From: Gammaproteobacteria bacterium
Lineage (GTDB): Bacteria; Pseudomonadota; Gammaproteobacteria; Pseudomonadales; Porticoccaceae
Direction of reading: 5' to 3'
DNA length: 64,000 nucleotides
Assembly (NCBI GenBank): GCA_018069465.1
Contig: JAGPUW010000010.1
Coordinates: forward strand, 1-64,000
The notes beneath the pieces were generated by a model that made no database searches, was not told the DNA's origin, and saw nothing but the letters and a program-made list of their open reading frames with translations. Each line of letters opens with the position of its first letter. Within the stretch, counting starts at the first letter, position 1. Made by a program: the position numbers and the translations under genes. Shown here one piece after another: positions 1-64,000 of this stretch.

Positions 1-189
1 CTTTGCCAATGAAAACAGCTTACTGAAACTACTGTACGCCGGTATACTGAAAGCATCTGAACGCTGGACACACCCTGTTCAGAATTGGAATTTAACCCTG
101 TCACAATTGGCGATTCATTTTCCAGATCGCCTAAACAAATACATCAGCCTGTAAGCTGGTTAGGTTGACACAGAGTTTTGAACACCCTC
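1..189 (+). mobile_element. Right end of an IS256-like insertion sequence
   Basis: The transposase fragment stops at 154. The next 35 bases (about 155-189) contain a GACACAGAGTTTTGAACACC stretch of the kind seen at the terminal inverted repeats of IS256-type elements. The left end is outside the window, so neither the inverted repeat nor an 8-9 bp target duplication can be confirmed. The right boundary is therefore approximate. Confidence 0.55.
2..154 (+). CDS. IS256-family (mutator-type) transposase, C-terminal fragment
   Basis: An open frame enters from the left edge and ends at TAA 152-154, giving about 50 residues. It reads FANENSLLKLLYAGILKASE, then RWTHPVQNWNLTLSQLAIHF, then PDRLNKYISL. 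A K-L-L-Y segment, then a W-x-x-P-x-x-x-W-x-x-x-L-x-Q-x-A-I-x-F-x-D-R-L pattern, is the usual C-terminus of IS256/mutator-type transposases, which move DNA by a DDE mechanism. The catalytic core lies outside the window, so completeness and activity cannot be judged. The family call rests on remembered C-terminal similarity only. Confidence 0.75.
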   Translation, partial: FANENSLLKLLYAGILKASERWTHPVQNWNLTLSQLAIHFPDRLNKYISL

Positions 190-262
190 TCATATTGTTG
201 TAAAAATTTGCCAATTTACTCAGTAGAATTTCTTTGCCACAAGAGTGTTAAAGGAGTGAGCC

Positions 263-475
263 GTGACCAGAGTTGTTTCTATCTTTAAGAATAAATCCCC
301 CGTCTATTACGCCTATCGGCGCTCCGGCCCCGCGTCTGAGGGCGCTCGCTTAATGTTGACTTGCATGGGCCTGCACTGGTTTCCCGCCCTCCAGTGCTGG
401 ACCAATGCGCCGGATAGCTGGATGCAGGAACAGGTGCAGGTCTTATTGAATCAACATGACAGGCGTCGTTGTTAA
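263..475 (+). CDS. Small orphan protein, 70 aa, unknown
   Basis: I do not recognise this product. The frame begins with GTG at 263, preceded by a good ribosome binding site (AAGGAG at 251-256), and ends at TAA 473-475 just before a clear hairpin terminator. The protein is basic at both ends, has no obvious membrane segment or signal peptide, and carries three cysteines (two in the middle, one at the extreme C-terminus). It lies immediately downstream of the insertion-sequence end. A ribosome binding site plus a terminator argue for a real gene; lack of recognisable family and short length argue for caution. Confidence 0.5.
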   Translation: MTRVVSIFKNKSPVYYAYRRSGPASEGARLMLTCMGLHWFPALQCWTNAPDSWMQEQVQVLLNQHDRRRC

Positions 476-491
476 ATAGCGAGCACATGTC

Positions 492-536
492 ACGCCCCGC
501 GCTTTATAAAGAGACCTTGCGTGGGGCGTTGTTTTT
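492..536. terminator. Hairpin terminator after the small orphan gene
   Basis: Arms at 492-502 and 519-529 pair over 11 bp (one G-U pair) around a 16-base loop. A T-rich run follows at 530-536. It ends the rightward small ORF and sits between convergent genes. Confidence 0.75.
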
Positions 537-569
537 AAGCGGGGTAATGCGGTTTTCTGTCGTCAGCGC

Positions 570-1098
570 TTACTTGCCGTGCTCACGGCGGTAGGTCTGA
601 ACATCTTCGGCGCTGGGCAGCTGCATTAGCTCTATCATGATGCCGTCGGGGTCTTCAAAAATAATCGCCTTTACGGTGCCGTAGCCTTTCAGCGGTAAGT
701 CCAGGGGTTCGGCGTAACACTCAATGCCTTCGCTTTGCAGGCGCTCATAGGTGGTTTGCAGGGTTTCGCCGGTAACCTCAAAAGACAGCAGAAACACACC
801 GGGGTCGCCCGGCCTGCTCGGCCCGTTTTGTTTTTCTGCGGGCGGATCAAATTCAATCAGCTCAATCTCTCCCACCATGCTCTCGCCCTGCTGCAGGATC
901 ACCGAGCGGCCGACGGTGCCGGGTTTGAGTTTCAGTAATTTCTCGGTAATGGTGCCCTCTAGAGGCATGTCGAGGGTAAGGTGGAAACCCAGTACATCGG
1001 TGTAAAAAGCGATGGATTGGTCGAGGTTAGTTACGGTGAGCGCAACGTGGTGAGTTAGTTACGGTGAGCGCAACGTGGTGAATTTCACTAATAGCCAT
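570..1098 (-). pseudogene. VOC (glyoxalase-fold) family gene, frameshifted by a 28-bp tandem duplication
   Basis: The gene starts at ATG 1098-1096 with an AGGAG ribosome binding site just upstream. It reads [15 protein letters not shown], then hits an exact second copy of 28 bases, shifts frame and stops almost at once. Removing one copy restores [20 protein letters not shown], then [20 protein letters not shown], and the frame stays open to the stop at 570: 166 residues. The restored protein has the N-terminal H-V-A-L metal-ligand region and a C-terminal [11 protein letters not shown] strand typical of vicinal oxygen chelate enzymes (glyoxalase or dioxygenase fold). As read, only a truncated product from ATG 968 or shorter could be made. 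It lies downstream of, and on the same strand as, the GlxA-type regulator. Confidence 0.85.
1026..1081. repeat. Exact 28-bp direct tandem duplication
   Basis: Copies at 1026-1053 and 1054-1081 are identical and adjacent. Because 28 is not a multiple of three, the extra copy puts the VOC gene out of frame near codon 16. No third copy or partial unit flanks it. Confidence 0.95.
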
Positions 1099-1161
1099 TT
1101 CTGTTTCTCCTTATAGTATTTATTAGCGTAGAAATGAGTAGAGCTTATACCGGCTAGGCTC

Positions 1162-2166
1162 CTAGAGGTTAGTCGTCTTGAATAACTTTGCTCGCACGGT
1201 GTCGCGGTAGCGCCCGGGGGGGACATTAAAGCGTCGTTTAAATAACTGGGTGAGGAAAGAGACATCCTGATAGCCGCTGCGACTGGCGATTTCAGCCAGC
1301 GACAGATTGCTGTGTTGCAGCAAGTCTTTAACGGCATTGAGCCGCAATTCCTGCAGATAAGCCAAGGGCGTAATATCCAGCGCTTTTTTAAAGCGCCGAT
1401 TAAAGGTGCGCAAGCTCATCTCAAATTGCTCGGCGAGGGCGGCGATATGAATGGTTTTGTGGAAGTTGTCCTGCATCCATATCTGCGCTTGAACAACTTG
1501 CTCGTCCGGGTGCTGGGTGGCTTCACCGCTGTAATAGTTAGTGGGTTCGAAGGAGTTGCGGATTTCGTGGAAAAAGTTGCGCTGCACGATGTTGGCCACG
1601 GCCCGCCCGTACCAGCGGTAGACAATATTCACCATCAATTCAGCCAGGGCGTTAATACTGGCGGCGCAGTAGAGGTTGTCGGCTCGGGTAATAAAGTACT
1701 GACGTGTCAGTTCAACCTTTGGGTAGTCCCGTTGAAACTGGTCGAAATAATGCCAGTGAGTGGTGGCGGGTTTGCCGTCGAGTAGACCTGCCTCGGCCAA
1801 GTAGCAGCAGCCGGTGCCGACAGCGCTAATAATAGAACCCTGTTCGTGGTGTTTGATCAGCCAGGGCAGAAAGTCACTGTGGCGACGGATGATGGGGCGC
1901 GGGTTGCGCCAGAAGCCGGGGATATGAATCAGGTCACAGCGGCCAATATCATCGTCGATGGACGCCGTTGGGCTGAGGCTGAAGCCCGACGATGAAGCCA
2001 CGGGTTCCCCGTTCAGGGATACCGAGTGAATCTCTATCGGGCGGGCGTCGCGACGGTTGGCGAGGGCTGAGCCGGCGGCTGTGTTGAGGATTTCAATCGG
2101 CAAAGTGGCGCTGCTGGCGAGCAGGTTTTCGCTGAGCAGGACAGCGACGCGGTAGGGTTCGTTCAT
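1162..2166 (-). CDS. GlxA-type transcriptional regulator (DJ-1/PfpI domain plus AraC helix-turn-helix)
   Basis: This is a 334-residue cytoplasmic DNA-binding protein. The first ~190 residues resemble the DJ-1/PfpI amidotransferase-like domain of GlxA regulators, which senses a ligand rather than catalysing. The last ~100 residues carry the paired AraC helix-turn-helix, with R-T-F-N-R-R-F-K and the closing G-Y-x-D-V-S-F-L-T-Q-L-F-K-R-R-F pattern followed by P-P-G-R-Y-R. I chose ATG 2166 (MNEPYRV) over an upstream frame extension because GGAGG sits just before it. It is divergent from the FabY-like gene and upstream of the broken VOC gene, so it may control either. The effector is unknown. Confidence 0.85.
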   Translation of the reverse strand: MNEPYRVAVLLSENLLASSATLPIEILNTAAGSALANRRDARPIEIHSVSLNGEPVASSSGFSLSPTASIDDDIGRCDLIHIPGFWRNPRPIIRRHSDFLPWLIKHHEQGSIISAVGTGCCYLAEAGLLDGKPATTHWHYFDQFQRDYPKVELTRQYFITRADNLYCAASINALAELMVNIVYRWYGRAVANIVQRNFFHEIRNSFEPTNYYSGEATQHPDEQVVQAQIWMQDNFHKTIHIAALAEQFEMSLRTFNRRFKKALDITPLAYLQELRLNAVKDLLQHSNLSLAEIASRSGYQDVSFLTQLFKRRFNVPPGRYRDTVRAKLFKTTNL

Positions 2167-2287
2167 AAAGCCTCCATGTCTGGCTGATATGCCATAGTTA
2201 TTGGCCACTATAACCATTAATGGTGGGCTGCGTACAGCTTACACTCGCCAAGTTATGTTCAATCTATGGATAAGGTAGCAACAAACA

Positions 2288-4168
2288 ATGTCAATTTTGC
2301 CCGTTATTGTTGGATACGGCGGTGTTAATCCCGCAGGAAGAAGCTCATTTGACCAGGCCTACAGGCGCATGGTGCTGGAAAGCCTGGCTCAGCAAGAGCA
2401 GGAAAAAACCATTGCCGGTCTGGCTTGCATGATGAAACTGGTTAGCTGGAATGGCTCGGCCTATGAGGACAGTGCTGGGAAAAGTCTCAGTATGAGTGAA
2501 GTTTCTGCGCGCTATTCTGCCGAGGTTTGCGATAAAACCTTGATCCGCCGCATAGAGTCACAGCACTACGACCCCGACGCGGCGTTTTGCCAGAAGACCC
2601 TGGTGACGGACTCCAGTGAAGAGGCGATGACGTTTCGCACCAGCAAAAAGAGTTTACCCGAGGTGTTGCCGCAAGGCTGGCAGGTCTCCGACGCGGTAGA
2701 TGGCGTGGTGGAAGTGACGATTAAGGGCGAGCAGGAGTGGCGCATTCCCACCACTCGCAATATGCCGGTGAAAGCGGCGGGCCAGTTGCCCAGCGGTTTT
2801 GAGCCGGGTGAACTCTACAATTCGCGTTTCCAGCCCCGTGGCCTGCAGTTGGCGCTGTTTGGCGCCACCGATGCGGTGCGCTCGATTGGCATTGACTGGC
2901 AAACTATTTGCGATGCGGTGCAGCCCGATGAGACTGGCGTTTACGCCTCCAGCGCTATGGGCCAGTTGGCCGATGAGGGCCTTGGTGGCTTGATGGCTTC
3001 GCGCCAGCTGGGTGGCCGGCCGACCTCAAAACAAGTGCCGATGGGTTTGACCAGCATGCCGGCGGATTTCGTTAATGCCTATGTGCTGGGCAATCTCGGC
3101 CATACCGAATCGGTGGCCGGTGCCTGTGCCAGTTTTTTATACAATTTGCGCGCGGCGGTGCACGATATTCGCAGCGGCGCCCGCCGTGTGGCGGTTGTCG
3201 GTTGTGGTGAGGCGCCTATATTGCCGGAGATTATGGAGGGTTATACCAACATGACCGCGCTGGCCACGGAAGCAGAAATGCAAGCTTTGGGCGATGGGGA
3301 CCCCCGCCGCTACAGCCGCCCCTTTGGTAAAAATGCCGGTTTTGTGATGGGCGAGTCGGCGCAGTATATTGTCTTGATGGACGACGCTCTGGCAATCGAA
3401 CTGGGCGCGGATATTTTTGGCGCTGTGCCCGATGTTCATGTCGATGCCGACGGCATTAAAAAATCAATCTCCGGGCCCGGGCCGGGCAACTATATTAGTT
3501 TTGGCAAGGCGGTTGCCACCGCGCGCAATATCCTCGGTGAGGATGTCGTGCGCCAGCGCAGTTTTGTGATGGCCCACGGTTCGAGTACGCCGCAGAACCG
3601 GGTCACCGAATCCATTATTTTTGAACGCATTGCGGAGGCCTTCGGTATTAGTGACTGGCCAGTGTGTGCGGTGAAAGCCTATGTTGGCCATTCACTGGCA
3701 CCGGCCAGTGGCGATCAAATCATGACCGCGATTGGTGCTATGCGCCACGGCTTGATTCCCGGTATTAAAACCATGGATGCCGTCGCGGACGATGTCTACC
3801 AGCAGCGCCTGCACTTCCCGCTAAAAGATTTAGCCGCTGAAAAGGATGTGGCTTTTATCAATGCCAAGGGTTTTGGCGGCAACAATGCGACCGGGGTGCT
3901 GTTCTCCGGCCGCGTCGCCGAGCAAATGCTCGCCAAACGCTACAGTGGCGTCTGGAGCGATTACTGCCAGCGCCGCGAGGCCACCCGCAAGCAGGCGGCA
4001 GACTATGAAGAGCGCGCTGATCGGGGAGAGCTGGCGCCAATTTACCGCTTCGGTGAAGGTGTGATTGGTGACGATGAAGTGTTGATTTCCGATCAGGCCA
4101 TCAGCCTGCCGGGCTACGGCAAGCCGGTGCCCCTTAAGGGCGAAAACCCCTACGACGATATGCTCTGA
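2288..4168 (+). CDS. fabY: FabY-like beta-ketoacyl synthase
   Basis: This 626-residue thiolase-fold enzyme matches the unusually long ketoacyl synthase called FabY in Pseudomonas, which starts fatty acid synthesis by condensing acetyl-CoA with malonyl-ACP in place of FabH. The Cys-His-His catalytic set is visible: Cys280 in VAGACASFLYN, His430 in MAHGSSTPQNRVTE, and His468 in VKAYVGHSLAPASGDQ. The ~180-residue N-terminal extension before the synthase core is characteristic of this group rather than of FabB/FabF. The gene stands alone with its own short leader, divergent from the GlxA-type regulator. FabY assignment is by length, motif context and remembered similarity; a polyketide-type synthase is the alternative. 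Confidence 0.75.
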   Translation: MSILPVIVGYGGVNPAGRSSFDQAYRRMVLESLAQQEQEKTIAGLACMMKLVSWNGSAYEDSAGKSLSMSEVSARYSAEVCDKTLIRRIESQHYDPDAAFCQKTLVTDSSEEAMTFRTSKKSLPEVLPQGWQVSDAVDGVVEVTIKGEQEWRIPTTRNMPVKAAGQLPSGFEPGELYNSRFQPRGLQLALFGATDAVRSIGIDWQTICDAVQPDETGVYASSAMGQLADEGLGGLMASRQLGGRPTSKQVPMGLTSMPADFVNAYVLGNLGHTESVAGACASFLYNLRAAVHDIRSGARRVAVVGCGEAPILPEIMEGYTNMTALATEAEMQALGDGDPRRYSRPFGKNAGFVMGESAQYIVLMDDALAIELGADIFGAVPDVHVDADGIKKSISGPGPGNYISFGKAVATARNILGEDVVRQRSFVMAHGSSTPQNRVTESIIFERIAEAFGISDWPVCAVKAYVGHSLAPASGDQIMTAIGAMRHGLIPGIKTMDAVADDVYQQRLHFPLKDLAAEKDVAFINAKGFGGNNATGVLFSGRVAEQMLAKRYSGVWSDYCQRREATRKQAADYEERADRGELAPIYRFGEGVIGDDEVLISDQAISLPGYGKPVPLKGENPYDDML

Positions 4169-4176
4169 TTTTCCAG

Positions 4177-4208
4177 GCCTCAGCTGCACCATAGTGCGCA
4201 GCTGAGGC
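4177..4208. terminator. Hairpin between convergent fabY and carbonic-anhydrase genes
   Basis: Perfect 11-bp arms at 4177-4187 and 4198-4208 enclose a 10-base loop. There is no clear T-run on either side, so this is a likely but not classical bidirectional terminator. Confidence 0.5.
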
Positions 4209-4230
4209 GTTTGGGCGGGCGTTAACGCTG

Positions 4231-4785
4231 TTAAGCAAGTTCTGCCAGGTACTGGTCCTTCAACTTCACGTAGTTGCCCGCCGTATAGGGGAAGTAGTCG
4301 ATTTCACTTTGTGTCAGCGCACGGGCCTGTTTACAGGGGCTGCCGAAATAAAGGTGACCGCTCTTTAGGGTCTTGCCCGGTGGCACCAGGGTGCCGGCAC
4401 CGATAATCACGTTATCTTCCACCACCGCGCCGTCCATGACGGTCGAGCCAATACCGACCAATATGCAATTGCCCAGCGTACAGCCGTGGAGGGTGACATT
4501 GTGGCCAACAGTGACATCGTTGCCGATAGTGGTGGGCCAGCCGCCGGGGTTGTAATCGCTGGCGTGGGTAATGTGCACCACAGTGCCATCTTGAATGCTG
4601 CTGCGTTGGCCGATGCGGATGCGGTGCATGTCGCCGCGAATCACCGCGCCGGGCCACACGGAGCTATCGTCACCGAGCTCGACATCGCCGATCACCGTTG
4701 CCGCCGAGTCGACAAAGCAGCGCTCGCCAAGTGTGGGTTTGTGGCCGTTAAAGCTGCGGATGGCGGGTGTATTGTCGAGGGGCAT
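4231..4785 (-). CDS. Gamma-class carbonic anhydrase family protein (hexapeptide repeat)
   Basis: This 184-residue protein is built of left-handed beta-helix hexapeptide repeats: V-I-G-D-V-E-L-G-D-D, then A-V-I-R-G-D-M-H-R-I-R-I-G. Three zinc-ligand histidines of the gamma-carbonic-anhydrase family are visible around His71/74, His95 (TVGHNVTLH) and His100. The usual product is a trimer that binds zinc between subunits. Close relatives (YrdA, PaaY, CaiE types) vary between carbonic anhydrase and thioesterase activity, so the reaction is not certain. The full length matches the family. It is convergent with fabY and divergent from yheV with a gap of under 80 bases. Confidence 0.88.
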   Translation of the reverse strand: MPLDNTPAIRSFNGHKPTLGERCFVDSAATVIGDVELGDDSSVWPGAVIRGDMHRIRIGQRSSIQDGTVVHITHASDYNPGGWPTTIGNDVTVGHNVTLHGCTLGNCILVGIGSTVMDGAVVEDNVIIGAGTLVPPGKTLKSGHLYFGSPCKQARALTQSEIDYFPYTAGNYVKLKDQYLAELA

Positions 4786-4859
4786 AAGTGTGATCCTGAA
4801 AAATGGTGAGAGCTGTTATTATAGCGGGCTTTATGACTGGGTTTGAACGGGAGTCCGCT

Positions 4860-5090
4860 ATGGCTAATGTGATTAAACGCTTTATTGCGGGGGCGGTTTG
4901 TCCGCGCTGTAGTGAGATGGATAAGCTGGTGGTCTATCGGCAGGATGAGCGCGATTATCGCGAATGTGTCAGCTGTGACTTTGCCGAGGAGATGCTCTTT
5001 ACCCAGCCCTCGGCAGATCTCGAAACCCGAGCCAACCGTGATTTGGACAGGCAGGCCATTAAGTTTGTCGATGCCTCGGTAAAAAAATAG
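4860..5090 (+). CDS. yheV: YheV family putative zinc-ribbon protein
   Basis: The product is 76 residues with two Cys-x-x-Cys pairs (C-P-R-C and C-V-S-C) that would hold one zinc ion. The opening M-A-N-V-I-K-R-F-I-A-G-A-V-C-P matches the start of E. coli YheV, so I begin at ATG 4860, preceded by GGGAG, rather than at the earlier in-frame codons from 4803. The function of the family is not established. The gene ends just before a convergent unknown gene. Confidence 0.85.
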   Translation: MANVIKRFIAGAVCPRCSEMDKLVVYRQDERDYRECVSCDFAEEMLFTQPSADLETRANRDLDRQAIKFVDASVKK

Positions 5091-5106
5091 CAGTAGCTAG
5101 CGGGGT

Positions 5107-5772
5107 TTAGTGGATACTGGGTGACGTAGCGCAACCCTGCCCCAACAATAAACCCACTGCCAGAGTGTCCGTGAGACAGGGCCAGTGGGTGATCTCAATA
5201 CCCCAGGCAATTTCGCGGCGGGCATTATTGTCGAAGATGCCACTGTCTAAACGCAAATAGTCTCGCTCCAGCTGCTCGGCGACTTCCTGGGCAATAAGAT
5301 CCAGATGGTTGGCCAGGGGTTCGCCGATCAACTGATGAATGATCAGGTTGGAGCGTGTCATATCCATGGGTATCAAGGGCTCATGGCACTGCAGGGAAAA
5401 GTGTTCGTTGACCTCTTCAATCACCCGGTGGGCAATATAGGCCTGCGCCATAAGGGTGGACAGTTGGTTTTGCCCTTCCAGCAAGTCTGGCGTCTGGTCA
5501 AATGCGCCGGTGCAAAAGTTCACCACCGCCTCGGTGTATTTACAGCAATTGGCATTGATGCCGATGATGCTCAGTACATCGACAAATTCTGCAACATGTT
5601 CCGTATAGCGCACCACAAAATCGAGCAGCACCGCAATGGCGTTGTCGCGAGGCATTTTAATGGCGCGGTGCAATGAGGGCCTTATACGCGATAACTGCGC
5701 GGCGAGCTGCCCGTTTTGATCTTCAAGAAGCCGGGCTTGCTCAATGCTGTGGCGGAGCTTGATGGTATCCAT
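5107..5772 (-). CDS. Conserved-looking hypothetical protein, 221 aa
   Basis: I do not recognise this family. ATG 5772 opens a 221-residue frame with normal codon use and no competing frame. The sequence is mostly predicted helical, acidic overall, without a signal peptide or confident membrane segment. A cysteine cluster (N-C-C-K-Y-T-E-A-V-V-N-F-C) lies near residues 95-105, and a hydrophobic G-I-E-I-T-H-W-P-C-L-T-D-T-L-A-V-G-L-L-L segment lies at the C-terminus. It is convergent with yheV and sits upstream of the coxB promoter region on the opposite strand. The amphipathic helical layout would suit a partner-binding or regulatory protein, but that is only a guess. Confidence 0.7.
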   Translation of the reverse strand: MDTIKLRHSIEQARLLEDQNGQLAAQLSRIRPSLHRAIKMPRDNAIAVLLDFVVRYTEHVAEFVDVLSIIGINANCCKYTEAVVNFCTGAFDQTPDLLEGQNQLSTLMAQAYIAHRVIEEVNEHFSLQCHEPLIPMDMTRSNLIIHQLIGEPLANHLDLIAQEVAEQLERDYLRLDSGIFDNNARREIAWGIEITHWPCLTDTLAVGLLLGQGCATSPSIH

Positions 5773-6225
5773 GATTGAAAGTTAGTCAATAAACGTAAAA
5801 AAGCAAACTGCAGGTGTATTGGCACGATGGCCTGAAGTTTAGTAAATGATGCTGAGGTCATGCACGGGCAATCGGCGGGCCATTGACTTGTGTCAAGTGC
5901 ATGACGTTATGGGCTTGTGGTTAGCAGGGGAATTGCTAGTTTCAGCGGTGACGTATCTACAGAGCTTCTGATACAATGCGCGCCGCGTGACCATCACGCC
6001 TGTTATGTTATCGCCTGTTTTACGGATAAGTGATCGTACAATAGGCGCTTGTTGTCGGTGAGAGAAGTGGCAAAATGTCGCAGGTGTTTCACGCAATAAA
6101 GAACAGAATGCGGGACATAATATTAGAGGGGTTCAGATAGTCAGTGCTGGCCGGCTGGGATCACTGCGAAGGTTTTCTTGTGTTTCTGAACAAGATCAAT
6201 AAAGTAAATCGGAGAGGAATAGGTA
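5773..6225. other. 453-bp gene-free divergent region upstream of coxB
   Basis: No convincing gene is present; the 67-codon frame on the minus strand at 5893-6096 has no ribosome binding site or recognisable content. The stretch holds a possible promoter (see 5948-5977), a TTGAC/GTCAA inverted repeat with a 4-base centre around 5885-5898, and a long untranslated leader before coxB. Confidence 0.6.
5948..5977 (+). promoter_or_regulatory. Candidate sigma-70 promoter for the cox operon
   Basis: An extended -10 (TG then a base then TACAAT at 5972-5977) has a weak -35 (GTGACG, 5948-5953) 18 bases upstream. It would give a leader of roughly 240 bases before coxB. Only pattern matching supports it. 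Confidence 0.35.
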
Positions 6226-7386
6226 ATGGTATCTAGATTAAAGCAGCTTGTCGCGTATGCGCTAAGCCCGCTGTTGCTGCTATCTTTTGTAGGGCAAAAC
6301 GCTCACGCGGAAGATGCACATGCAAGTGGGTGGAGTTTGCTAAATATGCCCCAGGGCGTCACCAGTGTGAGTAATGATATCTATGACCTGCATATGACGG
6401 TCGTCTGGATCTGCGTGTGGATCTCAGTGGTGGTTTACGGTGTGATGTTCTACAGCATGTTTGCTCACCGCAAGTCGAAGGGTTATAAAGCGGCGAATTT
6501 CCACGAGAGTACAACTGTCGAGCTGTTGTGGACGATTGTTCCCGTTTTAATCTTAATATGGGTCGCCTTTCCCTCAACTAAATCGCTGATTGAGCTTTAC
6601 GATACCACTGAAGCCGATATCGATATTAAGATCACCGGTTATCAGTGGAAGTGGCAGTACGAATATCTCGGCGAAGGCGTCGAGTTCATGAGTGAGCTGA
6701 CAACTTCCGAGCCCGCTATTTATAACCTAGAGCCGAAAACCGAGTTTTACCTCTCCGAGGTAAACGAGCCCTTGGTCCTGCCAGTGGGTAAAAAGGTGCG
6801 CTTCTTGCTCACCGCTAAAGATGTTATCCACTCCTGGTGGGTACCGGATCTGGGCGTTAAGCGCGATGCAGTACCGGGCTTTATCAACGAGACCTGGGCG
6901 AAAATTGATGAGCCGGGTGTTTATCGTGGCTTCTGTGCCGAGCTTTGCGGCAAGGGCCACGCCTTTATGCCCATCGTTGTTAATGCTGTTAGCGAAGATG
7001 AGTATAAAACCTGGTTGGCGGAGAAAAAAGAAGCTGCCGCTGTGCTGCGCGAAATGGCCAAGCAAACGTTCACGCTTGAGCAGTTGATGGCTAAAGGTGA
7101 AGTCGCTTATAACCGCTCTTGTGCGGGTTGTCATTCCGGCAACGGTGAGGGCATCCCTGGTGCATTCCCAGCTTTGAAGGGCAGTGCCATCGCTCTCGGC
7201 CCAGTGGCCAAGCATCTTGATGTAATGGTCAACGGTGTGAGTGGTACGGCGATGCAGGCCTTTGGTGGTCAGCTCTCCGAAGTCGATCTGGCGGCAATCA
7301 TTACTTATGAGCGCAACGCCTGGGGCAACAATGTCGGTGACATGGTTCAGCCCATCGATGTTCTTAAATTCAAACAAGGCCAATAG
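6226..7386 (+). CDS. coxB: Cytochrome c oxidase subunit II with fused cytochrome c domain
   Basis: The 386-residue subunit accepts electrons from cytochrome c and passes them to subunit I in the inner membrane. Residues 1-28 look like a signal peptide ending A-H-A. Two membrane helices follow (about 58-80 and 100-117), then the periplasmic CuA domain with ligands His202, Cys237, Glu239, Cys241, His245 and Met248 (F-C-A-E-L-C-G-K-G-H-A-F-M). A C-terminal c-type heme domain carries C-A-G-C-H at 299-303, so the heme c is covalently attached and the enzyme is of the caa3 kind. GAGAGGAATAG precedes the ATG. It heads coxB-coxA-ctaG-coxC. Confidence 0.96.
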   Translation: MVSRLKQLVAYALSPLLLLSFVGQNAHAEDAHASGWSLLNMPQGVTSVSNDIYDLHMTVVWICVWISVVVYGVMFYSMFAHRKSKGYKAANFHESTTVELLWTIVPVLILIWVAFPSTKSLIELYDTTEADIDIKITGYQWKWQYEYLGEGVEFMSELTTSEPAIYNLEPKTEFYLSEVNEPLVLPVGKKVRFLLTAKDVIHSWWVPDLGVKRDAVPGFINETWAKIDEPGVYRGFCAELCGKGHAFMPIVVNAVSEDEYKTWLAEKKEAAAVLREMAKQTFTLEQLMAKGEVAYNRSCAGCHSGNGEGIPGAFPALKGSAIALGPVAKHLDVMVNGVSGTAMQAFGGQLSEVDLAAIITYERNAWGNNVGDMVQPIDVLKFKQGQ

Positions 7387-7398
7387 GGGAGAATTAAT

Positions 7399-8952
7399 AT
7401 GGCACACGGTCCCGCAAAAGGTATTGGTCGTTGGTTGTTCGCCACGAACCACAAAGACATAGGTACGATGTACCTGTGGTTTAGTTTTGCAATGTTTTTA
7501 CTCGGTGGTACGTTCGCGATGATTATTCGCGCCGAGTTGTTTGCGCCAGGTATGCAGCTGGTTAAACCTGAGTTTTTCAACCAGATGACCACCATGCATG
7601 GCTTGGTGATGGTCTTCGGGGCGATCATGCCCTCCTTCGTTGGCCTGGCCAACTGGATGATTCCCCTGCAAATTGGTGCGCCGGATATGGCTCTGCCGAG
7701 GATGAATAACCTCAGCTTCTGGATCCTGCCCTTCGGTTTTGCACTGCTGGCTTCCACGCTGTTTATGGAAGGCGGTGCGCCGAACTTTGGTTGGACTTTC
7801 TATGCGCCACTGTCCACCACATACGCGCCCGACACGGTTAACTTCTTCATCTTTGGTGTGCACATTATTGGTGCTTCATCAATCATGGGTTCCATCAACA
7901 TTATCGCCACCGTGCTCAACTTGCGCGCCCCTGGCATGACGATGATGAAATTGCCCCTCTTTGTCTGGACCTGGTTAATTACGGCTTTCCTGTTAGTTGC
8001 CGTGATGCCTGTTCTGGCCGGTGTGGTCACCATGATGTTGATGGATATTAACTTTGGTACCAGCTTCTTCGATGCCGCTGGTGGTGGTGATCCGGTACTG
8101 TTCCAGCACATCTTCTGGTTCTTTGGTCACCCCGAGGTATACATCATCATTTTGCCGGCATTTGGTGTGGTCTCCGCGATTATTCCAACCTTTAGCCGCA
8201 AGCCTCTGTTTGGTTACTCATCGATGGTTTATGCGACGTCGGCTATTGCCTTCCTGTCGTTCATCGTTTGGGCTCATCACATGTTTACAACGGGTATGCC
8301 AATTGCCGGTGAGCTGTACTTTATGTACGCCACTATGTTGATTGCTGTGCCGACAGGCGTGAAGGTCTTTAACTGGATTACCACGATGTTCAGAGGCTCA
8401 CTGAGCTTTGAAACACCGATGTTGTTCGCCATTGCCTTTGTTATTCTGTTTACCTTCGGTGGTTTCACGGGCTTGATGCTCGCGGTTGCGCCGGCAGATA
8501 TTCAGTACCACGACAGCTACTTTGTGGTGGGCCACTTCCACTATGTAATGGTTGCTGGCGCGGTGTTCTCAATGACAGCGGGTATCTATTACTGGTTGCC
8601 TAAGTGGTGCGGCAAAATGTATGACGAGACCATGGGTAAATTGCAGTTCTGGATTGCCTTTATCGGTTTCAATATTGCCTTCATTCCCCAGCACTTTTTA
8701 GGTCTGGCGGGTATGCCACGTCGCTATGCAGATTATGCTCTGCAGTTTTCTGACTGGAATATGGTATCGAGCATTGGTGCCTTTATGTACGGAGCGGCGC
8801 AGTTGTTGTTCCTCTACAATGTTATCCGCACCATCGTTGCTGGCGAGCCCACTAGCGAAGAAAAAACCTGGGAAGGTGCAGAGGGATTGGAGTGGACATT
8901 ACCCACGCCAGCGCCTTTCCACACCTTCTCTACGCCGCCTGAAGTGAAGTAG
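7399..8952 (+). CDS. coxA: Cytochrome c oxidase subunit I (aa3-type)
   Basis: This 517-residue, 12-helix membrane protein holds heme a, the heme a3-CuB centre and proton channels. Visible ligands are the early His in T-M-H-G-L-V-M-V-F-G, the CuB/crosslink motif G-H-P-E-V-Y, the H-H-M-F-T-T-G pair, and the H-F-H-Y-V-M-V-A-G heme ligands. The Glu of G-H-P-E-V marks the A1-type D-channel. It starts 12 bases after coxB with GGGGAG upstream of ATG. Length is normal for the family and no key residue is missing. Confidence 0.97.
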   Translation: MAHGPAKGIGRWLFATNHKDIGTMYLWFSFAMFLLGGTFAMIIRAELFAPGMQLVKPEFFNQMTTMHGLVMVFGAIMPSFVGLANWMIPLQIGAPDMALPRMNNLSFWILPFGFALLASTLFMEGGAPNFGWTFYAPLSTTYAPDTVNFFIFGVHIIGASSIMGSINIIATVLNLRAPGMTMMKLPLFVWTWLITAFLLVAVMPVLAGVVTMMLMDINFGTSFFDAAGGGDPVLFQHIFWFFGHPEVYIIILPAFGVVSAIIPTFSRKPLFGYSSMVYATSAIAFLSFIVWAHHMFTTGMPIAGELYFMYATMLIAVPTGVKVFNWITTMFRGSLSFETPMLFAIAFVILFTFGGFTGLMLAVAPADIQYHDSYFVVGHFHYVMVAGAVFSMTAGIYYWLPKWCGKMYDETMGKLQFWIAFIGFNIAFIPQHFLGLAGMPRRYADYALQFSDWNMVSSIGAFMYGAAQLLFLYNVIRTIVAGEPTSEEKTWEGAEGLEWTLPTPAPFHTFSTPPEVK

Positions 8953-8971
8953 GCACGGGGAGAAAAAGAGC

Positions 8972-9523
8972 ATGCCAATCAACGCGACGCAGAAAATCAC
9001 TTTAAAGTTAGTGGTGGTGGCGATTGGCATGTTTGTCTTTGCAGTTTTTTTGATGCCGCCTTTGTACGATGTGTTTTGTGAGCTCACCGGAATCGGTGGC
9101 AAAACCAAAGGGCAGTTTGAGGGTACAACGGCAGCTGTTGATGTAGAGCGAGAAATTAAAATTCAGTTTGTAGCGACGAATAATGGCGCTATGCCCTGGG
9201 AGTTTTCTCCTCTGCAGTACCAGGTTCGAGTGCACCCGGGCGAGAAAACAGCCGTTGAGTTTTATGCAAAAAACCCGACATCAAGAGACATGGTTGCTCA
9301 GGCAATACCCAACATTACACCGAACAATGCGGCAGAGTTTTTTCACAAAACGGAATGTTTTTGCTTTGACAAGCAAGTATTGAAAGCGGGTGAAGAGGCG
9401 AATATGGGGCTGGTATTTATCGTTGATCCGGAGTTGCCGGCCAGCGTTACGACCATAACCTTATCTTATACCCTGTTTGATGTAACGGAAGCGACGGAAG
9501 CCGCAGTGGCAACGACAAACTAA
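8972..9523 (+). CDS. ctaG: Cytochrome c oxidase copper chaperone, CtaG/Cox11 type
   Basis: The 183-residue protein delivers copper to the CuB site of subunit I. One N-terminal membrane anchor (about residues 11-30) is followed by an immunoglobulin-like periplasmic domain. The copper motif C-F-C-F is at 129-132, preceded by the family's F-F-H-K-T-E. Position between coxA and coxC is the standard one. ATG 8972 has GGGGAG upstream. Confidence 0.95.
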   Translation: MPINATQKITLKLVVVAIGMFVFAVFLMPPLYDVFCELTGIGGKTKGQFEGTTAAVDVEREIKIQFVATNNGAMPWEFSPLQYQVRVHPGEKTAVEFYAKNPTSRDMVAQAIPNITPNNAAEFFHKTECFCFDKQVLKAGEEANMGLVFIVDPELPASVTTITLSYTLFDVTEATEAAVATTN

Positions 9524-9573
9524 TCAGCTGTTAGTTACCGCGTATAGCAACGCGGAGTATTGGAGAAATAAAA

Positions 9574-10476
9574 ATGGCAACAGATAGTAATTACTACGTA
9601 CCCGAGGAGAGCCGCCTACCGGTTCTTGCCGCGATGGCTCTGGGCTTGATGGCACTTGGCGCCGGGCTGCTGCTCAATGACGGCGGCAATAGCATACTTT
9701 TAGTGGGAGCAGCTCTGCTCGTTGTGGTGATGTATATCTGGTTCCGCACCGTGATTCGAGAGAATATGGCGGGTATGAACAGCGACCAGTTAAAGCGCTC
9801 CTACGTTTGGGGAATGAGCTGGTTTATCTTTTCAGAAGTGATGTTCTTTGCCGTTTTCTTCGGTGCTCTCTTCTACATTCGCACCCTGGCGCTACCCTGG
9901 TTGGGCGGTGAAGGTGACAAGAGCGACATGATTCACCTGGTGTGGCCAGAATTTACAGCCCAGTGGCCGCTGATGGAAACACCTGCGCAGGCTGCAGGTA
10001 GCAATGAATTTGTTGGCCCGGATCAAAACTTAAGCTTTCCGGGTTGGGACAAATTGATGGGTTGGCTGCCTCTGTGGAACACCATTGTCCTGCTGACCTC
10101 GAGTGTTACCTGTCATTTTGCCCATCATGCGATGAAGCATGATGACCGCAAAAAGTTTAATATCTGGCTGGGCGTCACCGTGGCTCTCGGGATAATCTTT
10201 CTGGTTCTTCAATATGAGGAATACCACCACGCTTACACAAAAATGGGTTTGACTCTGGAGTCCGGTATTTACGGCAGCACCTTTTTCATGTTGACTGGCT
10301 TCCACGGCTTCCACGTGACTATGGGCACATTCATGCTGTTAATTCAGTTGATTCGTGGGCTTAAAGGGCACTTCAGTTCAGATGATCAATTTGGCTTTGA
10401 AGCCTCTTCCTGGTACTGGCACTTTGTTGATGTGGTTTGGGTAGGACTGTTTTTGTTTGTTTACGTACTCGCTTAA
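9574..10476 (+). CDS. coxC: Cytochrome c oxidase subunit III
   Basis: The 300-residue, seven-helix protein stabilises the oxidase and proton uptake. It shows family segments S-E-V-M-F-F-A-V-F-F, F-H-G-F-H-V-T-M-G and the closing W-Y-W-H-F-V-D-V-V-W-V-G-L-F-L-F-V-Y. A loop of about 60 residues between helices II and III (after the F-Y-I-R-T-L-A-L-P-W stretch) is typical of proteobacterial CoxC. A TATTGGAGAAATAAAA leader provides the ribosome binding site. It is the last gene of the structural operon and is followed by a strong terminator. Confidence 0.96.
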   Translation: MATDSNYYVPEESRLPVLAAMALGLMALGAGLLLNDGGNSILLVGAALLVVVMYIWFRTVIRENMAGMNSDQLKRSYVWGMSWFIFSEVMFFAVFFGALFYIRTLALPWLGGEGDKSDMIHLVWPEFTAQWPLMETPAQAAGSNEFVGPDQNLSFPGWDKLMGWLPLWNTIVLLTSSVTCHFAHHAMKHDDRKKFNIWLGVTVALGIIFLVLQYEEYHHAYTKMGLTLESGIYGSTFFMLTGFHGFHVTMGTFMLLIQLIRGLKGHFSSDDQFGFEASSWYWHFVDVVWVGLFLFVYVLA

Positions 10477-10499
10477 ACAGCGCTTTTAGGTTCCACATA

Positions 10500-10531
10500 A
10501 AAAATGGCCAGGTATTTACCCGGCCATTTTT
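10500..10531. terminator. Bidirectional terminator between coxC and the DUF2909 gene
   Basis: Perfect 10-bp arms, AAAAATGGCC at 10500-10509 and its complement at 10522-10531, flank a 12-base loop. A/T runs on both sides allow termination in both directions, as expected between convergent genes. Confidence 0.9.
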
Positions 10532-10560
10532 GTCACTGCTTTTTGTTATTTCTGTTTGCT

Positions 10561-10824
10561 TTAAGGCTTCGGTTGTACCTCTACCGGCTCCGCATGTTGA
10601 GCGTGAATTTTTTTGTCCCATGGCGCCGTACTAAAAAGTTGGCCGGTATAATAGCCGTATACAATAAGGCCCATCATCAAGCTGGCCAGGGTGATGCGAA
10701 TACCCAGTGAATACAGGGTGCGTCGTTTCGAGTTGCCAAAATCCTTCACCAGAAATACCAGTCCGCTACTTAAGCTGATTACAATGCCGATGAACAACAG
10801 CACAATGACGACTTTCAGCCACAT
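10561..10824 (-). CDS. DUF2909 family twin transmembrane protein
   Basis: The product has 87 residues with two membrane helices (about 2-24 and 40-60) and a hydrophilic C-terminal tail. I start at ATG 10824 (M-W-L-K-V-V-I-V) because GAGGAG lies at the right distance; the longer frame would begin upstream with M-R-R-F-V. A small twin-helix protein is regularly found at this point of the cox locus in Pseudomonas relatives, so a role in oxidase assembly is plausible but unproven. It is transcribed against coxC and divergently from the SURF1 gene. Confidence 0.8.
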   Translation of the reverse strand: MWLKVVIVLLFIGIVISLSSGLVFLVKDFGNSKRRTLYSLGIRITLASLMMGLIVYGYYTGQLFSTAPWDKKIHAQHAEPVEVQPKP

Positions 10825-10864
10825 TACAAATCTCCTCATAGATGGGGTTTTTATTTAAGCACAT

Positions 10865-11698
10865 ATGGCCAGTCCTGAGCAGATTACTCCCCCTGAGAAA
10901 TTCGAATGGCAGTGGAACTGGAAGGTTCTGGCTTTCACGTTGTTTTTTTTGCCCCTTACCTTAACAGCAGGTTTTTGGCAGTTGCATCGTGCGGATGAAA
11001 AGCGAGAAATACTGGCCGCACAGTCTGCTTTGCACGCCAATGCCCCGGTGGTGTTTTCCAGCATACGCAATAGTATTGACTCGGCCGTAGGCAATAGTGT
11101 GGCAGAGCACAGCGAGAACCCAGTAGCCCAGCGCTACCTTCGCGTTATCGCCACGGGTGATATTCACCCGCAGCAGGTTTTTCTGATAGATAATCGCGTG
11201 CGCGGTGGCCGCCCGGGTTATGAAGTGCTGATACCGCTCAAGGTGACGATGGATAAGGGCGAGCCCGTGTGGCTGATGGTGAATCGTGGTTGGTTGGCGG
11301 GTGGTCTGGATCGCAGTCAATTGCCGGCGATACCGCCCATGAAAGAGCTTGCCAGTTTCTCGGGTTTTTTATATACACCCTTCGGTGATCCCCTGCTACT
11401 GGCCGATGATATTTGGCCCGCGGATGTGTCGCCCCTGGTGATCCAGCATTTTGATCAGCAAAAAATGCAGAGCTACCTCGGCGCTAAGGTCTATCCCTAC
11501 ACCTTACGGCTAGAGAAGAGCCCTCTCAGGGAGTTGAAAGCTGACTGGATCATCGTTAATGTCCAGCCCGAAAAACACACGGCCTACGCGGTACAGTGGT
11601 TTGCGATGGCTTTTGCGCTAGTGATATTGACGGTGTTTGCCAATTCCAATATAAGTACCCGCTTTGCTGGTCGGGCAGCGAAAAAAACGAATGAGTAG
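10865..11698 (+). CDS. SURF1 family cytochrome oxidase biogenesis protein
   Basis: This 277-residue inner-membrane protein helps insert heme a into subunit I. It has the two terminal membrane helices of SURF1 (about 21-40 and 245-265), with a large periplasmic domain between, and family segments G-F-W-Q-L-H-R-A-D-E-K, V-R-G-G-R-P-G-Y-E-V-L-I-P and V-N-R-G-W. No good ribosome binding site precedes ATG 10865, and only 40 bases separate it from the divergent DUF2909 gene. The whole assembly group 10865-14994 reads rightward with short gaps. Confidence 0.93.
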   Translation: MASPEQITPPEKFEWQWNWKVLAFTLFFLPLTLTAGFWQLHRADEKREILAAQSALHANAPVVFSSIRNSIDSAVGNSVAEHSENPVAQRYLRVIATGDIHPQQVFLIDNRVRGGRPGYEVLIPLKVTMDKGEPVWLMVNRGWLAGGLDRSQLPAIPPMKELASFSGFLYTPFGDPLLLADDIWPADVSPLVIQHFDQQKMQSYLGAKVYPYTLRLEKSPLRELKADWIIVNVQPEKHTAYAVQWFAMAFALVILTVFANSNISTRFAGRAAKKTNE

Positions 11699-11719
11699 AG
11701 TTTAGATGAGTAGCGCCGA

Positions 11720-12343
11720 ATGAATGAAGAAACGAAAAAAGTCAGCAAGCTGCCCCTGTGGCTGATTATCTTTACCACCTTTGCCGTAATGGCGAGTGGC
11801 TTCCTGTTGTTTCCCAGTGATGATGGGCAGCGGGATCGCCTGCTGTCGATTTTGGGCACCAATAATCGGGGTATATTGCTCAACCCGGTGTTGTCCATGG
11901 CCGATATGCCGCTCAGCGATCAACAGGGTGAAGCGTGGATGTGGCAGCAGCAGGTACCAAAATGGCGTCTACTATTACCTTTCGTGGGTGATTGTGAAGA
12001 TGCTTGCCGTGACTTTTTATACACCTCGCGACAGGTACATATCCGCCTCGATAAAAAAACCCAACGGGTTCAGCGTGTGTTCTTGAACCTGGGTGCGCCA
12101 CTCGATGATGAAATGAATGCCTATCTCAAACGAGAGCACCCCTATTTGACCGTAGTGCGTGGTGATTTAGAGACCTTCAAGGCATTTATTGGCCCGACCA
12201 ATGCGCAGTGGTCGGCGCACACGCCACGCCTGGTTCTGGTCGATCAGCAGGGGGTGGCGATGATGTTTTACACCCCGGAGCACAACGGCAGTGATTTACT
12301 GGGCGACCTGAAGCACCTGATCAAGTACTCCCCGGAGCTATAA
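11720..12343 (+). CDS. Membrane-anchored SCO-like protein with a CxxxC motif
   Basis: The 207-residue protein has one N-terminal membrane helix (about 11-31) and a periplasmic domain. The pair Cys92-x-x-x-Cys96 (G-D-C-E-D-A-C) resembles the copper-binding pair of SCO proteins, though the usual following proline is absent and I see no clear equivalent of the SCO histidine. A gene of this kind lies between SURF1 and ctaA in the corresponding Pseudomonas cluster. A thiol-reductase or copper-handling role for the CuA site is an inference from fold-like features and location. The gene stops 4 bases before ctaA. Confidence 0.75.
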   Translation: MNEETKKVSKLPLWLIIFTTFAVMASGFLLFPSDDGQRDRLLSILGTNNRGILLNPVLSMADMPLSDQQGEAWMWQQQVPKWRLLLPFVGDCEDACRDFLYTSRQVHIRLDKKTQRVQRVFLNLGAPLDDEMNAYLKREHPYLTVVRGDLETFKAFIGPTNAQWSAHTPRLVLVDQQGVAMMFYTPEHNGSDLLGDLKHLIKYSPEL

Positions 12344-12347
12344 ACCG

Positions 12348-13391
12348 ATGCCCCAAATTCAATCTTCCGCCCCCAGGCCGGGTTATCGCATTGCGCTACT
12401 CGCCACCTGCCTTGCCGCCGTGGTGGTGATGCTGGGTGCCTTCACTCGTTTATCGGATGCCGGACTGGGTTGCCCCGACTGGCCCGGCTGCTATGGCCAT
12501 TTAACGTGGCCGACGGAGGCCGGAGATGTTGCCCGTGCCGATGCCCTCTTCCCCGAAACGCCCGTTGATACGGACAAGACCTGGCCAGAAATGGTGCATC
12601 GCTATTTTGCCAGCACCCTGGGTTTGTTTATTGTCGCCTTAAGTGTGATTGCCTGGCGGCACAGAGAAGCGCGCAACTACCCTTTCCGCCTGCCCCTGTT
12701 TTTACTGTTTCTGGTGGTTTGGCAGGGTATGTTCGGTATGTGGACGGTGACCCTTAAGTTGTGGCCGCAGGTGGTGACGGTGCATCTACTGGGTGGCATC
12801 AGTACCCTTTCACTGCTCTGGCTTTTTACCCTGCGCTTAAAAAACCAGCGTTGGACAACGAATAATGCAAGCTGGGGACAGCTACAGCGGCTGCGCCCGG
12901 CACTTATCGCCGGGGTGGTGATTGTCTTTATACAAGTTGCCCTCGGTGGCTGGATTAGCTCAAACTATGCGGCGATGGCCTGTGGCGATTTCCCCACCTG
13001 TCACGGCGAGTGGTGGCCGGCAATGGATCTGGCCCAGGGCTTTAATCTTACCCAGGGCATTGGCCCCAACTACCTCGGCGGTCTTATGGACAACGAGGCG
13101 CGTGTCGCCATCCACATGATCCACCGTGTTGGTGCACTGGTAACCAGTCTTTACTTGCTGGGGTTTTGCGCCATGCTGTTCAGGGTGGAAGCCAGTGGAG
13201 CCCGTCGTATGGCGCTGGCGATATTGGTGGTGCTGGCGGTGCAAGTAGCACTGGGTATCACTAATGTACTGCTGGTGATTCCCCTGTCAGTGGCCGTTTT
13301 GCACAATGCCGGCGGAGCCTTACTTTTACTCAGCCTGGTCACTTTGGGCACAAAAATATGGATGGCTGAGAAGCCCATCGAGCAGGATTAA
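12348..13391 (+). CDS. ctaA: Heme A synthase (CtaA/Cox15)
   Basis: The 347-residue, eight-helix membrane protein oxidises the C8 methyl of heme O to a formyl group, giving heme A. Four conserved histidine regions are visible: M-V-H-R-Y-F-A-S, V-T-V-H-L-L-G-G, H-M-I-H-R-V-G-A and V-L-H-N-A-G-G-A. The first loop contains the C-P-D-W-P-G-C cysteine pair and a later loop A-C-G-D-F-P-T-C. It starts 4 bases after the SCO-like gene and its TAA is separated from ctaB by one base, so translation is probably coupled. Confidence 0.95.
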   Translation: MPQIQSSAPRPGYRIALLATCLAAVVVMLGAFTRLSDAGLGCPDWPGCYGHLTWPTEAGDVARADALFPETPVDTDKTWPEMVHRYFASTLGLFIVALSVIAWRHREARNYPFRLPLFLLFLVVWQGMFGMWTVTLKLWPQVVTVHLLGGISTLSLLWLFTLRLKNQRWTTNNASWGQLQRLRPALIAGVVIVFIQVALGGWISSNYAAMACGDFPTCHGEWWPAMDLAQGFNLTQGIGPNYLGGLMDNEARVAIHMIHRVGALVTSLYLLGFCAMLFRVEASGARRMALAILVVLAVQVALGITNVLLVIPLSVAVLHNAGGALLLLSLVTLGTKIWMAEKPIEQD

Positions 13392-13392
13392 A

Positions 13393-14307
13393 ATGACTAC
13401 ACAAGAATTGGAAAGCGAAACGGCAAGCTGGCGCGATTACCTCGAGCTATGTAAACCCAATGTGGTGCTGGTGATGATCGTCACCTCTGCCATCGGCATG
13501 TTTATGGCCGTGCCGGGCATGGTGCCGACGGATATATTGGTGCTGGGCAATCTTGGCATTGCCCTCTGTGCGGCGTCGGCGGCGACGATTAATCATTTGG
13601 TCGATCGGCGCATCGATTTACAAATGGCACGTACCCTGAATCGACCCATCGCCAGGGGACGGGTGGGATCCAATCAGGCGCTGGCTTTTTCTTTCGCCCT
13701 CGGTATCGTGGGCATGGCGATATTGCTGCTCTATATCAATGCCTTGACCGCGTGGCTGACCATGGCTTCGCTACTGGGTTACGCGGTGGTTTACACCCTT
13801 TATTTAAAGCGTGCGACGCCGCAAAATATTGTTATTGGTGGCCTTGCTGGTGCCGCCCCGCCACTGCTCGGCTGGACAGCGGTGACCAATGATGTGGGTG
13901 GCTACGGGCTATTGCTCGTGTTGATTGTGTTTATCTGGACGCCGCCCCATTTCTGGGCTCTGGCGCTGCACCGCAAGGACGAATACGCCAAGGCTGACGT
14001 GCCCATGTTGCCGGTCACCCACGGCGAGCAGTACACCAAGGTGCACATTCTCCTCTACACCCTGCTGCTGATTATTGTCACCCTAATGCCCTACCTGACC
14101 GGTATGAGTGGCTGGCTCTATCTGCTCGGTGCCTTGGTGCTTGGCGCTGGTTTCCTCTACTGGGCGATTGTCTTACTGGTTAGCGACAAGCCGAATCTGG
14201 GCATGGCGACGTTTAAATACTCCATCGTTTATTTACTGGCCCTGTTCGCCATTATGTTGGTCGACCATTACTGGGTCGCTCCCTCCCTCCTGAAACAAGC
14301 GAGTTAG
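13393..14307 (+). CDS. ctaB: Protoheme IX farnesyltransferase (heme O synthase)
   Basis: The 304-residue UbiA-family membrane enzyme adds a farnesyl group to heme B. The prenyl-diphosphate/Mg motifs are N-H-L-V-D-R-R-I-D-L-Q-M and D-E-Y-A-K-A-D-V-P-M-L. I place the start at ATG 13393, directly after the ctaA stop; an upstream extension in the same frame lies wholly inside ctaA. Heme A supply for the oxidase needs both this enzyme and CtaA. Confidence 0.95.
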   Translation: MTTQELESETASWRDYLELCKPNVVLVMIVTSAIGMFMAVPGMVPTDILVLGNLGIALCAASAATINHLVDRRIDLQMARTLNRPIARGRVGSNQALAFSFALGIVGMAILLLYINALTAWLTMASLLGYAVVYTLYLKRATPQNIVIGGLAGAAPPLLGWTAVTNDVGGYGLLLVLIVFIWTPPHFWALALHRKDEYAKADVPMLPVTHGEQYTKVHILLYTLLLIIVTLMPYLTGMSGWLYLLGALVLGAGFLYWAIVLLVSDKPNLGMATFKYSIVYLLALFAIMLVDHYWVAPSLLKQAS

Positions 14308-14343
14308 TTGCAGGACTTTCGACGATGAATAGGCGGTAAAAAA

Positions 14344-14994
14344 GTGGTTGATGACCTTAAGGTAAAGCGCAATATACGGCTGATTGTCGTTGCAGTGACA
14401 ATTTTTGCCGTGTTTGCAATCGTCGCGGTGGGTAAAAAATTATCAAACCCGCGTATTTTGAATGCCTACGAATTGCGTGACTACGGCGCGATGATGCTCG
14501 AAGAGCCAACAGAGCTGGTTGAGTTTGCACTCGCCGATCAGCACGGCGACGCTTTCGGACCCGAGCAATTACGCGGTCACTGGACACTGGTATTTTTCGG
14601 CTTTAGCCATTGCGCCGATATTTGTCCCACCACCATGGCGGTGCTGGCTGAAACCTATCAGGCGTTAAAGCCGCAGGAGAAGGCCGATCTCAAGGTGGTG
14701 ATGGTGACGGTTGACCCGCAGCGGGACACGCCCGAGCAACTTCGAGACTATTTGGCACGTTTTGATGACAGTTTTACCGGCCTTAGTGGTGAGCACTCTG
14801 CACTGATGGGTTTTGCGCGACAGCTACACGCCGCCTATGAGCCCGAGTTTGAAGCCGAGGAAAACTATCAGGTGACCCACAGTGGCAATTTGATACTGAT
14901 TAATCCCAAGGGCGAATTGCACGGCTATTTTCGCCCCCCTTTTGCCCACGGGGGTTTGCGTGTGGCCTGGCGTTCCATTCGGGCGACATACTAG
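14344..14994 (+). CDS. SCO1/SenC family copper chaperone
   Basis: The 216-residue protein has an N-terminal membrane helix (about 10-29) and a thioredoxin-fold domain with the copper motif Cys90-A-D-I-Cys94-P and the distal histidine in Y-Q-V-T-H-S-G-N. SCO proteins load copper into the CuA site of subunit II. The start is GTG 14344, with only a weak purine-rich ribosome binding site. It closes the oxidase assembly block. Confidence 0.92.
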   Translation: MVDDLKVKRNIRLIVVAVTIFAVFAIVAVGKKLSNPRILNAYELRDYGAMMLEEPTELVEFALADQHGDAFGPEQLRGHWTLVFFGFSHCADICPTTMAVLAETYQALKPQEKADLKVVMVTVDPQRDTPEQLRDYLARFDDSFTGLSGEHSALMGFARQLHAAYEPEFEAEENYQVTHSGNLILINPKGELHGYFRPPFAHGGLRVAWRSIRATY

Positions 14995-15200
14995 CTATCG
15001 GTTGAAAAACGATTGAGCTTGTAAATTCATCGTTAAAAACTGACGTTGCCCCTGTATAGATAGTGGCTTTTGCCGCAGTGATAGACAAATAGCCCGGCAG
15101 CGGGAATAATCCTCTCAGCAACAATAATTAAAATAAACCAGCGTCGGTATTTGCCGTTTTATCTCGATAAGTATCGACCCTACTGCAAGGGGATAATCGT

Positions 15201-16082
15201 ATGAAATTTGGCGTACAAACATTGTTTGGTGGGCCGGTGGCGTCACAGCCGGAATATATTATTGGCACCGGAAAAGCGCTGGAAGATAGAGGTTTCAGTA
15301 ATATCTGGGCTGCGGAGCACGTGGTCAATTTCCCCACTTACGAATCGTCCTACCCCTACAGCGATGACGGTGTGCCGCCCTTTGGGGCCGATACCGGCAT
15401 TATCGAACCCTTCACCGTACTGAGTTTTCTCGCGGCCCACACCTCGACCATTAAGCTGGGCACCGGCATCACTATTTTGCCCCAGCGCAACCCGGTGTAC
15501 CTGGCCAAGCAGGCCGCCGATGTTGACGTGCTCTCCGGTGGGCGCATGATCGTTGGCGTGGGCACCGGCTGGTCGTCGGAGGAGTTCGGTGCTCTCAATG
15601 TGCCCTTCGAGCACCGGGGCAGCCGCACTCGAGACTACCTGCAGGTGGTGCGCAGTCTCTGGTGTGATGAGGTGTCGAGCTTTGACGGTGAATATTATTC
15701 ACTGCCAGAGTGTGTGCAGGGACCAAAACCGATACAAAAGCCCCACCCGCCCTTATTTTTTGGCGGTGAGAGCAACCCTGCCCTGCGCCGCGTGGCGGAA
15801 TTTGGTCAGGGCTGGATGGGTTATCGCCTAAGCCCGGAAACGCTGCCCGAGCGACTTGAAAAGCTGTCAAAGATGCTGGCCCGTTACGACCGCTCCTTAA
15901 GCGATATCGAAATTGCTATTTCACCCTACGATACCGAGTGTGATCTGGATACGGTCAAGCGCTTTGCGGACCTCGGCGTCGAGCAAATTATTCTGGTGGG
16001 TTTTGCCGACAGCCTTGAGCAAATGGTGCAAACTCTGGATAACTATGCTGAAACATTGGTCGTGCCAGCGGCTAACATCTAG
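15201..16082 (+). CDS. LLM-class flavin-dependent oxidoreductase (luciferase-like, TIGR03619-type)
   Basis: This 293-residue TIM-barrel protein belongs to the bacterial luciferase-like family, which uses FMN or F420 to oxidise small organic substrates. Family landmarks are I-W-A-A-E-H-V-V, L-G-T-G-I-T-I-L-P-Q-R-N-P-V-Y-L-A-K-Q, G-G-R-M-I-V-G-V-G-T-G-W-S-S-E-E-F and P-P-L-F-F-G-G. AAGGGG stands before ATG 15201. Members of this subgroup are often annotated F420-dependent, but cofactor choice cannot be read from the sequence. It begins a three-gene accessory run with DUF1330 and VOC genes; the substrate is unknown. Confidence 0.85.
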   Translation: MKFGVQTLFGGPVASQPEYIIGTGKALEDRGFSNIWAAEHVVNFPTYESSYPYSDDGVPPFGADTGIIEPFTVLSFLAAHTSTIKLGTGITILPQRNPVYLAKQAADVDVLSGGRMIVGVGTGWSSEEFGALNVPFEHRGSRTRDYLQVVRSLWCDEVSSFDGEYYSLPECVQGPKPIQKPHPPLFFGGESNPALRRVAEFGQGWMGYRLSPETLPERLEKLSKMLARYDRSLSDIEIAISPYDTECDLDTVKRFADLGVEQIILVGFADSLEQMVQTLDNYAETLVVPAANI

Positions 16083-16191
16083 CATCATTAACGCGTCAAT
16101 TATTTTTTAATCACAAGAGGCCCTCCACGGGGTGGTTTTATTTCCGAGAAGGGAAAAAGCCCTCGTGCAAAGGTCTCAACAAGGTAGAAGT

Positions 16192-16479
16192 ATGTCAGCT
16201 TACGTAATAGTCGATGTCAAAGTCACCGACCCCGAGGCCTATGAAGCCTATAAAAAACTCGCACCGGCAGCCATTGAAGCCTTTGGTGGCGAGTATCTGG
16301 CTCGTGGCGGTGCCGTAGACGTGTTTGAAGGCAACCGCACACCCAATCGCACGGTGATATTGAAATTTGAGTCGATGGCTCAGGCCCGAGCCTGGGTCGA
16401 TTCGGAGCAATACCGCGAGGCGAGAATGGCCCGGCATAAATCGGCGGTGTCACATATGATGGTGGTCGAGGGGATATAG
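16192..16479 (+). CDS. DUF1330 family protein
   Basis: The 95-residue protein has the DUF1330 pattern: Y-V-I-V-D-V-K-V-T-D-P-E-A-Y, then G-G-E-Y-L-A-R-G-G, then R-T-V-I-L-K-F-E-S-M-A-Q-A-R-A-W, the last marking the ferredoxin-like fold of small dimeric enzymes. I use ATG 16192, preceded by AAGGTAGAAG, not the earlier in-frame codon at 16132. The function of the family is not known. Its place after an LLM monooxygenase and before a VOC protein suggests a shared degradative or detoxifying role. Confidence 0.85.
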   Translation: MSAYVIVDVKVTDPEAYEAYKKLAPAAIEAFGGEYLARGGAVDVFEGNRTPNRTVILKFESMAQARAWVDSEQYREARMARHKSAVSHMMVVEGI

Positions 16480-16526
16480 CCGCACGCCAAAATAGCCGTG
16501 CACTAAAAATGTAGAGCAAGATAATA

Positions 16527-16946
16527 ATGATTAAAGCCTTCGATCATGTCGCCATCCCCATTCAAAAAGTGGATGAAATGATTGCTTTCTATCAAGCCCT
16601 GGGCTGCGAGGTGAGCGATGACTTCGGCAAGCGCCTGTATTCAATCCACTTTGGCGATAATAAAATTAATTTTCATACGCCAGCTATTTGGCAGTCGGGT
16701 AAGTTTTCCCTGCGCGGGCCATCAGCTCAACCGGGTTGTGGTGATTTCTGTTTTGTCTGGGGTGACAGCGAAAAGGCCTTACTTCAGCGACTAGAGCCGC
16801 TTAAGGTTGAAATTGAAGAGGGGCCGGTAGAACGACTGGGTGGTCGCAATGGTGGCCTCGATAGCGGCAGCAGTATTTATATTCGCGATCCAGATAACAA
16901 CTTGCTGGAGTTTATTATTTACCCCTGCGAGGCAGCCGCTGATTAA
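16527..16946 (+). CDS. VOC (glyoxalase-fold) family protein
   Basis: This 139-residue protein shows two beta-alpha-beta-beta-beta modules. The first metal ligand is His in F-D-H-V-A-I-P, the second region is S-I-H-F-G-D-N-K-I-N-F-H, and the last ligand strand ends I-R-D-P-D-N-N-L-L-E-F-I-I-Y. That is complete for the family, which includes dioxygenases, glyoxalases and fosfomycin-type enzymes. The reaction cannot be named. It follows the DUF1330 gene by 47 bases and is closed by a terminator. Confidence 0.88.
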   Translation: MIKAFDHVAIPIQKVDEMIAFYQALGCEVSDDFGKRLYSIHFGDNKINFHTPAIWQSGKFSLRGPSAQPGCGDFCFVWGDSEKALLQRLEPLKVEIEEGPVERLGGRNGGLDSGSSIYIRDPDNNLLEFIIYPCEAAAD

Positions 16947-16957
16947 TTCAGCGCACA

Positions 16958-16993
16958 AAAAGGGCGCTCGACACTTTGCTCAAGCGCCCTTTT
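16958..16993 (+). terminator. Terminator after the VOC gene
   Basis: Inverted repeat AAAGGGCGCT at 16959-16968 with its complement at 16983-16992 and a 14-base loop, followed by a short T-run. The stretch also precedes the next gene by under 30 bases, so read-through is possible. Confidence 0.75.
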
Positions 16994-17021
16994 CTGCTAT
17001 GGCAATGAGAGGCCCCAAGCA

Positions 17022-17543
17022 GTGAGTTATGACCTTTATTCCTGTAACCGTGGCGATAAGTCGCGATTTATTCTGGGCAAATCGGGAGCCCGCACACTTC
17101 ACGTTATTGGCCTCAACCCCAGTACGGCGAATCGCGAAAAGGCTGATACCACCGTTGCCAAAGTCGAAAAAGTGGCACGAAACAATGGCTATGACGGCTT
17201 TGTGATGGCCAACCTCTATCCACTGCGAGCGACTCAGCCCGAAGATCTGCCGACAGAGCACAATAGTCGCTTGTCGCGGCGCAATATCAGCGAGATTATC
17301 GACAGTTTTGGTGACACCTGCCCGGTTGTTTGGGCGGCCTGGGGCGTACATATCAGCTCCCGCCCCTACCTATTAAAGGCCTGTGTAAAGTTGCAGCAGG
17401 CGGTGGAGAGCAGAGGGGGTCAGTGGTTGAACTTTGGTCAGCTGTGTCAGGGTGGGCACCCCAGGCATCCCTCGCGGCTGTCCTATAGCTGGGTCTTTGC
17501 GGAATTTGATATCGCGGCCTATCTTGCTGCGCTGCGGCGGTGA
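17022..17543 (+). CDS. DUF1643 domain protein
   Basis: The 173-residue protein opens at GTG 17022 and carries the DUF1643 landmarks L-N-P-S-T-A-N, D-x-T-V-A-K-V-E-K, N-L-Y-P-L-R-A-T and the closing G-H-P-R-H-P-S-R-L. The family is widespread and often found beside mobile or defence genes, but no activity is established. The ribosome binding site is weak. It is flanked by a terminator and the convergent ridA. Confidence 0.82.
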   Translation: MSYDLYSCNRGDKSRFILGKSGARTLHVIGLNPSTANREKADTTVAKVEKVARNNGYDGFVMANLYPLRATQPEDLPTEHNSRLSRRNISEIIDSFGDTCPVVWAAWGVHISSRPYLLKACVKLQQAVESRGGQWLNFGQLCQGGHPRHPSRLSYSWVFAEFDIAAYLAALRR

Positions 17544-17633
17544 AAGAAGGACTTCGTTACTGACAAGACTTTGCTCAATAGCGGCGCGTAAGGGTTTTTT
17601 TACTCTGGGCGGGCGGGCTTAAAGCACCCTCCT

Positions 17634-18017
17634 TTAAAGTACCATCACCGCATCCATTTCGACCAAGGCATCCCTTGGCAGGGCGCTGACACCGATGGCG
17701 GCGCGCGCCGGGTAGGGCTCGCTAAAAACCTGGCCCATGATTTCGTTCACCAGCGGGAAGTGAGTGAGGTCGGTGAGGAAAATATTCAATTTAACAATGT
17801 CGGCCAATGAGCCGCCGCCAGCTTCGCAGACCGCACTCAGGTTGGAAAAAACCTGCTGAATTTGCTCACCGATATCGTCGGAAATCATCACCATTGTCGC
17901 CGGCACCAGGGGTATTTGCCCGGAGAGGTAAACCGTATTCTCGACTTTAATAGCCTGTGAATAGGTGCCAATCGCCTGGGGGGCATTGTCGGTGTGGATC
18001 ACGGCTTTATTGGGCAT
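17634..18017 (-). CDS. ridA: RidA family reactive-intermediate deaminase
   Basis: The 127-residue protein hydrolyses reactive enamine/imine products of PLP enzymes such as threonine dehydratase. Family features are the Q-A-I-G-T-Y-S-Q-A opening, Y-L-S-G-Q-I-P-L, the [12 protein letters not shown]-x-N-L helix and the [10 protein letters not shown] segment with the substrate-binding Arg. It lies 37 bases downstream of spoT on the same strand, the order known in Pseudomonas. Confidence 0.93.
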
Positions 18018-18054
18018 GGACTATTCTCGAGGTAGTGTGTGCTGCTCACCGGGC

Positions 18055-20166
18055 TTAATTTTTGACGCGGTAGACGGCTTGTACGGATTTCAGGCCGCGA
18101 ATTCTACGCATAATATTGGCCAGGTGGATGCGATTCTGGACGCTGATAATTAAATTAATCATGCTGGAGTGGGTGTCTTGCTCCTTGATATTAATTTGGT
18201 CGATGGTGGCATCTTGTTCGGTAATTCGCGCGGCAAGAATGGCGACTATGCCTCGATCTGAGTAGACCTCTAGTTTCAATTCGACCGGAAACTCACCCTT
18301 CACTGCGGGTGACCAGCTTAGGGGCATGCACTTTTCTGCGTTGGATCGCATATCGTTGAGGTTTTTACAGGAGTCTCGGTGTACCACCAGGCCACGGCCG
18401 GGGCTGATATGGCCGAGAATCAGGTCGCCGGGTATGGGGTGGCAGCAGCGGGCGTAGCTGGTGATCAGACCATCGGCATTGTCGACTAAAATCGGTGAGT
18501 CGAGGGTCGGTGCGGCAGCTTTGCGCTTTTTTTCCGGTATCAGCACATTGGCGACGGCGTAGGCGACGCGATTGCCGAGGCCAATTTGCTGCAACACAGA
18601 CTCAAAGGTATCGGCATCGCTTTCTTTGAGCAGGTTTTTGATTTGTGATTTTTTAATTTCGCGATAACCCGAGCCAAAGCTTTTCAGTGCTCGGTCGAGC
18701 AGGCGCTTGCCCAGCTCGACAGATTCGTCGTGTTGCTGGGTTTTCAAAAAATGGCGAATGGCACTGCGGGCTTTGGCAGTGAGCACAAAATTTAGCCATG
18801 AAGGGTTCGGCTGGGCGCCCGGTGCGGTGATGATGCGAACCCGCTGGCCGCTTTGCAAGACTTCCGACAAGGGGCTGAGTTGGCCATTAATCTCACAGGC
18901 GACACAGGTATTACCAATCTGGGTGTGCACGGCGTAGGCGAAATCGACGGCAGTAGCGCCGGTAGGCAGCTCAATAATTTCTCCCTGGGGAGAGAAAACA
19001 TAGACCTCGTCGGGGAATAAATCCGTTTTGACATGCTCGATAAACTCGAGGGAGTTACCGGCTTGCTGCTGTATTTCGAGCAGGCCCTTAAGCCAGCGGT
19101 TAGCGCGACGATCATTGCCCTGGGCGCTTTCGATGCCCGATTTGTAGAGCCAGTGGGAGGCGATGCCGTAGTTGCCGAGGTCATCCATTTCCAGGGTACG
19201 AATTTGTACCTCAATGGGCACCCCGTCCAGGCCCACCAATACCGTATGTAAAGATTGGTAGCCATTGGACTTGGGAATGGCGATGTAATCTTTGAATTCG
19301 CCCGGTATGGGTTTGTAGAAATTGTGCAGTATACCCAAGGTTCGGTAGCAGTCGCCGACGTTTTCTACGACCACGCGAAAGGCGAAAACATCGGTAATGT
19401 TTTTGAACGAGCGCTGCTTGGTTTTCATCTTCTGGTAAATGCTCCAGAGATGTTTTTCACGTCCAGCGACGGTGGCCTCGATGCTCTCGATACTGAGTTG
19501 TCGCTCGATAGCCTCTTTAATATCGGAGACCAGTTCGTTGCGGTGGCCGCGGGTTTTGTTCAGGGCCCGTGAAATGTGCTCGTAACGATAGGGATAAAGT
19601 GCGGCAAAACCGAGGTCTTCAAATTCAATGCGAATATCGTTCATGCCCAGGCGCTGTGCGAGGGGGGCGTAGATCTCCAGGGTTTCGCGGGCGATGCGTC
19701 GCCGTTTATCGGGTCGAAGGACGCCAAGGGTGCGCATATTGTGCAGGCGGTCTGCCAGTTTGACCAAAATGACGCGAATATCCCGGGCCATAGCCAGGGT
19801 CATTTTTTGGAAGTTTTCGGCCTGTTGCTCAGCCTTGGAGGCAAACTCGATTTCGCTGAGCTTGCTAACGCCGTCAACCAGTTCTGAAACAGTTTTGCCA
19901 AAGCGCCAGCTGAGCTGGGTTTTGGTGGCATCGGTGTCCTCGATAACGTCATGCAGCAACGCTGCCATTAAGCTCTCGTGGTCCATGTGCATGTCGGCAA
20001 GGATGACGGCGACGGCAATGGGGTGGACGATATAGGGGTCGCCGCTTTGTCGAAACTGTCCGTCGTGACTGCGCTCGGCAAATTTATGCGCGCGCAGAAC
20101 CTTTTTGACTTCAGCCGGTTCGAGGTAGGAGGAAAGCTTGTCGTTGAGAAGATCGAGCGCTTGCAA
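18055..20166 (-). CDS. spoT: Bifunctional (p)ppGpp synthetase/hydrolase SpoT
   Basis: The 703-residue cytoplasmic protein balances the alarmone ppGpp. The N-terminal HD hydrolase is intact (H-P-I-A-V-A, then H-D-V-I-E-D-T), followed by the RelA-like synthetase with G-Y-Q-S-L-H-T-V, a TGS domain (V-F-S-P-Q-G-E-I-I-E-L-P-T-G-A-T-A-V-D-F-A-Y) and a C-terminal ACT domain. The start is TTG 20166, well supported by GGAGGA 5 bases upstream. It lies 21 bases after rpoZ. Confidence 0.95.
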   Translation of the reverse strand: MQALDLLNDKLSSYLEPAEVKKVLRAHKFAERSHDGQFRQSGDPYIVHPIAVAVILADMHMDHESLMAALLHDVIEDTDATKTQLSWRFGKTVSELVDGVSKLSEIEFASKAEQQAENFQKMTLAMARDIRVILVKLADRLHNMRTLGVLRPDKRRRIARETLEIYAPLAQRLGMNDIRIEFEDLGFAALYPYRYEHISRALNKTRGHRNELVSDIKEAIERQLSIESIEATVAGREKHLWSIYQKMKTKQRSFKNITDVFAFRVVVENVGDCYRTLGILHNFYKPIPGEFKDYIAIPKSNGYQSLHTVLVGLDGVPIEVQIRTLEMDDLGNYGIASHWLYKSGIESAQGNDRRANRWLKGLLEIQQQAGNSLEFIEHVKTDLFPDEVYVFSPQGEIIELPTGATAVDFAYAVHTQIGNTCVACEINGQLSPLSEVLQSGQRVRIITAPGAQPNPSWLNFVLTAKARSAIRHFLKTQQHDESVELGKRLLDRALKSFGSGYREIKKSQIKNLLKESDADTFESVLQQIGLGNRVAYAVANVLIPEKKRKAAAPTLDSPILVDNADGLITSYARCCHPIPGDLILGHISPGRGLVVHRDSCKNLNDMRSNAEKCMPLSWSPAVKGEFPVELKLEVYSDRGIVAILAARITEQDATIDQINIKEQDTHSSMINLIISVQNRIHLANIMRRIRGLKSVQAVYRVKN

Positions 20167-20187
20167 GTCTTTCCTCCAGGTGGTGAC

Positions 20188-20478
20188 TTACTCTTCGATG
20201 ATGGGCGGCGCAGTGTTCTCTTCGGCGTTGAGATTGGCCGTTAACATGTCGAGGGAGAGCATTTCGTGGGTCTCTTCTTTTTCTTCAAGGATGCTGGCAT
20301 CGATGAAACCGTCTTCAATTTCGCGCAGGGCGACAATAGTGGGCTTGTCATTTTCCCAGGGAACCATAGCCTCTTTGCCGCCAATGGCTAATTGACGGGC
20401 GCGCTTAGAGCCGACGAGAACCAGCTCAAAACGGTTTTTAACTCGATCCAGACAATCTTCAACGGTGATTCTAGCCAT
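20188..20478 (-). CDS. rpoZ: RNA polymerase omega subunit
   Basis: The 96-residue subunit assists beta-prime assembly and mediates one ppGpp site. It has the typical [11 protein letters not shown] opening, then [15 protein letters not shown] and [14 protein letters not shown] 20478 is preceded by AAGGTAAC. The C-terminal tail is acidic. It is cotranscribed with spoT, a functional pairing. Confidence 0.96.
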
Positions 20479-20527
20479 TAAAACGTTACCTTATTTGTTG
20501 CGCGATTAAATTTCTACTCGACCGGCA

Positions 20528-20556
20528 ATTATAGTGAATAACGCTAGTTTATAACA
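20528..20556 (-). promoter_or_regulatory. Candidate sigma-70 promoter for rpoZ-spoT-ridA
   Basis: On the minus strand a perfect TATAAT (20533-20528) stands about 50 bases before the rpoZ ATG, with a weak -35 TGTTAT (20556-20551) at 17-base spacing overlapping the 3' end of gmk. Confidence 0.5.
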
Positions 20557-21166
20557 GCAGTTCTTTTATCAGGACCCGGTGTTGGCTTTGCTGCTTTTTG
20601 CGCAGTAGTTTACCGCTGCCAATAATGAGGGCCAGTTCTTCGAGGGCGGTGGCAAAAACATCGTTGATGATCAGGTAATCGGCAGCGGCGAAGTGAGACA
20701 TTTCGGCCTGTGCTTCGGCGATGCGCTGGGCAATAACCTCTGGCCCATCCTGACCGCGTTGGGTGAGTCGCTCCAGCAGGGTATTTTTACTGGGGGGCAG
20801 GACAAAAATACTCACGGTATCGGGTAATTGCCGATGAATTTGGGCGGCGCCCTGCCAGTCGATTTCGAGGATAACATCGCAGCCGCTGGCCAGCGTGTCG
20901 TCAACCCATTGGTGGGAGGTGCCGTAGTGATTATCAAACACTTCGGCGTGCTCGAGAAACGCTTGCTGGCCGAGCATTTGCTGAAACTGTTCTTTACTCA
21001 CGAAATGATAGTTCACTCCGTTCACTTCACCCGGACGCATGGGGCGGGTGGTGTGGGAGATGGAAACCTGAAGGTTGGGCCTTTTCTGGAGCAGAGCGGC
21101 GACGAGGCTGGTTTTGCCCGCCCCGGAAGGTGCCGAAATGGTATAGAGGGTGCCGCGCTGAGTCAT
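20549..21166 (-). CDS. gmk: Guanylate kinase
   Basis: The 205-residue enzyme phosphorylates GMP to GDP. The P-loop is S-A-P-S-G-A-G-K-T-S-L-V, followed by S-H-T-T-R-P-M-R-P-G-E-x-N-G-V-N-Y-H-F and the lid/NMP residues around E-I-D-W-Q-G-A. Length is normal. It starts 18 bases after yicC on the same strand. Confidence 0.96.
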   Translation of the reverse strand: MTQRGTLYTISAPSGAGKTSLVAALLQKRPNLQVSISHTTRPMRPGEVNGVNYHFVSKEQFQQMLGQQAFLEHAEVFDNHYGTSHQWVDDTLASGCDVILEIDWQGAAQIHRQLPDTVSIFVLPPSKNTLLERLTQRGQDGPEVIAQRIAEAQAEMSHFAAADYLIINDVFATALEELALIIGSGKLLRKKQQSQHRVLIKELLL

Positions 21167-21184
21167 ATTGGGGATTCTCTCCTG

Positions 21185-22048
21185 CTATTCGAGGTTTTGC
21201 ACTTGCTCGCGAATTTGTTCGATCAGTACTTTTAGTTCAACGGCGGAATGGGTGGTGGTCGCCGCCTGGGATTTGGAAGACAGGGTGTTGGCCTCTCGAT
21301 TTAACTCCTGCAGTAAAAAATCGAGTCGCCTGCCAACGGGTGAGGTGCTGTCAAGGGCACGATAAAACTCTTCAATGTGGGTTTCAAGTCGATCGAGTTC
21401 CTCATCGGCGTCGCTTTTGTTGGCCAGATAGACCAGCTCCTGCTCGAGTCTTTCTTCATCGAGCTGGGCGGCGACCTGCCCTAGTTTATCGCGAAGTTTT
21501 TGCTGCTGTTGTGCCATCAGTTGCGGGAGTACGGCGCGGATTTTGCTCACTTCGAGACTAATTTTTTCTAGCCGTTCGCCAATAAAGGCGGAGAGGCGAT
21601 CGCCCTCGCGACCGCGGGCAGCGATAAGTTTCTGCAAGGCCTCATCGTAAATCTCAAGCGTCGCCGCTTGCAGAGCCTGGGTGTCGACCTTGTCCTCCTG
21701 CATCACACCGGGAACTTGCAATACATCAACCGGCGATAGTGGTGCTGAGGAACCGTGCATTAATTGCTGAATGTCCTTGCAGGCATCGAGATATTGGCGT
21801 GCGACATCGAGGTTAATACCGGCGCTGCGGCCCTGGGCGAGGTCAATGCGCAGGGCGCAGTCGACTTTGCCGCGCTGCACAAATTGGCGCAGATTTTCCC
21901 GGTAATTAATTTCCAGGTGGCGCAGGGTCTCGGGCAGGCGGAAGGTGGCTTCGAGGAAGCGGTGATTAATTGAGCGCAACTCCCAGGTCAGAGTGCCCCA
22001 GGGGTACTTGGCACTGGCGCTGGCAAAGGCAGTCATACTTTTTGGCAT
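21185..22048 (-). CDS. yicC: YicC family endoribonuclease
   Basis: The 287-residue protein opens M-P-K-S-M-T-A-F-A and closes with the conserved S-K-S-Q-A-A-T-T-T-H-S-A-V-E-L-K-V-L-I-E-Q-I-R-E-Q-V-Q-N-L-E segment (DUF1732). YicC proteins cut RNA and influence small-RNA decay in E. coli. It precedes gmk and is divergent from rph, as in other gammaproteobacteria. Confidence 0.95.
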   Translation of the reverse strand: MPKSMTAFASASAKYPWGTLTWELRSINHRFLEATFRLPETLRHLEINYRENLRQFVQRGKVDCALRIDLAQGRSAGINLDVARQYLDACKDIQQLMHGSSAPLSPVDVLQVPGVMQEDKVDTQALQAATLEIYDEALQKLIAARGREGDRLSAFIGERLEKISLEVSKIRAVLPQLMAQQQQKLRDKLGQVAAQLDEERLEQELVYLANKSDADEELDRLETHIEEFYRALDSTSPVGRRLDFLLQELNREANTLSSKSQAATTTHSAVELKVLIEQIREQVQNLE

Positions 22049-22205
22049 TCTTACTCGAACTCGAGATGGCAGTCAGCGCCTATGTTAGCAAACACCGTTG
22101 GCAACTCAAGAGACTAATTTAGCTACAATAGCGGCTCTTGAGCACGGCTAGTATTTGTTGCTCGTTTATTCTGGCTTTAACGTTTATTTCAACAAGGAAC
22201 ATTTT

Positions 22206-22928
22206 ATGTCGCGCCCCAGTGGACGTCGTCCCGAACAGCTTCGCAGCGTCAAAATAACCCGCAATTTTACCCGTCATGCCGAGGGCTCGGTACTGGTGGC
22301 CTTTGGTGATACCAAAGTCATTTGTACCGCCAGTGTGACCCCCGGGGTGCCGCGCTTCCTGCGGGGTAAAGGGCAGGGCTGGGTCACGGCTGAATACGGC
22401 ATGTTGCCGCGCTCTACGAATTCACGCATGGACAGGGAAGCGGCCCGAGGTAAACAGAGTGGTCGCACCCAGGAGATTCAACGCCTGATCGGTCGTTCAT
22501 TGCGCGCGGCGGTCGATATGAGTGTGCTCGGTGAAAATACCATTAATATTGATTGCGATGTTATTCAGGCTGACGGTGGCACCCGCACCGCGTCGATAAC
22601 GGGTGCTTATGTAGCACTAGCGGATGCCGTTGAGTATTTACTGAGTAAAAAGCGCATCACCAAAAGTCCCCTGCAGAGCTTTGTGGCTTCCGTTTCTGTG
22701 GGTATTTACCAAGGTACACCGGTGCTGGATCTCGATTATGCCGAAGATTCCCAGGCTGAAACTGACATGAACGTGGTGATGAACAGTGACGGGGGTTTTA
22801 TCGAAGTACAGGGCACCGCCGAAGCGGCACCCTTTTCCCAGGACGAACTCAACGCCATGCTCGAGCTGGCCAAACGCGGCATTGCCGACTTAGTCAAAGT
22901 TCAGCGCATGGCGCTGGCACAGAACTGA
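22206..22928 (+). CDS. rph: Ribonuclease PH
   Basis: The 240-residue phosphorolytic exoribonuclease trims the 3' ends of tRNA precursors. I start at ATG 22206 (M-S-R-P-S-G-R-R-P), preceded by AAGGAAC, rather than the upstream frame at 22155. Family landmarks are [24 protein letters not shown], the [14 protein letters not shown] phosphate site and [12 protein letters not shown]. Intact, unlike the frameshifted E. coli K-12 copy. Confidence 0.96.
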
Positions 22929-22956
22929 GTAAGAGCGGCCTGCTCGTTGCGCTGAG

Positions 22957-23733
22957 TTAAAGCTCGTGCAGGTCGTAGTCGACAATCACCGGGGTGTGGC
23001 TGGAGAACACTTTGGCTTTGTAGAGCACGGCGTATTCAACCTGGTTGACGAGGGCTTTGGAAATAATTTGGGTGTCGGTGCGCCATGCGTCGCCGTCGCC
23101 GATTTCGCCCGATGGCCACCAGCTGAATTCATCGTTGTCTGTATTGGAGATACGAAAGGCGTCGGCGTAACCGATGTCATTATAAAGCTGATCGAGCCAC
23201 TGGCGCTCCTCGGCTAAAAAGCCCGATTCATCTCTATGACTTTCAGGATTTTGCACATCGATATCGCGGTGGGCCATTTGCCAGCTGCCGCAGAAAATAT
23301 AATTTCTGCGTTTGCGGGTAATCTTTAGCATCTGGTTTTGCAGGCCGCTAAAAAAGCGCGTCTTTACTTCCCGGGTGCTGGCATCTGTGCCACCCTCGGG
23401 GGCAAGCAGACAGGCGACACTGGTGTGGTCGAAATCGGCCTGCAGATAGCGCCCATCCATGTCCTCGCCCGAGTTGAGGCCGAAGCCAAACATAATGGCT
23501 TTGGGGGCCTGGCGGGTGTAAATGGCAACACCATTGGTTTGTGGTGTGGGTGAATCAAAGAAATAGCTGAAATAACCGTCGAGTTGAAACGCGGGGCTAT
23601 CTTCAAGCTCTGGCGCCTGAGCGCGCAAGTCCTGCAGGCAGATTATTTCTGCATCTTGCTCCTTCAACCAATCGAACAAACCCCTCTCTGTGGCTTGATG
23701 GATGCCGTCAACGCAAGCACTTATTAAACGCAT
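22957..23733 (-). CDS. crc: Crc-like catabolite repression control protein (exonuclease III fold without catalytic residues)
   Basis: The 258-residue protein matches Pseudomonas Crc in sequence run and location next to pyrE. In Pseudomonas, Crc assists Hfq in blocking translation of catabolic mRNAs. It keeps the exonuclease III frame (C-L-Q-D-L-R-A, G-S-W-Q-M-A-H-R-D-I-D-V-Q-N-P, F-S-W-W-P, V-I-V-D-Y-D). However, the metal-binding Glu of Q-E-T is Asp, the D-x-N catalytic pair is replaced by the S-W region, and the final S-D-H is S-S-H. Loss of these residues is the hallmark separating Crc from true nucleases. It is divergent from pyrE. Confidence 0.88.
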   Translation of the reverse strand: MRLISACVDGIHQATERGLFDWLKEQDAEIICLQDLRAQAPELEDSPAFQLDGYFSYFFDSPTPQTNGVAIYTRQAPKAIMFGFGLNSGEDMDGRYLQADFDHTSVACLLAPEGGTDASTREVKTRFFSGLQNQMLKITRKRRNYIFCGSWQMAHRDIDVQNPESHRDESGFLAEERQWLDQLYNDIGYADAFRISNTDNDEFSWWPSGEIGDGDAWRTDTQIISKALVNQVEYAVLYKAKVFSSHTPVIVDYDLHEL

Positions 23734-23867
23734 ATTCCTGCCTTCTATTTTGAACGATCTATGATACCTTAAGCGGCTAAACAGGGGAAAAAGATAAGTC
23801 TAATTTCTTATTGTCATGTGATCTCCGGCGGAGTTCTCAGTTAAACACATCCAATTGAATTGAGTAG

Positions 23868-24509
23868 ATGAAAAACTATCAGCGAGAGTTTATTGATCTG
23901 GCGCTTGAGCACCAGGTTTTACAGTTTGGCGAGTACACATTGAAGTCGGGGCGGGTTAGCCCCTATTTTTTTAATGCCGGTAATTTCAATACGGGTCGAG
24001 CTCTAGCGGTCATGGGCCGCTGTTATGCCCAGGCGATCGTCGATAGCGGTCTTGAGTTTGATGTCATTTTCGGCCCAGCCTACAAAGGTATTCCCCTGGT
24101 TGCCACGACCGCTATTGCGTTGTCTGAGCTCTATGGCCGCGATGTGCCCTATTGCTTCAATCGCAAAGAGGCGAAGGCCCACGGTGAGGGCGGCAGTTTG
24201 GTTGGCGCACCACTGGAGGGTCGCGTACTGATCGTCGATGATGTGATTACGGCGGGTACGGCCATTCGCGAAGTGCTCGCTTTGATTGAGGCTGCGGGGG
24301 CAGAGGTTTCCAGTGTGCTGGTTGGGCTGGATAGAAAAGAGCGCCGCGAAGGTGGGCTGTCAGCGATACAGGCGCTGGAGCAGGAGTTCTCTCTGGGTGT
24401 GAAGAGCATCATAGATATCTCGCATATTATGACTTACGTTGGCGAGCAGTCAGCCGCTGGGGCGACGCTGGAAGCGGTAACAAATTATCAGCAAAAATAT
24501 GGCATTTAA
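23868..24509 (+). CDS. pyrE: Orotate phosphoribosyltransferase
   Basis: The 213-residue enzyme converts orotate and PRPP to OMP in pyrimidine synthesis. The PRPP loop [13 protein letters not shown], the K-S-G-R-x-S-P-Y-F opening and [12 protein letters not shown] are present. It is divergent from crc across about 134 bases. Confidence 0.96.
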
Positions 24510-24533
24510 TCAATACAGGCTCGAGAAAATTTG

Positions 24534-25154
24534 ATGAGAGGTTTTAGAAAGGTTTGTGTAATTTTGCTGATATTTACTTGGGCCGCAGGTAGTTATGGCG
24601 CTAGCGGTGGGAGACTATTTCGCTATATTAACGAGGAGGGCGTTGTCGTTATCGATGACAAAATCCCACCCGCTTACGTTGCTCAAGGGTATGACATTCT
24701 AAGCGGCAGAGGTCAGCTACTGGATACTGTTGAACCTTCGGTACCGCAGAACGCTGTCGAGAAAGCCCTGCGTAAAAAAGCATTGATGGCGCGGGAAAAG
24801 GAAGACCGCTTTATTCTGATTAGCTATAGCTCGGTCACGGAAATTCAAGCGGCAATGGCGCGTAAGCTTGGCCAGCTCGACAGAGAAGTAAAAAGCATAA
24901 ATACCAATATCAGGGGCAGTAAAAGGCGTATTGCCTTCGAGCAACAAAGGGCCGCAAATTATCAGCGCGGTGGCCGGGAAGTGCCCACAAATGTCAGGGA
25001 GACATTGCTGGAACTTGAGGCCGAGGTAAAAAAATCCGAGAGTTTATTGTTGCTCAAACAAGAAGAATACGACAAGACAGAAGCGCGGTATCAGGGTTAT
25101 GTAGAGCGCTACCGTCAACTTAAAGCCCAAAAAGAGACCGCTTTAGAAGGTTAA
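24534..25154 (+). CDS. Secreted coiled-coil protein with N-terminal DUF4124-like domain
   Basis: The 206-residue protein begins with a signal peptide (about 1-22, ending S-Y-G-A). A DUF4124-like strand pair follows (R-L-F-R-Y-I-N-E-E-G-V-V-V-I-D-D-K-I-P-P). The C-terminal half (about 100-200) is highly charged helix likely to form a coiled coil. I use ATG 24534; a TTG stands directly before it. The gene follows pyrE by 24 bases, and its stop overlaps the stop of the convergent slmA. Function unknown. Confidence 0.75.
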   Translation: MRGFRKVCVILLIFTWAAGSYGASGGRLFRYINEEGVVVIDDKIPPAYVAQGYDILSGRGQLLDTVEPSVPQNAVEKALRKKALMAREKEDRFILISYSSVTEIQAAMARKLGQLDREVKSINTNIRGSKRRIAFEQQRAANYQRGGREVPTNVRETLLELEAEVKKSESLLLLKQEEYDKTEARYQGYVERYRQLKAQKETALEG

Positions 25155-25765
25155 GTTGCGCTCAGGTAAATGGCTTTCTCGAGTGAGGTCCACTGTTCCG
25201 GCCAGTGAGTCGTGGGTAGGCAGGTAAAATTACTGCGCACAAATTGCCGTATTTTCCCTTCCGCTATCACCAGTAGTAGTTCGGCGGCGGCCGAGGCCAG
25301 CAAGCGGGTTCGACAGTTTTCCCGTAGCTCCCCTTCCCGCAAGACCTGTTTTAGTTGCGACTCTATACGCGCGAACAACTGATTAACCCTTGCATGCAGG
25401 CGTTCCGTTTCACCGGTTAGAGCATCGCCGGTGAGGATGCGTGATAGCCCCGGATTTTTTTCTGAAAAACTCAACACCAGAGTAATAACCATGCGACAGC
25501 GCTCTGGCGTGTTGGGGGCATCTTTAATGATGGCGCTAATGCGGCTAAAAAGAGTATCTTCAATAAAATCGATAAGGCTCTCAAAAATTCGGGCTTTACT
25601 GGGAAAGTGTCGATACAGCGCAGCTTCGGAAACGCCGACCTTTTTTGCTAAAGCCGCGGTGGTGATTTTTTTATGGGGCGACTCTTCCAGCATTTCGGCC
25701 AGGGCCTGGAGGATGGTCTCGCGGCGGGAAGGGCTGGGTTTGGGTGAAGAGGGTGAGGCTGTCAT
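25151..25765 (-). CDS. slmA: Nucleoid occlusion factor SlmA (TetR family)
   Basis: The 204-residue DNA-binding protein blocks FtsZ ring assembly over the nucleoid. The TetR helix-turn-helix reads I-T-T-A-A-L-A-K-K-V-G-V-S-E-A-A-L-Y-R-H-F, then P-S-K-A-R-I-F-E-S-L-I-D-F-I-E-D, a run characteristic of SlmA rather than metabolic TetR repressors. SlmA is also found near pyrE and coaBC in other gammaproteobacteria. Its TAA shares bases with the stop of the convergent gene. Confidence 0.9.
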   Translation of the reverse strand: MTASPSSPKPSPSRRETILQALAEMLEESPHKKITTAALAKKVGVSEAALYRHFPSKARIFESLIDFIEDTLFSRISAIIKDAPNTPERCRMVITLVLSFSEKNPGLSRILTGDALTGETERLHARVNQLFARIESQLKQVLREGELRENCRTRLLASAAAELLLVIAEGKIRQFVRSNFTCLPTTHWPEQWTSLEKAIYLSAT

Positions 25766-25818
25766 TGTCGAGTAAGGTCTCTTTTGAAATTGGAAATATT
25801 AGCGAGATAGTGGCAAGC

Positions 25819-26766
<948 letters not shown>

Positions 26767-29100
26767 TTAAAAGGGCAGTTTTGTGTCAGGCAATAATGGG
26801 ATCAATTGTTGTTTCAGCTGATGCTGTAGTCGGGATAGGGCCTGCTTATCTTGCGCTTCAAAGCGCAGGGTTAAATGAGCGGAGGTATTGGAGGCGCGCA
26901 CCAGGGCCCAGCCCTCGGGGTATTCAAGGCGCAGGCCATCGATGGTGATGCGTTTTGCCTCGGGAAATACGCTTTCGGCAAGTTTTTCGACGATGGCAAA
27001 TTTCTGACTCTCTGCAAGAGGTATGCGCAATTCAGGTGTGGCGACACTGGTTTCAAAGGCGGCGACTATTTGCTCGAGGCTCTGCTCCCGCTGGTCGAGG
27101 ATTTCGATTAAGCGAGCTGCGGCATAGAGGCCATCGTCAAAACCAAACCAGCGGTCATTGAAGAAAAGGTGGCCGCTAAACTCGCCACCCAGAGGCGCAC
27201 CGGTCTCTGCAATCTTGCGCCGTATATTGGAGTGCCCGGTTTTCCACATGACGGGATGGCCGCCATAATTGCTAATCAAATTGCCGAGCCGGCGCGTTGA
27301 TTTAACGTCAAACACAATATCGGTTTCAGGGTAGCGGCCAATCACATCGCGAGCGAAGATCATTAACAGCTCGTCTGCCCAAACGATGCGGCCCTCTGCC
27401 GTGATGGCCACTAGACGATCGCCGTCACCGTCAAAAGCGAGCCCCAGGTCGGCACCCTCATGCTTGACGATGGTAATGAGGTCAATCAGGTTATCGGGCA
27501 CCGAAGGGTCTGGTGCGTGATTGGGAAAAGTGCCATCGATGTCACAGTAAAGGGGGATGACCTCGCAACCCAGGGCTTCAAACAGCGCCGGTGCCAGAGG
27601 CCCAGCCGCGCCATTGGCACAGTCGATAACCACCCGCAGTTGTTTTGAACTGGGGGCCATGTCTTTCACCACGGCCTCCGTATATTGACTACTTACATCG
27701 AGCTGCTGTAGCTCGCCCTGGCCGCTTGTCCAGATACGGGCATCCATTGCCATTTTCAGGCTGAGGATTTCAGCGCCGGAGATAACCTGCTGGTTGTAGT
27801 AAATTTTGAAGCCATTGTCTTCTGCCGGGTTGTGGCTGGCGGTTACCATGACCCCAGAGTCCACCGTGTCGAGGCTTGCCAGTGCAAAGTTAAGTACTGG
27901 CGTGGGCATCAGCCCGATATCAATGACATTGCAGCCCGCCGCTAGTGCACCCTCAATTAAAGCCGCCTTGAGCTGGGGGCTGGATGTTCTGCCGTCGCAG
28001 CCCACCAGCAAGTTTTGCTGGCCGCTATTGACCATGTCAGAGCCAATGGCCCTGCCCAGACGCAAAGCGAAGTCTTCGTCAATTTGGCTATTTGCCTTGC
28101 CCCTGATGTCGTATTGTCTAAAGACCTCATTCGTAGGGCCGTCCTCTTCGATGGGCGCTACCTGCGGGCTGGGACTGGAGGGTGCCACTTTTCTCTGGAA
28201 GAGTTTTTCTTTGATCAGCTGGTTGAGTTCTGCCGGTGTCAGGTCGCTTTCATGCAGAGCGTTGCCTTTTCTTAAACGCGCTAATTGGTAGCGAATCAAC
28301 AGCACCAGTAATAAGAAGCTGATGATAAGCAGGGCGAAAAAACAGATGGCAAAATAAAGGACGGGTTTTGCCGTCATCTCGACAAGTTTGTTAGAGGCCG
28401 AATAACGTAGTTTCCAGTCAGCTCGCCCCTTGATGGGCGTGCTGGCCTGGAACGATGTTTGTGCGTTGCCGCTAGAAATAATAATTTGGGGTGCAAAGCC
28501 AAGGGTATATTGCAGGAGCTCTGTTTTGCCGAGGCTGGGATCTGCTTCACTGAGTGTGGGATGAAGGTTCTGTGCAGAAAAATTGACGATTAAGCTACCG
28601 ACGACCTCGTTGGTATCGGCGACGGGAGTGGCGTTGACGATCAGCCAGTCATGGAGCTTAACGGCCGTTGCTTCAAGTTGTTTGCCGGCGATGGAGTTTT
28701 TGGCGAGGGTGATGCCGACAAAATTTTGTGCCTCGGTAAAATAAGGGCTGTTGACAGACACGAGCTTGATCTCAGCCATTTCAGGCAGCTGGTGGTGCAG
28801 CAGGTTTTTAAACTCATTGATTGCCGTTGTATCTTCCGCTTTGAGGAGATTGAACAAGGTTCTGTCCTGAACGATTCGGTTCAGCTTTTTATCCATCGCT
28901 GTGAAGTAGGCGGTGATTTTTTTTGCCTGCCCCTGGGCCAGTGATTCTGCCTTCTGGTTAATGCTCTGGTGCCAGGGCTCAATGACCAGCTTGCTATAAA
29001 ATAGTTGGGTTAAAAAAACACAATAAATAACGATAAGCACAGCACCGGCAAGTACCACCGGCGTTTTTATGACAGAGCTGATATCTGACGGTAGTTTCAT
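26767..29100 (-). CDS. algC: Phosphomannomutase/phosphoglucomutase with N-terminal membrane sensor-like region (long AlgC)
   Basis: This 777-residue protein has a membrane helix (about 13-35), a ~210-residue extracytoplasmic region, a second helix (about 247-270), a linker, and a complete PMM/PGM domain from about residue 325. The catalytic phosphoserine is Ser422 in T-A-S-H-N-P, and the metal loop is D-G-D-G-D-R at 557-562. AlgC interconverts mannose- and glucose-1- and 6-phosphates for alginate, LPS and trehalose-type sugars. The extended form with a periplasmic domain is known from some pseudomonads and is longer than the textbook 463-residue enzyme. ATG 29100 fits the AAGGG site better than GTG 29106. 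Confidence 0.9.
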   Translation of the reverse strand: MKLPSDISSVIKTPVVLAGAVLIVIYCVFLTQLFYSKLVIEPWHQSINQKAESLAQGQAKKITAYFTAMDKKLNRIVQDRTLFNLLKAEDTTAINEFKNLLHHQLPEMAEIKLVSVNSPYFTEAQNFVGITLAKNSIAGKQLEATAVKLHDWLIVNATPVADTNEVVGSLIVNFSAQNLHPTLSEADPSLGKTELLQYTLGFAPQIIISSGNAQTSFQASTPIKGRADWKLRYSASNKLVEMTAKPVLYFAICFFALLIISFLLLVLLIRYQLARLRKGNALHESDLTPAELNQLIKEKLFQRKVAPSSPSPQVAPIEEDGPTNEVFRQYDIRGKANSQIDEDFALRLGRAIGSDMVNSGQQNLLVGCDGRTSSPQLKAALIEGALAAGCNVIDIGLMPTPVLNFALASLDTVDSGVMVTASHNPAEDNGFKIYYNQQVISGAEILSLKMAMDARIWTSGQGELQQLDVSSQYTEAVVKDMAPSSKQLRVVIDCANGAAGPLAPALFEALGCEVIPLYCDIDGTFPNHAPDPSVPDNLIDLITIVKHEGADLGLAFDGDGDRLVAITAEGRIVWADELLMIFARDVIGRYPETDIVFDVKSTRRLGNLISNYGGHPVMWKTGHSNIRRKIAETGAPLGGEFSGHLFFNDRWFGFDDGLYAAARLIEILDQREQSLEQIVAAFETSVATPELRIPLAESQKFAIVEKLAESVFPEAKRITIDGLRLEYPEGWALVRASNTSAHLTLRFEAQDKQALSRLQHQLKQQLIPLLPDTKLPF

Positions 29101-29134
29101 GTTCACCCTTGTGTGAGAAGCGTAGCCGTTGGGT

Positions 29135-30355
29135 TCACGACTGGGACGTTTTCAGTTTCGAAGAACTTAATAATGCGGCGATGTGCTCAATAAGCTTGGT
29201 GGCCAGCAGACTTTTGTTCATGGTGGGCAGGGCTTTACTGGTGCCGGGCTGAACCAGTAACACGCGATTGTCCTCACTGTTAAAACCTATTGTCGCGTCA
29301 GAAACATCATTGGCGATGACCAGGTCGAGATTCTTTTTATGGAGCTTCTGAGTCGCATAATGCTCCAGATTTTCGGTTTCAGCGGCGAAACCCACTGTCA
29401 GCGGTCGCTCAGCAAGGGCGGCAACCGTAGCGACAATATCGGGGTTTTTAACTAATTGTATGTACATGTCGTCATCATTTTTTTTAATTTTTTGTTCGGC
29501 GACGCTGGCGGGCCTGTAGTCGGCGACGGCGGCGGCGGCAATGAAAATATCAGCGCCCTCGACTTCCTCCAGGGTTGCTGACAGCATATCCGCTGCTGAC
29601 TCGACGGCAATAATTTTAATCCGCTCAGGTGGTTCGAGTTGTACCGGCCCGCTAATGAGTACCGTGTTGGCACCGGCTTCTGTCGCGGCCCGAGCCAGGG
29701 CATAGCCCATTTTGCCGGAACTGTGGTTGGAAATATAGCGCACGGGGTCGAGTGCCTCCCGGGTTGGCCCGGCGGTGATGACCACTTTCTTACCGCTCAA
29801 TAAGCCGGTGCTAAACAGGGCGCTGGCCATTGTGCTAAGCGCTGCGGGATCTTCCATTCGCCCCTCGCCAATATCGCCACAGGCCTGATAGCCCGCAGCG
29901 GGGCCAAAAATATGTACCGCTTGCTCGCGCAACTGTTGCAGGTTTTTTTGCGTGGCGCTGTTTTCCCACATATGTTTGTTCATTGCCGGAGCCACGGCGA
30001 TGGCGCTGTGGCTGGCAAGGCAAACGGTGCTCAGCAAGTCATTGCCTTCGCCATGGCAGAGGCGAGCGATAAAGTTTGCACTGGCGGGGGCGATAAGGAT
30101 GAGGTCGGCCCAGCGGGCCAGTTCAATATGGCCCATGGCTGCTTCGGCGGCGGTGTCGAGTAGCTCCAGGCTGACGGGGTTTCCCGATAGTGCCTGCAGG
30201 GTGAGGGGGGTGATGAATTCAGTCGCTGCCGGTGTCATGACCACGCGCACCTGGGCACCGTCGCCCTGGAGGCAGCGGATTAACTCAGCACTTTTGTAGG
30301 CGGCAATACCCCCGGTAACACCGAGTAAAACCCTTTTATTGCGTAGCGAGCCCAT
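29135..30355 (-). CDS. coaBC: Bifunctional phosphopantothenoylcysteine decarboxylase/synthetase
   Basis: The 406-residue enzyme makes 4'-phosphopantetheine for coenzyme A. The CoaC flavin half has G-G-I-A-A-Y-K-S, the P-A-M-N-K-H-M-W active-site stretch and C-G-D-x-G-E-G-R-M. The CoaB half shows I-T-A-G-P-T-R-E-A-L-D-P-V-R-Y-I-S-N and S-S-G-K-M-G. I favour ATG 30355 (AAGGA at proper distance) over an ATG two codons upstream. It is followed by algC with only 34 bases between; dut, often found here, is absent. Confidence 0.94.
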   Translation of the reverse strand: MGSLRNKRVLLGVTGGIAAYKSAELIRCLQGDGAQVRVVMTPAATEFITPLTLQALSGNPVSLELLDTAAEAAMGHIELARWADLILIAPASANFIARLCHGEGNDLLSTVCLASHSAIAVAPAMNKHMWENSATQKNLQQLREQAVHIFGPAAGYQACGDIGEGRMEDPAALSTMASALFSTGLLSGKKVVITAGPTREALDPVRYISNHSSGKMGYALARAATEAGANTVLISGPVQLEPPERIKIIAVESAADMLSATLEEVEGADIFIAAAAVADYRPASVAEQKIKKNDDDMYIQLVKNPDIVATVAALAERPLTVGFAAETENLEHYATQKLHKKNLDLVIANDVSDATIGFNSEDNRVLLVQPGTSKALPTMNKSLLATKLIEHIAALLSSSKLKTSQS

Positions 30356-30435
30356 GCCCATCCTTTTAAAACCCAGAATTGCCGCTAAGATAACACTTGC
30401 AAGGGAAATTTCGAAGAAATCAAGGAAGGTTTACT

Positions 30436-31110
30436 ATGGCGATCAAACATTGGCCAGCGGCGGAGCGCCCGCGCGAGAAGTTAATAAACCGTGGGCCACG
30501 GGCGCTGTCCGATGCCGAGCTGCTGGCAATATTTTTACGTACGGGTATAGCCGGTCACTCGGCGGTCGATCTGGCGCGGGATTTACTCACCCAGTTTGGT
30601 AATATTTCCACGCTCTTAAATGCGGACCTCGACACCTTCTGTGCGGTTAAAGGGCTGGGTCCCGCCAAGTATGCCCAGTTGCAGTCGGTGCTAGAGCTGG
30701 CGCGGCGACACCTGGGTGAGCAACTCAGTCGCGAACAGGTGTTTAGCAATCCAGACACCGTCAGGCAGTTTGTGCGCACTCATTTCCAGGGTTATCAGCG
30801 CGAGGTCTTTCTCTGCCTGTTTCTCGATACCCGCCACCGCTTGATCGCCACCGAAGAATTATTTCAGGGCACTATTGACGGTGCCAGTGTTTATCCCCGT
30901 GAGGTGGTCAAGAGGGCGTTGCAGCACAATGCGGGTGCGGTGATTTTTTCCCACAACCACCCCTCCGGTGTCGCCGAGCCCAGTGGCGACGATGAGCAAA
31001 TCACTCGACGCCTGAAGGATGCTCTTGCGTTGGTCGATATTCGGGTGCTCGATCACATCGTCGTCGGCCACGGCGAGGAGGTCTCTCTGGCTGAGCGAGG
31101 CCTGTTATAA
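30436..31110 (+). CDS. radC: RadC family JAB-domain protein
   Basis: The 224-residue protein has an N-terminal helix-hairpin-helix region and a C-terminal JAB/MPN metalloprotease-like domain with H-N-H-P-S-G and the S-G-D-D metal ligands. ATG 30436 follows AAGGAAGG. The name is historical; its true role is unclear. It is divergent from coaBC and upstream of the L28/L33 genes. Confidence 0.94.
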
Positions 31111-31144
31111 ATACTTGAAAAAGGGGCTTAAAAACAAATTTAAT

Positions 31145-31173
31145 TTGATTCGCCAGGCCTGCTCTGGTATAAA
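31145..31173 (+). promoter_or_regulatory. Sigma-70 promoter for rpmB-rpmG
   Basis: TTGATT (31145-31150) and TATAAA (31168-31173) are separated by 17 bases. The predicted start lies about 115 bases before rpmB, in the gap between radC and rpmB. Confidence 0.65.
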
Positions 31174-31296
31174 GCACGGCTCTTTTCACCGGCGCGCTGT
31201 TCCCGCTTGTCTGAGACGAGTTAGAGATGGGTAGTAGAGCCGGTCGTCACGACCCAAGAAATTAACAGTTTTTTTAGATTAGATAGAGGCAAAAAG

Positions 31297-31533
31297 ATGT
31301 CCAGAGTGTGTCAGGTCACCGGCAAGCGCCCAATGAGCGGGAATAACGTATCCCATGCAAAGAACAGGACTCGCCGCCGGTTTGAGCCCAATCTTCATAC
31401 CCATCGCTTTTGGATGGAAACCGAAAAACGCTTTATCAAATTGCGTGTATCGAGCAAAGGTATGCGTATTATCGATAAGCTCGGCGTAGAGCAAGTTATT
31501 GCCAATATTCGCGCCAATGGCGGCAAGGTCTAA
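31297..31533 (+). CDS. rpmB: 50S ribosomal protein L28
   Basis: The 78-residue protein has the family opening [12 protein letters not shown] and the R-T-R-R-R-F[10 protein letters not shown] motif. It is the single-cysteine form lacking a zinc ribbon. AGGCAAAAAG precedes the ATG. It is followed by rpmG after 11 bases. Confidence 0.97.
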
Positions 31534-31544
31534 GGAGAAATAAT

Positions 31545-31712
31545 ATGGCTAGGTCAAATAGAGATTTAATTAAACTGGTATCGAGTGCTGGCACTGGCCA
31601 CTACTACACGACCAGCAAGAACAAGCGCACCATGCCCGAGAAAATGGAGATCAAAAAATATGATCCCGTCGTTCGCCAGCACGTTGCCTACAAAGAAGCG
31701 AAAATCAAATAG
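31545..31712 (+). CDS. rpmG: 50S ribosomal protein L33 (cysteine-free type)
   Basis: A 55-residue frame from ATG 31545 to TAG 31710-31712 reads [20 protein letters not shown], then [11 protein letters not shown], ending E-A-K-I-K. This is L33 without the zinc cysteines of the other paralogue. The ribosome binding site is AAGGAG at 31533-31538, overlapping the rpmB stop. A terminator follows. Confidence 0.97.
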
Positions 31713-31743
31713 TCTGATTTTCCTTTTTTGTTGAGTCGTAAAG

Positions 31744-31767
31744 AGCCCGGTACTGCCGGGCTTTTTA
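31744..31767 (+). terminator. Terminator after rpmG
   Basis: A G+C-rich stem (AGCCCGG at 31744-31750 with its complement at 31756-31762) encloses a 5-base loop and runs into TTTTT. Confidence 0.85.
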
Positions 31768-31801
31768 TTGCCTGTTAAATATGATTTGAGGCTCTATCGC
31801 C

Positions 31802-32617
31802 ATGCCCGAATTACCTGAAGTGGAAACCACCTTGCGGGGCATTCGCCCCCATTTGCTGAAACAGAGGGTGAGCAAAGTAGTGGTTCGCCAGTCGTCACTG
31901 CGCTGGCCAATACCCTCAGAGCTACCCGACTTGCTGGTGGAGAAGACCGTTGAAGAGGTGAGCCGGCGCGGTAAATATTTGCTGCTGAAGTTCCCCCACG
32001 GGCAGGTGATGATACATCTTGGTATGTCCGGCAGCTTGAGTCTTGCCGAAAAAGGCGCGGCAGCGGGTAAGCACGACCACGTTGACATAGTCCTAAGGAG
32101 TGGCCAGATACTGCGCTACAACGATCCGCGCCGTTTTGGCTGCATACTCTGGGTCGAAGGCGAACCCCTCGAGCACCCCCTGCTAGCCAACCTTGGCCCC
32201 GAACCCCTGGGGCCTCTTTTCGATGATAAGCACCTTTACCAGCGTTCGCGGCGTAAAACTCTGGCCGTAAAAAGCTACTTGATGGATAGCAAGATTGTCG
32301 TCGGCGTGGGTAATATCTATGCCAATGAAGCGCTGTTCCGCAGTGGTATTCACCCCCTGCGCAAGGCCAATCGCATCTCCCAAAGCCGCTATGCTCGACT
32401 GTCCGGCGTGGTGCGGTGCGTGCTGGCGGAGGCTATCGAGCAGGGCGGGACAACACTGCGCGATTTCGTCGGTGGCGATGGTAAGCCGGGCTACTTTAAG
32501 CAGAAATTACAGGTTTACGGTCGGGGCGGGCAGGCTTGTCTCGTCTGCGAGACTCGCTTAAAGGAAGTACGCCTGGGGCAACGCAGCACTGTGTATTGCC
32601 CCCAATGCCAGCACTAG
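31802..32617 (+). CDS. mutM: Formamidopyrimidine-DNA glycosylase
   Basis: The 271-residue base-excision enzyme removes oxidised purines such as 8-oxoguanine. Pro2-Glu3 of M-P-E-L-P-E-V-E are the catalytic nucleophile and acid. The C-terminal zinc finger has C-L-V-C and C-P-Q-C pairs, and D-P-R-R-F-G and V-G-N-I-Y-A-N-E mark the DNA-contact loops. The terminal codons are part of a long hairpin. It is convergent with coaD. Confidence 0.96.
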
Positions 32618-32632
32618 CGCTGGCATTGGGGG
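32599..32632. terminator. 14-bp perfect inverted repeat straddling the mutM stop
   Basis: Arms at 32599-32612 and 32619-32632 are perfectly complementary around a 6-base loop holding part of the TAG stop (32615-32617). There is no T-run after it, so it may act as a transcript-end stabiliser or a bidirectional block between convergent mutM and coaD rather than a classical terminator. Confidence 0.6.
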
Positions 32633-32656
32633 CTAAAAGTCGCGCTAATAAAGGCT

Positions 32657-33187
<531 letters not shown>

Positions 33188-33213
33188 TTACCAGAGCTGA
33201 CAGGCGACGGGCG

Positions 33214-33822
33214 TTAATTCGTTAGCGGGTCAGCAGGTACACGATAGAGGTGGCAAGTGACGTCGCCGGCTGTTTTGTGGCGGTGGAGCTGCCAGCTTGC
33301 GGGAATAAAATCCAATGTTTGGCGAGCCGGAGCTTCGATATAAATCATCGCGTCTGCCGCTAGCAGGGTCGTCTGTCGAGCTAGCACAGCAACGGCGCTG
33401 GCGAGTAAGGTGGAGTCGAATGGCGGATCGAGGAAAATAATATCGAAGGGCCTGGCGTCGAGGTCGCGGTGGTGTAGCCAGTTTAATGCATCATCGTTAA
33501 ATACGCGGACAGATTTTAAGCCGAGTCGCTCAATATTATCGTTCAAGGCGCGAGCAGCAGCGTGGTGATATTCCAGCAAAGTGACTTTAGCCGCGCCGCG
33601 AGAAGCCGCTTCCAGCCCCAGGGCGCCAGAGCCGGCAAAAAAGTCGAGACAGTGGGCACCGCGAATCTCGGCTGCGAGCCAGTTAAAAAGCGTTTCGCGC
33701 AGGCGATCGCCAGTGGGTCGCAGGCCGACAACGGCGGGGAAGCTAATCCGCCGCCCCCGGCATTGTCCGGCAATGATGCGCACCTGGCCGGCCTTTTGTT
33801 TATTGGTGACTTTAGGTGGCAA
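33214..33822 (-). CDS. rsmD: 16S rRNA (guanine-966-N2)-methyltransferase RsmD
   Basis: The 202-residue SAM-dependent enzyme modifies G966 of 16S rRNA. The SAM site is L-D-F-F-A-G-S-G-A-L-G-L-E-A, and the catalytic D-P-P-F motif is present, together with the R-x-T-G-D-R-L-R-E-T-L-F-N-W-L region. The start is TTG 33822, backed by AGGAG seven bases upstream. Divergent from ftsY by about 70 bases. Confidence 0.93.
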   Translation of the reverse strand: MPPKVTNKQKAGQVRIIAGQCRGRRISFPAVVGLRPTGDRLRETLFNWLAAEIRGAHCLDFFAGSGALGLEAASRGAAKVTLLEYHHAAARALNDNIERLGLKSVRVFNDDALNWLHHRDLDARPFDIIFLDPPFDSTLLASAVAVLARQTTLLAADAMIYIEAPARQTLDFIPASWQLHRHKTAGDVTCHLYRVPADPLTN

Positions 33823-33891
33823 TCGGCCACTCCTGATTGGGGGTAAAAATGATAGGATACACAGCTTGTCGTAGTACCGGGAAAATTAGCA

Positions 33892-35328
33892 ATGTCCTCT
33901 GAACAAGAGTCTTCGCCAAAAACTGAAAAACGGGGGATATTTTCCCGCTGGCGACGTAAAAATAAGGCCGATGAGCCGGCGCAGTCAGCCGCTGCAGAGC
34001 CGCAGAATTCGCAACAAACAAGGCCCTCAGAGCAGCAGCCAGCTTCGTCACAGGAGTTGCCTCCAGCCTCGCCACAGAAGCCGCCCCAGCCGCCGCTCCA
34101 AAAACCTGAGTTAGCCGCGCAAGTGGCAAGTTCTGATGCGCTGGTTCCGGTGGCGCCCCAGTCCGCTGAACCCGCGCCCCCAGCCGAAGGGCTTGCCGAG
34201 CCAGCGCCTGTTGAAGCCGCACCTGTTGAAATTCCACCTGTTGCATCCACTGTGCAGAGCAGGGCTGAAGTTGCCCCGCCGATCCAGCCCACGGCGCCTG
34301 CAGAGCAGCCCGTGCCCGAGCAAGCAAAGGTTGAGCTTGAGAGTGGGGGGCAGGAAAAGCCCTCGACCAAGCCGGAAGATGGTAGCGTCGAAAAAGAGAG
34401 CGCCGAGAAAAAGAAGAGCCCCAATCGTTTTAGCCGCGCACTGTCGCGTACCAGCGCCGGCCTCGGTGCCTTTTTTCTGGGCCGTAAAGAAATTAGTGAC
34501 GAGCTACTCGAGGAGCTTGAAACCCTGCTGTTGATGGCGGATGTTGGCGTCGAAGTCACCACTGAAGTGATTGGCGCACTCACCGCCCGCGTGAAGCGTG
34601 GCGAGCTCAATGACAGTGATACGCTCAAAGCAGAGCTACACCGAGTGCTGCTCGAAATTATTAGCCCCTGTGAGCAAGCCCTGGATGTCTCCGGCAAGCA
34701 GCCCTTCGTGCTACTGGTCGTTGGCGTCAACGGGGTGGGTAAAACCACCACCATTGGCAAGTTGGCACAGCGCTTTCAGCGCGAGGGTCGCTCGGTGATG
34801 CTCGCGGCTGGCGACACTTTTCGCGCGGCGGCCGTCGAGCAGTTGCAGGTGTGGGGTGAGCGCAATAATGTCCAGGTGGTTGCCCAGCACACCGGTGCGG
34901 ATAGTGCCTCGGTGATTTACGATGCCTTTGAATCGGCCCGCGCAAAAAATATCGATGTCTTGATTGCCGACACCGCCGGCCGTTTGCACACCAAGTCGAA
35001 CTTGATGGAGGAGCTGGAAAAGATCAAGCGAGTGATGGCGAAGCTGGATGCCGCCGCGCCCCATGAGGTGCTTTTGGTGCTGGATGCGGGCACCGGCCAG
35101 AATGCCCTCAACCAAATGCAGGAGTTTAATCAGACGGTGGGTATTAGCGGTCTGGCGCTGACCAAGCTCGATGGCACCGCCAAAGGCGGCGTGGCCTTTG
35201 CTCTGAGCCGGCGTTTCAATACGCCCCTGCGCTACGTGGGCCTCGGTGAAGGCGTTGACGATCTTCAGGTGTTTCGCGCCGAAGACTATGTCAAAGCGGT
35301 ATTGTCGGACGTCGACGATGGTTTATGA
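33892..35328 (+). CDS. ftsY: Signal recognition particle receptor FtsY
   Basis: The 478-residue GTPase docks SRP-ribosome complexes at the membrane. Residues 1 to about 175 are a low-complexity Pro/Ala/Glu/Gln acidic A-domain. The NG domain follows with G1 G-V-N-G-V-G-K-T-T (278-286), R-A-A-A-V-E-Q-L, D-T-A-G-R and T-K-L-D-G-T-A-K-G-G. It overlaps ftsE by 4 bases (TTATGA). Confidence 0.96.
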   Translation: MSSEQESSPKTEKRGIFSRWRRKNKADEPAQSAAAEPQNSQQTRPSEQQPASSQELPPASPQKPPQPPLQKPELAAQVASSDALVPVAPQSAEPAPPAEGLAEPAPVEAAPVEIPPVASTVQSRAEVAPPIQPTAPAEQPVPEQAKVELESGGQEKPSTKPEDGSVEKESAEKKKSPNRFSRALSRTSAGLGAFFLGRKEISDELLEELETLLLMADVGVEVTTEVIGALTARVKRGELNDSDTLKAELHRVLLEIISPCEQALDVSGKQPFVLLVVGVNGVGKTTTIGKLAQRFQREGRSVMLAAGDTFRAAAVEQLQVWGERNNVQVVAQHTGADSASVIYDAFESARAKNIDVLIADTAGRLHTKSNLMEELEKIKRVMAKLDAAAPHEVLLVLDAGTGQNALNQMQEFNQTVGISGLALTKLDGTAKGGVAFALSRRFNTPLRYVGLGEGVDDLQVFRAEDYVKAVLSDVDDGL

Positions 35329-35999
35329 TCGAATTTGATAATGTCAGCAAACGCTACCCCGACGGCCACGAGGCGCTGAGTCAGGTTAGTTTTGCCCTGG
35401 ATGCTGGCGAAATGGCCTTCCTTACCGGCCACTCCGGTGCCGGTAAAAGTACGTTGTTAAAGCTGATCATGTTGATGGAGCGACCCTCCGGCGGTCAGCT
35501 GCTGGTCAATGGAAAAAGCCTCAGCCGTCTGCACAAAAGCCAGATCCCCTACTATCGACGGCGGGTCGGCGTGGTTTTCCAAAATCACCAATTGCTGTTT
35601 GATCGCAGCGTGTTCGATAATGTGGCACTGCCGATGCAGGTTTCGGGTGCCGAGCGGCGGGACATTGAGCGCCGGGTGCGTGCCGCGCTCGACAAGGTGG
35701 GCCTGCTCAGTAAAGAAAAGCTCAACCCCGTGCAGCTGTCCGGTGGCGAGCAGCAACGTATCGGCATCGCTAGGGCCGTGGTGCATACGCCGCGCATACT
35801 GCTCGCCGATGAGCCGACCGGCAATCTCGACCCCGAACTCTCGGCAGAAATTATGACGCTGTTTGAAGACTTCAGAAATGTCGGTGTCAGTGTGCTGGTG
35901 GCAACTCACGATATTGCGCTGATTTTGGCCATGGACGAGAGGGTGCTGACATTGAATCAAGGTCGCTTGTCGGAGGCAGCCCGCCTTGCGCAAGCCTAA
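35325..35999 (+). CDS. ftsE: Cell division ATP-binding protein FtsE
   Basis: The 224-residue ABC ATPase works with FtsX to control peptidoglycan hydrolases at the septum. Walker A is G-H-S-G-A-G-K-S-T, signature L-S-G-G-E-Q-Q-R, Walker B I-L-L-A-D-E-P-T, with the switch His in A-T-H-D. It overlaps ftsY by 4 bases and ftsX by 14. Confidence 0.96.
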
Positions 36000-36984
36000 T
36001 AGCACGCTGGCGGCACAGCCTGTTAGGCGCAGCGGTGCTGTCGAAAGTCGCAGCGGCTGGCGTTCGCGGTTGCGAGCCTATGTCCACAGCCATCGGCAAA
36101 ATGCCCGCGAGAGTTTTCAGCGCATGGTCGACGAGCCCCTGCAGAGTGTCATGACCATGCTGGTGGTTGCCATCGCGCTGGCTCTGCCGGCAATGCTCTA
36201 TGTCGGTGTGTCGAGTTTGCAACAGCTCAGTGGCAGCTGGGATAGCAGCGCGCAGATGACGCTGTTTTTGAACAAGGGTGCCAAAGACAAGGCCATCAAA
36301 AGCTTGATTGCGCGGCTGGAGTCAAATACCGAGCTGGCCGAAATACACTATATATCGCCAGGCCAGGCACTCGATGCTTTACAGGACAGCGCGGGTTTTG
36401 GTGAGGCCCTGACCTTACTCGATGAAAACCCCCTGCCGCCGGTGCTACTGGTGGTGCCCATTGGCGAGATCGAGGCCGATGTGCCCCGCGTTGAGCAGTT
36501 GGTTAAAACCCTGGCTATGGAGCCTCTGGTTGACGATGTCCAGCTCGACATGAAGTGGCTACAGCGGATGCAGCAAATACTCGATATCGGCCGGCAAATC
36601 ACCGTGCTACTGGGCGGCGCGTTATCGCTGGGCGTCTTGCTGGTGGTCGGCAATACGATTCGTCTGGCGATTGAGAGTCGGCGCGAAGAAATTTTGGTCG
36701 TGAAGCTGGTGGGTGGCACCAATGGCTTCGTGCGGCGGCCCTTTCTCTACACCGGGCTTTGGTACGGCGTGTGCGGCGGGTTGATCGCCTGGCTGGGGGT
36801 GGTGCTGGGCCAGCTTTGGCTGGGCACGACGGTGACTCGCCTGGCGGCGCTCTACCAGAGTGACTTCGCGCTGAAGAGTCTCGGCCTCGACGGCATGCTG
36901 GTGCTTATCGCCTTTGGCGGCATTCTGGGTTTGGTGGGTGCGGGGCTTGCGGTGGGTCGCCATATTGCCCAGCTCGAACCGTGA
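35986..36984 (+). CDS. ftsX: Cell division protein FtsX
   Basis: The 332-residue permease-like protein has a cytoplasmic N-terminus, a first helix (about 60-80), a periplasmic loop, and three C-terminal helices (about 200-225, 250-275, 300-325). The start appears to be TTG 35986 inside the ftsE end, supported by GGAGG nine bases upstream; no in-frame ATG precedes the Q-R-M-V-D-E-P segment. Gene order ftsYEX-rpoH is conserved. Confidence 0.93.
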   Translation: MRKPNSTLAAQPVRRSGAVESRSGWRSRLRAYVHSHRQNARESFQRMVDEPLQSVMTMLVVAIALALPAMLYVGVSSLQQLSGSWDSSAQMTLFLNKGAKDKAIKSLIARLESNTELAEIHYISPGQALDALQDSAGFGEALTLLDENPLPPVLLVVPIGEIEADVPRVEQLVKTLAMEPLVDDVQLDMKWLQRMQQILDIGRQITVLLGGALSLGVLLVVGNTIRLAIESRREEILVVKLVGGTNGFVRRPFLYTGLWYGVCGGLIAWLGVVLGQLWLGTTVTRLAALYQSDFALKSLGLDGMLVLIAFGGILGLVGAGLAVGRHIAQLEP

Positions 36985-37027
36985 TTTGGTAGGCAAAACA
37001 GTGGCTTAAATGAACTTTTACGGCCTT

Positions 37028-37055
37028 TTGTTATCTAAGTTAAGAGTGGTAAACT
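37028..37055 (+). promoter_or_regulatory. Candidate promoter for rpoH
   Basis: TTGTTA (37028-37033) and TAAACT (37050-37055) lie 16 bases apart just before the rpoH leader. Fit to consensus is moderate. Confidence 0.4.
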
Positions 37056-37080
37056 ACGTCGCTGAATTTAAGAGGTTGCT

Positions 37081-37935
37081 ATGAGCACGAGTCTTCAATC
37101 AATTCAATGGATGGCGCCAGGGGGTAACCTCGGGGCCTATATGCAGGGTGTGAGCACGATTGCGATTCTCTCCGTCGAGGAAGAGAAAGCTCTCGCCGAG
37201 CGCCTGTATTATGAGGATGATCTCAATAGTGCGCGCCAGTTGGTGATGTCTCACCTGCGCTTTGTGGTGCATATCGCCCGCTCTTACAATGGCTATGGTT
37301 TGCCTTTGGCGGACATTATTCAGGAAGGTAATGTGGGCCTGATGAAGGCCGTTAAGCGCTTCAATCCCGAGAAGGGCGTGCGCTTGATCTCTTTTGCCGT
37401 GCACTGGATCAAAGCTGAAATCCACGAATTTGTACTGCGCAACTGGCGCATCGTCAAAGTGGCTACCACCAAGGCGCAGCGCAAACTTTTCTTTAATCTT
37501 CGCGGCGCCAAGAAACGCCTTGCCTGGTTGACTAACGACGAAGCCAAAGCGATCGCTGAAGATTTGGGTGTTGAAGTGAAGCATGTGCGGGAGATGGAAA
37601 AAAGGCTTTCCGCCCGCGATGCGGGTTTCGATGCTGCGGCCGATGACGATGACGAGAGCGCCTACCAGGCTCCGGCTCTGTATCTTGAGGATCACGATGC
37701 CGACCCCGCTTTGCTGGTTGAAGATGCCGACTGGGAAAGCGATAGTCAGGCTCGCCTGGCCACCGCACTCGGTGAGCTGGATGAGCGGAGTCAGGATATT
37801 ATTCGCCAGCGCTGGTTGAGCGATGCAAAGTCAACTTTGCACGATCTGGCCGCTGTTTACGGTGTATCGGCGGAACGCATTCGCCAGCTCGAACAAAATG
37901 CCATGAAAAAGGTGCGCTCTTTCCTCGAGGCCTAA
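37081..37935 (+). CDS. rpoH: RNA polymerase heat-shock sigma factor (sigma-32)
   Basis: The 284-residue sigma factor directs chaperone and protease genes. Region 2 ([10 protein letters not shown] through [15 protein letters not shown]) is complete, and the RpoH box Q-R-K-L-F-F-N-L-R is at 133-141, the feature that separates it from other sigma-70 members. Region 4 ends with the [10 protein letters not shown] helix. AGAGGTTGCT precedes ATG. The gene is closed by a strong terminator. Confidence 0.97.
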
Positions 37936-37976
37936 GTCGTATTCGACGCAGCTAAAAGCAGAGTATTGGCTATCTT

Positions 37977-38005
37977 AAAAAAACCGCGAAATTCGCGGTT
38001 TTTTT
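37977..38005 (+). terminator. Terminator after rpoH
   Basis: Twelve-base arms AAAAAAACCGCG / CGCGGTTTTTTT surround a small AT loop; the 3' arm is itself a U-run. A rho-independent terminator, probably working in both directions. Confidence 0.9.
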
Positions 38006-38059
38006 AAGTGCATCGCAAGCCCAGTCGGTTTTCCCCTCTCTTAATTTAGGCAGCATACA

Positions 38060-38461
38060 GTGAGTTCAAACTATATCGGCAGTCGTTTATTGGGGCTGCT
38101 CGTCACAATCGACGGTTTTCTGGTTGTTGCCCTAGGTGCTTTTGGTGCCCACGGTTTGAAGACCTTGATCGCCCCCGAGGCGATGCAGACCTGGCATACC
38201 GGAGTGCGCTACCAGATGTTCCACGTTGTGGCACTGCTGGCCTGTGCCTTCTTCGCGTCGACCTGTGAGGCCAAACCGCGCGCTGTATTTTGGGCGCTAG
38301 TGGCAGCCGCTTTGTTTGTACTGGGTACGCTGTTTTTTAGTGGCAGCCTCTATCTGCTGGCGTTGACACAGAAAAGCTGGCTCGGCATGTGTGTGCCGGT
38401 GGGTGGGGTGTTTTTCCTGTTGGGCTGGGCTAGCTTGACGATATGTCTTTTGCGACGGTGA
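38060..38461 (+). CDS. DUF423 family membrane protein
   Basis: The 133-residue protein has four predicted membrane helices and the DUF423 landmarks L-G-A-F-G-A-H-G-L-K and W-H-T-G-V-R-Y-Q-M-F-H. The start is GTG 38060; it has no good ribosome binding site. Function of the family is unknown. Its 3' end overlaps trmB by 19 bases. Confidence 0.88.
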   Translation: MSSNYIGSRLLGLLVTIDGFLVVALGAFGAHGLKTLIAPEAMQTWHTGVRYQMFHVVALLACAFFASTCEAKPRAVFWALVAAALFVLGTLFFSGSLYLLALTQKSWLGMCVPVGGVFFLLGWASLTICLLRR

Positions 38462-39180
38462 ATCTGACAGTGAGTGAAGTAGGGGATTTTCGACCCGAGT
38501 ACAAAAAAAAATCCATCCGCAGCTATGTGCTGCGTAGTGGCCGTATGACCGATGGCCAGAAGCGGGCGCTGGAGCAGCATTGGCCACATTTCCGCCTCAG
38601 TTTATTCGCCGAGCCGATAGCTGACTGGGCAGAGGTTTTTGGACGTGAGGTACCGGTGGTGCTGGAGATCGGTTTTGGCATGGGCGACTCACTATTGGCG
38701 ATGGCTGAAAATGAGCCCGATACGAATTTTGTCGGTATTGAAGTCTATCCCCCGGGTGCTGGACGACTGGTTAATCGCGCTGCGGAGCTGGGTTTGTCGA
38801 ACCTGCGTATTTTTCTCGCCGATGCTACAGATGTGCTGGATGACTGTATTCCCGACGCCAGCCTGGCGCGAGTGCAGCTCTATTTCCCCGACCCCTGGCA
38901 TAAGAAAAAGCACAATAAGCGACGCATTGTGCAACGGGCTTTTGTCGAAAAAATCTGCACCAAGCTCGCTGTTGATGGTCACTTTCATATGGCTACCGAC
39001 TGGCAGCCCTACGCTGAATATATGGCAGAGGTTATGCTTGAGGTGCAGGGCTTTGCCAATATGGCGGCGGAAGGGGTTTATTCACCGCGGCCCGACTATC
39101 GCCCTACCACCAAATTTGAAAAACGCGGGCAGCGCCTGGGACACGGCGTTTGGGATTTACTCTATCGCCGCGTGTCGTAA
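38443..39180 (+). CDS. trmB: tRNA (guanine-46-N7)-methyltransferase
   Basis: The 245-residue SAM enzyme makes m7G46 in tRNA. The SAM motif is L-E-I-G-F-G-M-G-D-S-L, and the catalytic/tRNA-binding block is Q-L-Y-F-P-D-P-W-H-K-K-K-H-N-K-R-R. I keep ATG 38443, overlapping the DUF423 gene; a GTG at 38471 is a possible alternative. Confidence 0.95.
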   Translation: MSFATVNLTVSEVGDFRPEYKKKSIRSYVLRSGRMTDGQKRALEQHWPHFRLSLFAEPIADWAEVFGREVPVVLEIGFGMGDSLLAMAENEPDTNFVGIEVYPPGAGRLVNRAAELGLSNLRIFLADATDVLDDCIPDASLARVQLYFPDPWHKKKHNKRRIVQRAFVEKICTKLAVDGHFHMATDWQPYAEYMAEVMLEVQGFANMAAEGVYSPRPDYRPTTKFEKRGQRLGHGVWDLLYRRVS

Positions 39181-39275
39181 TGGCTGACTGGAGTGGTGTT
39201 TAGCTTATTTAATCGGGTATTATTTACTCACAAAAAAGGGCCGACAGGGCGCTTGTTAAAACAAAGGACATTTAG

Positions 39276-40037
39276 ATGAAGCTCAAAAAATTAAAGTATT
39301 TACCGATTGCTCTCGCAACGTCACTGATTCTGGTGGCTTGTGAAGACGCGAACAAGTCTGGCGTCGATGCCGGAGCAGACACTCCAGCGGCCTTAGAGTC
39401 GGAAATACAGAAAGTCAGTTATATCATGGGTACCAATATCGGCTCACAAATTAAGGGCGAGGCCTTTGAGGTTGATATCCCCTCCCTGACACTGGGTTTG
39501 AAAGATGCGGTGAGCGGCAATGAGCCGAAACTGCCTGAGGAGGAAGTTAAAAAAGTGATCGAGGCTTTTCAGACGCGGATGATGGCTGAACAGGAAGAGA
39601 GTGCAAAATTGGTGGCCGAAACCAATATTAAAGAAGGCCAGGACTTTTTGGCAGAAAATGCTAAAAAGGACGATGTCGTGGTGTTGGAAAGCGGTTTGCA
39701 GTATAAGGTTTTAGAGGCGGGAACAGGCGCTATTCCCACGCCGGAGAATACTGTTGAGGTGCACTATAAAGGCACGTTGCTCGATGGCACTGAGTTCGAT
39801 AGCTCCTTTAAGCGCGGTGTGCCAGCACAGTTTGGTGTAACCCAGGTGATACCGGGCTGGGTAGAAGCGCTGCAACTGATGAAGGAAGGCGCCAAGTGGG
39901 AGCTTTACGTCCCCGCTGGTCTGGCTTATGGCCCCGGTGGCACTGGTGGTTTGATTGGCCCCAATCAAACCCTGATCTTTGAAGTCGAATTATTGAAAGC
40001 GGCTATTGGTGATAGCGCTGGCGATGATGCTGGCTAA
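39276..40037 (+). CDS. FKBP-type peptidyl-prolyl isomerase lipoprotein
   Basis: The 253-residue protein has a lipoprotein signal ending L-V-A-C (residue 21), so it is probably anchored to a membrane facing the periplasm. A helical FKBP_N dimerisation domain spans about 40-130. The FKBP fold follows (V-H-Y-K-G-T-L-L-D-G-T-E-F-D-S-S, then the V-I-P-G-W-x-E-A-L loop and Y-V-P-A-G-L-A-Y-G). FkpA/Mip proteins fold periplasmic proteins. Own terminator downstream. Confidence 0.94.
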   Translation: MKLKKLKYLPIALATSLILVACEDANKSGVDAGADTPAALESEIQKVSYIMGTNIGSQIKGEAFEVDIPSLTLGLKDAVSGNEPKLPEEEVKKVIEAFQTRMMAEQEESAKLVAETNIKEGQDFLAENAKKDDVVVLESGLQYKVLEAGTGAIPTPENTVEVHYKGTLLDGTEFDSSFKRGVPAQFGVTQVIPGWVEALQLMKEGAKWELYVPAGLAYGPGGTGGLIGPNQTLIFEVELLKAAIGDSAGDDAG

Positions 40038-40060
40038 GGCGAGCTGTTTAAGACGTCTTG

Positions 40061-40087
40061 AAAAAAGCCCTTAACGGGCTTTTTTTT
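40061..40087 (+). terminator. Terminator after the FKBP gene
   Basis: Ten-base arms AAAAAAGCCC (40061-40070) and GGGCTTTTTT (40076-40085) with a 5-base loop and continuing Ts. It also serves the convergent lrgB. Confidence 0.9.
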
Positions 40088-40113
40088 CGTCCTGCATTTA
40101 CTGCTGAAAGGGT

Positions 40114-40827
40114 TTAAAAAATCTTCGCCAACCACAACAGCAGGGTCGGCAAGATCAGCGCGGTCAACACGCCCGTCAGGCCCAGTGCCAGGCTGGAGAA
40201 GGCGCCGCAGAGGGGACTGATATCAAAGGCGCGTGCCGTGCCCACACCGTGGGCGTTGATTCCTAGGGTAAAGCCCTGCAAGCGTTGATCTTTGACACCG
40301 AGCAGGGTTAATAATCGCGGCCCGGCAATGGCGCCGACGACACCAGTAAAAATAACCACGCCGGCTGTCAACTCCCCCAGGGCACCGATTTCTTGGGCGA
40401 TGCCCAGGGCGATGGGGGTGGTGACGGATTTGGGCGTCAGTGACAACAGCGTCAGCGGTTCGGCGCCGAACAAATAAGCCAGCGTCACCGCACACAGAGG
40501 CGCGGCGATGGTGCCAAATAGCAGGGTCAGCAACAGCGGTTGGGCGAGTGCGCGGATGCGCTCGAACTCGCGATCGAGAGGGATTGCTAGCGCCACGGTG
40601 GCGGGGCCGAGTAGCCAGTAAAAAACCTGGTTGGCGCGCTGGTAGCGGTCGTAGTCGATATCGAAGCTGTAAAGCAGGGCGGCGATCAGCAGGCAGCTAC
40701 TCACTAAGGGGTGTAAAAGCGAGAAGTGTCGGGCTTTTTGAAAGGCCCAGAGGCCCGCAAAATAAGCGCAGAGGGTGAGTGCCAGCAGGCCCGCTGAGAA
40801 AAGAATGTCCATTGCGCTGGCGCTCAT
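40114..40827 (-). CDS. lrgB: LrgB/CidB family membrane protein
   Basis: The 237-residue polytopic protein (about seven helices) has the LrgB features S-L-T-P-K-S-V-T-T-P-I-A and G-I-N-A-H-G-V-G-T-A-R-A. LrgAB/CidAB proteins act as antiholin-like systems or as metabolite (pyruvate) transporters in other bacteria. Start ATG 40827 overlaps the stop of lrgA by 4 bases (ATGA). Confidence 0.9.
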   Translation of the reverse strand: MSASAMDILFSAGLLALTLCAYFAGLWAFQKARHFSLLHPLVSSCLLIAALLYSFDIDYDRYQRANQVFYWLLGPATVALAIPLDREFERIRALAQPLLLTLLFGTIAAPLCAVTLAYLFGAEPLTLLSLTPKSVTTPIALGIAQEIGALGELTAGVVIFTGVVGAIAGPRLLTLLGVKDQRLQGFTLGINAHGVGTARAFDISPLCGAFSSLALGLTGVLTALILPTLLLWLAKIF

Positions 40828-41186
40828 TCTTCAGCCAGACCGCGAGTCAATGCTTTCAGGGTGAGGCCGGTTAAGGCGATGGAGAGCAAGGTGCCACCGA
40901 CAATGGCCGCCAAAATAGCCGGCCACTGCTGTTGAATCGAGGCGGGCAGAAAGAAAATACCGAGACCGGCGGGAATAAAAAACAGTGAGAGCAAGCTGAT
41001 CAAGCGACCGGCTGTTTTCACTAGCCAGACGGGCGGGCCAATTTGGCGCAGGGTAAAAAACAGCAGCAACATACCCAGCACGGGGCCGGGAACTGCGATG
41101 GGCAGCAGTTGCGCGAGGCCCTCTCCGAGCAGCTGAAAGAGCAGTAATACAGCGAGCCCTTTGAGGTAGTCGAGGGCGCTGCTCAT
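40824..41186 (-). CDS. lrgA: LrgA/CidA family holin-like protein
   Basis: The 120-residue protein has four membrane helices and the family pattern L-L-P-I-A-V-P-G-P-V-L-G-M-L-L-L and F-F-I-P-A-G-L-G-I. It usually pairs with LrgB. I use ATG 41186 (M-S-S-A-L-D-Y-L-K); the upstream in-frame stretch lies within dsbB. Start and dsbB stop overlap (ATGA). Confidence 0.9.
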   Translation of the reverse strand: MSSALDYLKGLAVLLLFQLLGEGLAQLLPIAVPGPVLGMLLLFFTLRQIGPPVWLVKTAGRLISLLSLFFIPAGLGIFFLPASIQQQWPAILAAIVGGTLLSIALTGLTLKALTRGLAEE

Positions 41187-41674
41187 GGACTTTTGCGCAG
41201 CAATTGATAGCCGCCGAGCAGAGCCATCGTGGCGAAGGCGAGCAGGGTCCACGCGGGAATGCTGAGGCTGAGGAAAGTCCACTGCACCTCGGCGCAGTTG
41301 CCGTCTCCGCTGAGTAGCATCGGCAGCGCTTCGGCGATGGGCAGGGCATCAAACAGGTAGTCGGCAGGGGGCCCGCAGGCAGGTACTTTTTCTTCGGGCA
41401 GGCTCTGCAGCCACAGTTGGCGAAGCGAAAACCCCGCCCCGGCCAGCGCGCTCAGGCCGATTGCCCCGGCGTAGCGTTTTTGGCCCTTGTTGGCGGGGTT
41501 GTGGAGAACCGCTAGAAGGGCGAGAAGGCCGGTCAAAATAACAAAAACCCGCTGCACAATGCACAGATAACAAGGGTTGAGATCCATTTGGTGCTGCATG
41601 TATAAAGCCACCCCAATCATGCTTGAGGCCCCTAAAAACAGGCATAAATTCAGCGTGCGGATACTCGGTATCAT
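41183..41674 (-). CDS. dsbB: Disulfide bond formation protein DsbB
   Basis: The 163-residue, four-helix inner-membrane protein reoxidises DsbA and passes electrons to quinone. The first redox pair is C-Y-L-C in the first periplasmic loop; the second pair is Cys in P-A-C-G-P-P and Cys in G-D-G-N-C-A-E-V-Q-W. ATG 41674 is preceded by AAGGAA at suitable distance; a TTG two codons earlier is too close. Confidence 0.93.
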   Translation of the reverse strand: MIPSIRTLNLCLFLGASSMIGVALYMQHQMDLNPCYLCIVQRVFVILTGLLALLAVLHNPANKGQKRYAGAIGLSALAGAGFSLRQLWLQSLPEEKVPACGPPADYLFDALPIAEALPMLLSGDGNCAEVQWTFLSLSIPAWTLLAFATMALLGGYQLLRKSP

Positions 41675-41686
41675 CGACAATTTCCT

Positions 41687-42298
41687 TTAGTGTGAGTGAG
41701 CCGCAGTCGGGGCGAGAGGCGCTGAGCGCAGTTGTTGCGAGTGGCTGATCAGCTGCGCCATAAGGATGTCGAATACCTGCTCGACCTCATCGTGGCGATG
41801 GGTAATCTGGGGCCAGGCGTCACCCAGCGGTAGCGGCCGACGCAGGCGTGCGCCAACCCGGTTGAGTATGGTCGGGATCAGGCTTTTATCGCCATAGTTT
41901 TGCAGCCAGCGAATATTTGCCGCGCGCTGGCTAAAGTGTTGGGCGTCACTGGGCAACCAGGGCTGACACGTGTCAAGGTGGCGGTAAAAACGTTGGCAGA
42001 AATCGTCCAGACTCAGCGAGTGGTAGTCCTGCCAGCGAGTCGCCAGCAGATGGTCAAAGGCAATATCGAGAACAATGCCGCCAAAGCGTCGCCACGGGGC
42101 TGGAAATGTGCGCAGCAGTTCTTTCACTTCTGGCTGGGCATCGGTGTAGACATCTAACTTGCGATGCAGGGCGATGCCCTCTTCCACCGTTGCGGGATAT
42201 TTACCCTGCAGGGGGCCTTTGACAAAATCGCCGAGCAGGCCGCCGACTTGTCGATCGAGGTTTTCGCCCGAGAGAAGAATGTGGGCGAGATAATTCAC
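41687..42298 (-). CDS. acpH: ACP phosphodiesterase (AcpH family)
   Basis: The 203-residue HD-like hydrolase removes 4'-phosphopantetheine from acyl carrier protein in E. coli. It shows M-N-Y-L-A-H-I, L-L-G-D-F-V-K-G and I-A-L-H-R-K-L-D-V-Y-T-D-A. The start is GTG 42298, whose bases overlap the gshA stop (GTGA). It belongs to the leftward gshA-lrgB run. Confidence 0.88.
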   Translation of the reverse strand: MNYLAHILLSGENLDRQVGGLLGDFVKGPLQGKYPATVEEGIALHRKLDVYTDAQPEVKELLRTFPAPWRRFGGIVLDIAFDHLLATRWQDYHSLSLDDFCQRFYRHLDTCQPWLPSDAQHFSQRAANIRWLQNYGDKSLIPTILNRVGARLRRPLPLGDAWPQITHRHDEVEQVFDILMAQLISHSQQLRSAPLAPTAAHSH

Positions 42299-43887
42299 GG
42301 CTCGAGGCTGAATTGGTACTGCTGATAATAGGCGCTGAGGAAGTCGTCAAAACTGAGAGTGTCGGCGGCTTCGATAGCGCGTTGCTCTTCCAGTGAGTGG
42401 GCGGCGAGACTCATGAACTGCTCTTCAACCGCCGGGTCGAGTTTGGAGTCGAGAAAGAACTCGCGGTGTTGCTGGGCGTGGCGTAGGGCCGTTTGGAAAT
42501 AGGTGCTGTCGCTACTGCGCACCTCGTCGAGCAGTCGCGCAGCGGGTGTTAGCTCGGGCTTTTGCAGTCGCTGCTGCAGCGTGTTGATGGTATCGCTATG
42601 AGCGCTGTCGCCGTTACTGGCGTCGAGGGCGCGGGCGATGGGCTGCAATTGGTCAAAGAGTTCGCCGGCCCACTGCTGTAGTGAGGGTTCGCTATCGCCG
42701 CGGCTGAGACTGAGCCCCGGTTCGCGGCCGCGCTCGACAATCTTGCGCTGGTTATTGAGTATTTGACCGTATTCGCGATTGTCGGTTTGCGGGCTATCCT
42801 GCAACAGGCAGTGCAAGAGGAAAACATCGAGAAAGCGCATTTGTTCGGCATCGATGCCGACCGGCAGATAGGGGTTGAGGTCGACACAGCGCACTTCAAT
42901 ATATTCCACGCCCCTTTGCCACAGGGCCTGTAAAGCGGTTTCGTTGCCCTCGGTGGTGCGCTTGGGGCGAATGGTGCTGTAAAACTCATTTTCAATTTGC
43001 AATAAGTGCGGGCTGAGCTGGCGGTATTTGCCGCTGGGCTCTTTGACCCCCACTGCCTCGTAGGCCGGATAGGGCGTGGTCAATGCCCCGCGCAGGTTTT
43101 CTATATAGCGGGGCAGGTTGTTGTAGCAGACAATCAGTGATTCCTGTGCGCTGCTCTGGTAGCCGAGGTCGCCCATGCGCAGGGAGGTGGCGTAGGGCAG
43201 ATGCAGGCTGTGATCGTCGTTACCCATGGGCTGCAGGCGGTGGCTGCGGTCTTTAACGAAACTGCGACAGACCGCTGGCGCGGCACCAAAGAGATAGAGC
43301 AGGAGCCAGAAGTGGCGGCGAAAGTTGCGGATTAAATCGAAGTAGCGCGCGGTTTTATAGTCCTGCAGCGAACCCGAATAAGCATCGCTGCTCTGCAATA
43401 CCTGCCAGCAGGTATCGGGCAGGGACCAGTTGTAGTGGATGCCGGCAATGGTCTGCATCAGCCGTCCGTAGCGATGTCCGAGCCCGCGGCGGTAGATGGT
43501 TTTCATCTGCCCGATATTGGAGCTGCCGTATTGGCCGAGGGGGATATCCTTATCGCGACCGAGCACACAGGGCATGCTGTTGACCCAGAGTAGCTCGCTA
43601 CCGATATGGCGATAGGTAAAGCGGTGGACATCGTCGAGATTGCGCAACACCGTGTCGATGGATGGCGAGGGCGGGGTGATAAATTCGAGCAGAGATTCGG
43701 AAAAATCGGTGGTGATACTGGGGTGGGTCAAGGTCGAGCCGAGCGCTTTGGGGTGGGGCGTGTTGGCCAGTTCACCGGCGGGGGTGACCCGCAGGCTCTC
43801 TTTTTCAATACCGCGTTGAATGCCCTTGAGCTGGCTTTGGTTTTCGCTGCGGCTGAGAGCGGCCAGGCGTGTGGTTAATAGCGACAA
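42295..43887 (-). CDS. gshA: Glutamate-cysteine ligase
   Basis: The 530-residue enzyme makes gamma-glutamylcysteine, the first step of glutathione synthesis. Family runs include G-I-E-K-E-S-L-R, T-D-F-S-E-S-L-L-E-F-I-T-P, G-I-H-Y-N-W-S-L-P and Y-I-E-V-R-C-V-D-L-N-P. The start is TTG 43887 with GGGGAA upstream; E. coli gshA also starts with TTG. It opens, after a small ORF, a tightly overlapping operon with acpH, dsbB, lrgA and lrgB. The partner gshB is at the window's right edge. Confidence 0.95.
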   Translation of the reverse strand: MSLLTTRLAALSRSENQSQLKGIQRGIEKESLRVTPAGELANTPHPKALGSTLTHPSITTDFSESLLEFITPPSPSIDTVLRNLDDVHRFTYRHIGSELLWVNSMPCVLGRDKDIPLGQYGSSNIGQMKTIYRRGLGHRYGRLMQTIAGIHYNWSLPDTCWQVLQSSDAYSGSLQDYKTARYFDLIRNFRRHFWLLLYLFGAAPAVCRSFVKDRSHRLQPMGNDDHSLHLPYATSLRMGDLGYQSSAQESLIVCYNNLPRYIENLRGALTTPYPAYEAVGVKEPSGKYRQLSPHLLQIENEFYSTIRPKRTTEGNETALQALWQRGVEYIEVRCVDLNPYLPVGIDAEQMRFLDVFLLHCLLQDSPQTDNREYGQILNNQRKIVERGREPGLSLSRGDSEPSLQQWAGELFDQLQPIARALDASNGDSAHSDTINTLQQRLQKPELTPAARLLDEVRSSDSTYFQTALRHAQQHREFFLDSKLDPAVEEQFMSLAAHSLEEQRAIEAADTLSFDDFLSAYYQQYQFSLEP

Positions 43888-43902
43888 GAGAGTTCCCCAA
43901 GT

Positions 43903-44133
43903 TTAGGCGGCAGATTGTTTCTGCGGTAATAGCGGCCGGTTTTTAGGGTCCACTTCGCAGGCGACAACACGGGCGCGCAGGTCCGGATTTTTGGCATTAA
44001 CTTCAAGTAAGTGATTGAGCGCGCCATCTTTGTGGGGTGAGCGGTAGACTTCTGCAACACTGCAGTCATTGCGCCACTCTAAGGCCTTCGTTAAGAAGTT
44101 ATCGTTTATATCCTGCAACACAAAAACAGCCAT
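43903..44133 (-). CDS. Small hypothetical protein upstream of gshA
   Basis: I do not recognise this 76-residue protein, which starts M-A-V-F-V-L-Q-D-I-N-D-N-F-L and ends P-L-L-P-Q-K-Q-S-A-A. It is soluble, mixed alpha/beta, with no motif. It lies 15 bases before gshA on the same strand, so it would be cotranscribed. The ribosome binding site is weak (GAGAAACT), so the call depends mainly on coding character and position. Confidence 0.6.
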   Translation of the reverse strand: MAVFVLQDINDNFLTKALEWRNDCSVAEVYRSPHKDGALNHLLEVNAKNPDLRARVVACEVDPKNRPLLPQKQSAA

Positions 44134-44242
44134 AGTTTCTCAATCTGGCGTTAAATTGCGGCAAGTGTAACTGATCGCTCCGTGGGGGCAAATAGTTTGG
44201 CGCCTCTGCGTCGTCGCGACGCTAAATGCGGCTGCGTGGAAT

Positions 44243-45340
44243 TCAGACCGGGGCTATTGCCCGATTGTCGGCACTATCGATTTCCCGCGCTGAAAAAAGG
44301 GGTTGCCGGGGAAAGCGCGAACGGCGCCACAATTGTGCGGCGAGGGCCTCAATGCTTTGCGGTGAGTAATCGCCCTGAGTCAGCCACTGGGCGACCGCTC
44401 CTGCGACATCGGGGTAGCGCACACTGACGCCGCGCCCGGTGTCGAGCCACTGGCTGAATGCGGCGTGATCAAGTGTGTCCATGGTATAGCCGAGGCCGAT
44501 GCGCTGTAGGGCGAGCACATTGGATAGCTGTTCGATTTGACCCTGTACCGGGCGCACCAGTAATTTACAGCCCAGTTGCAGGACTTCGCTACTCAGCTCA
44601 AAACCGGCATTGCAGACCACCCCGTTGCAGTGACCGAGATCGGCGTGAAAGCGCGCCTTGCTCGGTTTGTGCCATTGAATGTGGCCGCTTTTACTTGACG
44701 GGGCAAGGGGGTGATAGACGGCAAAGTGGTGGTGCTTAAAAGGCTGCAAAAACTGTTCAATTTGCGCCGGATCCTCAAAGGGCAGATAGACCACAATCAA
44801 GGCCTGGTCGATGGCGGCATTATTGCGCTCAACCGGGGCGATGGGTGGCAAAATCGGCATATCAAAGTGGTACCAGTGGAAACCAAGGGCGGGCTTGGCC
44901 GGGGCAAAGTACTGCATGATCAGCCGTTGGTGTAAATTGCCATGGTGTTGGGGCACTGGGAAATTGAAGGCGTATTGATGGCCGAGGCCGAGCACCGGTT
45001 TGTTGCGCAATTTTGCCGCCCAGGCAGTAATGGGTTCGAAATCGGTCAATACCAAATCGTAGTTATCGAGCTCAAGCTGGCGGATATCGCGCAGAAAGGT
45101 CAGGGGAGCGCTGCGCAGTACCGTTTTGAGGGGGCGAATTTTGCCCGCTTCGGTAGCGAAGGTCAGGCCCTCGCGCAGGCTAAAGTCAGCAAAGGGCGCC
45201 ATATCAAAATACTGCTCTGGCGGGCGACCGGAAAAAAGATAATCGACCTCAACCCCCTGTTTTTCTAGAGCCGGGGCCATCGCGCGGGCGCGTGAAATAT
45301 GCCCGTTGCCCGTGCCTTGTACGCCATACAATATCCGCAT
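44243..45340 (-). CDS. MJ1255/VC2487-type glycosyltransferase
   Basis: The 365-residue protein begins M-R-I-L-Y-G-V-Q-G-T-G-N-G-H-I-S-R-A-R-A, the N-terminal signature of a group related to MurG/UGT-type enzymes. The C-terminal domain has C-N-A-G-F-E-L-S-S-E-V-L-Q-L-G and a P-V-Q-G-Q-I-E-Q stretch that would bind the nucleotide sugar. No substrate can be named. ATG 45340 overlaps the PAP2 stop (TAATG), so the two are likely translated together. Confidence 0.85.
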   Translation of the reverse strand: MRILYGVQGTGNGHISRARAMAPALEKQGVEVDYLFSGRPPEQYFDMAPFADFSLREGLTFATEAGKIRPLKTVLRSAPLTFLRDIRQLELDNYDLVLTDFEPITAWAAKLRNKPVLGLGHQYAFNFPVPQHHGNLHQRLIMQYFAPAKPALGFHWYHFDMPILPPIAPVERNNAAIDQALIVVYLPFEDPAQIEQFLQPFKHHHFAVYHPLAPSSKSGHIQWHKPSKARFHADLGHCNGVVCNAGFELSSEVLQLGCKLLVRPVQGQIEQLSNVLALQRIGLGYTMDTLDHAAFSQWLDTGRGVSVRYPDVAGAVAQWLTQGDYSPQSIEALAAQLWRRSRFPRQPLFSAREIDSADNRAIAPV

Positions 45341-45888
45341 TAAATAATAGACTCCAAAATGAGAGTAGCCACAGAAGTGCCGATCAAGGCGCCGGCGAGG
45401 GTGTCTGTGGGGAAATGAACGCCCAGTAAGATGCGCGATGCACCCACCAGGCAGGCCCACAAATAGACAGGCCAGAACAGTGCGGGTAGCAGCGTGGCGA
45501 TGACTGTAGCGCTGAGAAATGCGCCCGAAGTGTGCCCCGACGGAAAGCTGAACTGATCGGAGGGGGTGATAAAGCTGTTGAAGTTGGGCAGGGCATCAGC
45601 CGGACGGTTGCGCTTTAAGCCTTTCTTCAGCAAGGCATAAAGGGGGCGCTCAATACAAAAGCTGGCCACCAGTACGACGCAGGCTAACTCGGCGTTTGCC
45701 CGACCGACGAGCAGCATAAATACCGGGATCAGCAGGTAGTAAAAACCATCGGCTGAATGGGAAACAATCTTGCTCAGGTTAGTCAGTTGCCGTTGCCGCT
45801 TGCGGCACATGCACCAGTGGAAGGTGATGAGGTCACCGTTGTGGATGAAATTAAGCAGGCGAAATTTACTGAGCGGTTGCTTGTCCAT
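45340..45888 (-). CDS. PAP2 family membrane phosphatase
   Basis: The 182-residue protein has five or so membrane helices and the three PAP2 motifs: K-x-x-x-x-x-x-R-P (K-G-L-K-R-N-R-P), P-S-G-H-T and S-R-x-x-x-x-x-H-x-x-x-D (S-R-I-L-L-G-V-H-F-P-T-D). Enzymes of this class dephosphorylate lipids such as phosphatidate or undecaprenyl diphosphate. Coupling to a glycosyltransferase suggests envelope or lipid-linked glycan work. Confidence 0.9.
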   Translation of the reverse strand: MDKQPLSKFRLLNFIHNGDLITFHWCMCRKRQRQLTNLSKIVSHSADGFYYLLIPVFMLLVGRANAELACVVLVASFCIERPLYALLKKGLKRNRPADALPNFNSFITPSDQFSFPSGHTSGAFLSATVIATLLPALFWPVYLWACLVGASRILLGVHFPTDTLAGALIGTSVATLILESII

Positions 45889-46065
45889 GGGGGTGGAGCT
45901 TAGTCACCGAGTATGTCAGCGCAATAACAGTGTGGTGACGGGGCGATGACAGGAAAATACCGGAGAGCTTTGCCCCGAGCCTTAGCAACTGTTAGTTGCG
46001 AGATATTTGATGGTGATCAATGAGGGGTAGCGACATTGGTGTAGACTTTGCTCCAGATAGTTAAT

Positions 46066-46079
46066 TAAACGTTCGTTTA
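46066..46079. promoter_or_regulatory. Inverted repeat, possible operator
   Basis: Perfect 6-bp arms TAAACG and CGTTTA separated by TT end 11 bases before the -35 box of the predicted promoter. Short symmetrical sites of this kind are typical operators of TetR-family regulators, but no regulator is encoded nearby. Confidence 0.45.
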
Positions 46080-46090
46080 TCTGTAAGCTG

Positions 46091-46119
46091 TTGACATAAC
46101 TAGACAAAAGATAGATTAT
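46091..46119 (+). promoter_or_regulatory. Sigma-70 promoter of the monooxygenase gene
   Basis: A consensus TTGACA (46091-46096) and GATTAT (46114-46119) are spaced by 17 bases, about 95 bases before the start codon. Confidence 0.55.
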
Positions 46120-46215
46120 GCCGGCCTGCTTACCCGCCAGTAGCTTTTTTGCCTGGCGAGAGTGTGAGTGTTTAGTGACTTTTTTTAAACAAATATGATG
46201 AATAGGGAGTAACAG

Positions 46216-47709
46216 ATGGGCGTTGCTGAGAGTGGAAATATTGGTGCTACAGTTGCTGGCGGGAAAAGGAATCCTCGGGTAATTATTGTTGGCACTGGCT
46301 TGTCGGGTGTTTGCATGGGCATCCGTTTGATGGAAGCCGGCTTTACAGATGTCACCTTGTACGAGAAAGCCGGTGGCCTGGGCGGAACCTGGTATTACAA
46401 CTTTTACCCAGGACTGCGTTGCGATGTGCCGTCTTACTACTACCAGTACAGCTTTTCACCAAGCTCTAGCTGGAGCCACCGCTTCTGTGGTGGACCAGAA
46501 ATTCAGCAGTATTACGAAAACACTGCGAAAAAATACAATGTCTTCGAGCGCATTAAATTTAACAGTGAAGTGACCAACTCCGAGTTCCGTGGCGGCAAAT
46601 GGCACGTAGATCTGGAGAATGGCGATACGGATGAAGCGGATATCTTGATTGCCTGTTGCGGTATTTTGGTGCGACCAAAGTTCCCCGAAATTGAAGGCAT
46701 GGATGATTTTGAAGGCAAGATTCTGCACACCGCACTGTGGGAGAAGGATCTTGACCTGACGGGTAAAAATGTTGCGGTTATCGGCAATGGTTCTACCGGC
46801 ATTCAAATGATCAAGCCGCTGACGGACATTTGTAAGAAAGTGACTTCCTTCCAGCGCACTCCCCAGTGGATTGTACCGGTACCGAATCGCAAGTATTCCA
46901 AGCTCAATGAGAAGATGCTCACCACCTTCCCAGTCATCTCCAAAATTTTCCACCACTCCATAAGCTACTTTATGGAAACCATCATGGGCACGGGTGTGAT
47001 TAAAGATGGCCTGGCGAGAAAACTGGTCGGCAAGGCCTGTCAGTGGAACTTGAACACAGTCAAAGACCCCAAGCTGCGCAAGGCTTTGACCCCCGATTAC
47101 GTTGCCATGTGTAAGCGCCTGGTGATGTCGTCTGAGTTTTATCCGGCCATTCAACGGGACAATGCCGAGCTGGTCACAGAGCACATTGAGCGCTTTGAAG
47201 CCAAAGGTATTCGCACCAAAGACGGCGTCTTGCACGAGCTGGATGTGGTTGCTCTGGCGACCGGTTACTACGCTGGCGAGCACATGATGCCAATGACCAT
47301 GAGCGTTGAGAATGGCCCTACTCTCGAAGAGCAGTGGAAAGACGGCATTTATGGTTATCGCACCGTTGCCATGCCCGACTTCCCCAACTTCTTCATGGTG
47401 ATGGGCCCTAACAGCCCAGTGGGGAACTTCTCTCTGGCCGCGATTGCCGAAGTTCAGTCGGGTTACATCATGAACTTTGTTGAGAAGTGGGCCAATCGTG
47501 AATTTGAAAGGGTTAGCCCCAAGCGTGCTGCTACTGACCGTTTTGTTCAGGACATGAAAGACAATATGGAAGGAACTGTTTGGCTGACCGGTTGTGACAG
47601 CTGGTATCTGGACAAGAACGGCGTTCCCGTTTCCTGGCCCTGGACGGCGGGCAAGTTCCGTAATGATCTGAAAGTGCCAGACTACAGTGAGTATGAGATG
47701 GAGCGTTAA
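46216..47709 (+). CDS. Flavin-dependent monooxygenase, Baeyer-Villiger type
   Basis: The 497-residue protein has two nucleotide-binding sites: FAD site G-T-G-L-S-G at 26-31 and NADPH site G-N-G-S-T-G at 190-195. The Baeyer-Villiger signatures are present: G-G-T-W-Y-Y-N-F-Y-P-G-L-R-C-D (56-70), and F-E-G-K-I-L-H-T-A-L-W-E-K-D (165-178), a version of F-x-G-x-x-x-H-x-x-x-W with Glu after the Trp instead of Pro/Asp. Such enzymes insert oxygen next to ketones to give esters or lactones. AGGGAGTAACAG precedes ATG. It has its own promoter and terminator; the substrate is unknown. Confidence 0.88.
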   Translation: MGVAESGNIGATVAGGKRNPRVIIVGTGLSGVCMGIRLMEAGFTDVTLYEKAGGLGGTWYYNFYPGLRCDVPSYYYQYSFSPSSSWSHRFCGGPEIQQYYENTAKKYNVFERIKFNSEVTNSEFRGGKWHVDLENGDTDEADILIACCGILVRPKFPEIEGMDDFEGKILHTALWEKDLDLTGKNVAVIGNGSTGIQMIKPLTDICKKVTSFQRTPQWIVPVPNRKYSKLNEKMLTTFPVISKIFHHSISYFMETIMGTGVIKDGLARKLVGKACQWNLNTVKDPKLRKALTPDYVAMCKRLVMSSEFYPAIQRDNAELVTEHIERFEAKGIRTKDGVLHELDVVALATGYYAGEHMMPMTMSVENGPTLEEQWKDGIYGYRTVAMPDFPNFFMVMGPNSPVGNFSLAAIAEVQSGYIMNFVEKWANREFERVSPKRAATDRFVQDMKDNMEGTVWLTGCDSWYLDKNGVPVSWPWTAGKFRNDLKVPDYSEYEMER

Positions 47710-47730
47710 ACGCGACTGATCACCACTGCG

Positions 47731-47773
47731 ACCCGGGAGCCCACTCTATTGAGAAAGCCCCCGGGTTTTTTTT
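47731..47773 (+). terminator. Terminator after the monooxygenase gene
   Basis: ACCCGGG (47731-47737) pairs with CCCGGGT (47760-47766), followed by a run of Ts. The loop is 22 bases. Confidence 0.8.
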
Positions 47774-47897
47774 GCCTAAAAAATGACCGTGCAGTCGAAT
47801 TTGGTCGGGCGGTAGACCCTCGAAGCTTGGTGTTTACGGCGGGGAGTGGCTATGATGAGGCGACAACATTAATGAATAATATTCATGAGGGGGTAAA

Positions 47898-49283
47898 GTG
47901 TCTGGAATCATAAGTTACGGTGCTTACGTGCCGTATTATCGACTAACACGAAAGGCTATCGGTGGCGGCAAGGGTGAGCGAGCGATTGCCAGCCATGACG
48001 AAGATTCTGTGTCGATGTCTGTGGAGGCCGGGCGTGGCGCATTAGCGGCCAGCCCCGCCATTGATACGCTGGTGTTTGCGACGAATAGCGCGCCCTATGC
48101 CGAAAAGCTTAATGCGGCGGCGATCTGCTCGGCACTCGATTTATCGGCACAGGTTAATACCATTGAACTGGCGAATAATACGCGTATGGGCCTGGCGGCT
48201 TTATTACTCGGCACAGATCTTGGCAAAGCGGGGCGCACGTCTCTAGTGTGTGCCGGTGATGTTGTCATTGGCGCCCCGGGCGGTGCTCGCGAGCGCGACA
48301 GTGGTGATGCGGCGGTGGCCTTTGTCACCGGGCCTGAGAAAGACGCCATTGCCCGTGTTTTGGGGCGGGCGTCAACAACATCTGAAGTGCTCGATGTCTG
48401 GCGTTTGCCAACCGATCGCTTTGCCCGCCAGTGGGAAGAGCGTTTTGGTATCGAAGTCCTTGGCCCGGTCAGTATCGATACTGCCCAGCGGGCACTGGCC
48501 GATGCCAATGTGGCACCGGAAGAGTTGGCAACGGTGATTCTCGACGCGACCAATAGTCGTGATGTTGCCGGTATTCCCCGAGCCCTGGGCTTAAAGCCCG
48601 AGCAAGTGGCCGATATGCTGGCGGGCTCTGTGGGTCGCAGCGGTGTTGCCCATGCCGGTCTGGTACTGGCGCGGACTCTCGATGGGGCTCAGCCCGGCGA
48701 TAAAATCCTCGTATTGTCGACAGCCGATGGCTGCGATGCGGTAGTGCTGGAAGTGAGTGACAAGATTACCCAGGGTCGACCCCAGCGCAGCGTCGATCAG
48801 TGGCTGGCCTCCAGCAATAATGAGGTGCCCTACAATGCTTATTTAAAGTGGCGTGAAATTCTGCCCTTTGAGCCACCCCGCCGGCCCGATCCCGATCGCC
48901 CAGCGGCGCCCATTATGAAGCGCAATGAGCGCTGGAAGTATGCCTTTTATGGCAGTCGCTGTGGCAAGTGTGGTCAGGGCCATTTGCCACCACAGCGGGT
49001 GTGTCTCAAGTGTCGATCGATCGATGATATGGTTGACGAGCGCTTTGCCGATGCGGCCTGCAAAATAACCACCTACACCTTGGATCATCTGGCTTACAGT
49101 CTGCAGCCACCGGTTGTTTCCACCGTGGTGGACTTTGACTGCGGCGGGCGTCTGGCCTGCGAATTGACCGATGTTGATCCCGGAGACGTCGCCATTGGCG
49201 ATAAGCTGGAAATGACTTTCCGGCGTTTCTACACGGGTCAGGGTGTACACAACTATTTCTGGAAAGCACGACCACAGCGCTAG
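47898..49283 (+). CDS. HMG-CoA synthase-like protein fused to a DUF35 (Zn-ribbon/OB-fold) domain, catalytic Cys absent
   Basis: The 461-residue protein has an N-terminal thiolase-fold domain like HMG-CoA synthase (G-I-I-S-Y-G-A-Y-V-P-Y-Y-R; about 1-290) and a C-terminal DUF35 domain. A zinc ribbon has Cys355, 358, 369 and 372 (C-G-K-C and C-L-K-C), then an OB fold. The nucleophile position of this family should be Cys in an A-C-x-A-G run, but here it reads I-E-L-A-N-N-T-R-M-G (89-98), without cysteine. GTG 47898 follows GAGGGGG. It ends 9 bases before the thiolase gene. DUF35 partners in archaea and actinobacteria hold CoA for thiolases or aldolases, so a scaffold or acyl-CoA-channelling role is inferred. 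Confidence 0.85.
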   Translation: MSGIISYGAYVPYYRLTRKAIGGGKGERAIASHDEDSVSMSVEAGRGALAASPAIDTLVFATNSAPYAEKLNAAAICSALDLSAQVNTIELANNTRMGLAALLLGTDLGKAGRTSLVCAGDVVIGAPGGARERDSGDAAVAFVTGPEKDAIARVLGRASTTSEVLDVWRLPTDRFARQWEERFGIEVLGPVSIDTAQRALADANVAPEELATVILDATNSRDVAGIPRALGLKPEQVADMLAGSVGRSGVAHAGLVLARTLDGAQPGDKILVLSTADGCDAVVLEVSDKITQGRPQRSVDQWLASSNNEVPYNAYLKWREILPFEPPRRPDPDRPAAPIMKRNERWKYAFYGSRCGKCGQGHLPPQRVCLKCRSIDDMVDERFADAACKITTYTLDHLAYSLQPPVVSTVVDFDCGGRLACELTDVDPGDVAIGDKLEMTFRRFYTGQGVHNYFWKARPQR

Positions 49284-49292
49284 GGGTGATGT

Positions 49293-50477
49293 ATGGCAAG
49301 TAACGGAATTAAAGATCAAGTTGCAATCGTCGGCATGGGTTGTACGCCCTTTGGCGAACACTGGGACAAAAGTGCCGCAGATATGCTTATTGACGCGGCT
49401 GGGGACGCCTATAAATCGGCGGGCGTGGCGCCGGATGATGTCGATGCCTATTGGCTCGGCACCTTCGCCAGCGGTGTTTCCGGCATGGTGTTTTCCGAGG
49501 CTTTGAAAACACCGTATAAGCCGGTAACGCGACTGGAGAATATGTGTGCCACTGGCAGTGAGGCGATTCGCAATGCGGCTTATGCCGTGGCGAGTGGCGC
49601 CTACGACCTGGTGATGGCCGTGGGTGTTGAAAAACTGAAAGATGGTGGCTATTCAGGGCTGGTGATACCGGGGCCGGATGGCGACGGTACGGAATCGAGT
49701 ATGACGGCACCGGCGATGTTTTCACTGCTGGCTCCGGCCTACTGTGAAAAATACGGTGTCGGTGAAGGTGAGTTGAAAGATGTGCTGTCGCGCATCGCCT
49801 GGAAAAACCACGTTGCTGGGGCGAAAAATCCCAAAGCGCAATTCCGCAAGGAAGTGTCTCTCGAAAAAATCAGCAACTCACCCCGCGTGGCGGGTATGTT
49901 TGGCGTGTTTGACTGTTCGGGTGTTTCCGATGGTTCAGCCGCAGCGATTTTATGCCGAGCTGAAGATGCCTATAAATACACTGACAAGCCGATTTTCCTT
50001 AAGGCGCTGTCCGTTGCAGCGGGGCCAAACGAAGGCTTTATCAGCGACGAGTACGATTTCACCACCTTTCAGGAAGTGGTGGTCTCCGCTCAGGACGCCT
50101 ATAAGCAAGCCGGAATCACCAACCCGCGTGAAGAAATTTCGATGGCGGAAGTCCACGACTGCTTTACTGCGACCGAGTTGGTCTTGATGGAAGATATGGG
50201 CTTTTCCGAGCGCGGTGAGGGCTGGAAAGATGTTATGGAGGGCCGCTTCGACGGTGATGGCGCCCAGCCGATTAATCCCGATGGCGGTCTGAAAAGTTTT
50301 GGTCATCCCATTGGCGCTAGCGGTTTGCGGATGATGTACGAAATGTGGCTGCAGTTGCGCGGCGAAGCCGGTGAGCGTCAAATCGAGGATCCGAAGCTGG
50401 GTTTAACCCACAACCTGGGCGGTCAGCCGGGACGTTGTGTGAGCTTTATATCGATTGTGGGTCGGGAGCTGGGTTAG
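49293..50477 (+). CDS. SCP2-type thiolase
   Basis: The 394-residue protein is a thiolase of the sterol-carrier-protein-x type. The acyl-accepting Cys85 is in N-M-C-A-T-G. His288 and Cys290 of the H-D-C-F motif and His338 of G-H-P-I-G-A-S-G complete the active site used by SCP2 thiolases. These residues are absent in the related aldolases of steroid side-chain degradation, so a true thiolase activity (cleavage or condensation of a beta-ketoacyl-CoA) is expected. GGGGTGATGT precedes the ATG. It is coupled to the HMGS-like gene. Confidence 0.9.
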   Translation: MASNGIKDQVAIVGMGCTPFGEHWDKSAADMLIDAAGDAYKSAGVAPDDVDAYWLGTFASGVSGMVFSEALKTPYKPVTRLENMCATGSEAIRNAAYAVASGAYDLVMAVGVEKLKDGGYSGLVIPGPDGDGTESSMTAPAMFSLLAPAYCEKYGVGEGELKDVLSRIAWKNHVAGAKNPKAQFRKEVSLEKISNSPRVAGMFGVFDCSGVSDGSAAAILCRAEDAYKYTDKPIFLKALSVAAGPNEGFISDEYDFTTFQEVVVSAQDAYKQAGITNPREEISMAEVHDCFTATELVLMEDMGFSERGEGWKDVMEGRFDGDGAQPINPDGGLKSFGHPIGASGLRMMYEMWLQLRGEAGERQIEDPKLGLTHNLGGQPGRCVSFISIVGRELG

Positions 50478-50520
50478 GCATTGGTCATGTTTTGATACAA
50501 GGAGTTGCCGACTTTTAGTC

Positions 50521-50583
50521 GGCCATAAAAAACCCCGGTGACGCCCTTTTAAAGAGGTGAGTTGACCGGGGTTTTTTATGGCC
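50521..50583. terminator. 19-bp perfect hairpin terminator between thiolase and rho
   Basis: Arms at 50521-50539 and 50565-50583 are fully complementary over 19 bp, with A-run and T-run sections, around a 25-base loop. It can stop both convergent transcription units. Confidence 0.92.
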
Positions 50584-50622
50584 TGTGAAACGTGCGATTA
50601 CAGGCGCTGTGTCGTGTTGGCG

Positions 50623-51882
50623 TTATTTGCGTTTCATTGCCGCGAAAAAAGCATCGTTGCTTTCAAAGCTCTTCAGTCGATCGATGATGAATTCGGTTGC
50701 CGCCGTATCTTCCATATCGTTGAGGAGCTTGCGCAGTATCCACACCCGCTGCAGATCAGCTTCGTTCATCAGCAGGTCTTCTCGGCGCGTGCCGGAGCGG
50801 CGAATATTGATGGCGGGGTAGACGCGCCTTTCGGCGATCTTGCGGTCGAGGTGCAATTCCATATTGCCAGTACCTTTAAATTCCTCGAAAATTACTTCGT
50901 CCATCTTCGAGCCGGTATCGACCAGCGCGGTGGCAATAATGGTCAAGCTGCCACCCTGTTCAATATTGCGCGCAGCACCAAAGAAACGCTTGGGTTTTTC
51001 CAGCGCGTGGGCATCGACACCACCGGTTAACACTTTACCGGAGGATGGCACCACGGTGTTGTAGGCACGGGCCAGGCGGGTAATGGAGTCGAGGAGGATG
51101 ACGACATCTTTTTTGTGTTCAACCAGGCGCTTGGCTTTTTCAATCACCATTTCCGCCACCTGAACATGGCGGGCTGGTGGCTCATCAAACGTTGATGCCA
51201 CGACCTCGCCACGCACAGTGCGCTGCATTTCGGTCACTTCCTCAGGGCGTTCATCGATCAACAAGACGATGATGATGCACTCGGGGTTATTGCGCACAAT
51301 GGACTGAGCTATGTGCTGCATCATGATGGTTTTACCGGCTTTTGGCGGTGCCACAATCAAGCCTCGCTGGCCTTTGCCAATGGGGGCAACCAGGTCGATG
51401 ATGCGACCGGTTAAATCTTCTGTGCTGCCATTGCCCGATTCGAGAGTCATGCGCTCGTCGGGGAACAGAGGTGTTAAGTTTTCAAAGAGGATTTTGTTGC
51501 GGGCATTTTCCGGGCGGTCTAAGTTGATTTGGTCAACTTTAAGCAGGGCGAAGTAGCGCTCGCCCTCTTTGGGTGGTCTGATCTTGCCAGAAATACTGTC
51601 GCCGGTGCGCAGATTAAAACGACGAATTTGACTGGGTGACACATAAATATCGTCCGGTCCCGCTAAATAAGAACCGTCAGATGAGCGCAGAAAGCCAAAA
51701 CCGTCGGGGAGGATTTCCAGCACACCGTCACTGTAAATATCTTCGCCGCTTTTTGCGTGGCGCTTGAGGATAGTAAAGATAATATCCTGCTTGCGTAAAC
51801 GGCCGAGATTCTCGAGGCCGGTTTCTTCGCCGATTTTAATCAGCTCATCAATAGGTTTTGTCTTAAGATCAGTCAGGTTCAT
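50623..51882 (-). CDS. rho: Transcription termination factor Rho
   Basis: The 419-residue RNA helicase ends unprotected transcripts. The N-terminal RNA-binding domain runs [10 protein letters not shown], then G-F-G-F-L-R. The ATPase core shows A-P-P-K-A-G-K-T (Walker A), [11 protein letters not shown] and the Q-loop and R-loop segments [11 protein letters not shown]. Length matches E. coli Rho. A long leader precedes it. Confidence 0.97.
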
Positions 51883-52070
51883 AAAGGTGTTGTTCTGGGT
51901 TTATTAGGCAGGGGGTTAAGTCTCGTTGGACTATTTGAATAAGATAAGGAATTCAGTGCGCCGACTGGCAACTACGTCGTTTTGAATTGTTATGTGTCTA
52001 CACCCGAAAAGGCCGCTTAGGAAATGGTTTGGCTCAAGGGGTGTTAGAAAGAGTCGGTGCTGATTCGGCG

Positions 52071-52098
52071 ATTATAGTACCTGTTTGTTAAAAAACAA
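52071..52098 (-). promoter_or_regulatory. Promoter of rho
   Basis: On the minus strand TTGTTT (52098-52093) and a perfect TATAAT (52076-52071) are separated by 16 bases. This leaves a leader of about 180 bases before rho; long leaders are used for Rho autoregulation in other bacteria. Confidence 0.6.
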
Positions 52099-52173
52099 GT
52101 GCTTTTTTATGTTGTAGGAAGAGCCCACCGGATGAAAAAGCAGGCTATTGATGAGGGTTAGTAGTGCAATTCT

Positions 52174-52500
52174 TTACAGGCTGGCGTCAATAAACGCTTT
52201 CAACTGTGCCTTTGATAACGCGCCAATTTTGGTCTCGTGCAAAGCGCCGTCTTTGAACATCATCAGCGTCGGTATGCTGCGCACATTATATTTTGCCGCG
52301 ACCTCGCGATTGGCATCGACATCGACTTTACAGATTTTGATCTGCGTGTCGTATTCGTCGGCCAGCTCATCCAGTAGCGGGGCAATCATCTTACAGGGGC
52401 CACACCAGCTGGCCCAAAAGTCGACGAGTACCGGTGTGCCGGCGGCGATGACGTCAGTTTCAAAGGCGTCATCAGTAGTGTGAACGATTTTGTCGCCCAT
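52174..52500 (-). CDS. trxA: Thioredoxin
   Basis: The 108-residue protein has the redox site W-C-G-P-C (Cys33, Cys36), preceded by V-L-V-D-F-W-A-S, and the cis-Pro loop S-I-P-T-L-M-M-F. It keeps protein thiols reduced. I start at ATG 52500 (M-G-D-K-I-V-H); GGGGAA is upstream. It lies between hemW and rho on the same strand. Confidence 0.96.
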   Translation of the reverse strand: MGDKIVHTTDDAFETDVIAAGTPVLVDFWASWCGPCKMIAPLLDELADEYDTQIKICKVDVDANREVAAKYNVRSIPTLMMFKDGALHETKIGALSKAQLKAFIDASL

Positions 52501-52607
52501 AAAAATTCCCCAGTTGGTTTTGTTTGAGAGCAGCTTGTCGCCGCATTTTGGCATCATAACACCCGAACCTTGCTACGAACAAACCACTCATCAACGGGGC
52601 TTCGGCC

Positions 52608-53771
52608 TTAAAATTCGGCCAGAATACTATCCAGAAAACGATGTCCGAGGGCGGTGCAGTTCAACCTTCCCGCCGACAACGGCGCGACCAGGTGTTTGGC
52701 TTCGAGAGCTTGCCAGTGTGTTGCGATAGTCTTCAACGGTAAGCCAGTGCGCTCGGCAAACAGGGCGGCTGGCACCCCCTGCTTCAGTCGCAAAGCGTTC
52801 ATCAAAAACTCGAGGGGAAGCTCTGCTTCGCTCAGTGAGAATTGTTCGGCAAGATAGTCGCCACTTTTTGTCAGGCGCGATAGATAATCGGTGGGCTGGC
52901 GGGTTTTGCGGGTGCGGAGTATTTTCTGCCCGCTAATATCGGTGATTTTGCCGTGGGCTCCCGCGCCGATTCCCAGATAGTCGCCAAATTGCCAGTAGTT
53001 ACAATTGTGTTGTGACTGGCGCTGGGGACGTGCGTAAGCACTGATTTCGTAGGCGCTAAAGCCCGCGCTTTCCAATAATTCATGGCCTCGGGTCTGAATG
53101 CTCTCCAGGGTATTTTCGACCGGCAATAGAGGCGGCTGGCTGTGGAAGGCGGTGCTGGGCTCGATGGTCAGTTGATACCAGGAGAGGTGTTCGGGGTGCA
53201 GCGCGATAGCTTGCTGTAAGTCGGCGATGGCCTGCTCGGGTGTTTGCTCGGGCAGGCCGTGCATTAAATCGAGATTTATATTATCGAAGCCCGCCTGGCG
53301 GGCAAGGCTAATAGCGCTCAATGCTTGTGCCGCCGTGTGAATGCGCCCCAGTCGTTTGAGGTGCCCATCGTTAAAACTTTGAATACCAATAGAGAGGCGG
53401 TTGACCCCCGCTTGGCGAAAGCCCTTAAATTTTTGCTGCTCAGCGGTGCCGGGGTTGGCCTCCAGGGTGATTTCTATATTTGCCGCAAAGCCGATAATTT
53501 GTTCTGCCCCGTGGAGGATGCGGCCAATGGCGGCGGCAGAAAAAAGACTCGGCGTACCGCCACCAAAAAAGATAGAGACCAGCTTTCGGCCCTGTAATAT
53601 TTCCTCGCTGGCTGCGTTGGCCAGGTCTTCCAGTAGCGCGTCAACATAGTCTTTTTCGGGCAATTCATCGCCGTTGTTGGTGTGGGAATTGAAGTCACAA
53701 TAGGGGCATTTCCTGACGCACCAGGGAATATGTACATAGAGTGAGAGAGGCGGTAGGCGCAGAGAGTTCAT
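52608..53771 (-). CDS. hemW: Radical SAM heme chaperone HemW
   Basis: The 387-residue protein has the radical-SAM cluster C-V-R-K-C-P-Y-C-D-F (C-x-x-x-C-x-x-C) and the HemW-type C-terminus with an N-x-x-R-L-K-Q-G segment. HemW binds heme and supports heme insertion; it is not the coproporphyrinogen dehydrogenase HemN. It follows rdgB in the same run. Confidence 0.94.
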   Translation of the reverse strand: MNSLRLPPLSLYVHIPWCVRKCPYCDFNSHTNNGDELPEKDYVDALLEDLANAASEEILQGRKLVSIFFGGGTPSLFSAAAIGRILHGAEQIIGFAANIEITLEANPGTAEQQKFKGFRQAGVNRLSIGIQSFNDGHLKRLGRIHTAAQALSAISLARQAGFDNINLDLMHGLPEQTPEQAIADLQQAIALHPEHLSWYQLTIEPSTAFHSQPPLLPVENTLESIQTRGHELLESAGFSAYEISAYARPQRQSQHNCNYWQFGDYLGIGAGAHGKITDISGQKILRTRKTRQPTDYLSRLTKSGDYLAEQFSLSEAELPLEFLMNALRLKQGVPAALFAERTGLPLKTIATHWQALEAKHLVAPLSAGRLNCTALGHRFLDSILAEF

Positions 53772-53796
53772 CAGTTTGACGCTTAGCCAATAGGCC

Positions 53797-54390
53797 CTAT
53801 TGGCTAAGCTGGGCGAGTAAACACTGCAGGGCTTTGGCGCGGTGGCTGCGGGTGTTTTTTTCTGCCTTACTCAATTCTGCCGATGAGAGGCCGGTTGTGG
53901 GGTCGAGGAAGAGGGGGTCGTAGCCAAAGCCGTTACTGCCCTGGGCTTGCTGGAGAATGCGTCCCTCCCAGGTGCCCTGACAAATAAGGGGGGTGGGGTC
54001 CAGCGGATGGCGCATGTAAACCAGCACACATTGAAAGCGGGCGCGGCGTTGCTCGTCGGGGACGCCGTGGAGGCGTTCGAGCAGCTGTTGATTGTTTTTG
54101 GCATCGTTGGCGTCAGTGCCGGCAAAGCGTGCCGAATATATACCGGGGGCGCCGTCAAGGAAGTCGACCTCAAGCCCCGAGTCATCGGCGATAGCCGGTA
54201 GTCCGGAGAGTTTCGACGCGTGGCGGGCCTTTATAATGGCGTTTTCAACGAAACTGAGGCCAGTTTCGTCTACTTCGGTGACTTTGAATTGTGCCTGTGG
54301 CAACACATCCAGGTGCTGGTCGGCGAGTAGTTGTTGGAATTCTTTGAGTTTGCCAGCATTGTTGCTGGCCAGTACGATTTTAGATGCCAT
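53797..54390 (-). CDS. rdgB: dITP/XTP pyrophosphatase (RdgB/HAM1)
   Basis: The 197-residue enzyme removes non-canonical purine nucleotides. Family sites are S-N-N-A-G-K-L-K-E-F, D-D-S-G-L-E-V and F-G-Y-D-P-L-F. I start at ATG 54390 (M-A-S-K-I-V-L-A-S-N-N) rather than the longer frame. Located between hemW and the DUF4426 gene. Confidence 0.95.
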   Translation of the reverse strand: MASKIVLASNNAGKLKEFQQLLADQHLDVLPQAQFKVTEVDETGLSFVENAIIKARHASKLSGLPAIADDSGLEVDFLDGAPGIYSARFAGTDANDAKNNQQLLERLHGVPDEQRRARFQCVLVYMRHPLDPTPLICQGTWEGRILQQAQGSNGFGYDPLFLDPTTGLSSAELSKAEKNTRSHRAKALQCLLAQLSQ

Positions 54391-54495
54391 GCCGACTCGA
54401 CCTTTATTCACTTGTTGCTCGCTGGGTGCGCTATTTTAGCAGCACCAGACTAGCGGGGTCGGGAAATAAAGACCGATGTAAGAATTTTGGGTGCT

Positions 54496-54942
54496 TTACT
54501 CGTCGTGATAAAAGCGGCGTTGAAAGCGAATGTTGTGGGCGGGTTTATCGGGGTCAGGCCGGATGCTAATTTTAAAGGTCATGGCATCTTCATCTTCAAA
54601 GCGGAAGGGGGCGAGGTAGTAAACGACTTTGCCTTCACGCACTTCAAAAAAATCGAGAACCTGCTGTTGGGCGATAATATTGGAGACATGACCCTTTACC
54701 AAAGCTGTGGAGCCGCCCTGAGCACCGTCTTTGACCACGGCGATATTGACCAGCCCCCAGTCCTTGCCGCGGGTGATGTTGTAACTTGCAGCCACCTCCG
54801 GCGTTATAAAGCTACTATTGAAGGCGCTGTAAAAAACCTTGTAATCGCCAAAGGCCTTAAAGGGCTGGTCGGCGGCGAAGGAGAGGTGGCTAGCACTGAG
54901 ACTTAGCAGTAAGAATGCCGGGATTAATAAGAGTTTTTTCAT
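54496..54942 (-). CDS. DUF4426 family exported protein
   Basis: The 148-residue protein has a clear signal peptide (about 1-23, ending S-F-A-A), then K-A-F-G-D-Y-K-V-F-Y-S-A-F-N-S-S-F-I-T-P-E, the DUF4426 signature. Periplasmic or outer-membrane location is likely. The function is unknown, but its place between rdgB and metW is conserved in Pseudomonas. AGGAGAAATATA precedes the ATG. Confidence 0.9.
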   Translation of the reverse strand: MKKLLLIPAFLLLSLSASHLSFAADQPFKAFGDYKVFYSAFNSSFITPEVAASYNITRGKDWGLVNIAVVKDGAQGGSTALVKGHVSNIIAQQQVLDFFEVREGKVVYYLAPFRFEDEDAMTFKISIRPDPDKPAHNIRFQRRFYHDE

Positions 54943-54996
54943 TATATTTCTCCTAGTACTTTTTCGTCTATGTAGCTCGACTATAGCGCTGGCAGG

Positions 54997-55590
54997 CTAT
55001 TTGGCCAAATGGTAAATGGCGGTTTCACCAAATAAGTTGGGCCATAAGCCTTTGAGCTGTTTATCGGGAAAGCGTTCCGTGACCACTTCGCGATGCAGAA
55101 TACGAATGTTTTTTTCATCACACAGGGCGTCAAAATCGCGCACCGTGCAAAAGTGGATATTCGGCGTGTCATACCACTGGTGGCTGAGTTGTTTGGTGAC
55201 GGGCATGCGCCCGCGCAGCAGCAGATAGCTGCGGGTGCGGATGTTGCCGAAGTTGGGAAAGGTGACAATGCACTCTTTGCCGACGCGCAGCATCTCGTCG
55301 ATAAGCTGATCGGGGCGGCGCATCACCTGCAGGGAATAGGTCATGATGACGGTGTCGAAGCTATTGTCTTGAAAGTTCAGCAAACCCTCATTGAGGTCAG
55401 TTTCAATCACGTTGACACCGCGGCTGATGCAGGTGGTGATTTGATCGGCGTCAATTTCCAGGCCGTAGCCACTTGCCTGCCGATTGTTAGCGAGGCTGCA
55501 CATGAGTGTGCCGTCACCGCAGCCGAGGTCGAGAACTCTACCGCTCACGGGTATCCATTGCTGGAGGATGTCGAGGTCGATGCGCAACAT
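54997..55590 (-). CDS. metW: Methionine biosynthesis protein MetW
   Basis: The 197-residue methyltransferase-like protein has the SAM motif V-L-D-L-G-C-G-D-G-T-L-M and R-P-D-Q-L-I-D-E-M-L-R-V-G. MetW partners MetX in methionine synthesis. Its ATG 55590 overlaps the metX stop (TAATG), so the two are translationally coupled. Confidence 0.95.
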   Translation of the reverse strand: MLRIDLDILQQWIPVSGRVLDLGCGDGTLMCSLANNRQASGYGLEIDADQITTCISRGVNVIETDLNEGLLNFQDNSFDTVIMTYSLQVMRRPDQLIDEMLRVGKECIVTFPNFGNIRTRSYLLLRGRMPVTKQLSHQWYDTPNIHFCTVRDFDALCDEKNIRILHREVVTERFPDKQLKGLWPNLFGETAIYHLAK

Positions 55591-56768
55591 TAGGACGCCT
55601 CCTCTGCGCTGTTGATGGCCCCAATTTCGCTGGCGATGCGGGACATATAGGCGCGAAAAACCCCTTCGTAGCGATCATTGGGCAGCAGGAAGGCATCGTG
55701 GCCCATAGCGGACTCTATCTCGGCGTAAGCGACATCTTTGTTGGCTGCAATGAGGGCTTTGACGATTTCTCGTGAACGGGCGGGGGCAAAGCGCCAGTCG
55801 CTGGAAAACGATACCACCAAAAATTTGCACAGGGCATTGCTAAAGGCTTTGACTGAACTGCCATCATATTCTCTGGCGAGGTCGAAATAATCGAGTATCT
55901 TGGTCATTAGCAGGTAGGTGTTGGCATCAAAGTCTGTAGCGAAACGGTCGCCCTGATGGCGTAAATAGCTTTCGACCTGAAACTCAATGGGGGCATCGAG
56001 GCCGCGTTGAAAGGTGCCGGAGCGCAATTCTCGGCCAAAGCGTTCTTCCATGAGGGCGTCCGACAAATAGGTGACGTGGCCAATCATGCGCGCCAGTGCC
56101 AGCCCGCTGCGGGGGGTGGCGTCGTGTTCGATGTAGTCACCATCGTGGAAGTCAGCGTCACTGCGAATGGCGCGGCGGGCCAGTTCGTTGAAGGCGATAT
56201 TCTGTGCGGTCAGGTCTGCTGCGGAGGCAATCACGACACAGTGGCGCAGGCGCTCGGGGTATTCCAATGCCCAGCGCATGGCGGTCATGCCGCCGAGACT
56301 GCCGCCAACAATGGCCGCCCATTGCTCAATGCCTAGTTTATCGGCGAGCTTTGCCTGGCTGGTGACCCAGTCGCGAACGCGTAGTGGGGGGAAGTTTTTG
56401 CCCCAGGGCTGCCCCGTTTCTGGGTTGATCGAGCGCGGTCCGGTACTGCCGTGGCAGCCGCCAATATTGTTCAGCGAAACGACGAAAAATTGACGCGTGT
56501 CGATGGGCTTGCCGGGGCCGATGTAGGCATCCCACCAGCCGGGCTTATTATCGGCCGTGGAGTGATAACCGGCGGCATGATGGTGGCCGCTGAGAGCGTG
56601 GCATATTAATACGCCATTGCTTTTGTCTGCATTGAGCTCGCCGTAGGTTTCAACCACTAGCTCGTAGCTTTGCAGGCTGCGGCCGCAGCTGAGCTCCAGT
56701 GGCGTGTCGAAGATAAAGTGCTGCGGGCTAACAAGGCCGACAGAGTCAGCGGGAAAAACCTCAGGCAT
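55590..56768 (-). CDS. metX: Homoserine O-acyltransferase (MetX)
   Basis: The 392-residue alpha/beta hydrolase-fold enzyme activates homoserine for methionine synthesis. The nucleophile elbow is [24 protein letters not shown] and the late D-W-R-F segment mark the fold. Whether it uses acetyl- or succinyl-CoA cannot be told with confidence; in Pseudomonas relatives it is succinyl-CoA. ATG 56768. Confidence 0.94.
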
Positions 56769-56860
56769 GGATTAAATTTCAGCTATAAAAGCAGGAGTCT
56801 AAAGAGGCTGGCGGGGCACTGCAAGGCATGGCGAGCGCCGGGCAGGATATTTCTCCGTTT

Positions 56861-57154
56861 TCAGGGCCGAGTGATCTGTGCTGCGTCGGGGATTTTCTGC
56901 GGCTGGGCAATTTCCAGGGTTTTCTGGCGACTTGACTCGCCGCGGATAAGCGATACTCGGGTTTTGGCAACGCCGAACTCTTTGGCGATATATTTCAGCA
57001 GGTGTTTGTTGGCTTTGCCATCGACCGGTGGCGCACTAATTTGAATTTTTAGTCGCTCGCCATAGAGGCCGACGAGTGCATCGCGGCTGGCCTTGGGCTG
57101 CACGTGGCAGTGCAGCAACAAGGTCTCGCTGTCTTGCCATTGAAAATGGGGCAA
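56861..57154 (-). CDS. yggU: YggU family (DUF167) protein
   Basis: The 97-residue protein has the DUF167 core V-Q-P-K-A-S-R-D-A-L-V-G-L and A-P-P-V-D-G-K-A-N-K-H-L-L-K-Y-I-A-K. I infer a TTG start at 57154, giving a length close to E. coli YggU; an ATG at 57247 would overlap yggT by 74 bases. The function is unknown. Downstream of yggT. Confidence 0.8.
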   Translation of the reverse strand: MPHFQWQDSETLLLHCHVQPKASRDALVGLYGERLKIQISAPPVDGKANKHLLKYIAKEFGVAKTRVSLIRGESSRQKTLEIAQPQKIPDAAQITRP

Positions 57155-57173
57155 ACCAAGGCCCGCTAATAGC

Positions 57174-57761
57174 CTAGATACCGGGCACCAGACCGGGGTG
57201 GAGTTGGGTGGCGGTGGCAAAATTGCCGACGACAATGCGCAGTACATTGATCAACAGAAACATGAGAATGGGCGAAAGGTCGATGCCGCCTATATTGGGC
57301 AGAATTTTACGGAAGGGCGCCATCACCGGCTCCATCAGTTGCCAAATTAATGCAATAGCCGGATGGTGGCTCTGGGGCAGCACCCAGCTGACAATAATGG
57401 CGGCGAAAAGCCCGTAAAAAAAGATATTCAGCAGCATTGAGGCGATGCCGATCAAGGCCCACACCAAGGCAGTCATCAGCGGGATAAGGCCGCCGCCAGC
57501 GATCAGCAGGGTTAATTCCATGGCCGCGAGTTGTATGGCTAATGCGGCGAGCAGGCTGGCGAAGTCGATATTCTTGACCGGGGGGATAATTTTACGCAGG
57601 GGGCCGAGGGGTATCTCGGTGGCTTTGACGATAAATTGAGAAACCGGGTTGTAAAAATTGGCTTTACATAACTGCAGTAGAAAGCGCAGCAACACGATTA
57701 ATAGATAAAGGCTGGAGAGCGCCTGGATTAAGTAAATACTAACTTCTGTCATTGAATTCAT
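57174..57761 (-). CDS. yggT: YggT family membrane protein
   Basis: The 195-residue protein holds two YGGT repeats, each with two membrane helices (about 5-25, 60-95, 105-130, 160-185), with R-F-L-L-Q-L and P-F-R-K-I-L-P-N-I-G-G-I-D-L-S-P. The family is linked to membrane or osmotic homeostasis. It lies between proC and yggU, the usual order. Confidence 0.93.
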   Translation of the reverse strand: MNSMTEVSIYLIQALSSLYLLIVLLRFLLQLCKANFYNPVSQFIVKATEIPLGPLRKIIPPVKNIDFASLLAALAIQLAAMELTLLIAGGGLIPLMTALVWALIGIASMLLNIFFYGLFAAIIVSWVLPQSHHPAIALIWQLMEPVMAPFRKILPNIGGIDLSPILMFLLINVLRIVVGNFATATQLHPGLVPGI

Positions 57762-57812
57762 GGCTGTTCCAAGGGTTGTTCTATTCGTTAACCGGGGAGG
57801 TAGTTTGGTCGA

Positions 57813-58634
57813 TTAAGCAGTGAGTTCTGCGGCCATTTCTCGGGCGCGATCATAAGCCGCAGCAATGGCCTGTTCAAAGTGTTCGGGCAGCTGGTTGTCG
57901 AGCAGGCTGTTAATAGCCTTTTCTGTGGTGCCGGCGGGGGAGGTGACCCGTTTGCGCAACTCCTCGGCATCAACATCACTGGCGATGGCCATACGCGCTG
58001 CCCCAAGGGCCGTTTGCAGGGTTAGCTGGCGGGCGGTTTCAGGGTCGAGCCCCAATTGAATACCGGCCTTTGTCATGGCTTCTATCACCAGAAAGAAATA
58101 GGCCGGGCCGCTGCCGGAAAGCGCGGTCACTTTGTCGATATCGTCTTCGCTGTGCAACCAGCTGACCGTGCCCACGGCGGCGAGAATGTCACCGGCCTGC
58201 TGGCGTTGCGCCGGCTTAACGAGGGTCGTGGCAAAGAGTCCGCTGGCACCGCTTTGTACCAGCGCGGGGGTGTTGGGCATGCAGCGAATAATCGGCACTT
58301 CACTACCGAGCCAGTCTTGCAGGGCAGCGGCGGTAATGCCGGCGGCGATGGAGATCACTAAAGGCTTGTGGGCAAGAGCGGGGGCGAGATTACAGGCAAC
58401 CGTCTTCATCACCTGGGGTTTGACGGCGAGAATGATGATATCTGCCTGCGCAGCGGCAGAGGCATTGTCAGTGTGGGTGGTGATGCCGAAGGCGGCTTCA
58501 AGCCGTTTGCCGCTATCTACGACCGGGTCGCAGGCGACAATGTGGTTGGCGGGATAGCCTTTTTCGATCAGGCCACCAATCAAGCTGGTGGCCATATTGC
58601 CACCGCCAATAAATACCAGTTTGGCTTCGCTCAC
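57813..58634 (-). CDS. proC: Pyrroline-5-carboxylate reductase
   Basis: The 273-residue enzyme makes proline from pyrroline-5-carboxylate using NAD(P)H. The dinucleotide fold is F-I-G-G-G-N-M-A-T-S-L-I-G-G-L, and the C-terminal signature V-T-S-P-A-G-T-T is complete. The start is GTG 58634 with AGGAAA upstream. Follows yggS by 20 bases. Confidence 0.95.
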   Translation of the reverse strand: MSEAKLVFIGGGNMATSLIGGLIEKGYPANHIVACDPVVDSGKRLEAAFGITTHTDNASAAAQADIIILAVKPQVMKTVACNLAPALAHKPLVISIAAGITAAALQDWLGSEVPIIRCMPNTPALVQSGASGLFATTLVKPAQRQQAGDILAAVGTVSWLHSEDDIDKVTALSGSGPAYFFLVIEAMTKAGIQLGLDPETARQLTLQTALGAARMAIASDVDAEELRKRVTSPAGTTEKAINSLLDNQLPEHFEQAIAAAYDRAREMAAELTA

Positions 58635-58654
58635 AAATATTTCCTGTGTTGAGG

Positions 58655-59359
58655 TTAGAGTTTGGTTTGCGTTCTGGGGCCAAAAATTGCCGTGCCAACG
58701 CGAATAATCGTCGCCCCTTCGGCAATAGCTGCTTGCATGTCCCCAGACATGCCCATGGAAAGTGTATCTAAACTGGAGAGGGCGGCGGAACTCTTTTTCA
58801 AACTATCGAGTAATTCGGCCGCCCGGCGGTAGGGCCGGCGTTGCTCATCTAGCTGATCGCGTTGTTGGGGTATGACCATCAGGCCGCGCAATTTCAGGCG
58901 CGGTAGCTCATCAATGGCCAGGGCCAGCTCTAGGCAGTGCTCGGGGTCGATGCCCGACTTGCTGGTTTCTCTGTCAATATTGACCTGTATACAGACATTG
59001 AGAGGGGGCAAATGTGCGGGCCGTTGTTGGCTGAGCCGGCGGGCGATTTTAAGCCGCTCTATGGAATGTACCCAGCTGAAATGCTGGGCGATGTCCTGTG
59101 TTTTGTTCGATTGTATTGGCCCAATAAAGTGCCAGCAGGGGTCGAGATCATCGAGCGCAGCTATTTTTTCCAGCGCTTCCTGTAAATAGTTTTCGCCAAA
59201 ATTTCTGATGTTAGCCTGCCAGGCGAGGCGCAGTGCCTGGCTGCTTTGTCCTTTGCTGACGGCCAAAAGCATGATCGCGTCGACACTTCTGTGGAATTGC
59301 TGCGCGCTTTGTTGCAGAGAGGTCGAGACCTGCTTTATGTTGTCGAGGATATTGGTCAT
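58655..59359 (-). CDS. yggS: YggS family PLP-homeostasis protein
   Basis: The 234-residue PLP-binding barrel protein has the lysine in L-L-A-V-S-K-G and G-E-N-Y-L-Q-E-A, H-F-I-G-P-I-Q-S-N-K, and the C-terminal L-S-M-G-M-S-G-D-M. It balances pyridoxal phosphate rather than catalysing a known reaction. I start at ATG 59359; a TTG three codons upstream is possible. Divergent from pilT. Confidence 0.93.
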   Translation of the reverse strand: MTNILDNIKQVSTSLQQSAQQFHRSVDAIMLLAVSKGQSSQALRLAWQANIRNFGENYLQEALEKIAALDDLDPCWHFIGPIQSNKTQDIAQHFSWVHSIERLKIARRLSQQRPAHLPPLNVCIQVNIDRETSKSGIDPEHCLELALAIDELPRLKLRGLMVIPQQRDQLDEQRRPYRRAAELLDSLKKSSAALSSLDTLSMGMSGDMQAAIAEGATIIRVGTAIFGPRTQTKL

Positions 59360-59420
59360 AGGCCGCAAGCGAGCGTTAAGTCGCGCTCAGTCAGGTTATC
59401 GGAAACAGTGGGATTGAGTA

Positions 59421-60455
59421 ATGGATATTACGGAGCTATTGGCATTTAGTGCCAAACAAGGGGCATCGGATTTACACCTGTCGGCGGGCCTGCCACCGAT
59501 GATCCGGGTGGACGGGGATATTCGTCGCATCAACCTGCCGGCGATGGAACATAAAGATGTACATAGTCTCATTTACGAGATTATGAACGATAAGCAACGT
59601 CGCGACTATGAAGAATTCCTCGAGACAGATTTCTCTTTTGAAGTGCCGGGAGTGGCGCGTTTCCGGGTTAATGCCTTCAATCAGAACCGTGGTGCTGGCG
59701 CTGTATTTAGAACCATTCCATCCACCGTCTTGACCCTTGAAGATTTAGGTTTTGGGCAGATATTTCGCGATATCGCCTCGTTGCCTAGGGGCCTTGTACT
59801 GGTAACAGGGCCGACGGGGTCGGGTAAAAGTACGACATTGGCGGCGATGGTCGACTTCGTCAACGATAATCGCTACGACCACATTCTGACTATTGAAGAT
59901 CCGATTGAATTTGTTCACGAAAGTAAAAAATGCCTGGTTAACCAGCGCGAGGTACACAAAGACACCCACGGTTTTAGTGAGGCGCTGCGCTCAGCTTTGC
60001 GGGAAGATCCCGATATTATCCTGGTGGGTGAAATGCGTGATCTGGAAACGATTCGCCTTGCTTTGACGGCAGCGGAGACCGGCCATTTAGTGTTTGGCAC
60101 CCTGCACACAACATCAGCCGCTAAAACCATAGACCGTGTGGTCGATGTTTTCCCGGCGGCAGAAAAGGCCATGGTGCGCTCAATGTTGTCAGAATCACTA
60201 AGGGCGGTGATATCCCAAGCGCTGCTGAAAAAAATTGGTGGTGGTCGGGTAGCGGCTAACGAAATCATGATTGGCACGCCGGCAATTCGCAACTTGATTC
60301 GCGAAGATAAAGTCGCGCAAATGTACTCCGCAATTCAGACCGGCGCCGGACACGGCATGGTCACCATGGACCAGTGCCTGCAAAAAATGGTTCAGCAAAA
60401 GGTTGTTACAACAGAGGCGGCACGAGGGCAGGCCAAGGTGCCAGAAGACTTTTAA
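59421..60455 (+). CDS. pilT: Type IV pilus retraction ATPase PilT
   Basis: The 344-residue hexameric ATPase disassembles pili during twitching. Walker A G-P-T-G-S-G-K-S-T, the Asp box I-L-T-I-E-D-P-I-E-F, Walker B I-I-L-V-G-E-M-R and the retraction-specific A-I-R-N-L-I-R-E motif are all present. Paired with pilU after 48 bases. Confidence 0.97.
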   Translation: MDITELLAFSAKQGASDLHLSAGLPPMIRVDGDIRRINLPAMEHKDVHSLIYEIMNDKQRRDYEEFLETDFSFEVPGVARFRVNAFNQNRGAGAVFRTIPSTVLTLEDLGFGQIFRDIASLPRGLVLVTGPTGSGKSTTLAAMVDFVNDNRYDHILTIEDPIEFVHESKKCLVNQREVHKDTHGFSEALRSALREDPDIILVGEMRDLETIRLALTAAETGHLVFGTLHTTSAAKTIDRVVDVFPAAEKAMVRSMLSESLRAVISQALLKKIGGGRVAANEIMIGTPAIRNLIREDKVAQMYSAIQTGAGHGMVTMDQCLQKMVQQKVVTTEAARGQAKVPEDF

Positions 60456-60503
60456 ACGCAATGGGCGAGTGTTATCCCGGTTATGTAATATGAGGACAAA
60501 GTA

Positions 60504-61658
60504 ATGGATTTTTATGCACTGCTCAAATTGATGGTGGATAAGGGGGCGTCCGATCTGTTTATCACAGAGGGTGTGCCGCCTTCAATCAAAGTCAATGGCA
60601 AGGTCATTCACGTTGGTAAAACCAATTTGACCGGTGAAATGTCACTGGAGCTGGTTGAAAGTATTATGAATGACAAGCAGCGGGTGGAATATGGCGAGAC
60701 GAAAGAGCTCAACTTTGCCATTGAGACCGATGCGGTTAAGGGCGCCCGCTTTCGGGTCAGTGCTTTCTATCAGCGCAATCATGCTGGCATGGTGCTGCGG
60801 CGTATAGAAACACTGATACCGACCACAGAAGAATTGTTATTGCCGCCAATATTGAATGAACTGGTGATGACCAAGCGGGGCATCATTCTTTTTGTGGGTG
60901 CCACGGGCACCGGTAAATCGACCTCACTAGCGGCGATGATTGGCTACCGTAATCGCAATAGTAAAGGGCATATTATTTCCATTGAAGATCCGATTGAATT
61001 TGTCCACCAGCACGCCGGTTGCATTATCACTCAGCGCGAAGTGGGTATTGATACAGAGTCTTTTGACGTGGCCTTGAAAAACACCTTGCGCCAGGCACCC
61101 GACGTGATATTAATTGGTGAAATACGAACCCGCGAAACCATGGATGCCGCCATTAGCTTTGCTGAAACCGGCCACCTGGTGCTGGCGACCTTGCACGCCA
61201 ATAACGCCAACCAGGCGCTGGATCGCATTCAACATTTCTTCCCGGCTGATCGTCACGACCAACTGTGGATGGACTTGTCGCTCAACCTTCGAGCCATGCT
61301 GGCCCAGCAATTGTTGCCCACAGTCGACGGTACGAGCCGTCGGGCCGTGGTAGAAATTTTGATTAATACGCCCCTGGTTTCCGACCTTATTCGCAAGGGT
61401 GAAGTGCACAAGATTAAGGAGCTGATGAGTCGCTCTAAAGAGTTGGGCATGTGCACCTTCGATCAGGCCTTGTATGAGCTTTATGAGCAGGGTGTCATTA
61501 CCTATGACGACGCCCTCGCATCTGCCGACTCGAAAAATGATCTGCGCCTGATGATCAAATTGCAGTCGGGAACTGATGTCGAGCAGCTTGAAGAAGTGGC
61601 CGATGGGTTAATGGTTGAAGAAGACGATGATGGTGAGTCTTATCAGTTATTTCAATAA
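60504..61658 (+). CDS. pilU: Type IV pilus accessory retraction ATPase PilU
   Basis: The 384-residue PilT paralogue has Walker A G-A-T-G-T-G-K-S-T and Walker B V-I-L-I-G-E-I-R, a tail of ~40 extra residues, and lacks the A-I-R-N-L-I-R-E motif (its equivalent reads I-N-T-P-L-V-S-D-L-I-R-K-G). PilU needs PilT to retract pili under load. Ribosome binding site GAGGACAAAG. Confidence 0.95.
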   Translation: MDFYALLKLMVDKGASDLFITEGVPPSIKVNGKVIHVGKTNLTGEMSLELVESIMNDKQRVEYGETKELNFAIETDAVKGARFRVSAFYQRNHAGMVLRRIETLIPTTEELLLPPILNELVMTKRGIILFVGATGTGKSTSLAAMIGYRNRNSKGHIISIEDPIEFVHQHAGCIITQREVGIDTESFDVALKNTLRQAPDVILIGEIRTRETMDAAISFAETGHLVLATLHANNANQALDRIQHFFPADRHDQLWMDLSLNLRAMLAQQLLPTVDGTSRRAVVEILINTPLVSDLIRKGEVHKIKELMSRSKELGMCTFDQALYELYEQGVITYDDALASADSKNDLRLMIKLQSGTDVEQLEEVADGLMVEEDDDGESYQLFQ

Positions 61659-61708
61659 GGGCACTTTTTGGTGATACTGGTCTTTTGCCCAGGGTCACCA
61701 AAAGCATG

Positions 61709-62161
61709 TTAAGGCAAGACCCCCATCTCGGGGTCTTGTAACCAGGTCTCAAGAATTAAACAGGCCGCTTCACTGTCTACCGGGTTGTCGCGGTAACTCC
61801 CGGGGCGTTCGCCTCTCGATTTTGCCTCTGCTGTCGATAGCCGCTCATCCACCATCTTAACGGGAATCACCATGCGCCCTTGCAGGCGGCGTGCAAACTT
61901 CCTCGCCCTTTGGCAAAAGGGGCTTTCGCTGCCATCCATATTCAAAGGTAGGCCAACAACCAGCATATCGGGTTGCCATTGTTTAATATGATCGGCAATT
62001 TGTTGCCAGCTGGGCTGCCCATCTCGGGCTTTAAGGACGGCTAGTGGCCGACCTGATGCGGTGAGTGTCTGGCCAACGGCGAGACCAATTTGGCGAGTGC
62101 CAAAGTCAAAGGCCATGATACAGCGAGGTTTGATGGTGTTCAGCTTAGGCGTGCCCCGCAC
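61709..62161 (-). CDS. ruvX: Holliday-junction resolvase-like RuvX/YqgF
   Basis: The 150-residue RNase H-fold protein has M-A-F-D-F-G-T-R-Q-I-G-L-A-V-G-Q and V-V-G-L-P-L-N-M-D-G-S, with the Asp of V-D-E-R-L-S-T-A-E-A. I infer a GTG start at 62161 inside the yqgE end, because beginning at the internal ATG 62115 would cut into the first strand. It works in 16S rRNA 5'-end maturation and DNA processing. Confidence 0.88.
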   Translation of the reverse strand: MRGTPKLNTIKPRCIMAFDFGTRQIGLAVGQTLTASGRPLAVLKARDGQPSWQQIADHIKQWQPDMLVVGLPLNMDGSESPFCQRARKFARRLQGRMVIPVKMVDERLSTAEAKSRGERPGSYRDNPVDSEAACLILETWLQDPEMGVLP

Positions 62162-62759
62162 TGTTGCTGAGCTGGCTGAGGCTAATGCCAATACTTGCGG
62201 CAGCGACGTCAGCGCGCTGCTCCAGGGGGGTGTCAAAAAGTAGTTGTGGCACTAAATCTGCGCCTGGCGGAACGGTCAGCCAGGCGTTGTCGAGCAGTTC
62301 TTGTTCCAGTTGGCCGCCAGTCCAGCCCGCGTAGCCAAGAGCGACCAAGCTGGCATCGGGGCCTTGGTCGCTGGCCATATCGTCGATAATATCTCTCGAT
62401 GTCGTGAGGGAAATAGTGTCACTAATGGCAGCCGTTGCCTGCCATTGCTTCACGGCGGGTCGATGTAAAACAAAGCCTTGCTGCTCTTCGACAGGACCAC
62501 CACAAAGCAGGGTTTGCGAGCCATTTGGTGGCGAGTAATCGAGATCGAGCTGTTCGAATACTTGACTCAGAGGCAGCCCGAGCGGGCGGTTTATGGTGAT
62601 CCCCATGGCCCCCTCTACCGAGTGTTGGCAAATATAAATCACGGAATGAACAAAATTAGGGTCGAGCAAGCCCGGCATCGCAATTAACAGCTGGCCACGC
62701 AAACTCGTCGCATCACTGGCTGTTGGGGGTTGAGGCTTGTCTGAGCTAGGAGTTTCCAT
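62145..62759 (-). CDS. yqgE: YqgE/AlgH family protein (UPF0301)
   Basis: The 204-residue protein has L-L-I-A-M-P-G-L-L-D-P-N-F-V-H-S-V-I-Y-I-C, then G-A-M-G-I-T-I-N-R-P-L-G-L-P, and G-Y-A-G-W-T-G-G-Q-L-E-Q-E near the C-terminus. AlgH affects alginate regulation in Pseudomonas by an unknown mechanism. Overlaps ruvX and follows tonB. Confidence 0.94.
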   Translation of the reverse strand: METPSSDKPQPPTASDATSLRGQLLIAMPGLLDPNFVHSVIYICQHSVEGAMGITINRPLGLPLSQVFEQLDLDYSPPNGSQTLLCGGPVEEQQGFVLHRPAVKQWQATAAISDTISLTTSRDIIDDMASDQGPDASLVALGYAGWTGGQLEQELLDNAWLTVPPGADLVPQLLFDTPLEQRADVAAASIGISLSQLSNSAGHA

Positions 62760-62825
62760 AGCTCTTAGTATTGGGCGAAAGGGCTAAAATTTCAAGTTGA
62801 GTCCCTGGCCGGGTGCGGAGGGGTT

Positions 62826-63710
62826 TTAGTTGGCCGAGGTGATGACGCGGTTGCCGGGCATGTAGCGCCAGGTTCGGGTGATCTCCATTTTGCTCCACTG
62901 AGACATTCGCTGAGGGAAGGCCGCAAAGGGGGCAGCCAATTTCACGGTGGTGATCGCTGCCTGGTCGAGCGTGGGGTGGCCTGAGCTCGAGACAATCTCG
63001 ACTTTATCCACAGAGCCATCGGGCAGCAGAGTGACAACCATCAGTATGTCGCCATAAAGCTTGCTCAGTCGCGCGCGCTCAGGGTAGTAAAGGTTACCCG
63101 TCTTTTCGACTTTTTCTATCCAGTAATTTAAATAAGCGGCGTGGTCGGCGGCTTTGGTGTTGGCGGAGGTTAATCGCAGGGTTTTCGGTATTTTGTTATA
63201 GGCCTGCTTTTGCTCGTCGAGTCGGGCGTGGAGGCTGCTGAGGGCATCCATAGGCATGACCTGTGGCGTGTCGCGATGACTGGTTTGCTCCTGCCCTTGC
63301 TCAGACAAACTATCGTCGATGGTTCGGCTGTCGCTGCGAGTGGTAATGAGGTTTTGCTGATTGCGCTTGCCCTGTTGCTGCAGTGGTTCGGGCTGAGGAG
63401 TGGGCTGGGTATCGCGCAGCACGCTATCATCGTAGGGCGATTGCTTATCGGTGGTGATATCTCGGCGCTCGAGCAATTCGCCACTGCCGAGCTGATTGGC
63501 CTGAGCCAGCAGCTCAGCGTCATTATTGTCCTGGTCTGTTGGTCGTTGGGCCAGGGTGACTTCAAGGCTGGGCGGGGCGGCTGAGCGCTGCATAAACGCG
63601 AAACCGATGCCGAAAATCACAATTGCGTGAATGGCGACGGCAAGAAAGAGGGCGAACCCCAAGCGGTCGCTGCCATCGTTGGGGTCGGCCAGTTGAAAAT
63701 GAGTATCCAT
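62826..63710 (-). CDS. tonB: Energy transducer TonB family protein
   Basis: The 294-residue protein has one N-terminal membrane helix (about 17-40), a charged, Gln/Asp-rich periplasmic linker rather than a long Pro-Lys repeat, and a C-terminal TonB domain (Y-P-E-R-A-R-L-S-K-L-Y-G-D-I, G-S-V-D-K-V-E-I-V-S-S-S-G-H-P-T-L-D-Q-A). It passes proton-motive energy to outer-membrane receptors. It lies between gshB and yqgE, the order known in Pseudomonas (tonB3 locus). No exbB/exbD is in the window. Confidence 0.88.
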   Translation of the reverse strand: MDTHFQLADPNDGSDRLGFALFLAVAIHAIVIFGIGFAFMQRSAAPPSLEVTLAQRPTDQDNNDAELLAQANQLGSGELLERRDITTDKQSPYDDSVLRDTQPTPQPEPLQQQGKRNQQNLITTRSDSRTIDDSLSEQGQEQTSHRDTPQVMPMDALSSLHARLDEQKQAYNKIPKTLRLTSANTKAADHAAYLNYWIEKVEKTGNLYYPERARLSKLYGDILMVVTLLPDGSVDKVEIVSSSGHPTLDQAAITTVKLAAPFAAFPQRMSQWSKMEITRTWRYMPGNRVITSAN

Positions 63711-63732
63711 TAATAACGAAACGTTTAGTTTC

Positions 63733-64000
63733 CTATTTGTTAAGCCGTTGGCTGATGGCCGCCATTAGGCGAGCGCCGATTTGCGTGTTTTGTTCGCGGT
63801 CAATCTCGCGGGCGCAAGTAGGGCTGGTGACATTAATCTCGGTTAAATAGTTACCGATAACATCGAGGCCTACAAATAAAAAGCCCTTTTCGCGCAGGGC
63901 GGGAGCGACCTGGGAAACGATCTCCAGATCACGCTCGCTTAAAGGTTGAACGATACCACGACCGCCGGCTGCAAGATTGCCACGTGTTTCACCTTTTGCG
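63733..64000 (-). CDS. gshB: Glutathione synthetase, C-terminal part (runs off the right edge)
   Basis: The frame enters from the right edge and stops at TAG 63735-63733. Its translation ends G-F-L-F-V-G-L-D-V-I-G-N-Y-L-T-E-I-N-V-T, then S-P-T-C-A-R-E-I-D, matching the ATP-grasp C-terminus of GshB, which adds glycine to gamma-glutamylcysteine. It is partial only because of the window edge. Confidence 0.92.
   Translation of the reverse strand, partial: AKGETRGNLAAGGRGIVQPLSERDLEIVSQVAPALREKGFLFVGLDVIGNYLTEINVTSPTCAREIDREQNTQIGARLMAAISQRLNK

Follow-up and report, generated by a model that had tools for sequence, protein, structure and literature searches.

A Baeyer-Villiger monooxygenase (BVMO) gene, a gene that fuses an HMG-CoA-synthase (HMGS)-like domain to DUF35, and an SCP2-type thiolase gene lie in a row in the window, the 64,000-nucleotide stretch of DNA analysed here (contig C39 of a 3.6-Mb genome; among named genomes, those most closely related to it are MAGs from Gammaproteobacteria, one of which carries the label Porticoccaceae). 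Do these genes form one pathway cassette, as the first-pass annotation proposed, and what might a synthase-like domain joined to DUF35 do beside a thiolase? The features of the locus are:

46065..46079, no strand: candidate operator, inverted repeat TTAAACG(T/A)TCGTTTA, just 5′ of the BVMO -35 element
46091..46119, + strand: candidate BVMO promoter, TTGACA-17-GATTAT (consensus scan, 10/12)
46216..47709, + strand: type I BVMO, 497 aa, a separate transcription unit outside the conserved core (ORF, family and fingerprint matches)
about 47730..47773, + strand: intrinsic terminator of the BVMO gene (-21.3 kcal/mol, z -3.6, T8 tail)
47898..49283, + strand: HMG-CoA-synthase-like/DUF35 fusion, 461 aa, GTG start (ORF, family-model, PDB-sequence and fold matches)
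49293..50477, + strand: SCP2-type thiolase, 394 aa (ORF, Thiolase_C_1/Thiolase_N matches, catalytic residues)
50521..50583, no strand: strong near-symmetrical (bidirectional) terminator that separates the thiolase gene from convergent rho (-42.1 kcal/mol, z -7.1)

The identities first given to the three genes were borne out by family and PDB matches. The BVMO carries both type I fingerprints, GGTWYYNFYPGLRCD at 56 and FEGKILHTALW at 165 (motifs GGxWxxxxYPGxxxD and FxGxxxHxxxW), and two Rossmann motifs; the short motif ends in E, where P or D is expected. The nearest solved structures are cyclohexanone and steroid monooxygenases, characterised type I enzymes with which it shares fingerprints and Rossmann motifs, although it is only remotely similar to them. 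Residues 2-322 of the fusion match archaeal HMGS (synthase-like domain, about 1-320), and the C-terminal domain (about 343-461) is assigned to the DUF35/ChsH2 family by a zinc ribbon (349-374) and an OB fold (389-442). The four zinc cysteines (Cys355, 358, 369 and 372) are invariant in 53 sequences. PDB sequence matches of the fusion are 6esq_I, PhlA and, for the DUF35 half, 6esq_E. The thiolase has Cys85, His288 in the SCP2-thiolase motif HDCF, His338 in GHP, and Asn374, and 75 of 76 partner thiolases retain Cys85, His288 and His338. Its best PDB match is the archaeal acetoacetyl-CoA thiolase 6esq_A. As in that enzyme, Asn374 stands where classical thiolases have their second catalytic Cys, so that the reaction could run towards condensation or cleavage.

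The BVMO gene had been credited with its own promoter and terminator. The terminator stands, with a T tract and 3′ arm conserved across the genus, whereas the promoter match is, by count in the consensus scan, not above chance; its region is nevertheless conserved, TTGACA and GATTAT being kept in 6/6 aligned genus members. The upstream inverted repeat is likewise present in 6/6 aligned genus members and absent from the sister genus. It is a candidate operator, TetR-type by look only. A genome search for co-regulated genes found only one perfect 15-base site; the other match spans 12 bases and falls within a gene whose product resembles a CoA-transferase.

By ORF coordinates, exactly 9 bases separate the fusion stop from the thiolase start, as annotated, and 188 bases separate the BVMO gene from the fusion. 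The terminator at the 3′ end of the fusion-thiolase pair is common to the convergent rho gene. Most of the proteins scanned around the three genes have housekeeping roles (cytochrome oxidase, SpoT, coaBC, FtsY/FtsX, a sigma-70 factor, glutamate-cysteine ligase), and so the context names no pathway; no beta-oxidation-type genes were found near the pair within the window. Elsewhere in the window, positions 2288-4168 encode a 626-aa protein in which beta-ketoacyl-synthase domains are the only ones detected; it is unusually long for a FabB/F-type enzyme.

The conserved unit and the place of the monooxygenase

Across 84,980 species genomes, scanning returned at least 592 pattern matches, with at least 574 confirmed relatives, and neighbourhoods were read at the best 80 named-genome loci of the latter, which contain 85 fusion genes. 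A thiolase lies directly downstream of 78 of the 85 fusions at these best 80 loci among the matches listed, in agreement with the pairing that had been anticipated. Of the seven fusions that depart from this, three lie at contig ends (L088, L091, L129), and at two others (L104, L149) the thiolase is not adjacent but within about 3.4 kb. Two Blastocatellia fusions (L098, L099) have no nearby thiolase; the synthase residues discussed below are lost there as well. Host phyla at the best 80 loci include Chloroflexota, Myxococcota, Binatota, Bacillota, Thermodesulfobacteriota, Acidobacteriota and others, and one host is an archaeal MAG. Among 368 other gammaproteobacterial genomes sampled, 10 matched, with nine fused homologues and one unfused live HMGS (L174); a thiolase adjoins every fused homologue bar one, which is on a truncated contig. 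Within the window's family, three genera have the fusion, and all keep the adjacency to thiolase and rho wherever the contig reaches, with the BVMO or without it. The fusion-thiolase arrangement is no chance juxtaposition, and these two genes, not three, form the unit.

Two further observations concern the family. The pair's place beside rho and trxA (47898-51882 in the window) is kept in the genera that have the pair, while the upstream side varies. In one genome (G030, 87% complete; L048:6501-9600 and L160:9007-10742) the fusion is split over two frames and the BVMO appears as two ORFs, reflecting either sequencing error or decay.

The BVMO is a local neighbour and not part of the conserved core. 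It stands beside the pair at only 4 of the best 80 loci among the matches listed, all of them in close gammaproteobacterial relatives. The gene-neighbourhood check suggested in the first-pass annotation thus found a monooxygenase only rarely beside the homologues of the fusion and thiolase, which, with the BVMO's own terminator and its separate location in genus g5, tells against a three-gene cassette. In g5, a sister genus, the BVMO orthologue, 66-70% identical, is on a different contig from the pair, and no consistent pathway emerged from its neighbours there (a TauD-type dioxygenase, a GST and a two-component system). No BVMO is present at the nearest pairs of other families (G057, G214, G324, L075). 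Many pair hosts are anaerobes, for example Desulfotomaculum and Syntrophobacterales, and an oxygenase cannot belong to the pair's system in these.

A single ketone pathway, in which the BVMO converts a ketone to an ester and the acyl part is then handled as a CoA ester by the pair, would account for the adjacency of all three genes in 7/7 genomes of the window's genus and in two of the three from genus g12, the remaining one (G034) being interrupted there by a contig end. It would also fit the finding that a BVMO orthologue (at least 60% identity) occurs in all but one of the pair-bearing family genomes and in none without the pair. On a glutamate-cysteine ligase tree, however, this distribution takes two changes for the pair and three for the BVMO, giving at most two independent comparisons; with only 2-3 gain or loss events needed, it carries no statistical weight, and is compatible with coupling without showing it. 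Given also that the conserved inverted repeat precedes the BVMO only, and that the BVMO is absent from 76 of the best 80 loci among the matches listed, we consider a joint ketone pathway improbable, and reject the cassette as a general unit on the neighbourhoods, the g5 location and the small number of events. In one genome (G017, L044:215-6552) the genes 5′ of the BVMO encode an acyl-CoA dehydrogenase, an APH-type phosphotransferase, a zinc alcohol dehydrogenase, two SDRs and a histidine phosphatase; at L161 a similar group of genes occurs without the fusion-thiolase pair.

Loss of the synthase residues and a proposed complex

Catalytic columns of the synthase half were referred to the Methanothermococcus thermolithotrophicus HMGCS, and included His238, which we take to be a catalytic position from general knowledge of HMG-CoA synthases. 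The numbering was confirmed: the 6ESQ sequence shows Glu82 and Cys114 at the other two columns, and PhlA shows Cys83 and Gly115, as published. Glu82 and Cys114 are key residues of the archaeal enzyme (PMC6392133). At the Glu82, Cys114 and His238 columns the window fusion carries Asn, Thr and Asp, and none of 102 distinct fusions, collected with a pattern drawn from the window's own fusion family, has the synthase Glu, Cys or His at the respective position. The unfused gammaproteobacterial HMGS recovered by the same search (L174) served as a positive control: all three motifs are intact, and it adjoins ORFs that by eye resemble mevalonate kinase and isopentenyl-diphosphate isomerase. Judged by these residues, the synthase half of the fusion looks catalytically dead, a point absent from the first-pass annotation. 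An AlphaFold2 model of the fusion is a single confident two-domain body (pLDDT 93.4, pTM 0.94), whose fold, compared with the PDB, is most like that of the HMGCS chains in 6ET9/6ESQ, followed by PhlA and MucABC.

The same genome contains a second, diverged fusion-thiolase pair, about 31% identical, on contig C6 (L049, G000:C6:80000-97000). Its operon also encodes acyl-CoA dehydrogenases, an MFE2-type MaoC hydratase, an SDR, an enoyl-CoA hydratase and a CaiB CoA-transferase, and these neighbours supply the other steps of a beta-oxidation round. Homologues of this second pair occur in several families of the order. A beta-oxidation-type gene also lies within a few genes of the pair at 29 of the best 80 loci among the matches listed. 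Together with the second copy, this leads us to propose that an inert partner shapes the CoA and acyl site of the thiolase. Against the proposal, those loci are a minority of the 80, and the pair in the window has no such neighbour.

We put at roughly 0.55 the probability that the apparently dead synthase-DUF35 scaffold and the thiolase form a single complex, related as a bacterial version to the archaeal and PhlABC complexes, that cleaves an unusual 3-ketoacyl-CoA. The gene identities, the loss of synthase residues, the retention of thiolase residues, the conserved pairing and the confident two-domain fold are observed; from these we infer complex formation, the role of the dead domain, the direction and the substrate. 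Fusion and thiolase would be the two subunits. The chemistry would be done by the thiolase, with Cys85 acylated and His288, His338 and the HDCF cysteine acting as acid-base. The DUF35 half may bind the thiolase and dock the synthase-like half onto it, and the latter, a putative pseudoenzyme, would contribute part of the CoA-binding groove and the acyl-chain pocket. The reaction is most likely a catabolic thiolysis, with a 3-ketoacyl-CoA that is awkward to cleave (branched, cyclic or bulky) as substrate; the BVMO, separately transcribed, could supply this catabolism, though it does not have to.

Other functions for the pair were weighed against this proposal. Transfer of the acyl group from Cys85 to a carbon nucleophile instead of CoA, as by the C-acyltransferases PhlABC and MucABC, would suit the three-part make-up, with a dead HMGS-like part lacking Cys and Glu and a thiolase-like part that has its Cys, and the fold matches of the fusion to PhlA and MucABC. 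Against it, the thiolase scores 214 bits with the archaeal acetoacetyl-CoA thiolase and 111 bits with PhlC, the paralogue is located in a beta-oxidation operon, and no biosynthetic cluster surrounds the genes. A search of the window's genome for a type III polyketide synthase (PhlD-type) found none, which speaks against a phloroglucinol-type route and led us to reject that pathway; acyl transfer to carbon is unlikely, though the least so of the alternatives considered. A thiolase fold with a DUF35 partner also recalls the aldolase complexes of steroid side-chain degradation (Ltp2 or Sal with its DUF35 partner). These aldolases lack both the nucleophilic Cys and HDCF (Gly and YDCY in Sal, YDHF in Ltp2; PMC12329534), whereas the window thiolase keeps both, and the fusion carries no MaoC hydratase domain, so that an aldolase role would be surprising. 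Family models name the two proteins as an HMG-CoA synthase and an acetoacetyl-CoA thiolase of the mevalonate pathway, an arrangement shared by archaea, but this role is already contradicted by the missing synthase Glu, Cys and His, and by the live HMGS with all three motifs and mevalonate-type neighbours. The window's genome has no HMG-CoA reductase and does have DXR, and the pair is therefore not for mevalonate synthesis; we give an active synthase almost no credence and regard the role as ruled out.

The proposal of thiolysis by a complex with an inert synthase domain may extend beyond this host. We suggest tentatively, as a possibility, that across this large multi-phylum family (at least 574 matches) DUF35-fused pseudo-synthases make the partner SCP2 thiolase cleave bulky or branched acyl-CoAs, a dead condensing enzyme having become a catabolic specificity subunit. 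Chloroflexota, Myxococcota, Binatota and Desulfotomaculum relatives commonly carry HMGS-DUF35 fusions, which also occur in a few percent of Gammaproteobacteria and match HMG-CoA synthase models. Should the synthase half prove dead in all of them, HMG-CoA synthase names mislead pathway reconstructions by supplying false mevalonate genes, and the pair would offer a ready test of how a condensing enzyme, once decayed, can act as a subunit for specificity or scaffolding. As to the cassette question, the outcome is that the BVMO is removed from the core.

Comparison with known systems

The first-pass annotation knew of no characterised system with this exact content, and the literature searched, which took in few subscription papers, likewise yielded none: no characterised HMGS-DUF35 fusion, no two-gene form in which a dead synthase is fused, and no system of a BVMO with an SCP2 thiolase. 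The arrangement it had described, a DUF35-synthase fusion beside a thiolase, holds, but is less odd than was thought, as the same three parts, two of them joined here, make up the archaeal complex and PhlABC. Fusion of DUF35 to thiolase-superfamily members was already noted in the 2010 SSO2064 paper. Parts and arrangement are thus known from archaea and PhlABC, and the fused, apparently dead synthase in a two-gene form appears uncharacterised.

By sequence and fold, all three components of the archaeal thiolase/HMGCS/DUF35 complex (Methanothermococcus, 6ESQ/6ET9) are encoded together in the window, with synthase and DUF35 in one chain. Thiolase Cys85 and the catalytic histidines are kept, whereas HMGCS Glu82, Cys114 and His238 are lost, and the window's host has no mevalonate use for the pair. 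The acyltransferases PhlABC (PpATase) and MucABC (5M3K, 9VBO) resemble the pair in combining a DUF35 part and an active thiolase-like part with a dead HMGS-like part (PhlA). In PhlABC the Cys and Glu of PhlA are lost and acyl transfer is done by PhlC residues only (PMC6392133). PhlABC differs in being encoded by three separate genes, two of whose parts are joined in the window; the archaeal enzyme is the nearer relative of the window thiolase, and neither PhlD nor a biosynthetic cluster is present there.

The catabolic side of the proposal has its parallels in BbsAB (benzoylsuccinyl-CoA thiolase), ChsH1-ChsH2-Ltp2 and Shy-Sal, in which DUF35 is the partner of a thiolase fold in acyl-CoA catabolism; unlike the window fusion, these systems have no HMGS-like domain. 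In Shy-Sal and ChsH2-Ltp2 the thiolase-fold partner is bound through the DUF35 domain (PMC12329534, PMC11321319), and the MaoC domain of ChsH2 provides an earlier example of an inert domain whose shape suits a bulky acyl-CoA (PMC11321319).
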